Shown: in pieces, positions 1 through 64,000 of the stretch
How positions within the stretch are numbered: the stretch's first letter is position 1
Layout: every line of letters begins with the position of its first letter
Assembly: GCA_024180945.1 (NCBI GenBank)
Contig: JAKSGN010000036.1
Coordinates: forward strand, 1 to 64,000
DNA length: 64,000 nucleotides
Direction of reading: 5' to 3'
Origin: Macrophomina tecta
Lineage: Eukaryota > Ascomycota > Dothideomycetes > Botryosphaeriales > Botryosphaeriaceae
Notes under the pieces: generated by a model
Told to the model about the DNA's origin: nothing
The model's database searches: none
The model's input: the letters and a program-made list of their open reading frames with translations, nothing else
Position numbers and translations under genes: made by a program

Positions 1-1090
1 TGAATTTGTACGCCGGGCTGTCCCAATCGTGCTGCCGCTGCGTCCGCATAAAAAACATCAACACCTGCTCCCACGACCGGGCACGGTCCTTGATCGATTC
101 CTCGTCCATATACGGCTGCAACGGCTGATATCGGGTCTGATGCTTCTCCGTCCTGATCGCCTGCATCCGCATCGACACGCCCGCCCGCTTCGCCACGCTC
201 TCCTGACTAATGCGGGCAACGTCCTCCATCGCCTGCCACACGGCCGTCTCGATCGGCTCGTTCGGATCGTCTTTTTCCTTATCGGCGGGCTTCCATCGTC
301 TGTTCTTCTTTTCGTCCTCCTCGCCGCCCGGCTTGACGATGCACCGCGACAAATCCTCGCGGTTCTTGCCGGCCAAATACTTCTGCCACTGCGTCCGCTC
401 CAACCACGGGTTCGCCTGATCCCTCTCGGCGTCCTGAACGACGGCGGCTGCCTCCTTCTCGGCCTGCTCGAACCGGGCCTGCATCTGCTGCCACGCCCGC
501 GTCCACGTGTCCCTGCTACTATCGTTGCTGCCGCCGTTGCCGTCTTCGCGCGTTCCATTCTCTTCCTCTGCCGGTTGCTGCACCTCGAAATACTGCGATC
601 CGTGCCGGCTCGTGAAAAATCGCTGACAATGCACCCGCCTCACTGCTTCCTGAAACCGCCTCTCGACCCGCTCGCCCTTGCTCTTGCCCGACCCGCCCTT
701 TCGGCTGCCGGCCGACCACTGATGCTCGATGCGCCAATGCTTCTTCATCGTCATTCTGTCCCGGCAAATATACCGGCACCCGTCGGGCTGTAACTCGCAC
801 ATTAACCCGTCCTGATGCAACGGCAACTCCGGGATCGGCCTGTCGATGCCTGCGGGCGCCTGAAATTCTCCGGGGGACCTGATTAATCCGGCAAACGCCA
901 CGACCTCCTCCGCGATCGCCTCTGCGTTCTTTCCGCTGATGCCGTGATGTCTGCCCTGCAAATGCCCTGCCACCTGATCCGGCCACACCGCGTGCCGGCA
1001 CTCCTTGCACACGACGACTCCAAATTCTCCTAACCCTAAATGATGAAAATACTCCGCTGTTTCGGCCATGTTGACTTGCGCTTGCTGCAT
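1..1090 (-). CDS. Telomere-linked RecQ-type helicase (TLH) copy 1, N-terminal part only, cut by window edge
   Basis: Only the first ~363 codons are present, and the frame is open to position 1. The ATG (complement of 1088-1090) lies upstream of two zinc-finger-like patterns. The first is a CKECRHAVW...HLQGRHH segment. The second is a C-x3-C...H-x4-H finger, followed by a CQRFFTSRHGSQYFEV segment. These are features of the OrsD/DUF3505 family. An in-frame ATG seven codons further in (MAETAEYF) aligns with the start of the third copy and is an equally good start. The stretch looks identical to 4410-5499, so this is a recent duplicate. By comparison with the copy at 7790-12836, the missing part would hold the recombinase-like and helicase domains. 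Whether it is functional cannot be judged here. Confidence 0.8.
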   Translation of the reverse strand, partial: MQQAQVNMAETAEYFHHLGLGEFGVVVCKECRHAVWPDQVAGHLQGRHHGISGKNAEAIAEEVVAFAGLIRSPGEFQAPAGIDRPIPELPLHQDGLMCELQPDGCRYICRDRMTMKKHWRIEHQWSAGSRKGGSGKSKGERVERRFQEAVRRVHCQRFFTSRHGSQYFEVQQPAEEENGTREDGNGGSNDSSRDTWTRAWQQMQARFEQAEKEAAAVVQDAERDQANPWLERTQWQKYLAGKNREDLSRCIVKPGGEEDEKKNRRWKPADKEKDDPNEPIETAVWQAMEDVARISQESVAKRAGVSMRMQAIRTEKHQTRYQPLQPYMDEESIKDRARSWEQVLMFFMRTQRQHDWDSPAYKF

Positions 1091-1488
1091 GCTCGTTATT
1101 TCGCTGCTATCTGCTTATTCTTTCGCTGCGTTGATGCGGGAAACCACCCTTTGCTATCGAACTAACTACTTTAACCCTTGCTCTTAACTCTCTGACTCGG
1201 CGCCTGCTGCACGTTCGCGCGCTGCGTGCCTACCCGGCGAATGCGCGCTCTTTAACCACTACCGCGCTCGGGCCGCTCTTACCCCATCAACCTTACCCTA
1301 ACTTACCCCAACTGCCAAATTACGCTCGAACACGCGATCGGGCGGGCATGTCATACGCAAAAATTCTTATCGCCTAACCGCGCTCTGCAACATATCTTAA
1401 TTTAACGCGAATCCGACATCTTTTTTCTGAATCGACCGTACTCAATCGACCGTACTCGTAACCCTAACCCTAAACCTTAATTTTGTAT
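1091..1488. repeat. TLH 5' flank, copy 1, with short telomere-like tract
   Basis: Non-coding flank upstream of TLH copy 1. It recurs nearly base for base at 5500-5897 and, from the gggaaaccaccc motif on, at 6178-6529. It contains a telomere-like tract (aaccctaaccctaaacc, 1460-1476) and, just before that, two copies of tcgaccgtactc. The promoter of the TLH gene must lie here. No TATA box stands out. Confidence 0.8.
1460..1476 (+). repeat. Interstitial telomere-like tract (CCCTAA type)
   Basis: Two-plus copies of the C-strand telomere repeat, aaccctaaccctaaacc. The same tract occurs at 5869-5884 (one base shorter), 6501-6517 and 13161-13174, always upstream of a TLH gene or TLH flank. The C-rich strand is the + strand, as expected if the telomere lies or once lay to the left. 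Confidence 0.75.
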
Positions 1489-1537
1489 GGGACCTGAATC
1501 GACCCTTATAACGGTCGATTCACTCCTTTCGGTTTGG
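1489..1537 (+). repeat. Single subterminal hairpin unit at a TLH junction
   Basis: One copy of the unit beginning ggacctgaatcgaccc and ending ctttcggtttgg. It contains inverted arms gaatcgacc and ggtcgattc around cttataac. It ends abruptly at 1537, where the truncated helicase of TLH copy 2 begins (catcatgct...). Confidence 0.85.
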
Positions 1538-4500
1538 CATCATGCTACGCGGCTCGCCCGCGTGCACGATCAACCTGATGCCCGGTATATCGATCCCCAT
1601 CCCCAACGCGCTCGTCGCCACTACCACCCGTTCTCTACCCACTCGGAAATCCTCCAACACCTCGTCCTTTCGCCGCTCGCTCATGTCTGCCCGGAATTCC
1701 TCGCACGCGAACCGGCCTGCTTTCGCCAACCGCTCCACCTCCCCCGCGTCTTGCAATAAACTACTACTTTCCCCTCCGCCGACGCCCTCAACTCCCGATC
1801 CACTAACTCCGCTACCAAATCCTCCTGCTCCTTCCTACTACTCTCCTTCCTGCCAACCACCCGATACCGCACGTTCTTCCGCACCGTCGACCCCCTAAAC
1901 ATCTTTACCTCGTCCGCCCTCCATCCCATCCTTTTATACAACCTGCTCTCCTCCGCCGCCGGCAATGTCGCCGTTAATAATATCATCTGCGTCTCTACTC
2001 CCGCCAACTTGCCCAACTGCTGCAAATGCTTCCGAAAATCCACCCTATCGTTCAACACGACGTGACATTCGTCCACCACGATACGGTCCAACTGCCTCGT
2101 CCGCCTGATGCGCTTTAAAAACGTCCCGAACTCCTCGCCCACCGCCGCCTCCGGCGTCACCAACACGATCGACTCCGCATCCGCCTGCCGCCTGCCGCCC
2201 CATACCGCGCACCGCACCCCCGCCTCATCGCACCGCCGCTTCATATCCTTCCGCAACGACTTCAACGGCACCACTACTACTGTCGTGCCACCGGGTTCTG
2301 CCCACGCCGGCAATGTGAATAACACGCTCTTGCCCGCCCCCGTCGGCATCACTGCCACCACGGGGCTGTGCCCTGCCTTGATCGCATCCAATGCCGGCTC
2401 CTGCACGCTGCGGAAAACCGCCTCCTTACCCACCAACTGCCGCAACTGTTCCTCGGCATTCATCTTGTTTAACCGGATCCAACGATCCAACCGCTCCTCT
2501 TCCGCCTCCTCCTCGAACGGGCACCGCTTGCGCTTTTTGCTCGTCGCCTTGCTATCCGCCGCCTCGTTCCGCTCGTCTGCCTGACCCGTCGGTTCGAATC
2601 CTAAAAATCGGTGCCAATCGACGCTGCACGCCCGGAACTGCTGCCTTCGTTCTGCCACCCACCCCAACTGCTCCATGATTCCCCTCGCATATACGATTCC
2701 CGCCACGTGCGACGTGTGCCCTGCCTGCGCGTCCGCGATCGCCGCCGCCATGCCGTCCTCATCCTGCCGCTGCTCGCTATCGTCTCCCTCTCCATCGTCC
2801 TGCCTGAACGCCGTCGGCCCGCGGATCCACTGCCTGCTGATTGCTATCGCGATATCACGATACGCCCGCACCGTGACTTCATGCCCTAACCCCGCTGCTG
2901 TCTCCCGCTTAATCGCCTGTCTCATCCGCTCCGTCGTCCACTTCTTGCCCCCGGGCTCGGCTGCCCATAAATGCGCGGACAACGGCGGCGACTGCTCCTG
3001 CTCCTGCTGCTGTTGCTCCTGCTGCTGCTCCTGCTGTTGCTCCTGCTGTTGCTCCTGCTGCTGCCCCTGCCGCTGCCCCTGCTGCTGCTTGCCTCGTATC
3101 AACACCTCAATTCTCTGCTGAAACGGCAAAACCAACCACAAATACCACACCAACAACTCGCCCACCTCGCGCGGTAAATACCGGTGAATGATCTTGACAT
3201 CTCCCTGCAACGCGTACCCCTTGTGATACCGCGTAACAAACACGACCATCCCGTCTTCGATGAAAATATGCCGGTGCCCCGCCTCCGCCGTGTTGCTGTG
3301 CCTGATACTTAATATCTCCGGCCCTCTCGCCGGCTGCCCGCCCGTTATGTGCATCAACACCAATAACTTTTCCTTAAACGCCGCAACCCGGCTCATCCAA
3401 TCCGATACCGCCTCGCGGCTCAACCCCGACGCCGTCCCCTGCCGGGTGAACCGCTTTCTGACCGCGCCGTTCTGCATAATCTGCTCGAACAACCACGACC
3501 TCCCGTCCACGGGGAATCTGTTGCGCTGATCCTGCAAAAAATTCCACCCTCGACGGCCGTTTGTCGGGTCGTCATGCATCGAATGCCACGGCACCGCGGG
3601 CACCTCCCGCCGGCTTTTGCAAAACAACAAATCCTCGACCAACACCTGCGCCGTCGTCTGCGCCAAACCGTGTACCATCCCGCGGAACTGCGCCATGCTG
3701 AACGATATGTTCTTGTACTCCAACACATCTCTATCCCTCCACCCGACGTGCCCTTTCGCCGTTGTGTTGAAATGAATCTTCATACCATACGCCCGCAAAT
3801 CCAAAAACCACTGCATCGGGCTGTCGCTGCCGCGGACCATGAAATCGTCCATCATCTTGTTCACCCACTGCAACCCGCTCCTGCCGGGGCGCCTGCTGCT
3901 CTCGCCGCTTCTACTGCTTCCCCCGCTTTCGTATCCACTATCTTCGAAATCACACGGCCTCGCGCTCGCGCTAAAATGCTCGTTCTCCTCCGCCGGCGTT
4001 GCTACCTCGAATGCCTTCTGAATGACCATGAAATGCGCCACCTTGATCAACGCCGATAAAATCGACCCGTATGTCTCCGGGCCTCTCCAACTGTTGTCCG
4101 TCGGGTCGACTCCTAACACGGCGGCGGCGCATACCAACGCACTCTCGTACTCGCGCTCGACGAATCGTTGATTCAACAACTCGATGCAAAAATCTAAACA
4201 TGCCCGTTGAATCGGGGTTAATTTTTGCCACTTCTCTTCGTCCTTCTCGTTTGTCTCGCTTTCTTCCTCGTCGCCTTCCCCTTCTCCCTCCTCTTCTGCT
4301 TCCTCGTTATCTTCGTTTTCTTTGTTACTTTCTTCCCCATCTTCGCCTCCTTCTACCTCCCGCTCTGCCTCTTCGACCAATCTGACGAATGCTTCGAACT
4401 GACTGCGGGTGAATTTGTACGCCGGGCTGTCCCAATCGTGCTGCCGCTGCGTCCGCATAAAAAACATCAACACCTGCTCCCACGACCGGGCACGGTCCTT

Positions 4501-5499
4501 GATCGATTCCTCGTCCATATACGGCTGCAACGGCTGATATCGGGTCTGATGCTTCTCCGTCCTGATCGCCTGCATCCGCATCGACACGCCCGCCCGCTTC
4601 GCCACGCTCTCCTGACTAATGCGGGCAACGTCCTCCATCGCCTGCCACACGGCCGTCTCGATCGGCTCGTTCGGATCGTCTTTTTCCTTATCGGCGGGCT
4701 TCCATCGTCTGTTCTTCTTTTCGTCCTCCTCGCCGCCCGGCTTGACGATGCACCGCGACAAATCCTCGCGGTTCTTGCCGGCCAAATACTTCTGCCACTG
4801 CGTCCGCTCCAACCACGGGTTCGCCTGATCCCTCTCGGCGTCCTGAACGACGGCGGCTGCCTCCTTCTCGGCCTGCTCGAACCGGGCCTGCATCTGCTGC
4901 CACGCCCGCGTCCACGTGTCCCTGCTACTATCGTTGCTGCCGCCGTTGCCGTCTTCGCGCGTTCCATTCTCTTCCTCTGCCGGTTGCTGCACCTCGAAAT
5001 ACTGCGATCCGTGCCGGCTCGTGAAAAATCGCTGACAATGCACCCGCCTCACTGCTTCCTGAAACCGCCTCTCGACCCGCTCGCCCTTGCTCTTGCCCGA
5101 CCCGCCCTTTCGGCTGCCGGCCGACCACTGATGCTCGATGCGCCAATGCTTCTTCATCGTCATTCTGTCCCGGCAAATATACCGGCACCCGTCGGGCTGT
5201 AACTCGCACATTAACCCGTCCTGATGCAACGGCAACTCCGGGATCGGCCTGTCGATGCCTGCGGGCGCCTGAAATTCTCCGGGGGACCTGATTAATCCGG
5301 CAAACGCCACGACCTCCTCCGCGATCGCCTCTGCGTTCTTTCCGCTGATGCCGTGATGTCTGCCCTGCAAATGCCCTGCCACCTGATCCGGCCACACCGC
5401 GTGCCGGCACTCCTTGCACACGACGACTCCAAATTCTCCTAACCCTAAATGATGAAAATACTCCGCTGTTTCGGCCATGTTGACTTGCGCTTGCTGCAT
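1538..5499 (-). pseudogene. TLH copy 2: zinc-finger / tyrosine-recombinase-like / RecQ helicase, truncated and frameshifted
   Basis: A 1272-codon frame runs from the ATG at 5499 down to 1681. N-terminal OrsD-like zinc fingers are followed by acidic low-complexity sequence and a middle domain with R725 (GGQPARGPE), K760 (RYHKG), R881 (AYRDIAIAIS), H928 and Y937 (GHTSHVAGIVY), which resembles a tyrosine recombinase core. A Q/E-rich spacer (2990-3080) interrupts that domain. The helicase follows, with Walker A K1057 (PTGAGKS), DECH box D1143 and TATLP. A one-base deletion near 1750, relative to the third copy, shifts the frame after VVVYCKT. The old frame resumes at 1756-1538 through ATSALGMGIDIP and stops dead at GEPRSMM. 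Motif VI and the C-terminal zinc region are missing, so the helicase should be dead. The sequence shows no RIP. Confidence 0.88.
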
Positions 5500-5897
5500 G
5501 CTCGTTATTTCGCTGCTATCTGCTTATTCTTTCGCTGCGTTGATGCGGGAAACCACCCTTTGCTCTCGAACTAACTACTTTAACCCTTGCTCTTAACTCT
5601 CTGACTCGGCGCCTGCTGCACGTTCGCGCGCTGCGTGCCTACCCGGCGAATGCGCGCTCTTTAACCACTACCGCGCTCGGGCCGCTCTTACCCCATCAAC
5701 CTTACCCTAACTTACCCCAACTGCCAAATTACGCTCGAACACGCGATCGGGCGGGCATGTCATACGCAAAAATTCTTATCGCCTAACCGCGCTCTGCAAC
5801 ATATCTTAATTTAACGCGAATCCGACATCTTTTTCTGAATCTGACCGTACTCAATCGACCGTACTCGTAACCTAACCCTAAACCTTAATTTTTGTAT
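5500..5897. repeat. TLH 5' flank, copy 2
   Basis: Near-identical to 1091-1488, with a few substitutions and small indels, for example tttgctctcg for tttgctatcg. It carries the same telomere-like tract at 5869-5884. It is non-coding and presumably holds the promoter of TLH copy 2. Confidence 0.8.
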
Positions 5898-6180
5898 GGA
5901 CCTGAGTGACCCTTATAACGGTCGATTCACTCCTTTCGGTTTGGGACCTGAATCGACCCTTATAACGGTCGATTCACTCCTTTCGGTTTGGGACCTGAAT
6001 CGACCCTTATAACGGTCGATTCACTCCTTTCGATTTGGGAACCTGAATCTGACCCTTATAACGGTCGATTCACTCCTTTCGGTTTGGGACCTGAATCGAC
6101 CCTTATAACGGTCGATTACTCCTTTCGGTTTGGGACCTGAATCGACCCTTATAACGGTCGATTCACTCCTTTCGGTTTGG
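5898..6180 (+). repeat. Tandem array of six ~47-bp hairpin units (subterminal repeat)
   Basis: Six head-to-tail copies of ggacctgaatcgaccc...cactcctttcggttt, 45-48 bp each, with point differences (gagtgaccc, cgatttgg, gattactcc). Each unit contains a perfect dyad, gaatcgacc...ggtcgattc. The array ends at 6180 and is joined directly to an internal point of the TLH 5' flank (gaaaccacc). A single copy stands at 1489-1537 and at 6530-6578, and a degraded relative at about 13447-13495. Confidence 0.93.
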
Positions 6181-6529
6181 GAAACCACCCTTTGCTATCG
6201 AACTACCTACTTTAACCCTTGCTCTTAACTCTCTGACTCGGCGCCTGCTGCACGTTCGCGCGCTGCGTGCCTACCCGGCGAATGCGCGCTCTTTAACCAC
6301 TACCGCGCTCGGGCCGCTCTTACCCCATCAACCTTACCCTAACTTACCCCAACTGCCAAATTACGCTCGAACACGCGATCGGGCGGGCATGTCATACGCA
6401 AAAATTCTTATCGCCTAACCGCGCTCTGCAACATATCTTAATTTAACGCGAATCCGACATCTTTTTTCTGAATCGACCGTACTCAATCGACCGTACTCGT
6501 AACCCTAACCCTAAACCTTAATTTTGTAT
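6181..6529. repeat. TLH 5' flank, third copy (fragment without its gene)
   Basis: Matches 1141-1488 almost exactly, starting inside the flank rather than at a gene, and includes the telomere-like tract at 6501-6517. Its left end abuts the hairpin array. On the right it runs into another hairpin unit. Confidence 0.85.
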
Positions 6530-6578
6530 GGGACCTGAATCGACCCTTATAACGGTCGATTCACTCCTTTCGGTTTGG
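6530..6578 (+). repeat. Single subterminal hairpin unit at the LINE junction
   Basis: Same unit as at 1489-1537. After cggtttgg the sequence switches to LINE coding sequence (gttccggggcac). Up to three bases (ggg) of microhomology blur the join. Confidence 0.85.
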
Positions 6579-7130
6579 GTTCCGGGGCACGTCAACGTGC
6601 ACGGAAATGAGGAGGCCGACAGACTTGCTAAACAAGCAACGTTAATCCCCCCTACAACAGAAGACACTTCTGTTGCATTCTACGGAATGCAACTAAAAGA
6701 AGTTCTCTACAACGAGTGGAAAAGCCAGCTCTTATCAGTTCCCAGCTCAGCCTACAGTAAAGCATTTACCTGGAAGATAAAGAGGAAGCTGATCGCCCCT
6801 ACTACAGTAAGGGAAACAGCTTCCTCCTTCTACCAGCTGAAGATTGGACACGGGTACTTCAAGTCCTATCTCTACCGTTTTAACCATGTAGAGGATGATA
6901 GATGCTACTGCTCTGGTACGGCAAAGCAAACACCGAGACATCTCCTCTTAGACTGTTATTTATATAGAGCTGAAAGGCTCTCTATAAAAGACGCTCTGGA
7001 GAAACCTATTCTTAATCTTACGGACCTATTCACTACAAATAAAGGCGCTCAAGCAACAGCTGAGTTTCTTAGAAAAACCAAGATATCTACGCGCCGGTGG
7101 ATTCTTAACAACACGCCCGACGGGGTTTAA
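6576..7130 (+). pseudogene. LINE ORF2 C-terminal fragment: RNase H end plus zinc-like tail
   Basis: About 184 codons ending in TAA at 7130. The start matches the last RNase H motif of LINEs, WVPGHVNVHGNEEADRLAK. A cysteine/histidine pattern (CYCSGTAKQTPRHLLLDC) near the end is usual for the C-terminus of fungal LINE ORF2. Endonuclease, reverse transcriptase and most of RNase H are absent. The first in-frame ATG (6528) lies in the subterminal repeat and makes a meaningless fusion, so this is a fragment and not a gene. Confidence 0.85.
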
Positions 7131-7361
7131 ATACGTCCGACGCTTACACTCCTTTGTTTTCTATTACTATTCTCTTATACTATCTCCTTAGAGGCCTGCC
7201 TCTCGTTTGGCTTTTAAGTCTACTATTCCTTGTGCTCTCCTAGAATGCTTCTTTTACAAGGAGCCTCTAGAAAATGTATAACTAGAAACGGCTTCTAAAG
7301 CCCGTCTTTGATAGTCTCTGACTCAAGAAGGACGTTAAACTAAATAAATAAATAAATAAAT
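6576..7361 (+). mobile_element. 5'-truncated LINE (non-LTR retrotransposon), 3' end with (TAAA)n tail
   Basis: Contains the C-terminal part of a LINE ORF2, a ~210-bp 3' UTR (7131-7340) and a tail of five TAAA units (7341-7361). Such short tandem tails are typical of fungal non-LTR elements. The 5' break is at the hairpin unit. I could not find target-site duplications. Codon use is ordinary and there is no RIP. Confidence 0.85.
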
Positions 7362-7789
7362 TACTACCCTCTACCCTCCGCCTCTATTATCGCCCCCGCT
7401 TAATCTACTATCGAATAACCACGCTATTGCGTTCTTTAATACCGTAAAATAATGCCTGTGCGCTCTCTATTCTAATAAATACCTAACTCGCCATCCTCCA
7501 ATTTTTATACTTATAAATCTGCCGATTTTTTAAACGTACAAAACCCCCATCGCCCTCCACCCTACCTCCCCACCCCCCGCGCTTTCCCACCACCTATTCC
7601 CTATCATACATCTATTTTACGCTGCTTTTACCGTTCGTACGCCGTGCTTCGGCTTCTTTGCTTTACGCGCGCGCTCGATCTCTCAATATCAATCTATCTT
7701 AACCTAAACTTACACCAACCCTCACACCTACCCTTGCACTCCTACACCCACCCTTAAACGCCACTACCCCCCACCGACGCTCCCTAACA
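7362..7789. other. 3' flank of TLH copy 3
   Basis: Pyrimidine-rich sequence downstream (minus sense) of the TLH stop codon, partly AT-rich. I see no gene, repeat or RNA in it. It lies between the LINE tail and the TLH stop at 7790-7792 and probably includes the TLH 3' UTR. Confidence 0.5.
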
Positions 7790-10700
7790 TCACCCCTCCC
7801 CGCCTATGCTATCTACCCGCCGCGCCAACCATAAAAATTCCCAAACTAAATTATTACTCTCCACCTCTGCCGTATCCCGCTTTCGCCCTAAATACCCGAC
7901 CACACTCTCCTCCTGCTCTGCATCTACTCCATTCTCTACTATCTGCTGCAACCACCTTCTCCAAACTGCCCCGTACCCGTGCTTGATCCCGTACAATGCC
8001 CCCAACAATACTCCACTGTACTGACATTCCCGCCCCGTCCTTCTCCACCCGCCGCTGTCGTTGCTCTCCCACCCATCACACACGCTCTGCGGCGCCCCGC
8101 ATCTAAAACACCCCGAATATCGGTCGTACCTGATCGTCCGCTTTGCCTTGCGCCTTTCATCCTCTGCCTGCTGTCCCTTCTCCGTCATGCAATCGCCAAC
8201 GTCATGCTCTGCCGGCCACCCTACCGCCTTGCACACCCCACAAACCCGCTTCCACCGCCGCAATTGCCGCTCTACTTCCTCCAACTCCTGCCTCTCCTCC
8301 TGCGCCCTCGCCGCCTGCCTTATATACGGCCGGGCCCGTTGCTGCTCCTGCCTACGGAATATCTCCCTGCTCTTTTCCCGCTCTACCTGCTCCCGCTCCA
8401 CCCGCTCTCTTTCTATTCGCTCCTTCTCCATTTGCCCCCTTTCTATTTGCTCCCTCTCCGCCTGCTCTACCTCTGCTCCTCGCCTTTCCCCGTCTCCCCC
8501 GCAATTATCACACAATTCTTCGCCATCCTCGCATGAAATTCGCCCCCTCCGGCCATCAAAATACTCGTCCATGATGATACGGCGGCACTGCCCGCTTGCC
8601 GGATCCGTATACTGCTCGACCAACTTATCCTCCACCTCCCCACCTCCCCCTCTGACCACAATTGCCTCGCTCCTTCTGCCGTCTCTCCCTGCCCTGCCGC
8701 TCTCCTGCCCGTAATCCATCATGCTGCGCGGCTCGCCCGCATGCACAATCAACCTAATGTCCGGAATATCAATCCCCATGCCCAACGCGCTCGTCGCCAC
8801 CACCACTCGCTCTCGGCCTGCCCGGAAATCCTCCAACACTTCGTCCTTGCGCTGATCGCTTATATCGGCGTGAAATGCTTCGCAAACGAACCGGCCTGCC
8901 CCTACCAACCGCTCGACCTCTCCCTTCGTCTTGCAATAAACCACCACCTTGCCCTCCGCCGACGCCGTTAACTGCTGCTCCACCAACTCCGTCACCAAAT
9001 CCTCCTGCTCCTTCCTGCCGCTCCCCTTCCCACCTACCACCCTATACTGCACGTTCTTGCGCACCGTCGACCCCCTAAACATCTTCACTTCGTCCGCCAT
9101 CCACCCCATCCGCTTGTATAACCTGCCCTCCTCCGCCGGCGGCAACGTCGCCGTCAACAACACCATCTGCGTCTCCGCCCCCGCCAACTTGCCCAATCGC
9201 TGCAAATGCTTGCGAAAATCCACTCGGTCGTTCAACACGACGTGACATTCGTCCACGACGATCCGGTCCAACTGCCTCGTCCGCCTGATGCGCTTTAAAA
9301 ACGTCCCGAACTCCTCGCCCACCGCCGCCTCCGGCGTCACCAATACAATCGCCTCCGCGTCCGGCTGCTGCCTGCCGCCCCACACCGCGCACCTTACGCC
9401 CGCCTCTTTGCACCGCCGCCTCATATCCTTGCGCAACGACTTTAACGGCACTACTACCACCGTCGTGCCCCCGGGCTCTGCCCACGCCGGCAACATGAAC
9501 AACACGCTCTTGCCCGCCCCCGTCGGCATCACCGCCACCACGGGGCTATACCCGGCCTTTATTGCCTCCATCGCCGGCTTCTGCACGCTGCGGAACACCG
9601 CCTCCTTGCCTACCAACTGCTTCAACTGCTCCTCGGCGTTCATCTTCCTCAACCGGGTCCGGCGGTTCAACCGCTCCTCGTCGGCCTCATCCTCGAACGG
9701 GCACCGCTTGCGCTTCTTGCTTATCATCTTGCCGTCCATCTGTTCGTCCCGTTCGTACTGTTCGTCTGCCTGGCGGGTCGATTCGAACCCCAAAAATCGA
9801 TGCCAATCGATGCTGCACGCTCGAAACTTCTGCCTCCGCTCCGCCACCCATCCCAACTGCTCCATGATGCCTCGCGCGTATATAATGCCTGCTACGTGCG
9901 ACGTGTGTCCTGCCTGCGCATCGGCAATCGCTGCTGCCGCATCGTCTTCATCCTGCGGCCCTTCATCATCTCCTTCCCCATTATCCTGCCTGAATGCCGT
10001 CGGTCCTCTGATCCACTGCCTGCTGATTGCTATTGCGATGTCGCGGTACGCCTGCACGGTAATCTCATGCCCCAAACCGGCGGCCGTCTCACGCTTCATC
10101 GCCTGCCTCATCCGCTCTGTCGTCCACCTCTTGCCACCGGGCTCGGGCGCCCACAAATGCGCTGACAACGGCGGCAACTGCGGCGGCTTTTGCCTTTGAT
10201 TTTGCCTCTGTCTCTGCTGTTGTTGCCTCTGCTGTTGTTGCCTCTGCTGTTGTTGCCTCTGCTGTTGTTGCCTCTGCTGTTGTTGCCCCTGCTGTTGTTG
10301 CCCCTGCATCTGCTCCTGCGGATTGCCTCGCATCAACACCTCCATTCGCTGCTGAAACGGCAAAATCAACCATAAATACAACACCAATAACTCGCCCACC
10401 TCGCGGGGCAAATATCGATGAATAATCTTGACGTCCCCTTGCAACGCGTACCCCTTGTGATACCGCGTCACAAACACGACCATGCCGTCCTCGATGAAAA
10501 TGTGCCGGTGCCCTGCCTCGGCTGTGTTGCTGTGCCTGATGCTTAATATCTCGGGGCCTCTCCCCGGCTGCCCGCCCGTGATATGCATCAACACCAACAA
10601 CTTCTCCTTGAACGCGGCCACGCGGCCCATCCAATCCAACGCGGCCTCGCGGCTCAACCCCGACGCCGTCCCCTGCCGGGTGAACCGCCTTCTGACCGCG

Positions 10701-12836
10701 CCGTTCTGCATAATCTGCTCGAACAACCACGACCTCCCGTCCACGGGGAATCTGTTGCGCTGATCCTGCAAAAAATTCCACCCTCGACGGCCGTTTGTCG
10801 GGTCGTCATGCATCGAATGCCACGGCACCGCGGGCACCTCCCGCCGGCTTTTGCAAAACAACAAATCCTCCACCAACACCTGCGCCGTCGTCTGTGCCAA
10901 CCGGTGCACCATACCGCGGAACTGTGCCATGCTGAACGATACGTTCTTGTACTCCAACACGTCCCTGTTCCTCCACCCAACGTGCCCCTTCGCCGTCGTG
11001 TTGAAATGAATCTTCATCCCGTATGCCCGCAAATCCAACCACCACTGCATCGGGCTGTCGCTGCCGCGGACCATGAAATCGTCCATCATCTTGTTCACCC
11101 ACTGCAAACTGCTCCTGCCGAGCTGTCCGGTCCGGTCGTTGCGGCTGTTGCTCCTACTACCGCCACCACTACTTCCGCCGCTTGCCCCCGCCGCTGCCGC
11201 TGCCCCCGCCGCTGCCGCCGCCGCTGCTGCTGCTGCTGCTGCTGCTGCTTTCATACCCGCTATCCTCGAAATTGCACGGCCTTGCGCTCGGGCTATACCG
11301 CTCGTCCTCCTCCGCCGGGGTTGCGATTTCAAATGCTTTCTGAATCACCATGAAATGCGCCACCTTCATCAACGCCGACAAAATCGACGTGTACGTGTCC
11401 GGGCCTCTCCAACTATCACCCATCGGGTCAACCCCCAATACGGCTGCGGCGCACACCGACGCGCTTTCGTACTCGCACGCGGCGAATCGCTGATTTAACA
11501 ACTCCATGCAAAAATCCAAACACGCGCGTTGAATGCGGGTTAACTTCTGCGGTTGACTACTGTCGTCATCATCGCCGTCGCCGTTATCGTCGCTCTCGTC
11601 GGCTTCATCGGTTTCTTTGTTATCGGTATTGCTGGTTTCTTCATCGTCATCGTCGTTTTCTTCGTCCTCGGTTCCGCTGCCGTCTTCCCCCCCTTTCCCT
11701 CCTGCTACCTTCTCGGCCTCATTCATCAATCTGATAAATGCCTCCTCTTGACTGCGGGTGAACCTGTACCCCGGGCTGTCCCAATCGTGCTCCCGCTGCG
11801 TCCTGATGAAAAACATTAATATCTGCTCCCACGGCCGGACCCGGTCCTTGATCGACTCCTCGTCTAAATACGGCTGCAACGGCTGATACCGGTTCTGATA
11901 CTTCTCCGTCCTGATCGCCTGCATCCGCATCGATACGCCTGCCCTTTTCGCCACGCTCTTCTGACTGATGCGGGCAACGTCCTCCATCGCCTGCCACACC
12001 GTCATCTCAATCGGCTTGTACGGGTCGTCTTCTTCTTCTTCGTCGTCGCCGGGGGCCCTCCACCTCCTCTTGTTTTTGTTGTCATCGCCGCCACCCGGCT
12101 CCCTGACGGCCCGCAATAAATCCTCGCGGTTCTTGTTGACCAAATACTGCTGCCACTTCGTCCGGTCCAACCACGGGTTCGCCTGATCCCTCTCGGCGTC
12201 CTGAATGATCGCGGCTGCCGCCTTCTCGGCCTCTTCGAGTTGTTTCTGCATCTGCTGCCACACCCGGGTCCACGTCGCCCTGCTGCCGCGGTCATCCCCT
12301 TCATTGCGGCTGCGCCGGGCCTGATGTTCGCTTGCGTCCTCCTCCGACTGCTGCACCTCAAAATACTGCGACCCGTGCCGGCTGGTGAAAAATCTTTGAC
12401 AATGAACGGGTTTCGCCCCCTCCCAAAACCGTCTCTCTACTCTATCGCTCTTGCTCTTACCTGACCCTCCTCCGGCCCGGCTGCCGCCTGCTGACCACTG
12501 ATGCTCGTTCCGCCAATGCTTCTTTATCGTCACCTTGTCCCGGCAAATATACGCGCACCTACCTGCCTCTAACCGGCATAACAACCCATCTTCGTGCAAC
12601 GGCAACTCCGGAATCGGTCTGCTGACGCTCTGCGGCACCTCAAACTGCCCGGGGAATCTGATCAATCGGGGCCACGCCCTGACCTCGTCTCCAATGACCT
12701 CCGCCTCCTTCCCGGGCATGCCGTGATGCTTGCCCTGTAAATGCCCCTCCACCTGATCCGGCCACACGGCGTGCCTGCACTCCTTGCACACCGCGACCTG
12801 ATGCTCCGCCAAATGATAAAAATGCTCGTTTGCCAT
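7790..12836 (-). CDS. TLH copy 3: near-complete zinc-finger / recombinase-like / RecQ helicase with one frameshift
   Basis: Two overlapping frames, 12836-11169 (555 codons) and 11332-7790, make one protein of roughly 1680 residues if joined. N-terminal part: zinc-finger pattern C17, C20, H32, H37/H38, a second C-x3-C...H-x4-H finger, then CQRFFTSRHGSQYFEV (OrsD/DUF3505-like) and a long acidic tract. Middle part: GGQPGRGPE, RYHKG, AYRDIAIAIS and GHTSHVAGIIYAR, the ordered residues of a tyrosine recombinase. C-terminal part: RecQ motifs PTGAGKS (Lys codon at 9509-9511), VDECH, TATLP, ATSALGMGIDIP and QESGRAGRDG. A cysteine set with the spacing of the RecQ zinc module follows (Cys codons from 8587 down), then an E/R-rich coiled coil and a Cys-rich tail. 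The frame slips in the Ser/Gly-Ala repeat at about 11150-11260. RecQ enzymes unwind DNA 3' to 5'; TLH genes are known from many fungal chromosome ends. Confidence 0.88.
10200..10315 (-). repeat. CAG/CAA-type trinucleotide tract coding a Q/R-rich linker in TLH copy 3
   Basis: Repeated 15-bp units (ctgttgttgcctctg on the + strand) encode QQQQR repeats that split the recombinase-like domain. The equivalent place in TLH copy 2 (about 2990-3080) encodes QQQEQ repeats from ctgctcctg-type units, so the tract has expanded independently in each copy. Confidence 0.8.
11150..11260 (-). repeat. GCT/GCC repeat tract carrying the TLH copy 3 frameshift
   Basis: Runs of gct and gcc triplets. One frame reads Ser/Gly (SSSSSSSSSGGGSGGG), the other Ala. 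The upstream frame stops at 11169 and the downstream frame carries the rest of the protein. The offset equals one extra base (or two missing). TLH copy 2 has a shorter, in-frame Ser/Gly tract here. An assembly error in the repeat is a real alternative. Confidence 0.7.
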
Positions 12837-13500
12837 TGTTGATGTCTGTTCGCGGGACGCGAAAAACGTTTTGAACGGGTTGATCGGGCTAAACGGGCGC
12901 TCGAATACGCTCCTTTTTTTAAATGCGACGCGGTATCGCGCACCCCTGTTCGCGCCTGAATAAACTTAGTTAACCCTACTTTGAATCAACCTTACCCTAA
13001 ATCAACCCTACTTTGAATCCACTCTACTGAATCCACTCTGCTGAATCCACTCTACTGAATCCACTCTACTAAATGCACCCAACTGAACCCACTGCATTCT
13101 AAATCTCCCCTTGTGACGGGGCGCTCACCTTTTCGGTTTTTGAAATGCCATCGTGTCTGCAACCCTAACCCTATTCTGTGCGGCGAGCTTTTGATTTTCC
13201 AAACCGTCGCGCTGGTCCGCGCGCGCACCCGCAGCTTGCGCACCCCATTAAACTTACCCTAAGTTACCCTATCTCACCAATTATGCCCGAACGGACGGTC
13301 GCATCGGCATACTTCTCAATATAATTTTGATCGGGCAGGTGCGCTCTATTATATATCTCAATTTGACGTAAATCCGGCTTCCTTTCTGAGTCGACCCTAC
13401 CCTGAGTCGACCGTACTATCCGCCAGGAAACTACCCGACGAACTTGTATGAGAGCTCAGTCGACCCTTATAGCAGTAGACTCAACTTTTTTGGTTAGAGT
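12837..13500. repeat. TLH copy 3 5' flank, diverged and partly RIP-mutated
   Basis: Shares the plan of the other TLH flanks: gcgcgcacccg and acttaccctaagttaccc stretches, a telomere-like tract (13161-13174) and, at about 13447-13495, a degraded hairpin unit (gagctcagtcgacccttatagcagtagactcaac). The decay rises toward the right, where the RIP block starts. The flank also holds four copies of a 16-bp repeat at 13012-13076. Confidence 0.7.
13012..13076 (+). repeat. Short tandem repeat, 16-bp unit
   Basis: About four copies of ctgaatccactctact upstream of TLH copy 3. No function is evident. Confidence 0.8.
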
Positions 13501-14713
13501 AACTATTCGCCTAACCGGAAATTTATCCCGGCCGCTTAGCCCGAGAAGCTCTAGGATCTTTTCTTTAACTGTCTTATTTACTTCTTAGAAAAGCGTACTG
13601 TCCGCCGACGACAACGTCGTTAACTCTACCTATATCTAGCTATAGTTGTTTAGTAGGGTTGGGTCTTCTCGGTTAGCCCTAAGCTTAATATATAGGTGCG
13701 GTAGTAGTGCTTCTACGTTTTTCTTAAGTTAGCTTCGGGCGCGTCTAAGGGGTTAAAAAAGCTAAAATGGCTCTGCGCACCTTTATTATATATATCGCAG
13801 ATTTACTATCGCTTATCGCCTATTAGTATTAACTTCTATAGTAGTTCTTTTAGAGCTTCTACTTAGTAGTTACCCACTATAAGCTCCGCCTTCTTTTCGG
13901 TTACTATAATCTATTCGTTAAAGGACGGCTATCCCGCCTTATTTCCCCCCATATCGGCCTACTCTCGCGGGTTGTCGCGCCTTCCTCGTTCCCGTCCGGA
14001 CTAAATATAATCTAATATCTTCCGGACGTCTTCTTTATTATAGGCTAGCCGTAATCGGTTCGCCGATGCTTTCCGAAGCACGCTCTACTCTATAAAGATT
14101 TCGTAGAGTCTTCGTTTATGCGCGCTGTTGATGGGCCTATTAACGCCAACGCTCTAAGTTAGTATGAGCGCATCGATGGGAAACTTTATTATTATAAGCC
14201 TATAAGGCTCTGCCTACTCGCGTATAGACTTTATCTCCTTTACCCGAGAAGTATTAGAACTGTAATTCTACGATCTTTTAACTACTCGTTTCTTTCTCGC
14301 CCCGTCGGCGGCGCCGTCGACCGTGGATGGATTTTAACATTTTATAGTGTTAATAGCCTTGCTAGATGAGTATATAACTATACTTTTCCGGAAGAGTAAA
14401 TTCGAGAGACGCTCTTACCTTATATACCCTAATTAGGGGGCCTGCAGGGGTCCGAGGCAACTAAGCGAAACCGGTGCGATTAGCGATAACCGTACTAATC
14501 TTAGTCTAGGACCGACGATCTTCCCCCGGGGGAAACAACTCTATTAGACGGAACGAGCTACGCTTCCCCTAGGGGTAGGCTCTTAATTAAGACTAAACTT
14601 AGGCTTACCCCCGGGATAAGTCTCCCTTATCCCCTAGGAGAAGAAATCCTCTTTACTATTACGAAGTTTTATACCCTAGAGAAAGCCTCTATGTGCGGAT
14701 AGATCTTCTACTT

Positions 14714-14905
14714 TCCCCGGGGGCAACGCTCTTTCTTTCCCCGGGGGCAACGCTCTTCCCCCGGGGGCAAACCTCTTTCTTCCCCCGGGGGCAAACTTCT
14801 TTCTTCCCCCGGGGGTAAACCTCTTTCTTCCCCCGGGGGCAAACCTCTTCCTTCCCCCGGGGGTAAACCCTTCTCCCAGGGGCAAACCTCTTTCTTCCCC
14901 CGGGG
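14714..14905 (+). repeat. Minisatellite built on a cccccggggg palindrome, 24-bp unit
   Basis: Seven to eight copies of a unit of the form ttcccccgggggcaaacctctttc, some shortened. Further single cccccggggg or cccctagggg motifs lie at 14520-14640. The minus-strand frame across it reads repeats of FAPGGRKR but is a by-product of the repeat. The array seems to be part of a decayed LTR whose end lies at 15039. Confidence 0.85.
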
Positions 14906-14939
14906 GATAACTTAACCCTATACTACCACTACTATTTAT

Positions 14940-15039
14940 ACCTATAGAATTTTAATTTTTTATTCTTCTCTTATTCTTTAAGGTAAATCCTTTAGCTATC
15001 TAACCCTACTAGGCAATTTTAAAGCCTAGCGGTATTATA
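14940..15039 (+). repeat. 3' end of a family-1-like gypsy LTR
   Basis: The text cttattctttaaggtaaatc...ctatctaaccctactagg...aaagcctag...ggtattata matches the last ~100 bp of the LTR at 31187-31965, with an internal gap. It ends in ata, a RIP product of the usual aca. The LTR start may be tgttaatag at 14348, but this is not supported by a target-site duplication. Confidence 0.6.
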
Positions 15040-15510
15040 AAGTAGAAGGTAGGTAAGCTAGTTAAGATAAGAATAGTTCTTTTTATATAAAGAATAGGAC
15101 TTTAATAGGCGGCTTAAGAAGAGGGCTCTAATTAGTATATTAGAAGAACGCCCTCTACTAAGAATAGACTTTATAATATGGCTATAAGAGTATAATAAAT
15201 ACTACTTCGTAGCGTACTTACGGGGTGCGTAGAAGTAGTAATTTACCCTTATTAGAAGAAAGTTTAACGATATTCGAATACTACTTCGTGGCGCACTTAT
15301 AAGGTGCGTAAAAGTGGTAATTCTTCTTCTTTTTTTAAAATAGATTCTTTTAGTTTTATTACTCTATTCGGTCGCCTATAAGACGCTATATAATAGAGTT
15401 GTTTTAGACTCTTTTTTTACCCCTTCTTATCTCTTATACGGGTTTAGCCGCCTTTATTCTCTAGCTTATTAGACGCTCTTCTACGGAGCGTCCCTCCTAT
15501 TAATAAATTT
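15040..15510 (+). repeat. Dispersed repeat shared with 57583-57990
   Basis: Segments such as tttttacccc, cttatctcttatacgggttt and gcttattagacgctcttc...gagcgtccctcc recur, diverged, at 57860-57990. It contains two hairpins: arms tactacttc/gaagtagta at 15200-15240, and a related pair at 15280-15319. No coding sequence is seen. It could be a non-autonomous element or the arms of a larger repeat. Confidence 0.6.
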
Positions 15511-15638
15511 AGAGCCTAACGCGGGGGGCTAGTATAGCTATTAAATAGTCGTAAGGCTCGTAGCAAGTACTTTAAAAAAGAAAAAGAGCTTAGAAACGTA
15601 TAAAGATACGAGGAAAATTTAGTATTAAAGGCTGGGGG

Positions 15639-15662
15639 ACTTATATCTAGCTAGGTATAAGT
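15639..15662. repeat. 24-bp palindrome, occurrence 1
   Basis: Near-perfect palindrome, consensus half acttatacctag followed by its reverse complement. Other occurrences: 19426-19449, 23714-23737 and 23764-23787. Confidence 0.8.
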
Positions 15663-18600
15663 CTTCCTAAGAAAATTAGTTTAACCCTAAAGAGACGTAG
15701 CCCGAGTATTATCCTATATAGAAGTAACTTAGGTTACGGTTCTTTTAAAGATCTTAAGAATAGTTCTACTTTATCGTAGACGACTACGAATAAGAAGCGT
15801 CCTACGAAGATATATAAAAATAATAGAATAGCGACCGCGTATTTTATCTAGCTATAGTTTATCGCCTTTAGAGTCGAAATCTATATTACTAAGAATAGCC
15901 TTGCCGAGCTTATTATTAATAACTCGGGTGCGGATAGAGACTTTATAAAAAGACTTTATTATCTTATACTAGGAATAATAATAGGATTTAGATTTTTGTT
16001 TTATTTATTAGTATATAAGTTTTTAGACTGCTACCTTTGTGGGCGTATAATAGTTAGTAGTAATTCGGATTTATTAGAACTAAAAGATTTACTAAATCTA
16101 AGAAACCGATCTATTATTCTTTAAGTAGCTTAATTAATAGGCGACCCTATAGATTTCTCTAGTATAAAGATAAGCGATAACCCTACGCCGCCTATAGTAG
16201 TAGTATTCTAGAATGACTAAGCCGCTTCGCCGCGTATAAGTACTATAACGAGCGAAAACGAATAGATCTTTCTTACTTTTAACTAGCTTCGTTAATTATT
16301 AAGGAAAAGCTTAACGGGTATTTAGTATAGTAAGACTTTTTTAATATCTAGTTTAAGGAACGCACCCATCTTTAATAAAACTAATACGTTAAAGTTCTTT
16401 AAGAACTTTAAGTATCTTACTAATAATAATAGCTACTCGAAGAGCGAAATAGTAGAGCGCGTGCCGTACTACTATAAGAACTTTATTACGGAGTCTATTA
16501 GAAAGACACGCGTATTTAAAGACTATAATTAGAAAGCCTTAAAAAGGTCTATACTATACAAATACCGGAACTACGATAAACGCGAAACGTTATTCCATAA
16601 GGAAATACTATACGAGTACGTAAAGCGTAAAAACTAAAAAGAGTAGAGAGAGATTATATCGGGGCTATAATAGTACTTAGTTTTTTTCTATACGATTTCT
16701 TAGAGTCTCTTAGAGAAAGGTAAGATTTTTTTTTAAGAGTAGACTAAGCTATTTCTATAAGAAATACTACGAGAAATATTAGTATTTCTTTTTAAAGAAT
16801 ATCGAATCGACTAGAGAAGCTCGTATATCTATAACTATAAGATAATTAGGACTCGACTAGACGAAGAGCTTATATTAAAAGAATCTTATACGAAGCTTCT
16901 TAGAAAGGACTAGTACGTTAATCTTACCCCGCTCGGAATACTTAGAAGTATAGGGAACCGAAAGAAGCGTGCTAATATACGAAAGGCTAAGTCTATTATT
17001 TAAACTAGTCTACTATATTAACGGACGGCCCCTTAATAGACTTTATTAAACCCGAGGATACCGACTAATAAGAAAGTTAATACTCTAGCTAAGTAACTTA
17101 AGAACCTAATAATTAGTACGGGAAAGTACTTTTCGATTACTTTAGCTAAGGAAATTTTAGATAAGGTCCCGAACTATCTAATTCGCGATAATATTCTATT
17201 AAGAGTGCGCTTTATAATTAAGCTCGTATTCGATTACTTACGGGATTAATTCGATGCACCTAGAGGAAATAGGGGTAACCCTTAGAGCTAAAACTTTAGC
17301 TTAGGGCCGCCTAATAATAGCTATTACTACGGTGGGTGCGGGAAAAAACACCGTTGGCCTAAGAAGTATATAGATATAGTGCGCGGTCGAGACTAAGGCC
17401 GTTAGTATTAGAACGATAGATAATAATTCTTTTTTAGGCGGTCGTACGGTCTAACGAATCGGCCGTTAGCTTTAGGCTATAATAATAAGCTTTAAACGCT
17501 TAAGGCTAAAGCGACGGAAGGAGGTTATTCTAAGAAAGATAAAAAATCCGTAATAATTAAAAATATTCTAAATACTAACTGCTTCTAGATAGATAACGAG
17601 TTAGATATAAAGAACTTTAAACTCTAGACTAACGCGTAAGATATTTTTAGTTTAGATTTTAATAAGAACCTAGTACGGGTAATACGGAAATAGCTAAACC
17701 GCGCTAGTAAGAAAAAGAGACCGATGCCTAACGAAGATATTAGAAAGAAGTACCTAGGTACTATTAAAGGGTTTAGGCCCGGACGTATCTAGGAAATTAA
17801 TAATAATAAGGTGGGAAGAATACTAGAGAAACGAGTAAGAGAAGTAGAGAATTCTACGCGAGGTAAGCTAAGTACTACTATAAAGCCTTCGCGTAATTAG
17901 TATACGCCTAAGGACCGTAGAACGAGTTCGGAAAGATTATAGACCTTACCCGCTATAGAGAACTAGCTAGAAGATATTAGATTAATTATTAGTCTAGCTA
18001 CGTAAAGACTACTTAAGGTAATAGAGCCGTATAAAAAGCTCTTTCGGGTATACGCCGAATAGAATAAGGTATATAACGCGGTAAAGAAAGCTTAAAGCTC
18101 TAGATATAAAGTAATACGCTAGACGTAATTAGTAAAAGCGGCTTAGCTATACTTCTAGAAAACGGAGCTATAAGAAGTAGTAATATTATAATTAATAACT
18201 ATAAACTCGATAACGAGCCTAGAAAGAATAAGCGGCTCGAAAGCCTATAACTTATATAATACGATAGGCCGGGTGCTAACTACGAAGATATACTCTATTA
18301 ATAGAGGTTTAGTAGGCCTATATACGGGTTAGATAATTAATATTCTCTTTAATACTAGGTTAGAGGTAAACGTAATTTCTAAAAACGCGGCCGAGAAATA
18401 TAGCCTTTTTATAGAAATTCTACTAAAAAGAATTAAAACCTATAAGGTTATATCTATTACGGGTCTAGCGGTAGACTTTATTAAGTTTATTTCGTTTATC
18501 TATCTATAGCTTAGATCGTCGAACTTCCCGGTTACCTTCTTTATATTAGAGCGTAGTAGTATCGATACTATTATCGGTGCTTTATAGATATAGTTCGCTG

Positions 18601-18874
18601 GCTTCGGGCTATAGTATTAGACTAATAGAAGAGTTTTATATTAGATATACTTAATACTAAATAAGGTAAAGATTACCTTTTATACGAGTTAGCGCGATAA
18701 ATCGCTAGGCTACCGAAAGATTAATATTTAGCCGAGGATTAAAGAAGTAGACGATAAGGATAATAAAAAGTACCTAAAAGACTAAATAGAACCGGATATA
18801 TAGAAGTTTAGGCCTACGTAGCGACCTTAGTAAAGAATAAAGTTCTAGTAGAAGACGGCGATATAAAGTTATAG

Positions 18875-19320
18875 TATAACGAGCGGGCCTCTACCTCTAA
18901 GAATCTAAATACTAAAGAGAAAGAAAACCTATCGAGGGGTTTCCTTAAGTAGGTATAAGAAGAGGGTAAGAGCAAGTCGAATACGTAATAAGACTAAGTA
19001 CTACGTACGAAGACTATATTACTAATAGAGTTTAAATTCTATTATTAAAGTTAACTATAAAGGTTAAAGCTATCTAAGGAGTATAGTTTATATATAGTAG
19101 AAAAGTATAAATAATCTAGTAGTTTAGAGGTTTATTCTATCGATCCGTTAAATATTTAAACTAGTAGTTTATAAGTTTAGAGCGCCAAGTCTTTAAATAG
19201 TTAAACTAGGGGTTATATAACTCGTATAGCCCGTGCTTAGGGAATCGTTCTACGATTATATCTTCGCCCCGCTTATCTTCTTTCCTAACCTCTTAACCCC
19301 GTGAAGGCTGCGCCGTAATA
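18875..19320 (-). mobile_element. Solo LTR (family 4) inside E1, with target-site duplication
   Basis: 446 bp from tataacgagcggg (a mutated TGTAAC) to gcgccgtaata, flanked by tatag on both sides (18870-18874 and 19321-19325). It lies in the minus orientation of the LTR at 39866-40303, with which it shares a long, diverged match. It sits between the protease and reverse transcriptase regions of E1. Confidence 0.88.
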
Positions 19321-19425
19321 TATAGGCGTAGCGTTTTACGCCGATACGTATAGAGAATAAAGATAAAGACCCTCTAGAAGAGATAGTTAAGGCGAACTAA
19401 TAGAAAGGCGCCGAGGTACTAAAAG

Positions 19426-19449
19426 ACTTATACCTAGCTAGATATAAGT
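19426..19449. repeat. 24-bp palindrome, occurrence 2
   Basis: acttatacctag plus a near-perfect reverse complement (one mismatch). It lies inside the E1 pol linker, where it reads in frame as DLYLARYKS. Confidence 0.8.
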
Positions 19450-20911
19450 CTTTCGCCGAGAATACGCCGAACCTCGAGCACCCTCCCGTGAGTAAGAATA
19501 GTAAGTAGCGCGCGTAGATATATAATAATTTTTCTTTATCTCTCTTTATCTTAATCCGTTTTAATAATTTATCTATTGCGAACGATTCGTTTTAGCGTAG
19601 AAAGTTTAAGAAACTAAAAGAGAGGTTAATCCTCTAGAAAAACTAAGAAAAATAAGTAAGTATAATATATAAAAGAAAAGCTAATAAAGTATAACTAGTA
19701 GGTAATTCTAATCCGGATAGAAGCGTGTCCGAAATAAATTAGCCTTAGAAATAAGAGGCTATCGAACGAGAATAAGCTATTTCGGCTAGGCTACTAGACG
19801 GCCCCTACGATTACCTAGTTATTAAGAAGTTTAGTAAACTAGCGAGAGAAGCTCGCCTAATTCTAAAGCGGATTAAGAAACTAAATATTAGTAACATAGT
19901 AACTAAGTAAGAAAAAGAGCTGCTACTTAAGATACTCTTTAACCGTAAGTAGGCGTTATTCTAGACCTTTAAGAAAAAAGAAGAAATTAGTAGTAGAATT
20001 ATATTACCTGCTATAATTAAAACTATTCCGTATAAACCGTAGTAAGTAAAAGAAATTCGAGTCCCAAGAGCTTTTTAGAAGAAAGTTATTATAATACTAG
20101 AGAATAGACTAAAGAAAAAAGTTTTAGAGTATAGTAATTTCTCGTATTAAAACCTATTCTTTCTAGTAAAGAAGAAGAATAGAAAGTACCGCTTAATTAA
20201 TTTAGCGGTTAATATTAACCGCGTAATAATTAGGGACGTATACCCCCCTCTAAACGCTAATAAATTCGCGGAGTACTTCTTTAGAAAGAAGATTCTTAGT
20301 CTTTTAGACTTCTTTTCTAGGTATAACTAAATACCTCTAGCGAAGAAAAGCTAAGATTTAATAGCTTTTAATACTCTAATTAGTCTTTTGCATTATACGA
20401 CTATTTCGTAGAAAGCGACTAACTTGGTAGCGTAGTTTTAGCGCGCTATTATATTTATTCTTAAAGATTGTATTCTATAAAAGGCTCGAAACTATATTAA
20501 TAATATTATAGTCAACGGACTACGATCCGACTATAAAAATAAAGAAATTAAACTCGGTTTACGAAGGTTTATAGTTAAATATATCTAGAACCTTAATACT
20601 ACGCTTTACGATATAGAGAGAGCGGGCTATATAATCTTAGCGAAGAAGACGTACTTCTACTAAAAAAATATAGCTATTCTAGGCTATATATATAACGCTA
20701 ATAGGAGGCACCCTAATCTAAAGAAGATTAAGAAGATTCTAAACTAGCTATCTTATTAGAACCTATAAGAAGTACGCGAATTTCTTAGACTCTACGGTTA
20801 CTATCGAGTATAGGTATTTTACTATAATATAAGTACTAAACCATTATATAACCTTCTTAAGAAGAACGTCGTCTTTAAATAGACGAACGAGTACTAAAAA
20901 GCTATAAATAA

Positions 20912-21293
20912 TGTTACGCCGTTACTCTTTCTAGGGAGGTCGGGCGTATCGTCGGGTAGCGTAGGCTTTCGGGGGGCCGTAGCGGTAGGCAGGGAAGGGT
21001 CGCATGCAATATTAGGGTAAGAATTAATTAACAAGTTAACCACGAGGGTCCTAACTACTATAAACGAGTATAGTTTATATACATTAAGTAATTAGTGCGA
21101 TTAGTAGTAATCTATAGTATTAATCTACTAATTAGTACTAATCAGTGGTCCGAGCTTACTAAACGAGTATATAGTAGTCCGGCACATTAGTATCGGTAGG
21201 TATTCTACCGGATTTACTCCGAGCTAGTCACGTGGGCGGTAAGTAGGAGTAGGGTTCTATTATCCCGCCTTTTCAGGCGACTATACCGTAATA
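20912..21293 (+). mobile_element. Solo LTR (family-2-like) between RT and RNase H of E1
   Basis: 382 bp from tgttacgccgtt to accgtaata, flanked by the 5-bp duplication aataa (20907-20911 and 21294-21298). The first ~140 bp match the family-2 LTRs at 42149 and 56779 (gggaggtcgggcgtatcgtc, gtagcgtaggctttcgg). E1 coding sequence resumes directly after it. Confidence 0.9.
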
Positions 21294-23713
21294 AATAAGC
21301 TTAAAGCGGCTATTACTTTCTCTCCTTCTCTAATACTAATTAATTATAAGGAAGGCTATAGTGAAATTATAATATAGATAGACGCCTCGAAGTATAGATA
21401 GAGCGCGTATTTAGCTTAGATAGGTCGTAATAGAAAAAGGCGCCCTATATAATTTAAGTCTAGGGTCTAGTTCTTAGCTAAGAAAAAGTATAATAGTAGT
21501 AAGCTAGAATATAAAGCGCTTATATATAGACTAAAGCGGTTCCGCTATTAGTTCTATAAAGTATAATTTATAGTAAAAACGGACTACGAAGTCCTAGTTA
21601 CTTAACTTTAGCGTATGGTAACGAATTTATCTAGTACGTTAATTACTAGATAGCTTACCTAGATCTACCTTATAGATTTTAAGGTACGATATATTTCTAG
21701 AAATAAGAATATTGTAGCTAATACGTTATTCTGTAAAAGACTTAGACCCGGGGAACGAGAAGAGATAGGTAGGGACTTAGATAACTAGGTAGATACCTAG
21801 CTTAGTTAACTAGAGACTAAGGACCCTAGTAAAGAAGACTCGGGATTAAAGACTAGGGACTAGGGAAATAAACGCCCGGGAATTAGGGCCTCGGGAATAG
21901 GGAATTCTAAAGCGGAAACCGGAGATTATAAGCTTAGAATTTCTAATAACCGGGATTAAGGGAACTAGGGAACTAGACTCTAGAAAACTAGGAAATAGAA
22001 ATCTAAGAGTCTAGGGAATCTAGTACTATAAGATCTAAGGCTTAGGATCTTAAGATACCGTGCTTTTCCTACGGGAATAGCTAAAGATAACGGTCGGAGG
22101 AAAAATTAGGCCCTTACTTAGAAAGAACCTAGTATCGGGAACCCGCTAGATAAAACGTATTAGTTAGAGTAGTAGTTAGATATCGCTTAGTAGTTAATAA
22201 TCTTACGTAGGCTACCGCGGCTTATGAGGAAGGAATTTACTAGCTTTAAAAGAAGAGCGCTTAAGTATATAGTTTAGAGGCGTATATTATTTCGAAAAGT
22301 AATAAGAACTAGTCTAATTTAAAGAGTAGTAAATAGTAATAAGAGAAAGCGAGAGGTAATTCGTTTACTATATAATAAGTATAGTTATAAAGGAAGAGAG
22401 GCTATATACTATAAAATAACTAATCAATACTACTAGCTAGAAGTATAGAAGAATATTAAAAAGTACTACGCTACCTACGTAGAGTATTAGCGCAGGAACG
22501 CGGTGCGAAAGAAAGCCTAACTATATCTATTATAGAGTTTAGCTATAAAAGAGAAATAGAAAATCGATATAATAAAAATACTACGAGTAAGAGGGTATAA
22601 GTTTATTATAATAGCCCGCGAATTAGTGTCTAACTAGCCTAAAGAAAGGATACTAAGGAAAAATACTTTAAAAGCTATTACTAAATTTATCTATAGAGAT
22701 ATTATCTATAGATATAGATACCCGAGGATTATTATAGTTAATAGAGGCCCGGAGAATAAGAACGAAGTAGAGCACCTATTAGTTCGATAAGAAATTAAGC
22801 GAGTAGAAATTTCGGCCTATTACGCTATAGCTTATAGATTAGTAGAAGTAGGATATAAGCTAATTAGGAATTTCTTAGTAAAGCTTATCGCTAAAATAGA
22901 TCGGGAGTAGCCTAATTATTTCTATACTATACTTTAGGTAGACCGCTCTACGGCTAAAGCGATTACTAGAATAATACTAGCTAAGCTTTTATACGGGAGT
23001 GATTTAATCCTTCCGATAGACCTTAAAGTAAAGAATTAGAAGACTATTAACTAGAAAACTATAAGAACGATAAAGAAGCTTCTAATAGCTAGAGTAAAAG
23101 AGCTTAACTATAGAAAAGAAGCTAAAGAAACGATAGAGCTACGTATAAAAAGAAAGAAGAAAGCTTATAAGAAATACTTTAATAAGTATTATCGCCTTTA
23201 TAATAAGGATAAGCCGTTGCTTTTAGAAATCCTAGTATTATTATATAAAACTAAGAACCTTACGTGGTGGAATAAGAAGTTTATCTTTCGCTAAAAAGAA
23301 CTATACTAGGTAACTTATATTAATATAGAGATAAGAACCTACCGTTTAGCCGAGTTAAATAGTACCGAGTTAAAAGAAACGGTGCCGGTAAATAGGTTAA
23401 AGCGTTTTAACGTAAGAGAAGGCTAAAGGCGAGCGAGTCTTTAGAAAGCTAAGATAGATAAGTAGTAATATTAGCGAATCAGCCGGTAAGGTTATATTAC
23501 TATATCTAATTCTCGAGGGATTAGATAACCTGAGGGGTATTAACTATAATATACGCATCTAGCAATACGCTCGAAGAAATAATACTAGTAAACTAGGTAA
23601 AGAAAAATAAAAAACGTAGTAAATAAAAATATATTATTTAGATTTAAAATATATGGAGTTAGACTTAGCTTTATTTCTTTCGATTAGTTATAGTAAGTAG
23701 TAGTAAGTAAGAG

Positions 23714-23737
23714 ACTTATACCTAGTTAGGTATAAGC
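23714..23737. repeat. 24-bp palindrome, occurrence 3
   Basis: acttatacctag followed by a reverse complement with two mismatches (ttaggtataagc). It is 27 bp from occurrence 4. Confidence 0.75.
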
Positions 23738-23763
23738 CTCTCGGTGTAAGCGAACGGGCCGTA

Positions 23764-23787
23764 ACTTATACCTAGCTAGGTATAAGC
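23764..23787. repeat. 24-bp palindrome, occurrence 4
   Basis: acttatacctag followed by ctaggtataagc, one mismatch from perfect. Confidence 0.75.
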
Positions 23788-25002
23788 CTCCCGAGCATAG
23801 GCTAGAAAAGCTAAATAGCTAGACCGTTTATTGCTAAATAAAAGAGCTAGGTAACGTAATAGATAGCGTAATATTATACCGATTTAGCTATGCGTGGCCG
23901 AAAAAGAATTAGTAGGTATATTATAAATAAAGCGCGCCTATTTATAAATAGAAATATAAGAGGCTAGCTATTTAGAGTAGCTTTCTCTCTTATTAGAATT
24001 ATAGGTCTACCTATAGGTGCGGCTATACGCATATGAATATAGGATCTAACTACCTAGACGAGGTGTATGCGGTACGTAGCTAAATATAAGAATCTAGGGT
24101 ATATTAATATACTAACTATGGCCGACTAATCTATACTCTTTATCTCTACTAATAAAGTTCTTTTAAGCCTCTTATTCTAAAAGAGTTTTACTTTATAAAC
24201 CCTTATTACTTTATTCTTTTATACCCTTACGTTTAAGATGCTTGCTTCGAAGCTTAAGTAGATCGTAGCCTAGCGCTAGTAGTTTATTAAAGCTAGAAAG
24301 CGTATTCTAGATACTCTTAAAGCTAAGTATTAATTACTAAAGTCTAAGTTTCTTTCTAAATCTCCCTTACCTAGTTATTTATTTTAAGAGACTACGTCGC
24401 CGACGCCTACGCCTCGTACTCGTATTCTTACTTACTATTAGAGGTATACCTCTACTTAAGACCTTAGGATTTAGATAGCGCCTCGCACTAGTTTCTTAGG
24501 TACCTAAGGGTAGTCTTAGTATAGCCGAAGTAAATTAATAATAGATAAGAGTATATTCGTTTCTACTAGGGGCTTACTCTTTTAAAATATAATTAATGAA
24601 ATTATTAACGATACCCTTCGCGATAAGCCTTTACCCCGTATAACCCGTTTACGCACAAAAAGCTTAATTATAAGCCTATTAAGGGTTTTCTTTAGTAGCG
24701 CTCGATCTACCGCTTCTCTAAATTCTTTTTAAAATACTTCTTTAAACCTATCTCTACCTTCTCCTTCGGTTACTCCCTCTCGCTCTTATAAGATACTAAA
24801 CCCTTCTATAACCCGAGTTATAAGATTGGTAGTATAAAAAGCGGTATAGTAGATAAATAAGTAGATTATAGCTAAAGATTTAGAAGTCTTTAATCTAGAG
24901 ACTCTAAGTAAGATTACGAAAGAGTCTATATTAGTTACTTAGAAAGCTTAATACTTAGAAAAGGTTCTTAAGATATTTAATTCTATAAAGAGTATAGAGT
25001 TA

Positions 25003-25230
25003 TGTCAGACTATTTTGCCTTATTGCTACAGATCAGCATCTACTCTTTGCCACCTCCTCACTACTCCTCATCTTCACAAGCTTCGGATAGCAATATCGGC
25101 TTCTATTCTCCTCGGTTATTCAAGCACTCATTTATGTATATAAGCAAAGCATACCTACCTCCCTCTCAGGAGACAGGCAGAATCTACTCTCTTTCTGACC
25201 TCACTACTCTTCACTCACCCAAATTCAACA
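25003..25230 (+). repeat. Copia 5' LTR
   Basis: Begins tgtcagac and ends attcaaca. A TATA-like tatgtatataag lies at about 25134-25145 and should mark the promoter, with transcription starting shortly after it. Confidence 0.95.
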
Positions 25231-25245
25231 GTTATGAGCCCGGGG
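25231..25245 (+). promoter_or_regulatory. Primer-binding site matching the initiator tRNA-Met anticodon arm
   Basis: gttatgagccc directly follows the LTR. Its reverse complement, gggctcataac, is the anticodon stem-loop of fungal initiator tRNA-Met. It is not the tRNA 3' end (no tgg). This fits priming by a half-tRNA cut in the anticodon loop, as known for Drosophila copia and yeast Ty5. Confidence 0.85.
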
Positions 25246-25466
25246 AGCGCCAAGACTACCCCACTTCTAAGCTCTTTGCTGATCAACTCGTCTACTCAAA
25301 CGAGTACTCTTTACTGACACGCAACTGCTGTCAGAACTGCGGCTTCTGTCCGGTTACAGGCTACGGCGACTGAACCAAATACTCTCAAACCGGAGCCACG
25401 CTGGCTACCACCACTACTCGGATCCAACTGGACCAACGACTTCGACAATTACTACTCACTGACAAC

Positions 25467-28400
25467 ATGGGAGACTCTACTAAGTCCCACATTCTCACCA
25501 AGTCTTCGGACTGGAATCACTGGCTATTCTTAGTGAAAGGAAGAGCTCAGAACACTGACATCTGGGGCCTCGTTGATCCTTCACTAACAACCAAACCCGA
25601 GGGCACTCCAAAGCCCACGAAACCAACCATCGAGGGCACTGTTACTGCTGACAAGAAGCTCACCTACGACTATGAGATGAGCAACTACCGCGCTGACTAT
25701 GCACTCTACGAGAAACAACAAAAGGCACTTGCTGATCTTGCAACCTACATTCAGGACTCAATTGCTACAAACCTACTGCCCTACATCAGCAACACCGATT
25801 CTGACAATCATCCCTGGACCTACTTGACGACGCTCAAAGCCAAGCTTGCACCAACCAATGAAGCCACCGACCTAGAGCTTGAGCAGCAATACAACCAGCT
25901 CAAGCGAGGACCAGTCAACCAGAACATCGAGAGATGGCTTCAATCCTGGGAAGAAGTCTACACCAAGGCAAAACAACGAGACATTCCTCAAGTTAAAGAC
26001 GACCGACCAGTTAGAGATTTCCTCCTCTCACTTCGAGGCATCGACTCCACCTACTCTCAGATGGAACTGCATATCTTACGAGGCCAGACTGACAAGCCAT
26101 CTCTTCACAAAGCTGTTGAGGACTATCGACAACACCTACGGATCGAAAATCTCGAGAAACCCTCTAAGTCTTCGAAACACTCAGCCTTCCCAGCCACTTT
26201 CAAGGGCAAGGAACAGGAAAATAACGACAAGCCACCTTGTATCTGTGGTCTCAATCACTGGTATAAGGAATGCTTCTACTTGAACGAGGATATACGGCCA
26301 AAGCACTGGAAACCGAATAAGGCTGCTCAAACACGTGTCAACGAAAGACTCAAGGATCCAAAAATCAAAGCAAAAGTTGACTATGCACTAAATCGAGAAA
26401 GAGAAAGACAACCTGGATTCCAATCCACTACTACTGCCAACAGTCAAAGCAAATCTCCTTCAATCGAAGTCGCCTCATTCTCAGTCATTAGTCACTCTAC
26501 AAGAAGAGCCAATACCTCTCTCCAATCATCCTGGATTCTAGACTCTGGAACCGATCATCACATCTGCAACAGCTTTATGCAAGACAGATTCACACAAACC
26601 AGAGCTGCTGAACCAGATGAATACCTCACCTGCGGAGAAACCACTGCACCAATCACGGCCTACGGAACAGTTACCGTGAATGTCAAGACACCATCTGGAA
26701 AGGGCCATATTACTCTCCAAGACGTTGCAATGTCCCCATCTTTCATGGCCAATCTTATATCACTCGACAAAGCTCTCGAAGCAGGAATTGACTGGAATCC
26801 AAGGACTGGCACTCTCAGCAAAAACAACAACACCTTTTGCTTCACTGAACGACACAATGGTCATTTTTATCTCGAGCGCAACGTAGCAACTCTCCAAGCT
26901 CACTCTTCACTTATTGCATTACAACCAACTGCTTTCGCAACTAAAGCCGCACAGATCACCAACTGGCACCAAATCCTTGGCCACGCTAGCCAGGAAACTC
27001 TTCAACACCTCGAAGAATCCACCAAAGGCACCAGCATCACTCCATCTGATCAACCACTTCAGCACTGTGAGACCTGCGCTCTATCAAAGGCTCACCGTCT
27101 TATCTCGCGATTACCAGACAAGGAAGAAGAACCGTCACAACCCTTCTCGCGCGTCACGTTCGACCTTCTCCAACTTACGCCAGCTTACAACGGAGATAGA
27201 TGGACAGCCCATTTAGCCTGCTCTTCATCAAATTTCATCCTCCCATTCACGTATCGACACAAATCAGACACCGCTGAACTGGCCATCTACGGACTCAAAA
27301 TCATCAAGATACGCTACCATGGCAAAGTTATCTTCTTCAGAACTGATGGAGAAACAACACTCGGAAATACCTTTCTCTCTTATCTTATGGACCATGGAAT
27401 CACACTTGAAACTTCAGCTCCAGCAACACCCGAGCAAAACGGACACTCTGAACGCTCAGGGGGTGTACTTCTCACCAAAGCACGAGCCATGCGAATTGGA
27501 GCCAACCTCCCAGAACGACTTTGGCCTGAAACCATCAGAGCCGCCGCCTATATCCACAACAGGACTCCACTCAAGAAACTCAGCTGGATCACTCCTTTCG
27601 AGAGAGTCACTGGCAATAAACCAAATCTCTCTCACCTTAAGGCCTATGGATGCAAAGCCTACTCTCTACGCAAGGACCTCCCACGCACGCACAAGCTTGC
27701 TGAACGAGCTTTTATTGGATATCTCGTTGGATACGACTCAACCAACATCTTCCGCATCTGGATTCCAAGCCAGGATAAGGTAATAAGGACCAGAGACGTC
27801 ACCTTTGACGAAACGAGCTTCTACGACCCTACCGAAACTGATATCGGCAAAATTCTTGAAAAAGAAGTAATTGAGACCCTCAATACTCCTAATCTACCAT
27901 CAATCTACGGTCTCATGCCTCAGGAAGAATCCGAATCCTCATCCCACTACGAAGGAACAAACGACGCTCAAGCAACCATTCAATCTCAAGCTGAGAAAGA
28001 CTCGTCTACCCGTCAATTACCAACACCTTCAGAATCAGTGGAACCCCAAATACAAGCTCTCGTGCCACAAGAAGCTATGGAGCAACAAGAACAAGCACAA
28101 GAACAAACTGAGCAACGACTTGGACCTCTGCTACCAGCTCAGTATGATACTCCACCACAACCAGGAGCTGCTCCAGGCAACAGAGCACCAAGAGGAGCAG
28201 ATATTGCAGCCGATATCACTGAAGAAACGATCATTCCTGAGAAAAGCTCAAGAAGTTCAAGAAACCAGAATCCAAATTACAGCAATGATCCTTTTAAGAA
28301 GCCTCGAAAACCACGGAAGGAAGCATACGCTGCAACTCTTGCTCAAACTCAAGTATATCCAAAGTCAACCTTCTACAACGCCTTTTCAGCTGCAATTCAC

Positions 28401-30020
28401 ACTCCAAGGCCGACAACTACACTCCATCGAGATAATCTGCCACCAGAACCAAAGAATTTTGAGGAACTCCTCAATCACCCATTCGGAGACAGATTTATGG
28501 ACGCACTTCTCGAAGAAATCAAGAAACTTGAGCAAATCCGAACCTGGAAACAAGCTCTAGCTACTCAGGCACACGCAGCGAAGAAACAGATTCTTCCACT
28601 CACCTGGGTATTCAAATACAAGTTCGACGAAGAAGGCTATCTTATCAAGTTCAAAGCGCGACTCTGCGTACGAGGAGACCTTCAATCGACTGCTCAGGAT
28701 ACCTACGCTGCCACACTCGCTGCACGTATCTTCAGAGGACTTATGGCAATCATGGCCGCTTTCGATCTTGAATCAAGGCAATACGATGTCATCAATGCGT
28801 ATCCACACGTGCCAATCGATGAAGAAACCTACTGTAAACCACCACCCGGCATGAAAATTAAGGACGGACTCGTTCTCTTACTCTTACGAGCACTCTATGG
28901 ACTTAAGCAGTCGCCAGCTCTCTGGCAAAAGCACTTGTCAACGACACTTCAAAATCTCGGCCTTACTGAAGTGCCAGAAGCTCCCTGCCTCTTCACGAAC
29001 GAACATATGATCCTATTCTTCTTTGTAGACGATATCGTCATCATCTATCATAAGGATCACACCGCCTATGTCGACGACTTTCAGCGCAAGCTCTTCGAAA
29101 TCTACGAGATGAGATATCTCGGGGAAATTCAGTGGTTTCTAGCCATTAGGATTATCCGCAACCGGAACGAACGCAAACTCTGGCTTTGCCAAGACTCATA
29201 CATCTCGAAACTTACTGCCAAATTCAATGTCAAAGAAGACTCGAAGCGCTCAGTTCCTCTCCCACCTGACGAACCTATCACTCAGAATCCTGAACAAGCT
29301 ACAGAGCAAGATATCTACGTCTACCAACAGAAAGTCGGATCAATCAACTACGCTGCAGTCCACACTAGACCTGATATCGCTCACGCAGCATCACGACTCT
29401 CTGAACACTTGCAGAACCCATCAGCTCAGCACCTTCATCTGGCTCAACGAGTTCTCGAGTATCTGGCAAGTACTCGAAACTACGCTCTTACTTTCTCAGG
29501 CTTTACTCAGTCTACCAAAGATCTCTTTATTGCCTCCAGCGATGCCTCATTTGCTTCAGATATTGACACCAGAAAGAGCATTCAAGGTTTTCTCTTTCGA
29601 CTCTTTGGAGGACCTATCGACTGGAAAGCAGCTAAGCAACGCACTGTCACTACGAGCAGCACTGAAGCCGAATTACTCGCACTCTCAGCCACCGCCAAGG
29701 AAACTATTTGGTGGGAAAACCTCTTCAAAGCAATCGATTTCTCTACTGGACATCAGACAAAGATTCAGTGTGACAACACTCAGACAATTCGCCTACTTGA
29801 CGAGGAAACTTATAAGCTCATCACAAAACTTCGTCATGTTCAAATCCACAGCCACTGGCTACGCCAGGAAGTACAAGAAGGCAACATTTCAATCTCTTGG
29901 ACTCCCACTGCAGAGACAATTGCAGATGGACTCACTAAACCTCTCAACAAACAGAAACATCAATACTTTCTTCAACAAATTGGACTCGAAGACATCACTA
30001 CTAAATTGCAAGATAACTAA
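25467..30020 (+). CDS. Copia gag-pol polyprotein, 1517 aa, intact
   Basis: A single frame from an ATG in good context (acaacATGG) to TAA. Gag opens with SSDWNHWLFLVKGRAQNTDIW and ends with a CxCGxxHxxxxC knuckle (CICGLNHWYKEC). The protease has DSG at D359. The pre-integrase zinc site is H501, H506, C534 and C537. The integrase catalytic residues are D566, D627 and E662 (NGHSER). Reverse transcriptase has FVDD at D1188-D1189. RNase H has D1359 and E1400 (STEAELLALS). Integrase before RT is the copia order. Gag and Pol share one frame without a shift signal, so the Gag:Pol ratio must be set otherwise. The neighbouring DNA is unrelated to it in base composition. Confidence 0.95.
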   Translation: MGDSTKSHILTKSSDWNHWLFLVKGRAQNTDIWGLVDPSLTTKPEGTPKPTKPTIEGTVTADKKLTYDYEMSNYRADYALYEKQQKALADLATYIQDSIATNLLPYISNTDSDNHPWTYLTTLKAKLAPTNEATDLELEQQYNQLKRGPVNQNIERWLQSWEEVYTKAKQRDIPQVKDDRPVRDFLLSLRGIDSTYSQMELHILRGQTDKPSLHKAVEDYRQHLRIENLEKPSKSSKHSAFPATFKGKEQENNDKPPCICGLNHWYKECFYLNEDIRPKHWKPNKAAQTRVNERLKDPKIKAKVDYALNRERERQPGFQSTTTANSQSKSPSIEVASFSVISHSTRRANTSLQSSWILDSGTDHHICNSFMQDRFTQTRAAEPDEYLTCGETTAPITAYGTVTVNVKTPSGKGHITLQDVAMSPSFMANLISLDKALEAGIDWNPRTGTLSKNNNTFCFTERHNGHFYLERNVATLQAHSSLIALQPTAFATKAAQITNWHQILGHASQETLQHLEESTKGTSITPSDQPLQHCETCALSKAHRLISRLPDKEEEPSQPFSRVTFDLLQLTPAYNGDRWTAHLACSSSNFILPFTYRHKSDTAELAIYGLKIIKIRYHGKVIFFRTDGETTLGNTFLSYLMDHGITLETSAPATPEQNGHSERSGGVLLTKARAMRIGANLPERLWPETIRAAAYIHNRTPLKKLSWITPFERVTGNKPNLSHLKAYGCKAYSLRKDLPRTHKLAERAFIGYLVGYDSTNIFRIWIPSQDKVIRTRDVTFDETSFYDPTETDIGKILEKEVIETLNTPNLPSIYGLMPQEESESSSHYEGTNDAQATIQSQAEKDSSTRQLPTPSESVEPQIQALVPQEAMEQQEQAQEQTEQRLGPLLPAQYDTPPQPGAAPGNRAPRGADIAADITEETIIPEKSSRSSRNQNPNYSNDPFKKPRKPRKEAYAATLAQTQVYPKSTFYNAFSAAIHTPRPTTTLHRDNLPPEPKNFEELLNHPFGDRFMDALLEEIKKLEQIRTWKQALATQAHAAKKQILPLTWVFKYKFDEEGYLIKFKARLCVRGDLQSTAQDTYAATLAARIFRGLMAIMAAFDLESRQYDVINAYPHVPIDEETYCKPPPGMKIKDGLVLLLLRALYGLKQSPALWQKHLSTTLQNLGLTEVPEAPCLFTNEHMILFFFVDDIVIIYHKDHTAYVDDFQRKLFEIYEMRYLGEIQWFLAIRIIRNRNERKLWLCQDSYISKLTAKFNVKEDSKRSVPLPPDEPITQNPEQATEQDIYVYQQKVGSINYAAVHTRPDIAHAASRLSEHLQNPSAQHLHLAQRVLEYLASTRNYALTFSGFTQSTKDLFIASSDASFASDIDTRKSIQGFLFRLFGGPIDWKAAKQRTVTTSSTEAELLALSATAKETIWWENLFKAIDFSTGHQTKIQCDNTQTIRLLDEETYKLITKLRHVQIHSHWLRQEVQEGNISISWTPTAETIADGLTKPLNKQKHQYFLQQIGLEDITTKLQDN

Positions 30021-30092
30021 CCACTATTCTCTACTGCTTTTATTGTACACTCGACGCTGCTTCTACTATCACGACCCTCCCAAGCGTACACG

Positions 30093-30106
30093 TCGTGAAG
30101 GGGGTG
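30093..30106 (+). promoter_or_regulatory. Copia polypurine tract
   Basis: gtgaagggggtg immediately precedes the 3' LTR. This is the usual position of the plus-strand primer. Confidence 0.8.
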
Positions 30107-30334
30107 TGTCAGACTATTTTGCCTTATTGCTACAGATCAGCATCTACTCTTTGCCACCTCCTCACTACTCCTCATCTTCACAAGCTTCGGATAGCAATAT
30201 CGGCTTCTATTCTCCTCGGTTATTCAAGCACTCATTTATGTATATAAGCAAAGCATACCTACCTCCCTCTCAGGAGACAGGCAGAATCTACTCTCTTTCT
30301 GACCTCACTACTCTTCACTCACCCAAATTCAACA
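30107..30334 (+). repeat. Copia 3' LTR
   Basis: 228 bp, read as identical to 25003-25230, followed by the agtta duplication. Confidence 0.95.
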
Positions 30335-30339
30335 AGTTA

Positions 30340-31186
30340 CTTACCTATAAGCTTTAAAAGCTCGAGCCTAGAGAGTAGAGAAAAGAGAAATATATAAAGA
30401 TTTATAGTATACTAGTTACGCTTACGGATTCTACTAGTAATAGGCTCGTAACCCTAGCTAAGATTATAGAGTAGGATACTAAGATAAAGAAATTAGCCCT
30501 AGATTATTACGATTTAGTAATAAGGAAAGCGGATAAAATTAGAAAAGAGATATTTAAGGGTAGTAGTAAGATAATTACGAATATATATAGGTTTTAGAAT
30601 AATATTATAAAGGCTTAGGGTAAAGAGGTAGTAAAGGCTTTAGTTTCTAAAGGTTCGGCCTTATAAAACTACTTAAGATACATTAGCCCTTAGGCTAGGT
30701 ATAGTATACCTCTCGAGCGTGCTATTAAGTAGGTTAACTATATAATATACTATCGTCTTACGGAGCGCTATTATATCTTTTTTTTCTTTTTCTACCCTAT
30801 TAGCGAAGATTAGAATAAGATATACTAGGCTACTACTACCTATAATTCTAATTCCCGGAAGAGTAAAAAGGCACCTAGAAATATAGATACTTATAAAATC
30901 TATACTATATTAGATTACGAAAAGATGGCTCTAGATACTACTACTCGCGAAGTAGTAAAGGTTTTTAAGAAGAAAAAAAACTTTATAAGAGATAGTCTTA
31001 GTTTTCTAACGAATCGTAAATACGTCTCTATTAATTAGTAGACCCTATCCTCTAGAAGAGTTAAGATAATTAATCCCGTATTTCCTCTAAAGAAAAACCG
31101 TCTATTTAGTACCGGTTTCTCTAAGAAATCTAAGAGTAAGAGAAAAGTAAGTAGATTAGTATTAGCTAAGTAGAGCCCCTCGCGTC
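30340..31186. other. RIP-mutated sequence of unknown origin, right of Copia
   Basis: Continues the fairly open + strand frame seen left of the Copia insertion (charged, K/E/R-rich reading). It ends at the LTR that starts at 31187. The product is not recognised. Confidence 0.45.
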
Positions 31187-31965
31187 TATTACGAACCCTA
31201 GAGGACAAGGGCTTTATAACCCCACAGGCGGAAGGCCCGCATGGGAAAAGGCACCGCAGGGGCTAGAAATCTATAGAAACGATAGAGCCGCACCACTAGC
31301 ACGCCCGCACGGGAAAACTAGCCGTAAGAGAAGACGGCGCGTACGGGCCTAGGTAAGGTAGTAATAGAAGCCCGTATAGGAGCGACGCCCACGCGGTATA
31401 GTAAGACTACGAGAATATAGACTAGGTAAACTCCCGTAGAGGAAGAACGCCTATAAGAAAGAAGTTACGAATCCCGGAAACCGGCTTCGAGCTAAGAGAA
31501 ACGGACGGAAGAAAGTCGAATAACTTATACGGTCTAAGGGGCGATAGTCTAGCGGTAGAATACTCTCGTAACTAATATAGAAGTCGGATTCTAGGAAACG
31601 GGCTTTAGCGCCCGAGTTACGTAGGACCTATAGGGCCCACCTAGATTAACCTAATCTAAGATTAATAATCTAATACTATTAATCTAGCTGCTTTAATCTA
31701 GCTATATCGATCTAGATTGCTATAATTTTCCTATAGTATATAGATATACTTATTAGATAGTACTTTAACCTTCGTAGTTAACTTAAGATTCTAATATAGA
31801 CTTATTAGAGGTAATAAGTCTAACGCGCACCGCGTACTAATCTATTATATAACTGCTATTTATCGTTCTAATTCTTTACCCTTCTCTTATTTTTTAAGGT
31901 AAACCTTACCGCTATCTAACCCTACTAGGTGACTCCGAAGCCTAGTAGAAGAGGCCACCATTATA
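31187..31965 (+). repeat. Family-1 gypsy 5' LTR (element A)
   Basis: 779 bp from tattacgaaccc (mutated TGTTAC) to ccattata, the same family as the 782-bp LTRs at 36407, 47040 and 54593. It contains a tRNA-like segment at 31539-31599 and several cccg-type palindromes. It is followed by ctttaactactattc, the same text that abuts the inner end of the 5' LTR at 54593 when read on the minus strand. Confidence 0.88.
31539..31599 (+). other. tRNA-like segment in family-1 LTR (element A)
   Basis: A-box-like tagtctagcgg (31545-31555) and B-box-like gtcggattct (31583-31592) are spaced as in a tRNA gene, after ggggcga. Copies stand in the LTRs at 36407 (about 36780-36835), 47040 (about 47410-47467) and 54593 (about 54965-55021), on the minus strand. 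The arms no longer fold well, so this may be a captured tRNA or an internal Pol III-type promoter. Confidence 0.45.
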
Positions 31966-34900
31966 CTTTAACTACTATTCTTATAAGGGAAGGCAGTTCT
32001 AAGGAAAGGAATACTTAACGATAAGGTAGTATTACCCGATACTTAACGCTAACTAAGTAACATAATAAACGACGTGGATATAAATAATAACGGTCCTCTA
32101 TAGCTAACTATAGCCGACCTCTTTTAGGTTATCTAAGATATATAAGGCCAGATCGGCGAACTTCGCAGATAACTCTAGGAGTAAACTAACGAGAATACCT
32201 AGCTTTACTAATAGATAGGCGAACTTCGCAACTAAGCTATTCTAGCGGCCTATACTTCGGCGCTAGTATACGCTCCGATATCTACAGCGACTTAACCCCC
32301 TAATAGAAGCACGAAAACGGCTAAACTAGATCTATTTTACGGTAATTAAAAGAAGCTCTAAACCTTTCTCTTATAACTCGACCTATACTTCTTTTTTAAC
32401 TCTAGAGACTTCTCTATAGATGATAAAAAGATAATATTCGCTGCTACTTACCTCCGCGATACTATGATATAGTGGTTCGAGCCCTACCTCAGAGACCGAA
32501 TAGAGAAAGAACTAGAGGTACGTAAGAAGAATACTAAGAAGGTCTTTAATAGCTATAAATACTTCATAACTTAGATTAAGTAGAGCTTCGGAGACCTCGA
32601 CGAAGTTAATAAGGCCCGACGAGCCGTTATAAATATCTACTAGAAGACCTTAGTAGTAGACTATACTATAGAGTTCTAAAAGGCCACCGTATACCTAGAC
32701 GATTAGTCCGACCGCGCCCTTATGGACTACTACTACCGAGGACTTAAGGAAAGGGTCAAAGACTAACTTATAATATAAGACGACTCTAAGACCCTAGACG
32801 AGCTTATTAAGCTAGCTATTAAATGCGATAACCGCCTCTTCGAGCGCTAATTAGAAAAATACAAGGGGAACTATAGGGCTAATACCTTACGTCCCTTACG
32901 GCCACGCTATACGTAAGAAGAAGGTGACGCTATAGAGTTAGACGCCGCCCAACGAAGCGATAAAGACGATAAGCGCGAAAGATAACCCCAACGCTAGTAG
33001 ACGAAGTAATAAACGAAACGCTTTAATAAAGGACTCTATGTCTACTACGGAGATAAGTAGAACCCCCGGCACTACTACCTATAACGAAATAAAACTGGTA
33101 AAACTACCGCCGTCGCTACTTAAGAAGAAGAGAAACCCCGCTCCGCGTCTATCCTGAGTAAAGAAGTTAACCACGCAGCTATAAGCTAGACCGTCTACTA
33201 TAATAACGACTGTATAACCCACTAAAGCGATAAACAAGCTACTAGGTAGTACCCCTCCGAGCCACGATAGCTAAACCTAGCCATACGTAACGAGGAAGTG
33301 CTAGAAATCGACGACCTAATTAATAACTTCCCCTACGACAATGAGCTGGTCGATAGCGACATAGGCGAACTCTACGATAGTACACCCGAATCTAGTAAAG
33401 TAGGGAATACAGAGTAATAGCAGAATTAAGCTATGCTCGACTAAATCACGGGATACCTAAACCGATACGAAGACACGAGGCGCGTTAAAGCTAGCCTCAC
33501 CCCTATAATTAACTAGACCCCTGGATTAAGAATAGACCTACCACCTTAGTAATACTAGGTAAAGAACGGGAAGCTTAGCTCTCGACTCTACGAAGACGAT
33601 ATATAGCACCCCTAGAAGAAATTACCCCTCGCCTCGGCCGACGAAGTAGTAACCTGGCTCGAAAGTAAGGCCTGGGAAGTATAGTAATAACGAGACCTCG
33701 CGCACTTGCGAAGTATAGCGCTTACCCTCGGCATACACGGAATAGTAACCAGGGTAGGGGATATTCTATAATAGGTCTCGAAAAAGAAATACGCTATATC
33801 TACCTTTAAATACTAGGTCTATAACGACTAGATTAGCTGGCGGCGCCGCATTAGGCGCGGACACTAGATATAGTAGAAGGAATTACCGATCCCGGCGGAA
33901 GACTAGGACTTCTACTTCTACGAGGAGATAGTAAGCCGCTACTTATTAAAAAACTAAACGGCCTCCCTAGTTAGGGACCCTAGGAGTGGCCGGTAGATAG
34001 GTTCCTTAACTAGGTTTTACGTATATCGAACGGTATACGTACCTTAGAAAAAGTTCTTAGGATACTAGTAACTATCTACGAACGAACTGTGATAGCTATA
34101 CTCGATAGCGGAGTAGAAGGTAACTTTATTAGCTATATCTTCGCTACCTAAAATAATATTCGACTTACGAGGAAAGACCACCCCTACTCGTTAAAAATAG
34201 TAGACGGGTTAGCCGCCTTATACGACAAAAAATAGATTCGGGTCGAAATAAAACCCGTAAAGCTTACTATCGGAAAATATATAGAGAAGATTACGCTCGA
34301 CGTAACCTCTATACCAGGACACGATATTATTCTAGAAATCCTATAGTTTAAAACTTACGAACCGTATATCCGATGAAAGGAAAGAATAGTTATCTTCCTA
34401 AACGAAAAATACGCTAGATACCTAGTAACCGCTAGAAGGATACCGACGGTTAAGAAAAACCCCCTAGATATCTAGAAAATCTTAATAAACGCATTAAACC
34501 GCATAAGAAACCGAGGAGAAAAGGCGTATATAATCTTTGTTAAAATAAGCCTAGAATACGAGTAGAAAATCCTAGCTCGTATAATAAGGGGCCTCCGCTA
34601 GGAGGATAACGACGTCCTAAAGCTAGTTAAAGGAGACTACCCCTAGAGGATCCGTAGAAAATACGACCCATCCGCTTATAGAGGGATAGATATCGTTAAA
34701 CGAGGTATTTTAGTAGCCGAGGGTAACGTAGACCTTAGCGGAATTATAAGGCCTACTATAGATAAATTAACACTAATACTAGAACTAGAAACCATTCTAT
34801 AAGAATTCTAGGACCTCCAACGACTGTTCTAGGAAAGAGGCAAAGGACAATTACTAAAATATAAACTATAGGACTACGAGATACCCCTAATACCCGGAAC

Positions 34901-36406
34901 GCAACCCGCGTTTAAGCCTATATACTCGCTTTTAGAGAAAGAGGCAGAGGCCTTAAGAGAGTATATTAAAAAGAACCTAGAACGAGAATATATACGCCTA
35001 TTATTATTATCGGCTGGTTATCCTATTCTATTTATCCTAAAGAAAAATAGTAAACTACGCCTCTATATTAACTATAGATAACTAAACGATATTATCGTTA
35101 AAAACCAGTACTTTCTACCTCGCATCGACGAGCTGCAAGATAAACTCCGTAGCGCTAAGTATTTTACTAAGCTAGACCTTAGAGAAGGCTACCACCTAGT
35201 CCGTATTAAGAAAGGTAAAGAGTAGAAAACGGCGTTCCGAATAAGATTTAGATACTACGAGTATACGGTAATACTCTTTAGGCTTACTAACGTACTAACT
35301 ACTTTCTAGAGCTTAGTTAACGATATACTACGTCCGTATTTAGATATATTCGCGTTGGCTTACCTAGATAACATCCTAATATACTCGGAGACGCTCGAAG
35401 AACATACCGAGTATATAAAAAAAGTCCTATAGGCACTAGATAAACGAAACCTCTAAGTAGCCCCGGAAAAGAGCGAATAGTACATGTAGAAGACGGAATA
35501 CCTCAGGTTTATTATTATCCCCGGATATATTAGTATGGACGATAAAAAACTAGACGCTATAAGAGACTAGCCCACGCTAAAAACCGTTAAAGAAGTGTAA
35601 TTCTTTCTTAGATTTACTAACTTTTACCGGAAGTTTATTCTAAACTATACGAAGGTGTCTACACCTCTTATAGACCTAATAAAGAAGGAACACGGGTTCG
35701 TATAGAAAGAAAGATAATAAATAGCCTTTGACTCGCTAAAGCGTATATTTACGGAAGCCCCGGTTTTAGGTATCTATAACCCCGACCTATTTATTACGGT
35801 CGAAACTGACGCCTTCGACTATACTATAGGAGCAGTCCTTAGCTAGCTAGACGAGTAGGATAGACTACACCCCATCGCCTTTTATTTAAGGAAAATAACA
35901 GGCCTAGAGAAGAACTATAACATCTACGATAAAGAGCTTCTAGCTATTATTACAACCTTTAAGAAATAGAGATACTACCTCGAAGGGGCTAAATACTAAA
36001 TTATAGTATACTACGACTATAAGAACCTATCGTACTTTACTACTACTAAGAAACTAAATCGACGACAGGTTAAATAGGCTAAAGAACTAGTATTATATAA
36101 TATAAAGATTACCTATAGAAAGGGATCTGAAAACGCTCGCGTAGATGCGCTAAGTAGACGAGCCGACTATACTAAGAAGAAGCTAGGTCTATAGCCTATA
36201 ATACTTAATACGTAGAAAGACGGGTCTTTTATACCCGCTAGCCGTAGCCGCTAGATTACCGCTATTTATAGCATTAAATAAACATAGCTTAAGGAAGGAC
36301 TAGACGACTCGCTTACCCCGGTTAGACTACTCGCCCTAGCGATACGCCTCGAAGGTAACGAATGGGAGCGTAAGATCCGAGAGGCCTGCGTAAATAACGT
36401 AACGAC
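31966..36406 (+). pseudogene. Family-1 gypsy element A: gag, protease, RT, RNase H; no integrase
   Basis: + strand reading through RIP stops. Gag is at about 32080-33420. The protease near 34080-34150 is still DSG (VIAILDSGVEGNFIS), followed by HDIILEIL near 34320. Reverse transcriptase is at 34880-35500, with [10 protein letters not shown] where YLDD is expected. RNase H is at 35760-36170. The match to the full element at 47040-55374 breaks off at about 36400 (ataaataacgtaa), before the integrase core, and an LTR in the opposite orientation follows. Confidence 0.85.
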
Positions 36407-37188
36407 TATAACGGCGGCCTCTTCCACTAGGCTTTAGAATCGCCTAGTAGGGTTAGGTAGCTAAAGGGTTTACCTTAAAGAATAAGAGAAGGGTAAAGAA
36501 TTAGAACGATAGTAGTAATTACGTAATATATCGGTGCGCGGTGCGCGTTAGGCTTATTACCTCTAATAGGGTTGTATTGGAACTTTAAGTTAACTATAAA
36601 GGTTAAGGTACTATCTAAAGAGTATATCTATATACTATATAAGAGTTGTATTAATCTATAGATAGTAAAGAATAGTTGGAATCCTTTATTATCTATACGT
36701 AGTAGAGGATAATCGCGATCCTTCGTTATCTAGCAGGCCCGGTGGGTCTTACGTAACTTAGGCGCTAAGGTCTATTTCCTGGAATCCGACTTTTATATCG
36801 GTTAAGGAAGTATTATACCGCTAGACTATCGTTTCTTAGACCGTACGAGTTATCTAACTTTCTCCCGTCCGTTTCTTTTGGCCCGAAGCTAGTTTCCGGG
36901 ATTTATAATTCTTCCCTTAGGGATATTCTTCCCCTACGGGAGTTCGACCTAGTTAGTGTTCCCGTGGTTTTACTATACTATGTAGGCGCCGTTTCCGTAC
37001 GGGCTTCCGCTACTGCCTTACCTAGGCCCGTACGCGCCGTTCTCCCTCGAGGCTATTTTTCCCGTACGGGCGCGCCGATATTACGGCTCTATTATTCTTA
37101 CGGGTTCTTAGCCCCTACGGTGCCTTTTCCCGTGCGGGCTTTCTATCCGTGGGGTTATAAAGCCCTTGTCCCTCTAGGGTTCGTAACA
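36407..37188 (-). repeat. Family-1 LTR in inverted orientation at a chimeric junction
   Basis: 782 bp from tataacggcggcc to ttcgtaaca, the same orientation as the LTRs of element B and opposite to element A. Its flanks (acgac on the left, ctagc on the right) do not match each other. Element A pol lies on the left and an unrelated RNase H/integrase region lies on the right. This is not a clean insertion. Recombination or deletion is the likely cause. Confidence 0.85.
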
Positions 37189-39062
37189 CTAGCCTAATAA
37201 TAAAGATAAATAGTATTCGATCGCATTCTATTTAAGAAAGTTTACCTCGGTAGAGCTTAACTATAATACTTATAATAAAGAGCTCTTAGCTATTATCTTA
37301 GTATTTAAATACTAGAGATACTACCTAGAAGAAACTAACTAATAAATAATAGTATATTACGACTATTAGAATCTTATATGTTTTACTATAACTAAGACGC
37401 TAAACTAACGATAGATTCGCTAGTTATAAGAATTAGTATTTTATAATTTTAAGATTATGTATAAAAAAGATATAGATAACGCCGCCGCTAACGCGTATAA
37501 TAAAAGGGTAGACTATATAAAAGAAAAAATCGAGCCGTAACCTATAGTATTATAATAAATAAGCGATAAATTATTTATTTTTACTAGATAGTCTTTCTTA
37601 ATGCTTCGTATTAAGTTAAACCCATAGTATTAAAAGATTTAAGAAGTATACGCTTAGAACTTCTTCGCGTAGAAACTTTTAGCGCTTAAAACGACCTATA
37701 TATTACTTAAGATAGGGAAGAAACACTTCTCTTTAAAGAATTAATCTATATTCTAATAAGACTATAAGAAGTACTCGTTAAGAATATATATATAGTATCC
37801 GCGTATAGATATTAGGGTATTAATAAAATAACTAAAAAAATTACGTAAAACTTCTACTTTCTAGAATTATAAAAAATAGTCTAGTATATAGTTTCGTAAT
37901 ATAATCTTTATATCCGAAGTAAAGCTATAATATACGCTTTATACGGATAACTATAACCCCTAAAAGTACTAAAACGACTATAGTAATAGATTATATTAGA
38001 CTTTATTATAAAGCTACTAAAGTTAAAAGATCCGCTTATAGAAGTTAAGTATAACTTAATTCTAGTCTTTATTAATAAACTTACGAAGTACGCACTTTTT
38101 TTACCCTATCTAGAGATATTAAATATAAAATAACTAGCCTATACGTTTCTCTAATATATCTTCGCGGATCGCGGAATGCCGGAAGTATTAGTTTTAGATA
38201 GAAATAAGCTAATAAAATTAGAATTTTAGTAAATACTTACGCGCTAGCTTAGAGTAAAGAATAAACTCTCTATAACGGTATACGCGTAAACCGACGGCTA
38301 GATAAAATAAATAAACCGAACTCTCGAATAGTATCTTTACTATTATATTAACTATCTATAGAATAACTAGGCTATATAGCTACCTATAGTATAATTTACC
38401 TATAATAGCGCTAAATAAGAGTTAACTAATATATTCCTATTCTTTACTAACTACGGGTTTAAACTAAACGCGTATAGAGAAGCTATTCTAAGTAGAAAAT
38501 TAGCCTAGAAAGGCGTTCTTAAAGCTAAGTAGCTAAGAGAATTATATAAAGCTATTAGTCTTAACCTTAAATATATACGAATTATAATATCTAAATACTA
38601 TAATAAACGGTACTAGGCGGCACTAAACTTTAAAAGAAAGAATAAAGTATACCTCCTTATAAAAAATATTAAATTAAAATAACCGAGCGATAAATTAAAT
38701 TTTAAGAAAATCGGTCTATTCGAAATTATAGAAAAACTTAGAAAAGTTATATATTAACTTAAATTACCTAATATATGAATAAACTCTATCTTTTATATAG
38801 TATTACTTAAGCTAGTACTAGAAAATGCTACTATCCTAGAAACCTAAGAAGAGATTATACTAGAAAATTCTAATACTAAAGAAATCTAGTATCTAGTTAA
38901 AAAAATTCTAGACTATAAACGGTTTAGTCGTTAGCTTAAATATCTTATTAAATAGAAAGGATATGGGAACGAAGATAATTAGTAGATACTAAAGAATAAT
39001 ATATATCTAGACCTAGTTATAGAATTCTACTATTAAAATTCTAATCTTCTATAGAGATAAGG
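37189..39062 (+). pseudogene. Gypsy element E3: RNase H, integrase and chromodomain relic
   Basis: Reads from inside RNase H (YNTYNKELLAIILVFKYWRYYLEE, near 37258-37330), through an integrase at about 37700-38500, to a chromodomain-like end (LKYLIK...KGYGNEDN, near 38930-38990). Stops are of RIP type. The 5' part of the element is missing at the 37188 junction. Its 3' LTR is at 39866-40303. Confidence 0.8.
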
Positions 39063-39089
39063 TTATTTCTAAACAAAAACGACGAAAAA

Positions 39090-39800
39090 CTCTTAAAAAC
39101 TACTAAATCTATTATAAATAGAGATAAACGAGTAGAATTTATAAGCTTAGAAGAATAAGATAATCGTATCTTAGCCCTAGATTCGCTAGCCGACTTAGCC
39201 GCCTACGGCGTAGTAGAATCTACCGACTCGTAACGTAGCTATTTTAATAAGAAGCCCTTAGAATTTTTAGAATTAGAAGAGTTTCCGAAAGAATTCTCCG
39301 CCTTAAAGTATTTTAACTTCTTAAGAAAGTTAAATCCTATATAAATTATTTAAGAACGACGCTTTTTTAGAAAGCGCTACTATTTACGTAATCGCTTTAA
39401 CTTAGTAGCCGCTATTTATAAGATAGTAAAGATTATACTCTTCTCGGCCTTTAAACGTACTTATTTCCGATTAAGCTTATCTACTAAAGAAGGTTAATAA
39501 AGAATAGAAAATAACTAGTAAGAATCTATAACCCGAGTTACTTATCTTAGCGACGTTATATTTCTTTTAGCGAGCCTTAAGGTAAGCCGCGTAGACCTTA
39601 GAATTATCTAGTAATACTATATATTTAGACTCGTACTCTAAATAGTTAGTATAAGAAATTATCTCTACTCTATTTAGAAGAATATCGCGAAGGGTAGAAT
39701 GATATTACTTAGTTAGACGAGAAATAACCTTAGAATTATTAGAGTAGAAATATTTTAAAGTTATAATAAAAACTTATAGGTAGAGAAGAAAAGATAAGAG
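39090..39800 (-). pseudogene. Antisense ORF relic in E3, between chromodomain and 3' LTR
   Basis: The minus strand, opposite to pol, reads a basic/charged, helix-prone segment including AATKLKRLRK...RFLKKRRS and FNFLKKLKYFKAENSFGNSS (about 39440-39240), followed by a Ser/acidic tail. Its position and style match the antisense ORFs of elements E2 and B. The ends are not defined. Confidence 0.55.
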
Positions 39801-39865
39801 ACCTATAGAAAAATATATATAGACGAAAAAATCTTCGAGCCGAAGATCTCTAAAGGGGAAAATAG

Positions 39866-40303
39866 TATTACGGTATAGTCTTTATAAGAGTATAGAAAGA
39901 AAGGTAGAAAAGTCTTAGAAGAGATTCTATCTAGAAAAGACTAAATTACGTAGCTTAGTATATAACCTTTTTTTATAGACCTATATATTACCCTTAAGAG
40001 CCTAGGCTATATAGAATAATAGTCGCCCGGTATAGCTATAGTAATATCTAGTAATACTAGATTATATACGCTTTTCTACTATATATAAACTATACTTCTT
40101 AGATAGCTTTAACCTTCGTAGTTAACTTTAATAATAAAATTTAGACTCTATTAGTAATACGGCCTTTATACGTAGTACTTAGTCTTATTACGTATTTAAC
40201 TTACTCTTACCCTCTTCTTATACCTACTTAAGAAAAACCCCCTTAATAGGTTTTCTCTCTCTTTAGTATTTAGATTCTTAGAGGCAGAGGCCCGCTCATT
40301 ATA
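39866..40303 (+). repeat. Family-4 LTR, 3' LTR of E3
   Basis: 438 bp from tattacgg to ctcattata, preceded by a purine tract (taaaggggaaaatag) and by a cttcgagccgaag palindrome. Its last ~250 bp are the reverse complement of much of the solo LTR at 18875-19320. It is followed by an integrase relic of a different element, so E3 appears to be inserted in E4. Confidence 0.75.
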
Positions 40304-42148
40304 ATTAATTAACTAAGATAGCTTACTTTATTTTTTATTTAGAAATAATAAGCTTAGAAGACCTCGTATAGTTATATTAAAATTATATTTTTAAGCTATA
40401 TAGACTATCTAATAATTAGATAATTAATTATAGATCTATTTTTATCTCTAAGTTTATAAAAGACTTAGCTTATTTACTTAAGATTAAGCTTAACTAAAGT
40501 ATAGTTTTCTATTCTTAAATAAATAGCTAAACTAAATACGTTAATACTATTTTAAAATAGTATCTCCGCGCCTATATTAATTACTAATAAGATAACTAGA
40601 TAGACTATCTTTTTCTTATAAAATTTATATATAATAATATAGTTTTAGCTACTATTAAGGCTATACTTTTTTTTACTAACTATAACTTCTATCTAAGATA
40701 TAAGATTTAATTAAATAAATCTAATATACTCTTAAACTAAAAACTAGTTCTTTATATAGAATAGCTTCGAAATCTAAGAGATTATTTAAAAGCTAAAATC
40801 TATTAGGCTTAAGAATCTATATAAGAATAAGCTAATAAGTATTAGTAATTTTTTTTATTTTCTATTTTAGCTAACTCGTTTAGCTACTTAGAAGATATAT
40901 AATTATTATATAATCTACTAATAAGCTTAATTTTAAAAAACTTAGTTCTTTTAAGATTAAGAATAAGATTTTAAGCTATATATATAAACTAGAGCTCTCT
41001 AGTAGTATATATATTTATTTAGTATTTTATATATTTCTATTAGAATTTATAACCTAAGATCTTCTTCTAGAATAGGTTTAACCTTCGCTATTCTTAGTTA
41101 TAGTTAATAGTATTACTAAATACTATATAGAGAAAATCCTCGATATTAAAAAAATAAAAAACTAACTTAAGTATCTTATTAGATAAAAAAGTTATTTAGA
41201 GCCTATCTAAAAATTTCTAGATATAATTAAAGAGCTTAAAGCCTATAATTATTTTTACTAATAATATTTAAATAAGCTACGAGCTAAATAGCTTATAGAA
41301 ACTTACTTAGAAAGAGAAGTCTACTATTATAAATAATACTCTACCCTAAAGATTACTAAGGACTAAGGCCCCTAACTAAGAATTATAATAAGCTAAATTA
41401 TTTAAAATAGTCTTTACTAAAAGTCTATAGCCTAGCCTTTTTAGATTTAGGCCGAATCTATGGACTTTATAGCTAGAAAACTAGAAAAACTAAGAATAGA
41501 GCCCGTATTAGACTATATTTAGTCTAGTAGATAAGCCTAAGGGCCTAAGCTAGGCCTACCCCTCTAAGTACTCTATATCTACCTAGAGGTTAACCCTTTA
41601 GAATAAAATAAGACTTTCGGATAAGAAACTAGTATAGTTACTAAAGAATTTTTACTAAGAAATACTAGTACTAGTATTATTTATTTAAGAGTTAATAAGT
41701 AATATATCTAGATTATCTAAAGAGATACCTAAGACTAAATAAAATATTTAAATTAGTCTCTTAGAGCTAAAAATATAGACTTAGGATTTAATTATTAATT
41801 CTTATTATAAATATAATAATATAGAAGTCCGTAGACTAATAAAAGTATATTTTTACCCTACTTTTAGTAAGTTAAAATTAAGATCTATATTTATAGCTAG
41901 ATAGACCTCTATTTAAGTTTTAGCTAGCTATATATATAAGTCTCTTTATTTTTCTACTAGATTAGTTCTTTAAGTAAGTAATTTAACTATTTTAATTCTA
42001 AGAAGTTTATCTAAGCTTATTTCTAAGATTTTTAAGACTCGTAGAGCCTTAAGCTTAACTAAGCTAGGCAATAAAAATCTAGTTAGAATCTAAGCACCTT
42101 TATCTAACCCCTATTTATAATAAATAAATAAGAAAGAACTATACTATA
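40304..42148 (+). pseudogene. Gypsy element E4 (family 2), integrase and chromodomain remnant
   Basis: Very AT-rich. The + strand gives the C-terminal half of a gypsy integrase (about 40400-40900) and a chromodomain-like end (LKYLIR...SYLEPI near 41160-41210), then non-coding sequence up to the E2 insertion at 42149. The 3' end of the same element continues after E2, at 57146-57582. This is the most heavily mutated, hence probably oldest, element here. Confidence 0.7.
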
Positions 42149-42515
42149 TATTACGCCGCTACTCTTTCTAGGGGAGGTCAGGCATATCGTCGGGTAGCGT
42201 AGGCTTTCGGGGAGCCGTGGCGGTAGGTAAGAAAGGGTCGCACGTAGTATTAAGATAAGAATTAATTATTAAGTTAACTACGAAGGTCCTATCTACTAGT
42301 AATAAATATAGGTTATATATATTAATCTAGTTAGCTATTTATTAGCTGGAGGTATAGTGTTATTTAGCTAGTATACTAGCTATTAGCCGGGAACGTGTAC
42401 TAGAGATTACGTAGTTTAGCTAATAGAGCTCGGGGCGGCGCTAGATAATCTAGTAGTACTCTTTCTATATCGCCCCTATTGTTCCTACTATATTTCTCTT
42501 TTCTAGGTCGTAATA
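42149..42515 (-). repeat. E2 3' LTR (left)
   Basis: Starts tattacgccgctactc (mutated TGTTAC) and ends tcgtaata. The adjoining inner sequence ctatcccccctctag is the purine tract read on the minus strand. Confidence 0.9.
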
Positions 42516-42699
42516 CTATCCCCCCTCTAGGCTACTTTTGGCCCGAAAGCTCTATATTTAAGGTAGGCGCTCGCTACTATTCTTACATTATTATCGGCTA
42601 ATTATAGTTTCTACTCGTACCTAGCGTCGTCGTATATTAGTTTAGCATATTATTATTTTCGCCTAAGAGGTATCCGCGGCTTCTTTCTATAATCGCTAT

Positions 42700-43345
42700 A
42701 CTTATCTTTGGATAGTTTATTATAAGGCTTTCTTTTATTCTGCGTGTTCTAGTTATACTAGCGGGGGGTTGTTCTCGTACGAGGCGATAGCTAATTTTTT
42801 AGAATCTAAGTATTTATTCTTATAGTTTCTAAGTTAGGGCTTGGCTAACTTAGTCTAGTTCGTCGTCTTAATTAAGCTCGGGAAGGTCTAGAACGTTAGC
42901 TTTAGGAGATAGAGGCCGAGATTATTTAGAATAAAGCTAAGACTAATGCGGCCGCTACTATTACGAATATAGCTACTTAGGTGGCTATAGCTATAGCGTA
43001 GAATATAACTCGAATAGCTCGGCGCTTATAAATACGTTAGTAAAAGGAACGTCATTTACGCTTACTTCTTTAGTTTATTAATTAACGGGACGCGGATTTA
43101 TTTTCTCGTAAAATGCGTCGTCTTAAAGAGAAGGAGTAGGCTAAGCGAAAGCTTATAGTTTAGAAAGATTATTCTTCTTATAATATACCTAAGTTAGATT
43201 CGCTTATTAGGTTTAAGGGGCCTAGGTTCTCCTTAGAGGCTTTTATAAATTAGTTTTAGGTATCCCTAACTCCTCCTCCCGGGTTTACATTATAGGAGGA
43301 TACTCTAGGTTTAGACGGTTAGGATTTTATCGGTAGTATTTCTAG
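42700..43345 (+). pseudogene. Antisense ORF relic in E2 (coiled-coil type)
   Basis: Opposite to pol, from about 42876 the + strand reads AREGLER...EIEAEII...NKAKTNAAATITNIAT and continues through RDADLFSRKMRRLKEKE (near 43090-43140) to about 43345, interrupted by stops mostly explained as CAG/CAA/TGG to TAG/TAA. It is charged, Ala-rich and helix-prone like the antisense ORF of element B, and lies in the same place between the pol end and the 3' LTR. An upstream exon may lie in 42700-42850. Confidence 0.65.
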
Positions 43346-43399
43346 ATAAGTTCTTTATAGTTAAGGTAAGAGATTAGTTTCTATAAGGGTTTCTAAGGG

Positions 43400-46300
43400 T
43401 CTCTAGTAGGGTTTCTTTCTTTCTATTTAATTAGATACTTAAATTAATCGTTAATCTAGTCTCTATTAAGGATTTTTTTTACTAGCTATTCTCTATCGGC
43501 GTTCTCGGGGTATATTTTGATTTTTAAGTTAGGTTCGGCGTTACTATATACGGGTTCGAGTAAAGAAATATAGAAAACTAAGTATATATCTATTCGTTCT
43601 AGTAATTTAAGTTTAAAGAAAATAGGTAAAAGTTTTTTCTTAATTTAGTAGGGTCCGATCTTCTTATAGTCTAATTTATCATTCGATCGTATTGTTTTAA
43701 TATTTTTTCTAAGGAGCTAGACTTTTATTCCCCTTTTTTAGGAGCGGTAACGCCTGGCGCCGTCTATCGTAGTATATAGCTATTTAGTATACGATAAATT
43801 TAATATCTCGAGCTAGTTTCTAGTATAATTCGCGTAGCTAATCTATCCTAAGTATAGCTTTTTAGATAAGTACTTCGTAGATCTAAGATTCTCTAAAAGC
43901 GGTAGAATTAAATCCGTAGTTAGTGTAGAAGGGTGTGGTTTATATAGCTTCTATTAATATACTATTATACGCGTATTAGGCTAGCGGTAGGAGTTCGACC
44001 TAGTTATTTTATCTATAGTTTAGATAGAATCTTAGATACTACTCTAGCATCTAGTTAATTCGTTCTGTTTATTCGTTGGTTTACGAGTATACCATTATTA
44101 ATATCTTATATTTAGTTCCTAGTTTATGGACTAAGGTTTACTAGAACTTAGCTCTAAATCGTAGGTTCTAGTTTATAATTAGTTTCTTGGGCATCCCGTG
44201 GTGGGCGAAAATATATCTAAGAAAGAGATAGGCGTAGCCCTCCGCTCTAATTTTCTTATTATAAGGAATGAAGTATGCCTATTTTATTAGACGATCGACG
44301 ATAACTAGAATAGCGTTATATCGTATTTTAGTTACGGGGTCTACTAAAATTAGCAGGTCGGTAATAAAATCTATTATAACTAATTCCTAGGGTTTAGTTA
44401 GCGTTATAATAAGCTATAGTTATTCGTATAGTACGTATCATGCCGCCTTGTTTTTTACGTATTTATCGTATTTTTAAATAACTTTTTCTACTATTTTTCT
44501 TATTCGGGGAAAATAGAAGTATCTTATAAGTCGTTCTAAGGTTCTTATAATTCCTAGGTATTCGTAAACTACGGACTTATAGTATTTCTTTATTAGCCGT
44601 TTGCGTAGAGGTATTAGTACGTAAATTTTTCTACGGAATAGTATATTACCTCTATAATCTTAGACTAGGTCGAGATCGTTATATTCGGGGGTATTTATTC
44701 GTTATAGTAGTTTCTAGAATAGCGGGTTATTATTATATTTTCTTTAGATAATTTATTTTTAAGTAGCGGTGTCGTCTTTTTCTTTATTTACTACTTCTTT
44801 CGTAGTTTCTTTTAGTATAGGCGTAGGTTCTTCGTCTTATAGTTTCTCGTTATCTTTAGGTTTCTATTCGGGCGTTAGGGCTCTCGGGGGCTCGTTATCG
44901 TCGATAGGGCTTTTTAGTCTTATAATAGGTACTAGTATTTATTCTTTCTATAGTGCGTCGAGTTCTTCGATGATTTGGGGGCGGTTAGAGCCTAATATAC
45001 TATTATTATTTTATCTAAGTACTATTAGCGATAATTTCGGCTTTTCTTTTACGTAATTAGCTTTATAGCTAAGTACGTTTACCTTACCGTTTTCGTTTCC
45101 TTTACGGTAGTAGATCTTAAAGTAGAAGGGGGCGAGTTATTCTATCTATTATACTTATCTCCTATTTAATATCTTAGTAGTTATAAAGTATTCTAGGTTC
45201 TTATAATCTAAATATACCGTAATTTTGTAGTTGGCTTTCTTAAGGTAATATCGCTATTTCTTAAATACTATAATAATTGCGAGTAGTTTTTTATTATATA
45301 TCTCGTAGTTAAGTTCTACAGGTAATATTTTACGAAAGTAGTACGCGATAGGGTATAATCTTCTCTTATTATCTAGCTAGCTAAGAGTAGCGCTAATAGC
45401 GTAGTCGAATACGTTAGTTTTAAGATAGAGGGGCTTATTAGAATTGAATATAATTAATATAGGGGCTTCTATAAAGGCTCTTTTAAGTTAGTTAAATGCT
45501 TTCTATTATAGTTCTTTCTAGGCGAATAAGGTATCTTTTTAGGTAAGTCGGATTAGCGGTTTAGCTATATAGAAGTATTATTCGATAAACTACTAGTAGA
45601 AGTTAGTAAATTCTAGAAAGGCTTATACTTCTTTAACGTTTCTTAGTTTAGGCTATTTTAGGATATCTTCTATCTTTCTTAGGTCTATAACTACTTTCCC
45701 TAGTTCGATAATAAAGTCTAGGAATTTAATCTTCTAGGTATAGAAGGTATATTTTTTTAGTTTAACTAAGAGGCTATATTCGAGTAGTTTCTAGAGAACC
45801 TTAGAGATGTGTTTCTTATATTCTTCTAGGGTTTTCGAGTAAATTAGGATATCGTTAAGATAAGCTATATAGAATCTATCTAGGTATTCGCGTAGAACGT
45901 AGTTAATAAGGGCTTAGAACGTAGTAGAAGCGTTAATAAGTCTAAAAAATATTACTAAATATTCGTATAGGCCGTATCGAGTTCGGAATATAGTTTTCTA
46001 TTTATATTCTTTTTTAATTTAGATAAGGTAATATCCGTTCTGTAGGTCTAGTTTAGTAAAGAACCGTACTTCTAAGAGGCGATTTCTTAGTTTATTAATA
46101 TAGAGTAGAGGGTAGCGGTTCTTAATAGTAATATCGTTTAAAGATCTATAATCTACGTAGAGGCGTAACTTACCTCTTAGTTTTAGTACAAAGAGAACGG
46201 GTAATCTTACTAAAGACTAAGAGGGTCGAATATATTCTTTCTTTAATAATAGATCTAGGTATTCTCTTATCGCTTATAATTCTTTTTCTAATATTAGGTA

Positions 46301-47034
46301 TAATGGCCTAAATCGAGGTTTAGTATCCGGTTTTAGATTAATCTCGTAGTTCTATAGTTAGTATTTTAGTAGCGCGTCTTTAATCTTTTCTCTAAAAATC
46401 TCCTTAAACCGGTAGTATTCCTTAGAAATGCCATTAAGGTACTATTCGTGTATTCTAGTAGGGTTATCTCCCTCTATAAGTATTAGATAGTCTAGTTCTT
46501 CTCGTCTAGTAGCGCTAATCTATTAGGTTTATTCTTTATTTATAGTAGTAGGGCGGTACTATATTATTCTAATTACTTACCCCTTCTTTCGTGTCCTTTT
46601 TAGCGTAGCTTTCGAGATTAGGCTTACATAGGTAATAGATTTAGCTATAGTACGTAATTTCTATTCTAGTTCTTTTTAATTTTATTTTCTAGACTTAAGA
46701 ATAATTTCTTCGTTATCTTAGTCGTATTATACTTTCTATTTCTTTTACTAAGGAATGCCGAGAATAATATCGTACTTAGAAATCTTAGTAACGTCTAAAT
46801 AGATGCATTCCCTATAGTCTTTATACTTAAGAATTAGTTTTAGGGTTTTAATAATTACCTTTCTATCTCTAAAGAAGCTAGGTAATCTATTAATTATTTT
46901 TAGCTAATAGAATTAGTTCTTTTCTTAGGGTTTTAGATTAGCTTTTTCTATAAATTAGTTTAAGACGTAGTTCTCTTATAATACTAAGTCGATAAGAGTA
47001 AGAGCTCGGCGTTCGTTAATCTTTATTATAATAA
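43400..47034 (-). pseudogene. E2 pol: protease end, RT, RNase H, integrase
   Basis: Minus-strand reading. The protease tail and link ISKYDIILGIP are at about 46770-46738. The reverse transcriptase has [10 protein letters not shown] (one Asp of YLDD changed to Asn) near 45880-45840. RNase H lies at 45450-45150 and integrase at about 44600-44000. RIP-type stops are found throughout. The ORF calls on the opposite strand (for example 44769-45056) are shadows. Confidence 0.82.
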
Positions 47035-47039
47035 CCTAG

Positions 47040-47821
47040 TGTAACGGCAGCCTCTTCTACTAGGCTTTAGAATCGCCTAGCAGGGTTAAGTAGCTAAAGG
47101 GTTTACCTTAAAAAACAAGAGAAGAGTAAAGAATTAAAACGACGGTAGTAATTACGTAATATATCGGTGCGCGGTACGCGTTAGGCTTATTACCTCTAAT
47201 AGGGTTATATTAGAACTTTAAGTTAACTACGAAGGTTAAGATACTATCTAAAGAGTATATCTATATACTATATAAGAGTTGTATTAATCTATAGATAGTA
47301 AAGAATAGTTAGAATCCTTTATTATCTATACGTAGTAGAGAATAATCGCGATCCTTCGTTATCTAGCAGGCCCGGTAGGTCTTACGTAACTTAGGCGCTA
47401 AGGTCTATTTCCTAGAATCCGACTTTTACATCGGTTAAAAGAGTATTATACCGCTAGACTATCGTCCCTTAGACCGTATAAGTTATTTAACTTTCTCCCG
47501 TTCGTTTCTCTTAGCCCGAAGCCGGTTTCCGGGATTCGTAATTCTTCCCTTGGGGACATTCTTCCCCTACGGGAGTTCGACCTAGTCGGTATTCCCGTGG
47601 TTTTACTATACCGTGTGGGCGCTATTCCCGTACGGGCTTCCGCTACTACCTTTTCTAGGCCCGTACGCGCCGTTCTCCCTCGAGGCTATTTTTCCCGTAC
47701 GGGCGCGCCGATATTATAGCTCTATTATTCTTACGGGTTCTTAGCCCCTGCGGTGCCTTTTCCCGTGCGGGCTTTCTATCCGTGGGGTCGTAAAGCCCTT
47801 ATTCCTCTAGGGTTTGTAATA
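47040..47821 (-). repeat. Element B 3' LTR (left)
   Basis: Starts tgtaacggcagcc, ends tttgtaata. It contains the tRNA-like segment (A box complement at 47451-47461) and a cluster of cccgtacggg-type palindromes at about 47625-47780. On the element side the purine tract reads agagggggggtag on the minus strand. Confidence 0.92.
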
Positions 47822-47922
47822 CTACCCCCCCTCTTAAGGATCTTCGGCCCGAAGATTTATTCGTTTATCTATATCTTATATTTCCTTCGTTCTTTCTTTC
47901 TTTTCTTTAGTAAAGCTTTATA

Positions 47923-48658
47923 ATGCCTTCGAAATGTAAGCGTACTAAACAGGTTCTTCTAGGTAAGCATATTAATCGCGAGAATTACGCGATACCCGTT
48001 TCTTATTCTTTCTATTTGCTCCTAGCCTCTAAGGGTAAGTCCGTGGAGTATTAAATAGATATTAAGAGTTCTTCTCGCTATAGAGAGTACGCGCGCCGTA
48101 AACGAACTACTTATAATAGAAAAGGTCTCGACGCTATAAATTATATACTTCTCCTCTGCTGTTCTTTACTATTACTAACGTTCGTCCTTAGTTAACCGTC
48201 TTGATCGGGCGCGTGCTAAAGTGCGTGTGGACCGGGAGGAAGCCCGTAAGGCTATATAGGCCGTAATAGCCCGTTTATCTCGTTTAGAGAAGTAAGAGGA
48301 CCTCTTAGAGCATCGTATCTACTTAATACTTTTAAAGAAGGCTGCGACTATAGAGGAGTTAGAGAAGCTTAATCGTATTAAATCTACTCGTAAGGTTAGG
48401 GGTGCCTCTAACCCTAAAAATACTAAGGAGAAACGATCGCTAAAGCGTTTACATAGCGATGCCTTAGCTAATAACGCTATAGAGTCGTTCTAGTCTATTA
48501 GGTCTCCTAGCATTAGTTTGGGTTCTACGCCTCCCGAGGATTCTAGTTTAGTTAATTAGGCGCGGTTATCTCCGTTTTCTAACTTTAATTTTAGGTTCTT
48601 CGTGTATAACGAGTCGGCGGTGTTAGTCGATCTAGGTTTCAGCGATAGAACTTATTAA
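47923..48658 (+). pseudogene. Antisense coiled-coil ORF of element B, with probable intron
   Basis: ATG at 47923 follows a pyrimidine-rich leader (ttctttctttcttttctttag). Exon 1 reads MPSKCKRTKQVLLGKHINR on to about KGLDAINY, with one stop (TAA). Exon 2 (48192-48658) reads NRLDRARAKVRVDREEARKA and on through LKKAATIEELEKLNRI, KEKRSLKRLHSDALA and an acidic Ser-rich tail to FSDRTY. It holds four internal stops, all explained by CAG/CAA or TGG turned to TAG/TAA. Between the exons, tactaac (48173-48179) and cttag (ending 48191) look like a fungal branch site and 3' splice site. It is opposite in sense to pol and starts ~100 bp from the LTR. The function is unknown. Confidence 0.7.
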
Positions 48659-48699
48659 TAAGTTCTTAATAGTCGTAGAGTTCTAGTAGTTTCTAGGTA

Positions 48700-51600
48700 T
48701 TATCCTAGTCTCCTTTTTATTTAAGGAGGTATCGGAATTAACCATTAATATAGCCGCTGTCTAGGACTTATTCTACGTTTTAGTCTATATTTTCGTTAGT
48801 GTCTAGATTTTCCGGTAGCATTTCTTTCGTTTAGCGTAATAGCGTGGCGTTTTCTAGTGCCGGTTCGAGGAGTAAGACGTGAAATATAGAATATATTCGT
48901 ATAGTATTAGGTAATCTAAGGCGGAAATTAACCTTTCTAATCTATTCTTCGATTTCGAACGGTCCGATTTTCTTAAAGTCTAATTTATTATTCGGCCGCT
49001 TTGTCTTAATATTTTTCCTAAGAAGGTAAACTTTATCCCCCCCCTTTAGCTTTAGTGCCTCTTAGTGCCGTCTATTGTAGTATTTACCCATTTATAGGGC
49101 TACAAATTCGAGGTCTAGATATAGTTATTCGTAGAGTACCTTTAGCTAGTCTACTTTAAGAATTCCTTTTTAGGCTAGGGATTCGCTTAGTATTAGCTCT
49201 TTATAAGCTATAGGCTCGTAACCGTAATTAGCGTAGAACGGGAATTCTTACGTAGCTAACGCTTTCGAGCTGTTATACGCGAACTATACGAGCGGTAGTA
49301 GCTCGACCTAGTTATCTTACGCGTAGTTAAGGTAGTAGCGTAGGTATTATTCTAGTATCTAATTCGTCCGTTCTGTCTATCCATTTGTTTAAGGGTGTGC
49401 CGTGGTCGAGAGCTTATACTTAGTTCTAAGCTAGCGGGTAAGCGTCTACTAGAATTAAAATATAAATAGCCGATCTCTATCTAATACGAGCTCTTCTAGT
49501 AACCCGTAGTTACCGAGGATTATTCTAAGAAACGTATAGGCGAGTTCTTTCGCATTTACCGTCTTAAGATATAGTAAGTAGTATACGTACTTTATTATTC
49601 TATTAACAATAACTAAGATCGAGTTATACTTAACCTTAGTAAGCGGTTCTTCTAACTAGGGTAGGTCCGTAATAAAGTCTAGCGAGATAGATTACTAAGG
49701 GCGCTTCGGTACTAGTAGCGGCTAAAGTAGTCCGTAGGATATATACCTCGCGGCCTTACTTCTAATATAAAGGTCGTATTGCGAGACTACTCGTTAGACG
49801 GTTCTTCTAAGCCCTAGGAAGTAGTAGCTTCTCGTAATTCGCTCTATCGTTTTATCTATTTCTTAATAACCGTGTGCTAGGGCTTTATATATATCTTTTA
49901 CGAGTTCTTCCCGTAGTTTAACCGGAACGTAGACTAATTCTAAAAATAGAATTATACTATCTACGTTTCTAGTTACTTAGGGGTCGTTATCGAGTTCTTT
50001 AATTTCTTAAGTTATTACGTTATTTATGTAGGCTTCTCGGATCTTCTACTCCTATTCGTTGCCTTCGAGGCGTATCGCTAGGGCGAATAGTCCGACTAGG
50101 GTAAGCGAGTTATCTAGTTCTTCCTTAAGCTACGTTTGTCCTAGGCTATAAATAGCTATAATCTAGCGGCTACGGCTAGCGGGTATAAGAGACCCGTTCT
50201 CCTACATATTAAGTATTATAGGTTGCGGACCTAGCTTTTCTTCGATATAGTCGGCTCGTTTGCTTAACGCGTTAGCGCGAGCGTTCTTAGATCCCTTTCT
50301 ATAGGTAATCTTTATATTATAGGACGCTAGTTCTTTAGCCTACTAAACCTATCGTCAGTTTAGTTCCTTAGTAGTAGTAAAGTACGAGAGGTTCTTATAG
50401 TTATAGTAGACTATAATCTAGTGCTTAGTGCCTTCGAGGTAGTATCTCTATTCTTTAAAAGCCGTAACTATGGCTAAGAGTTCTTTATTATAGACGTCGT
50501 AGTTTTTCTTAGTAGGTATTATTTTTCTTAAGTAGTAGGCGATGGGATATAGTCTACCTTCTTCGTCCGGCTAACTAAGTACGGCTTCTATAGCGTAGTC
50601 TAAAGCGTTAGTCTCTACCGTAATCAGTAGATCTAAGTTATAGAGCCCTAGAACCGGTACTTCTATAAATATCTACTTTAGTAAGTCGAACGCTCGTTAT
50701 TATCTTTCTTTCTATATAAACCCATGTTCCTTTTTAGTAATATCCGTTAGAGGTACCGCTATTTTAGCGTAGTTCTTTATAAACTTTCGATAGAAGTTAG
50801 TAAATCCGAGAAAGAATTATACTTCTTTAACGGTTCGCGGTATCGGCTAGTCTTTAATTGCGTCTAGTTTCTTATCGTCCATGCCGATATATCCTAGGGT
50901 AATAATAAACCCTAGGTATTCTATCTTTTATATATACTACTCGCTCTTTTTTAGGGCTACTTAGAGATTTCGTTCGTCTAAGATCTTTAGGACTTTTTTT
51001 ACGTGCTTAGTGTGTTCCTCGAGCGTTTCTGAGTATATTAGGATATTATCTAGGTAAGCCAAGGCGAATACATCCAAATACGGACGTAGGGTATTATTAA
51101 CTAAGCTCTAGAAGGTAGCCGGTACGTTAGTAAGCCTAAAAGATATTACTATATACTCGTAATATCTAAATCGCGTTCGGAACGCCGTCTTCTATTCTTT
51201 ATCTTTCTTAATATAAACTAGGTAGTAACCTTCTCGGAGGTCTAGTTTTATAAAGAACTTAGCGTTACGAAGCTTATCCTATAACTTATTAATATAAGAT
51301 AGTAGATATCGATTCTTAACCGTAATATCGTTTAGCTATTAGTAGTCGATATAAAGGCAGAGCTTGCTATTCTTTTTTAGAATGAATAGAATAGGGTATC
51401 CTACTAGCGATTATAAGGGTCGTATATATTCTCGTTCTAGGTTTTTATTAATATATTTCCGTAATGCTTCGGCCTCTGTCTTAGATAAGGAGTAAATGGG
51501 CTTAAAAGTAGATTATATTCCTAGGAGTAAGGGTATCTTATAATTCTATAGCTAATACTTTAGTAGTTATTCTTTACCTCTTTCTTAGAATATTCTCGGT

Positions 51601-54560
51601 ATATTCTAGAATTCCTATAGGACTATCTCTAATTCCGGTATAGGTACTAATTTATTCTTAGTAGGCCTTATAATTTCGCTAAGGTCTATACTAACCTTAG
51701 CTACCGAAATACCTTTATCGTTATAGCTCTTATACCCGAGGGAACTAGTATCTACTTTATCCGGGTAGCCGTATTATCTATTAAGCCTCTAGGGGCAGTC
51801 TCCTTTAACTAGCTTTAGGCTATTCTTATCCTTGTCCGTAAGGCCCCGTGTTATACGAGTAAGGGTTTTCTACTCGGTATCTTTACTAGGTCTTACGTAA
51901 ATTATATAGGCCTTTTCCCCTCATCTTATTATAAGTTTTAGCGCTTAATAGCTAATAGTCTTAATATCTACGGGTACGTTATTATCCCGCTATCTTAGCT
52001 CGAAGGTTTCGCTCTAGCTTCTAGGCTCTAGCATTTTTTTCTAGCTCTATTAGCTTCTTCTTACCGTTGCGAGGTGGCGTCTATAGTATTTATTAGAGAA
52101 CGTAATAGTCTCTATTCTCTAGCTAATATATAGCTCGTAAGTCTTTAGCTACGGTATCCCTAGGATAATATTATATTCGGGGATTATTATTACGTCGAGG
52201 TTAATTCGTTCTCAGTAATTACCGACGGTAAGGGGTGCTTCCCCTATCTTAATTCTTATCTAGCTATTTCCGTATTCCGCTAGGGAGCCGTCCACTGTGC
52301 TTAGCCGATAAGAATAATTCTTAGCTTACTAGGGTAGTTAATTCTTAACGATAAACTTAGGGTTAACGAATACGCCTTATGCGCCGCTATTAATTATAGC
52401 CATTGCCTTTTTCCCGTAGAATATAACTGGGATATATAAAAGTCGATATAGGTTTAATTCGGTAGGTATAATTCCGTTCGCTATACGTATAACCTAGTTA
52501 AGGAACCTATTTAATGGCCCCTCCTAGGGTTTCTATCTAGGGGAGCCGTCTAGTTTTTTAACGTTGGTCGTCCCGCTATTTTGTAACGGATATATTCGTT
52601 CTATTCGTTTACTAGAATTGGCGTGTTTTTCTATTATATCTATCTACCGTGTTTAATTAGTCGTCTCTAGTAGATCCACCCGTTTCGGACCTAATACTAG
52701 AAGGTAGGCATATCGTATTTTTCGTAGGATATCTATTATAAGGTACTCCTGTCTCTAGTTACTATACCGTACTAACAGAGGGTATAGGCTATATTACGGA
52801 GGTATTATAGGTCTTATTATCGTCGCGCCCCCTATGCCTCGTTCTCTAGCTAAAATGCGAGTCTATCGGCCGTCTCGAGTAGTAATTCTTTCTAGGGGTT
52901 CTAGGTATCGTCTTACTATACGCGCGCGTATATCTTTCCTTGCTGTACCTTGTATTACTACGTCCCGAGGTTAATTATAGGGCCTAGAATCTAGGTAACC
53001 GTAGGTTCTAGGCTATTAGTAATGCGGCGTATTTCTCCGTATCGGGTTAGGTATTTAGTTATTCTTATAAGTATAGCTTCGTCTTGCTATTACTTATTAT
53101 TAGTCGTACTTAACTCTAGGGTACTATCGTATAGTTCCCCCGTATCGCTATCGACTAGGTTCTCGTCATTAGAAAAGGCTTTAATAAGCTTTTCCTCTAT
53201 TCTTAGAGTCGCATTAACGTGTCGTAGCTCCTTAGGGTACTAGCCTATAGCATCCTTATCGCTCTAGTAAGTAGTATAGTTATTATTATAGTAGGCCGTC
53301 TAGCTAAGCCTCTAATACTCGGGGCCCTAGCTTTCTTCGCATTACTTATCGAATTCGGCGAAGGGGTTTTCTTATTTAGTAACCGTAGAGACTTCTCGGC
53401 TTTTTAGTTCTTATATCGTAGCCGAGACTTATTTATTCTTCTTAAGGTAGTAGTGTGTCTTCTTCTAAGTCTTATTATAGTAGACGTATAGTTCTTTTTC
53501 GAACCTTTATTTTTACTTTAGGGTCTATTCTTTACGTCGTTTTCCCTTATAGCCGTTATTCTTTTTCCTATAGTAGTTGTCCTTTTTAGGTGGGTCGTTT
53601 CGGCGGTTAATATTATCTAGCTCTATAGCATCTCCTCCTTCTTAAGTATATCTAGGGCGCGCTAGGCGCGAAGTGTTAGCTTTATAGTTTACCTTATACT
53701 TCTCGGATTGGCGCTCGAAGAGGCGGTTATCGTATTTAATAGCTAGCTTAATAAGCTCGTCTAGGGTCTTAGAATCGTCTTATATTATAAGTTAGTCTTT
53801 AACCCTTTCCTTAAGTCCTCGGTAGTAGTGGTCTATAAGGGCGCGGTCGGACTAGTCGTCTAGGTATACTACGGCCTTCTAGAATTCTATAGTATAGTCC
53901 GCTACTAAGGTCTTTTAGTAGATATTTATAACGGCTCGTCGGGCCTTATTAACCTTATTAAGGTCTCCGAAGCTTTGCTTAATTTAAGTTACGAAGTGCT
54001 TATAGCTACTAAAGACTTTCTTAGTATTCTTCTTACGTACTTCTAGTTCTTTCTCTATTTAGTCTCTAAGGTAGGGCTCGAACTATTATACCGTAATATC
54101 GCGGAGGTAGGTAGCTGCGAATATTATCTTTTTATTATCGGTAGGGAAGTCTCTAGAGTTAAAGAAAAAGTATAGGTCGAGTTACGAGAGAAAGATCTAG
54201 AGCTTCTTTTAATTACTATAGAATAGATCTAGCTTAGCCGTCTTCGTACTTTTATTAGGAGGTTAAGTCGATGTTAATACCGGAGTATAAACAAGTACCG
54301 GGGTAGGGGTTATTAGAATGGCTTAGTTACGAAGTTCGCCTATTTATTAATAGAGCTGGGTGTTCTCGTTAATCTACTCCTAGAGTTATCTACGTAGTTC
54401 GCCGATCTAGCCTTATATGTCTTAAATAACCTAAAAGAGGTCGGCTATAGTTAGTTATAGGGGACCGTTGTTATTTATATCGACGTCGTTTATTATATTA
54501 CTTAGTTAGTGTTAAGTATTGAGTAATACTATCTTATCGTTAAGCGTTCTTCTTCTCGGA
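48700..54560 (-). pseudogene. Element B gag-pol, RIP-mutated
   Basis: Minus strand. Gag is at about 54500-53300. The protease reads AIINSG (DSG with Asp to Asn) near 52400-52370, with a YNIILGIP link near 52170. Reverse transcriptase is at 51500-50900, with [14 protein letters not shown] near 51080-51040. RNase H is at about 50700-50300, and integrase at 50200-49200. Element A (31966-36406) is the same family and aligns along gag to RNase H. Confidence 0.82.
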
Positions 54561-54592
54561 ACTACCTTTTCTTATAAGAATAGTAGTTAAAG

Positions 54593-55374
54593 TGTAACGG
54601 CGGCCTCTTCTACTAGGCTTTAGAATCGCCTAGTAGGGTTAGGTAGCTAAAGGGTTTACCTTAAAGAATAAGAGAAGGGTAAAGAATTAGAATAACGGTA
54701 GTAATTATATAATATATCGGTACGCGGTACGCGTTAGGCTTATTATCTCTAATAGGGTTATATTAGAACTTTAAGTTAACTACGAAGGTTAAGATACTAT
54801 CTAAAGAGTATATCTATATACTATATAAGAGTTATATTAATCTATAGATAGTAAAGAATAGTTAAAATCCTTTATTATCTATATATAGTAGAGGATAATC
54901 GCGATCCTTCGTTATCTAGCAGGCCCGGTGGGTCTTATATAACTTAGGCGCTAAGGTCTATTTTCTAGAATCCGACTTTTATATCGGTTAAGGGAGTATT
55001 ATACCGCTAGACTATCGTTTCTTAGACCGTATAAGTTATCCGACTTTCTCCCGTCCGTTCCTCTTAGCCCGAAGCCGGTTTCCGGGATTCGTAATTCTTC
55101 CCTTGGGGACATTCTTCCCCTACGGGAGTTCGACCTAGTCGGTATTCCCGTGGTTTTACTATACCGTGTGGGCGCTATTCCCGTACGGGCTTCCGCTACT
55201 ACCTTTTCTAGGCCCGTACGCGCCGTTCTCCCTCGAGGCTGTTTTTCCCGTGCGGGCGCGCCGGTGTTACGGCTCTATTATTCTTACGGGTTCTTAGTCC
55301 CTGCGGTGCCTTTTCCCGTACGGGCTTTCTATTCGTAGGGTCGTAAAGCCCTTGTTCCTCTAGGGTTCGTAATA
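54593..55374 (-). repeat. Element B 5' LTR (right)
   Basis: 782 bp, same length as the left LTR. It starts tgtaacggcggcc and ends ttcgtaata. The tRNA-like segment lies at about 54965-55021. The small + strand ORF at 55150-55338 is only an artefact of the palindrome-rich LTR. Confidence 0.92.
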
Positions 55375-55379
55375 CCTAG

Positions 55380-56770
55380 TAGTTTTCGTATTCTACCGAG
55401 TCCCCTTTATTCTCTAGTAGGTATTCTATAGTATTTCCGGTTAATACTACTATAGTCCTATAGGGCAGGGGGCTCGCCTACTATAGCCCTAGTTTAGTAG
55501 GCGTTTCTAGTTTTTTAAGTAGTACCCGCTAATATTCTTAGCTTCTTAGTAAGTTGGGTAGGCTTTAATACTATAGGTAGACTAGTAGAGAGTATTATAA
55601 TCGGAAGTTTTAGATTATTCTTTAGTAGCCGAGATAGTTCTTTTATCGTTAGTCTATTAGTTACTAGTCTACTTATCTAGATAGTTTCTACTAATATATC
55701 TATACTTTCTATAGTAGAAGTAAAGACTCTTTTTACGTCGGCGTTATTCTTCTTCCGGCGCTAGCCGGGGGGTCCTTTATTAGTTAGTATCTAGGTCTAT
55801 AGGGTCCCCTAGTAGTAGACTATTACGGGGTTAGGCGGTATTAGTAGCGTTTCTAGAGAATCTTCTCGTCTCCCGGAAGCGATTATATATGTATAAGTTA
55901 ATCTAGATTATAATACGCACTATTTTCTAGTACGTAGTAGGTAGCTTAGTATGGGCGAATTTATTCTTAATATAGTTCTTAAGTCCCTCGTAGTAGAGTA
56001 TACGCAAGACCTCATTATCCCATTTAAGGCGTAAGGTATATAGTCGAAACCGGGTAGTATAGTTAGCGGCTAATCCGGTTTATTTTAGGCGGTAGATTTA
56101 ATAGGCAGTATCTTAGTAGTAATTCTTATTATTAAACGTGGCACGTAGTACCTCGGTAAATTTTTCGAAACTATTAATAATTTCTTTAGTTTCTTCGTGT
56201 GGCTTAGCGCCGTTCTAGTTAATCTAGTAGGGTTCGAACTATCTAGCGGTATTACTCTTTAGGTAGGAGCTAGCGAATAGTACCTTCTAGGTATTATCTT
56301 AAAAGAAGATTCGATATATATAGAAGTACGTTTAGATTTATCGTAGAAATTCGTCTAGTTGCCCTCTAGCCCTATTAAATATATTCGGGGCCTTAATTTT
56401 TAGTTTAAAGGCTAGAGGTGCGACTAGGTCTATGGGTTTAGAATTTAAGGCGGGTCCTTACGTAACTTTCTAGTTAGTTATCGGGGTTTATATTAGATAG
56501 GTAGTCGTAGGAGTTAGGTTTTAGGTTAGGCGAGCTATTTATTTAGATTACTCTTATTAGCCGAGTTTAAGGCGCTATATAGTAGCTTAAAGATTTTAGA
56601 TAAGCCCGTATAGGGCCTGCGTAGGGTCTTAAGGTTAAGGTTAGGGCAGGAATTATTTCTCGGTTATAGGCACGTCTTCCCCTTAGGGGTTATACTAGGG
56701 TGGGAAATTTCTATTATTTATAGTTAGTATTCTTTACTTAGGTGATTACCTCCGGTGCCTATAGGGTAGT
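55380..56770 (-). pseudogene. E2 gag region, RIP-mutated
   Basis: Upstream half of E2 on the minus strand between element B and the E2 5' LTR. Its place fits Gag. The text is too decayed for me to name motifs with confidence. Confidence 0.55.
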
Positions 56771-56778
56771 GGTTAAAG

Positions 56779-57145
56779 TGTTACGCCGCTACTCTTTTTA
56801 GGGGAGGTCGGGCGTATCGTTAGGTAGCGTAGGCTTTCGGGGGGCCGTAGCGGTAGGTAAGAAAGGGTCGCACGTAGTATTAAGGTAAGAATTAATTATT
56901 AAGTTAACTACGAAGGTTCTATCTACTAGTAATAAATATAGGTTATATATATTAATCTAGTTAGCTATTCGTTGGCTGGAGGTATAGTGTTATTTGGCTA
57001 GTATGCTAGCCATTAGCCGAGAACGTACACTAGAGGTCACGTGGTTTAGCCAACGGGGCTCGGGGCGGCGCTAGATAATCCGGTAGTGCTCTTTTTATAT
57101 CGCCTCTATCGTTCCTACTGTGTCCCTCTTTCCTAGGTCGTAATA
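56779..57145 (-). repeat. E2 5' LTR (right)
   Basis: 367 bp, tgttacgccgctactc to tcgtaata, followed by the ctata duplication. Confidence 0.9.
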
Positions 57146-57198
57146 CTATACTTATAACTTTAAACTTTTAGACTAAAAGTTATCTAGAGAGAAAATAG

Positions 57199-57582
57199 TA
57201 TTATAATACTAGCTAGAGAAAATAAAGAAAGAGTAGTTTTACTTTTTAAAAAAAACTTTAATTTTTTAAAGTAGAAAATTCTTAGCCCGAATTATACTTT
57301 AAAGAATAGAAGATAGATTTATTATCTAGTATACTAATTATAAATTACTTAGCTTACTAGATTATAGTAAGCTAGCTAGTAATTTACTATAATCTAATTA
57401 AATATCTTATATATATAGACTATATTTATTATAGTAGATAGAACCTTTATAGTTAACTTATTAATTAATTTATATTTTAATCTTATATATAAAACCTTTT
57501 CTATCTACTATAACGGCCCCTAGAAAGCCTAAGCTATTTAATAATATATCTAATCTTTTCTAGAAAGAGTAACGGCATAATA
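57199..57582 (+). repeat. E4 3' LTR (family 2, inverted relative to E2)
   Basis: From tattataatactag to ggcataata. Its end (ctagaaagagtaacggcataata and, before it, cccctagaaagcctaagcta) is the reverse complement of the family-2 LTR start. A purine tract, gagagaaaatag, precedes it. It is more decayed than the E2 LTRs, which fits an older element. Confidence 0.75.
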
Positions 57583-57990
57583 CTATAAGTTAATTAAGGT
57601 AAAAAAGATCTTTTTATAAAAAGACTTAATATTATAGCTATAAAAGTATAAAAATAAGATAGTAATAATAAGTACTATTATTATTATATGGAATATTAAA
57701 AAGAGAAGTAAATAGCTAGATAATAGTAGTTTATTATTAAATTAGTTTTTAGATATATAGCTTTTCTTACTACTTAGTAGTGTACTTATAGAGTATATAG
57801 AAGTAGGACTCTTTCTAGAATAGATTTATTTAGTTTTAGTATTCTACTTAATTGCCTACGAGGCGTTATTTAATAGAATAGTTTTAGACTCTTTCTTTAC
57901 CCCTCTTTATTTCTTATACGGTTCTGGCTGCCTTTGCCCTCTGGCTTACCAAACGCTCTTTTGAGGAGCATTCCTCCCGTTAATAACGCT
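57583..57990 (+). repeat. Dispersed repeat, second copy
   Basis: Diverged match to 15040-15510. The last part (ccctctttatttcttatacgg...gaggagcattcctcccgttaataacgc) is much less RIP-mutated than its left part and marks the edge of the RIP block. Confidence 0.6.
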
Positions 57991-58387
57991 AAGGCGCCCA
58001 GCTTTAGCCGCTCCGACTCTAGCATCCTTTCCCGTTAGTCTGCTATTACGTGTATTCAAGCAATAACTCTCCTATTAAGGTCGGCAGGTTCCATGCTCCA
58101 TCCAAAATTATTATTAACCTATTAAGCACCGCTAGCGGGTGGGCGTTCTGCTTACCTATAGGTGATTTAGCTTAGATAGATCTCTGTCGACCTGATTACT
58201 TCCTGGCAGGACTACCGCAGTATCTACCTATAAATAACAGCGTGCAGCAGCCCTTAACTTACAACCCTAAGTTTACCTAGTCATGTCTTGCATAATATAT
58301 AAATGTAATAAAGTATATATTGCGTGGCGCACGCTTGGTTATCCACTCCACCTTTTATGCATCCAGTTGACCCATCCAAATAGATGG
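57991..58387. other. Transition to near-normal composition, no gene seen
   Basis: CA and TG dinucleotides return. No ORF with coding character, RNA gene or repeat could be supported. Confidence 0.5.
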
Positions 58388-58534
58388 CGTTGGAACAAGT
58401 GCATTGACGGCTTATTCAGTACCAAAGGAATGCATTGGCATGGTGTTGGAAGGGGGCGGCCGTGGAGTGCCCTTTTATCCTCTCCTGAATAGACTACACT
58501 CGGCGAAAGCCAAATACACGTGATTGATCCGACA
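58388..58534 (+). repeat. Degraded LTR related to the one at 63383-63635
   Basis: Begins cgttggaacaagtgcattgacgg and ends gattgatccgaca. The closing segment gccaaatacacgtgattgatcc is shared exactly with the other copy. It is about 100 bp shorter, and the flanking pentamers do not match. Small ORFs here are accidental. Confidence 0.7.
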
Positions 58535-59082
58535 GGTAGATTCATACCGTTTCAGTGGACGCTAAATCACGAAGCTTCCCGGAATCCCGGATCTTACTTT
58601 GGGACGATCAGCGTTGACAAGGGATCCATTCCCGGCAAAGTCCGTTTCCCTACACACCGCTTCCAACTACGCCCAGCGTCCGGGAGGGATGCCGCACCAA
58701 TTAGGACTGCACCTACTTTCCCTATTTCTCGATAGCAGTATGGCCAGAGACGATTCCGGGGAAACTAGGGCCGGGCAAGTCCGTTCACTCGGGTCTCATC
58801 ATCAGCCTCAGCTCTAGTCGTAACGCCGAGGGCCCTAGCACATCAATCTCGATATTGTTGTGAAACCTGCTAAGTCCCCTCTCCGCGTAGCCCCTAGGGA
58901 AATGGCCGATATGTACACAAGGTCCAAGTAACCAGAGCCATCAATTTATCTCCATAGGAGAAATTATATGTACTACAAAAGGTCATCACTCTCTTCAGCT
59001 ACGCTCTTCCTCATTTTCTACTGTCTTTCACAGCCATTATTATCTAACACGAGCGGTCTAGGCCAGGACAGCAACCGCTACG
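58535..59082. other. Upstream region of the membrane protein gene
   Basis: Ordinary base composition. It should contain the promoter of the gene at 59083, but I see no clear TATA or upstream element. A short + strand ORF (58968-59168) overlaps the start of the gene and has no support. Confidence 0.5.
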
Positions 59083-60189
59083 ATGGGGTACTTGACGGGC
59101 GACCAAGACTGCACAACCCACATTGTCAGTGCGGCCATCATAGCTGCGACATTTATCAACGTCGCTGATCTCAACTGGGCCATGTTCTCATTGTTCGAGA
59201 GGAAACATAGCTTGTACTTCTGGTCCTTCTTCGCATCGACTTGGGGCGTCTTCTCCCACCAACTTGGCTTCTTGTTGAGGAATTTCGAAATCATTACCAA
59301 TCCCGCGGCATACACCGCGATCATCGCTTCGGGCTGGGTGGCCATGGTCACCGGCCAGTCCCTCGTTCTTTACTCGAGACTCCACCTCCTCGTCCACAAC
59401 CGGAAGACCTTGCGTCTGGTCTTAGGCATGATCATCACGAACGTATTCATCTGCCATGTCCCCATCATCATCCTCGTCTACGGCGGTAGCGTTGCAAGCA
59501 ATCTGACTGGGTGGGGCCAGGTGTACAAGGTCTACGAGAAGCTACAGATAACCCTGTTCTTCTTCCAGGAAGTCGTCATCTCGAGCCTGTACGTCTGGGC
59601 TATGATGCGAGCCTTCCCGATGCAGAACCAGATACACGGCGACAAGGCGCGCCGGATGCGCCGACATGTCGTTGCGGTTAATATTGTTGTCATCGTCCTG
59701 GATATCGTTGTGTTATCCATTGGATATGCCGGATTGTTCGACGTCCAGACCGTCACCAAGGCCTTTCTCTACTCACTCAAGCTAAAGGTTGAGTTCACCA
59801 TCCTTAACTCTCTCAAGGGCTTGGCCCGATCCAAGCACTCCTCCAGGGAAAACTACAAAGGGTATGGGGGCTCGAAAAGTCATCACCGGACCCGCTGGGG
59901 CAACGAGATCCAGCCTGGAGAAATCCCACTTGATGCTCAGCCGGCCCCTGTACGGACAGCAGACTCGGCCTATGCTAGAGGAGGCAACCCTGCCGGGACG
60001 CGGGAATGCTCCAAGGATGGCATTATCATGATGAATGATACCGAGTTCACCCACGAACGTGGATTCAGGAAGGATGTCGATAGTGTGGAGGCGAGATCGA
60101 CTGGCGCCGGGCCCGAATCCCTGGATGACGCGCCTAGGCCGACGCCTTCGGTGACCTCTCAAACCGGACTCGCGCGGTTCTATGCGTAG
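59083..60189 (+). CDS. Seven-helix integral membrane protein, DUF7703-like
   Basis: 368 codons, no intron needed, ATG with A at -3. About seven hydrophobic segments lie in residues ~14-242, including a GWVAMVTGQSLVLYSRLHLL stretch (about 84-103), an NVFICHVPIIILVYG helix and a FFFQEVVISSLYVW helix. These match my recollection of the fungal DUF7703 family (integral membrane proteins of unknown function). A hydrophilic C-terminal tail of ~125 residues follows, rich in R, S, G and D, probably cytosolic. The gene stands alone between LTR relics and the RIP block, and codon use is normal with high third-position C/G. No role can be inferred. Confidence 0.85.
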   Translation: MGYLTGDQDCTTHIVSAAIIAATFINVADLNWAMFSLFERKHSLYFWSFFASTWGVFSHQLGFLLRNFEIITNPAAYTAIIASGWVAMVTGQSLVLYSRLHLLVHNRKTLRLVLGMIITNVFICHVPIIILVYGGSVASNLTGWGQVYKVYEKLQITLFFFQEVVISSLYVWAMMRAFPMQNQIHGDKARRMRRHVVAVNIVVIVLDIVVLSIGYAGLFDVQTVTKAFLYSLKLKVEFTILNSLKGLARSKHSSRENYKGYGGSKSHHRTRWGNEIQPGEIPLDAQPAPVRTADSAYARGGNPAGTRECSKDGIIMMNDTEFTHERGFRKDVDSVEARSTGAGPESLDDAPRPTPSVTSQTGLARFYA

Positions 60190-61140
60190 GGATTTGCATG
60201 TGCTCGCTGTCGTGGCAGGGGAGATAAGGAGAAAGGTGACAGCGTTAAATTTAGATAGTGTAGTCCAATGACCAGCTTATCTCACTGAACAACATCGTCC
60301 GGAGAATTCCATTAATATTGCGCCACCAAGCAAAATAAAAACTCAATTCTTAATATCTTCAACGAGAACTTTGCTGCGGCAAGTCGTTATAGTGCTACTA
60401 ATCTTCACGATTTTTAACGGAAAAAGCCGCCTAGCTGCCAGCCACGTATTACGGCGCAGCCTGTATAGGGTAAGAGTTACTGCAGAAGAAGCAGCAGGTA
60501 CAATAGGCCTCGGACAATCTAAGTCCTCGCAGTTCTGCCAAGAATCATGTGCTGAGCACGTAATAAGACCCACCCTAAGTAAACGGTAGATAGACGCGGT
60601 CGACTGCGATGGTGCCTGAATATCCCGAAGCAGCCAAAGTAAAACCCGCCATCCATAGTAAAATTAAGACAGCCCTTCGTCTCCTCCGCAGACGGCGACA
60701 AATGCCGCGTTAGGAAACTATTCGAAACATTCTCCGCTTATAAGACTAGATCAAATGCAATAAAGGGCCGCCCGTCGAGTTAAGGTGGGTACCGGCGCGC
60801 GAAGGGATTATAGGGAGCGACAAGGCGCATAGCTTAGCACTACAAGCTATAGAGAATAACTAAGAACCTCCTTTAGACAACCTACTACGGCCGTTAGGAC
60901 TGGCTCGGTATAGTGGAACTACGTCGAGGCTATAGAGAAAACATTCGAACCACCCAAGGTCGGCGAGTCGATTCGCAAGCTTAACCGCGCATTGGCGCAC
61001 TTGTCTATCCCCTACGCATGCAAACAGGGTCTTTTGCTATATAGCAACTATATACGTTCTTTGCTGGGGTGTCGTTGTAAGCATTAGCTTGATGTTTTCC
61101 TGCGCGTAAGTCCGCACAAGCATTACCTTTTCCACTCTAA
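60190..61140. other. Intergenic, no gene supported
   Basis: Includes the gene's 3' region and then sequence of mixed composition. A 72-codon frame at 60371 would need a TTG start. Parts (60780-61020) look like a mildly RIP-mutated transposon remnant but carry no motif I can name. Confidence 0.5.
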
Positions 61141-62040
61141 TTGTAATACCACTAGTATTTAAGTTTAGGCTAATAGAAGCCCTCTAAACACATATATAGG
61201 CCCGTATAGTTATATTAGAACAGTACTATTATTAATAAGACTTGTATTAACTTTCGCTCCGCGAAATTTACATCCGCCCTACTTAATATATTAAGTAATT
61301 TTATTATCTTTCTTTAGTCCGCTTACATCCTCTAGAAAGTACGCGTTTCGCGTAAAAGGCGATTTGGCCTTATTTTACTTTTCGCCGTTGGTTGTATGTA
61401 TGTAATTATACTCTTTTATATGAAAGGCGATTAGAAGTAGGATTAGCCAAGAGGCAAGAAAGAAAAGCTAATTTTAGTAATTTTTTTACTAACCTAAGCA
61501 CAATAATAGTGTCTAGCTTATTAGGATTACTTAAATATATACTTTCTAATACTTTACCTCTAGTAACCTTAAATATATATTTGTAATTCTTCTTTTACTC
61601 TTACTTATTATTGTATCGTATTGGCTTTCGACGTCTAATATCCGCCAATCTAACAATTATTAAACGCGTAGACAATACTACTATTCTTTAGCCCGTTATA
61701 GCTACTAAAGTTAACCTTAGTATTATATATAGGTGTCTATCAGCCCTTAAACCCCTATAAATCCGGCTCTTTCCGAGCTTTTCTGATGCCCCGCATGGGG
61801 ACTCTATTGTTATTTTAGGAGCCAAAACCCCTTCTACTAGAACCCCCCCTCCGCGTCTCTAGATTGTGAGGCATTGAAAAAAGTAACTAGTAATAAGAAA
61901 TACGCCACTGTCTCTAAGAGGTCCGGCCCTAGTAAAGAGAATATTTTCGCACTAAATAAGACCGTTACGGACAATACAGAGGCGAGAGTGGAGAGTAACG
62001 GGGAATCTCTCCGGTAGGGTATAGTCATTTTATAGGTTTA
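61141..62040. other. Partly RIP-mutated intergenic patch
   Basis: CA-poor, TA-rich stretches (61140-61780) alternate with normal sequence. It is probably repeat-derived; no coding motif or LTR end was found. Confidence 0.5.
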
Positions 62041-63377
62041 CGGCTAGTATAGAGAAAGTGCGTCTACCTACGATATAACTACGGCTAGTTAGAGAGACTT
62101 ATGGCGTTAGATGTTTACACACATACTCTCTTTAACCACGGCTGCTAGGATTCCACCAATTGGATTCTGCTGCAGGGTGAATACTACTACTAATAACTAC
62201 TTCACAAGCGAGTGGGTCGCACAAGCGAGTAGGTCACCCCAACACCGAAACTCCTTACTAAACCACTTTAAATACGAATTTTTCGCTCCGTTGAGCCGGT
62301 TTGTATCTTAGCACCTGCCGTTTGGCCTTCGTTGCATAGCTTTGACCTTATTCTGTCCATATTTACTGCGTCTGGACCGGGTGAAGTTCCCTGTAGTCTG
62401 TGCTACACAGTGCATACCGATTTCAAAGCGCCGTACTGGCAGTGCACGCTCGTGTCAGATTGGAGCACACCATTTTCATGAATTAGCACGGCCGAGGTCT
62501 TAGAAATACCGTATCGAGGTCTTGAGGCCATCTCCGACCCAGATGCCTTACTGCTCGGCTGCGGAGTCCATTAAGTTTCCACCGGCTTCATAAGCTCTTT
62601 TATCGGCGAACCTTTTAAAGCTTCATGGGATCCTCGTCCTCTAGAATCCACGGACTGCTTACAGTCGGAGTTAGGACAGGAAGATCCGGGATCAATGGTA
62701 ACAGAGGTCCGGTGAAAATCTTGTCCCCGACCGATAGAACGCCCGTAGGACCGCTTGGAGCACAAGCCTAGATTTAATGTATTGCTCCCATTTACAATAC
62801 ACGCCACACCTCTTTCCTCTCTCATACCTGGTTCTTGGATCATAGCTGATTGGCTATCTCTGAATTAATCGCGCAAGGAACTGTCACTAAATCTATTGCA
62901 GTCTGCCCAACCATAAACGCACCAAATGGGTGTTATATCCTGGCTTTGCCAAGGCACTAATGTCGCTGGCTTTGTAAGACGCTCGCGGGATGGAGTTCCG
63001 ATGCATTAGTTAGCCTCCTATGGCGTTCCTAATGCCAGCCGGCAACGCTACTGTTCCGTCTCTCTAGCAATCTGTTCCATAAGGAGGCGTGGCAAGCATT
63101 TATGGCTTGTTCTCTTTGCTGGTGGCGTGGTTAAGGCGAAGCTCTCGTTGCATCGTCAGCTGCAAGCTGCTCCGAAGACACCGAAGGCCTGAAAAGCAAA
63201 CAAAATCTTGAGGCTGTTCCAACTGGGGAGTTCCGAAATTGGTTTTGGGGGAAGGATTCGTACTACCTGTCTTCCAAACCATAATTCCGGCGAAATATAA
63301 TATTTAAAGTGCACTGGTGTCTAGATCTCCCCGTCACAACTTACCAATCTGCGGTAAAGTCGTCGAAGTCCCTATTA
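62041..63377. other. Intergenic, no gene supported
   Basis: Near-normal composition with short frames only (for example 90 codons on the minus strand at 62571-62843), none with recognisable motifs or coding bias. An intron-containing gene cannot be excluded. Confidence 0.45.
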
Positions 63378-63382
63378 GTAAT

Positions 63383-63635
63383 TGTTGGAATAAGTGTAGT
63401 GACGGCTTGATTAATGATAAAAGAATCAATTGGAATGAGTGGCATATCTAGTAGAGGGAGGCCGTACGGGCTTCCCTTATACCTATTCTACCTACTAGGG
63501 TAAAACGGGTATGTAACTTGCTTACCTGCTGAGACAGGTGTGCAACGAGTATAAGACATAACTAAATCCAAAACACTACTGAATCAAATATTCCAACAAC
63601 TTGGCAAAAGCCAAATACACGTGATTGATCCAACA
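63383..63635 (+). mobile_element. Solo LTR with target-site duplication gtaat
   Basis: 253 bp from tgttggaataag to gattgatccaaca, flanked by gtaat on both sides (63378-63382 and 63636-63640). It starts TG and ends CA. The family is not recognised. A shortened relative is at 58388-58534. No internal element sequence is present. Confidence 0.88.
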
Positions 63636-64000
63636 GTAATGTATCCTCATTTCCTTTCGCCGTGAGAGGAAATCTATAGGGCCATTCCTCCGCCGCGGGG
63701 CGTCATACTGTTATGGTCTAGAAGCCCAGTGGTAAAAAAAGAAGCCTCGAAGGAACCCTCGGCCGAAACAACCGACGAATAGACTCATGCCTGCGCAGGC
63801 ATGAGCGTCACGTAACCTTACCCGATCCGTGTATTTAAATAGACTCTACTCCCTTTTTCCTTTTTTTCTTTCTTCTTTTTTGCTTAAGTTTTAGATCTAC
63901 TGCCATAGCAATGGTGATTGAGACGGGCGACAAAAAATAATCTACGCATGCGAACCGGTCGCCCATATCATTGCACTGAAGGGGCCCTGAGTTCGACACT
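63636..64000. other. Window end: possible promoter region, no gene seen
   Basis: Holds a perfect 22-bp palindrome (63784-63805), a TATA-like tatttaaata (63832-63841) and a pyrimidine-rich run (ccctttttcctttttttctttcttc type, about 63851-63880). This is a combination common in fungal promoters. The next ATG (63911) opens only a short frame. Confidence 0.4.
63784..63805. repeat. Perfect 22-bp palindrome
   Basis: Half-site ctcatgcctgc followed by its exact reverse complement, ~27 bp upstream of a TATA-like sequence. It could be a binding site for a dimeric regulator. Confidence 0.7.

Follow-up and report, generated by a model that had tools for sequence, protein, structure and literature searches.

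TLH genes at the contig end

The window analysed here is a stretch of 64,000 nucleotides of Macrophomina tecta DNA (GCA_024180945.1, contig JAKSGN010000036.1, positions 1-64,000 of the forward strand). Its outer part is occupied by telomere-linked RecQ helicase (TLH) genes, a class to which we assign them as they combine OrsD and RecQ-type helicase domains and are present in multiple copies at contig ends.

2..1114, minus strand: TLH copy 1, the outermost, cut by the contig start so that only the 5' part of the gene is present; N-terminus resembles that of copy 2
1681..5523, minus strand: TLH copy 2 (type A), stop-to-stop frame of 1280 aa
5128..5436, minus strand: OrsD zinc-finger domain of copy 2, residues 29-131 (PF12013, E 1.7e-22)
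2566..3876, minus strand: tyrosine-recombinase-like domain of copy 2, residues 549-985, with an internal Q-rich linker
1957..2409, minus strand: RecQ-type DEAD helicase domain of copy 2, residues 1038-1188 (DEAD match; the homologous domain of P0106 is RecQ-folded)
7790..12965, minus strand: TLH copy 3 (type B), spread over frames 11169-12965 and 7790-11344, which overlap
9755..11110, minus strand: tyrosine-recombinase-like domain of copy 3 (frame 7790-11341, residues 78-529), with R261, K296, R433, H479 and Y488

In copies 2 and 3 the OrsD domain (PF12013) is followed by the motif region and the DEAD domain, and a Helicase_C match is found in copy 3 but not in copy 2, whose helicase C-terminal domain is truncated at ~1538. 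Copy 3 is split by a frameshift within a Ser/Ala simple repeat. Unbroken frames exist elsewhere in the genome, a type B copy of 1722 aa on contig C28 and a type C copy of 1621 aa on contig C21, each containing OrsD domain, recombinase-like region, helicase and all five residues described below. The TLH copies that are amplified most in this genome have an incomplete helicase.

Conservation of five proposed active-site residues

An earlier note on this DNA had proposed that the region between zinc fingers and helicase contains, in the right order, the Arg, Lys, Arg, His and Tyr of a tyrosine recombinase active site. We located the five motifs where they had been claimed, at R732, K767, R888, H935 and Y944 of the copy 2 stop-to-stop frame; the earlier residue numbers are exactly 7 lower, having been counted from the Met at residue 8. 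The codons of copy 2 and the evidence bearing on each are as follows.

3325..3327, minus strand: R732, first catalytic Arg (motif, conservation, selection)
3220..3222, minus strand: K767, proposed catalytic Lys in a beta hairpin (motif, model, conservation, selection)
2857..2859, minus strand: R888, second catalytic Arg (motif, conservation, selection)
2716..2718, minus strand: H935 (motif, conservation, selection)
2689..2691, minus strand: Y944, proposed nucleophile (motif, conservation, selection)

The distance between first Arg and Lys is 35 in both window copies, and that between His and Tyr is 9, the same spacing as in E. coli XerD, as had been stated. The residue three positions before the second Arg is indeed Arg in copy 2 and Gln in copy 3. 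The linker within the domain has diverged and expanded, again in agreement with the note, with a Lys-to-Arg distance of 121 and 137 in the window copies versus 88 for almost all listed homologues with the shortest linkers (63 in one fragment), the difference in length being the Q-rich linker.

Conservation of the five residues in intact TLH homologues, on which the proposal depended, was borne out by 170 aligned proteins and the type C copy: the ordered series of two Arg, Lys, His/Trp and Tyr expected of the tyrosine recombinase/type IB topoisomerase superfamily is present in the aligned proteins as well as in the third TLH type. The homologues comprise 168 database proteins among the matches listed (the best 120 per search), and their names belong mostly to what we take to be Dothideomycetes and Eurotiomycetes; one plant and one bacterial name were taken for contamination. 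The second His of the classic tetrad is replaced by Ala, Gln, Pro or Ser in 159 of the 170 aligned proteins, and the HxxR signature of classic R-H-R-Y integrases and Cryptons, i.e. a His three positions before the second Arg, is present in 4 of them.

The pattern exceeds what chance would give: as a control we shuffled the conserved columns of the domain, and the spaced R-K-R-H-9-Y set arose in 67 of 20000 shuffles, a number that is indicative only, as the spacing windows were chosen post hoc and rows P0003 and P0167 were omitted; the real alignment holds four overlapping residue sets that fit the pattern, not one. Purifying selection, determined for one pair of sequences, is strongest on the motif segments, where dN/dS is lowest.

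Predicted fold and profile searches

The best structural matches of the predicted core are tyrosine recombinase catalytic domains, so that the fold anticipated by the note is recovered and the model exhibits the catalytic-domain fold of the tyrosine recombinase/type IB topoisomerase superfamily. The top 22 structural entries are mostly Cre, representing four or five different proteins of one superfamily, and the next entries follow at a distance of ~3 Z units below these recombinases. Foldseek E-values are weak, with best values of 0.12 (PDB) and 0.024 (viral) and none below 0.001. Every one of the best structural rows is a recombinase, and the rows listed include no topoisomerase, an absence that is still compatible with a topoisomerase-like domain. 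The segment bearing His and Tyr falls into a low-confidence stretch (469-514 in model 1, 489-530 in model 2) outside the structurally aligned range, and the assignment of these two residues is therefore derived solely from conservation and spacing. The loop following the Lys (329-334) is likewise of low confidence. The second model, that of P0106, confirmed the RecQ fold, and since the rows listed for it were all taken by helicases it is uninformative for the recombinase part.

Scans of seven domain members against Pfam, PHROGs and NCBIfam as well as a PDB sequence profile search yielded no recombinase match; in the same seven members Phage_integrase and related Pfam families gave no match up to an E-value of 10, and PF11917 (DUF3435) did not match either. 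Profile-profile alignment with HHalign against an XerD/phage-integrase profile and a captain profile resulted in probabilities of 1-5 percent, which are suggestive only, with E-values of 0.009 to 0.012 for the DUF3435 captain profile; these alignments placed Arg and Lys on the correct columns unprompted. No relative was confirmed in bacterial genomes and viral contigs.

Unit termini and location near contig ends

The 44 TLH matches obtained all lie within ~24 kb of a contig end, distributed over 19 contig ends. A probable further relative, of type C, is located ~100 kb inside contig C7, and hence not every copy is at a contig end; the copies examined were those near contig ends. Near-identical TLH units, accompanied by segmental copies, are found at many ends, and the first 1537 bp of the window are identical at 16 contig ends in a comparison of 18 stretches, of which one starts elsewhere and one stops short of its contig end. 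We considered whether the identical ends represent a real, fixed chromosome terminus and rejected this, as position 1 corresponds on contig C33 to the junction of a truncated unit with another one; the simplest explanation of the shared start is thus a node in the assembler's repeat graph. No exact copy of the telomere 21-mer (CCCTAA)3CCC occurs in the assembled sequence, the telomere itself being unassembled.

The sites and termini of the units are as follows.

1428..1451, plus strand: half-sites TGAATCGACC at 1428-1437 and TCAATCGACC at 1442-1451, in direct orientation and upstream of the TLH gene
1458..1476, plus strand: GTAACCCTAACCCTAAACC, short and telomere-like, on the side of the unit that faces the centromere
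1495..1522, plus strand: palindrome TGAATCGACC-CTTATAAC-GGTCGATTCA (10-8-10), candidate recombination site
1533..1537, plus strand: exact type A unit terminus (TTTG, G); the truncated helicase gene starts at 1538
5898..6182, plus strand: about six tandem copies of a palindrome-bearing 47-bp terminal repeat
6536..6578, plus strand: another palindrome with its terminus, adjoining a LINE-like remnant
13387..13497, plus strand: type B counterpart with half-sites TGAGTCGACC (13387-13396 and 13403-13412), diverged palindrome (13456-13483) and terminus (13497)

In both TLH types the palindrome ends 14 bp short of the exact terminus, which is therefore not at the spacer, where a tyrosine recombinase would cut. 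One exact inner terminus recurs in 15 contexts. Palindrome and half-sites are situated ~400 bp upstream of the start codon, and the spacer reads TTATAA. An exact outer (3') unit end was not found, the only divergence examined being a LINE-like insertion.

Discussion

What our data show is the fold predicted for the catalytic core, that the five residues are conserved, that purifying selection acts in the one pair analysed and that nearly all copies lie near contig ends. Predicted fold and conserved residues favour the recombinase reading of the earlier note, and the region between the OrsD fingers and the RecQ helicase is very probably a divergent tyrosine recombinase domain, with an N-terminal part followed by a catalytic part that bears R-K-R-H-Y. 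On this reading TLH is a DNA enzyme of three parts: zinc fingers find the DNA, the recombinase cuts and rejoins it via Tyr944, and the RecQ motor unwinds it. We infer that this domain is rather likely to be catalytically active; a role in self-mobilisation is inferred more weakly. Many fungi have chromosome ends crowded with such helicase genes, and these seem to contain a hidden cut-and-rejoin domain with a conserved active site. Such a domain gives TLHs a concrete predicted activity, Tyr-linked DNA cleavage, along with a candidate target site, and would recast a puzzling telomere gene family as candidate mobile elements; it could explain why TLHs gather and multiply near chromosome ends, would place an apparently uncatalogued family alongside the Cryptons and Starship captains among fungal tyrosine recombinases, and would provide a natural example of a recombinase fused to a helicase of its own.

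It is conceivable, if doubtful, that the substrates are the 10-bp arms paired at the exact inner end of the units and that the domain thus assists in excising TLH units, multiplying them or attaching them to chromosome ends; the Tyr would then cut beside the 8-bp spacer of the palindrome, after which the joined end would be opened or extended by the helicase. Just as tentatively, TLH genes may form the core of a class of chromosome-end transposons, whose recombinase-helicase with zinc fingers recognises the paired arms TGA[A/G]TCGACC at the end of its own unit and joins units, always through the same exact end, to broken chromosome ends of many sequences, capping them and multiplying at fungal telomeres.

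Poxvirus-type topoisomerase IB also has the set R-K-R-H-Y with a His-Tyr spacing of 9 and no second His, almost all TLH members have this His replaced, and RecQ helicases commonly partner topoisomerases, so the domain might instead be a swivel that nicks and reseals one strand to relax the DNA ahead of the RecQ motor, analogous to reverse gyrase, in which a helicase is fused to a topoisomerase, easing replication or recombination of ends without moving itself. We regard this as unlikely, the best structural rows all being recombinases and none of those listed a topoisomerase; moreover, the Starship captain copy examined from the same genome also lacks the second His, having a Tyr there, and loss of this His is consequently no pointer to a topoisomerase. 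More improbable still is that a retired recombinase has been kept as a DNA-binding domain while TLH genes spread passively by end recombination, like the Y' elements of Saccharomyces, which are not known to contain a recombinase domain. Chromosome-end sequences are readily exchanged in many fungi, and near-identical units at many ends, segmental copies and the helicase truncation of type A copies fit this explanation, but DNA binding alone needs no Tyr, and the catalytic residues including the Tyr are kept in distant members, dN/dS is lowest at the motif segments, and random exchange is unlikely to yield one exact terminus in 15 contexts.

That there is no recombinase at all, the five residues having coincided among many conserved positions and the fold match reflecting a common helical arrangement, seems highly improbable: Foldseek E-values and HHalign probabilities are each weak when taken singly and the top 22 entries are mostly Cre, but the spaced pattern is rare among the shuffles, the top rows comprise several proteins of one superfamily well separated from the next entry, and the profile alignments found the Arg and Lys columns by themselves. 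A different question is what palindrome and half-sites do. They may be a promoter unrelated to cutting, with a TATA box and transcription-factor sites, perhaps for TLH itself, a reading we hold to be somewhat short of an even chance and with which their distance from the start codon, the TTATAA spacer and the direct half-site repeats agree; a promoter, however, would need neither the tandem multiplication of the 47-bp repeat nor a position 14 bp away from the exact end of the unit, as seen in type A and type B alike. Promoter and recombination site could be compatible roles.

TLHs of Fusarium, Magnaporthe and Ustilago (UTASa/UTASb), compared here by description, are likewise multi-copy RecQ-type helicase genes near chromosome ends. 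Knowledge of RecQ-like genes at the chromosome ends of fungi goes back at least to a 1998 Ustilago paper cited in PMC10532341, and the excerpted literature treats them as helicases of unsettled role. It mentions an OrsD region in Ustilago UTASb and in a Metarhizium gene that matches recQ helicase, and these excerpts describe no recombinase domain. Mobile elements carrying a RecQ helicase are represented by the DNA transposons KolobokH, according to an excerpt found in fungi only (PMC9587614), and Academ (excerpt of PMC3627910); Kolobok, as excerpted, differs from TLH in having a DDD/E transposase in place of a tyrosine recombinase. The Y' elements resemble TLHs in being telomere-localised, encoding a helicase and, as reported, being amplified in some telomerase mutants.

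Telomere resolvases possess R, K, R, H and Y without the classic second His. Neither they nor poxvirus type IB topoisomerases are among the structural matches listed, and in the TLH units a palindrome is present whose centre is not the exact terminus, the true ends being unassembled. With Xer, Cre and integrase recombinases the TLH domain shares the predicted catalytic-core fold, the five residues and the His-Tyr spacing of 9, but it differs from them in the replaced second His, in Q-rich and acidic inserts, in its fusion to OrsD fingers and a RecQ helicase and in going unrecognised by the profile libraries tried. Starship captains start large internal transposons, and DUF3435 captains account for 43 exon matches in the M. 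tecta genome. The TLH domain is set apart from them by the missing PF11917 match, whereas the captain motifs ITGSRP..LLALR and YTKGY resemble ITGGQPARGPEILSIR and YHKGY of TLH.

Conservation of the five proposed catalytic residues

The earlier note had read the middle region of telomere-linked helicases (TLHs), which lies between the OrsD zinc fingers and the RecQ-type helicase, as a tyrosine recombinase-like domain carrying an R-K-R-H-Y set. The five motif residues that it named are R732, K767, R888, H935 and Y944 when copy 2 is translated as 1279 residues, a numbering 7 above the count used there. The following TLH genes are considered:

Window 1681-5523, minus strand: copy 2, type A TLH
Window 7790-12965, minus strand: copy 3, type B TLH, two overlapping frames
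Contig C21, 11766 to 6904: type C TLH, 1621-aa frame

Used as a query, the middle region matched 604 proteins at E ≤0.001 among 7983 scored, and the best 120 of these were used. An Aspergillus member as second query matched 251 of 7990, and the best 120 of these included 48 new proteins. Together with two window frames, 168 database proteins make up the joint alignment of 170; P0003, an N-terminal frame, was excluded as it does not reach the region. The proposed conservation is borne out, the residues being near-invariant: R732 is R in 170/170 rows, K767 is K in 169/170, R888 is R in 169/169 (one gap), H935 is H in 166/168 (two gaps) and Y944 is Y in 166/167 (three gaps). Among the exceptions is P0167, which reads RNARNC and has no helicase annotation; in the first alignment P0067 showed Tyr in place of His. 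The classic second-His position is occupied by Ala (101), Gln (39), Pro (13), Ser (6), His (4), Arg (3) or Leu (2) in the 170 proteins.

In every row inspected that has the residues concerned, R-K spacing is 35 and H-Y spacing 9. Most rows inspected have an R-H spacing of 36 to 48, and the K-R spacing, 88 in almost every one of the shortest rows, increases with the growing Q-rich linker. As a check on chance, the spaced residue set occurred in 67 of 20000 shuffles of the 64 conserved columns among 391, with spacing windows fixed after inspection of the data and four overlapping sets fitting the real alignment. In P0098, a TLH of Aspergillus nanangensis, an internal tandem duplication runs from the Q-rich linker within the recombinase-like domain to the helicase, which it enters; long GFEAGR-type repeats precede the domain.

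The type C gene on C21 shares 40 percent identity with copy 2 over its middle and helicase portions and 28 percent over the OrsD part. It carries R873, K908, R1000, H1045 and Y1054, with Ala at the second-His place, so the five-residue set persists in a copy that is independent and strongly diverged. Its final codons run into a type A unit terminus. Some 100 kb into contig C7 (about 99904-100365) is a probable type C relative, known from a DEAD match alone, with a score equal to that of the C21 gene and an 1805-aa open frame. Another TLH relative (C8, 38643-42329; 59 percent identity) has 117 in-frame stops, mostly TAG and TAA, which repeat-induced point mutation could have left.

Comparison with known recombinases

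No recombinase match to the TLH domain was found in Pfam, PHROGs or NCBIfam models or among PDB sequences. HHalign gave E values of 0.05 (catalytic part) and 0.08 (whole domain) against a XerD/phage integrase profile, and of 0.009 and 0.012, respectively, against a profile of Starship captains (DUF3435 tyrosine recombinases) built from 43 proteins and the captain of the M. tecta genome. The OrsD and helicase parts of TLH, serving as controls, gave 0.14 to 0.39, and the accepted captain-XerD relation reached only 0.0008 to 0.0013 in the identical set-up. In the catalytic-part alignments R732 and K767 are matched to R and K of the XerD profile as well as of the captain profile; with XerD, R888 is matched too. 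By eye, the captain motifs ITGSRPGALLALR and TYQYTKGY resemble those of TLH. The M. tecta assembly holds 43 DUF3435 (captain-like) exon matches on many contigs, some with open frames.

Selection between types A and B

Based on the matches on contig C28, type A and B proteins differ by about 12 percent in residues 528-1261 and 31 percent in residues 18-546. Selection was estimated from one pair, copy 2 and the uninterrupted 1722-aa type B frame on C28, with an overall dN/dS of 0.184.

dN/dS between copy 2 and the C28 frame
Catalytic part, residues 700-810: 0.047
Catalytic part, residues 846-985: 0.054
DEAD: 0.104
N-part of the recombinase-like domain: 0.111
Residues 440-540: 0.135
Residues 131-440: 0.259
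OrsD: 0.305
Linkers (three computable, the Q linker not): 0.28 to 0.41

The low dS of the N-part (0.19) may point to gene conversion. Of the five codons, those of Arg888 and Tyr944 differ synonymously only, and the other three are identical.

TLH units share an exact terminus

None of the 44 TLH matches counted is more than about 24 kb from a contig end, and at least 19 contig ends carry one. Type A units have a single exact centromere-side end, ...CACTCCTTTCGGTTTG(G), found at 48 junctions in 20 stretches and adjoining 19 different 24-base sequences; as two C21 stretches overlap, a few of the 48 are counted twice. With near-identical contexts pooled and two tandem variants set aside, 15 remain, which include otherwise unidentified DNA, a LINE-like remnant (by eye) and the interior of other TLH units. 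The 400-bp upstream stretch has 51 longer matches, 48 of which stop at this terminus. Type B copies stop at the equivalent point, with three different contexts next to it. The first 1537 bp (window 1-1537) are the same without a difference at sixteen contig ends, this one among them, variation starting directly after; most simply this is a repeat-graph node of the assembler, and true telomeres would thus be absent from the assembly.

A palindrome lies 14 bp from the terminus in types A and B, reading TGAATCGACC-CTTATAAC-GGTCGATTCA in type A, followed by two direct half-sites at 53 and 67 bp (type A) or 53 and 69 bp (type B, reading TGAGTCGACC). With 10-bp arms and an 8-bp spacer it has a shape like that of recombinase core sites such as loxP. 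The two types differ at the same base in the half-sites and in the palindrome arms, a pattern that would fit a binding protein shared by both kinds of site. Genome-wide, the core pattern occurs 150 times with ≤2 mismatches, versus 5 for the reversed pattern, and the best 50 of the 150 are all no more than 11 kb from contig ends. Two points count against a simple model: the exact terminus does not coincide with the palindrome spacer, and no outer end was found, since the contigs stop inside units. Window 5898-6182 and contigs C6, C21, C5 and C10 hold terminal repeats of 47 bp and larger arrays that combine about 398 bp of TLH upstream DNA with 47-bp repeats; together they form a satellite-like structure, rejoined at the exact TLH terminus.

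Possible role of the TLH enzyme

Most likely, TLH combines a DNA-cutting activity of the tyrosine recombinase superfamily, present now or until recently, with a RecQ motor and zinc fingers of its own, and helps TLH units multiply at chromosome ends. The analysis shows the predicted core fold, the residues, selection in one pair, the location and the exact unit end with its paired arms; the activity, target and role in spread are what we infer. The main rival reading takes the domain as a topoisomerase-like swivel. Among the best-ranked open PMC papers, as covered by titles, abstract openings and passages (PMC12857005, PMC4522978, PMC10799480, PMC10532341, PMC11457142, PMC3627910, PMC9587614), no report of a recombinase domain in TLH was found. 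A search there for telomere-linked helicase together with tyrosine recombinase gave no paper. TLHs in Fusarium are reportedly the subject of a paper by Salimi from 2024.

Other repeats in the window

Downstream of copy 3, window 6522-7360 holds a LINE-like remnant common to several chromosome ends; it has an (ATTT)n tail and, by eye, a frame resembling RNase H. A 228-bp direct repeat, present in two identical copies 5104 bp apart (25003-25230 and 30107-30334), may represent the LTRs of a young retrotransposon. At 31-57 kb, several long repeats in inverted or direct orientation (73-94 percent identity, mostly in AT-rich DNA) are likely decayed transposons.
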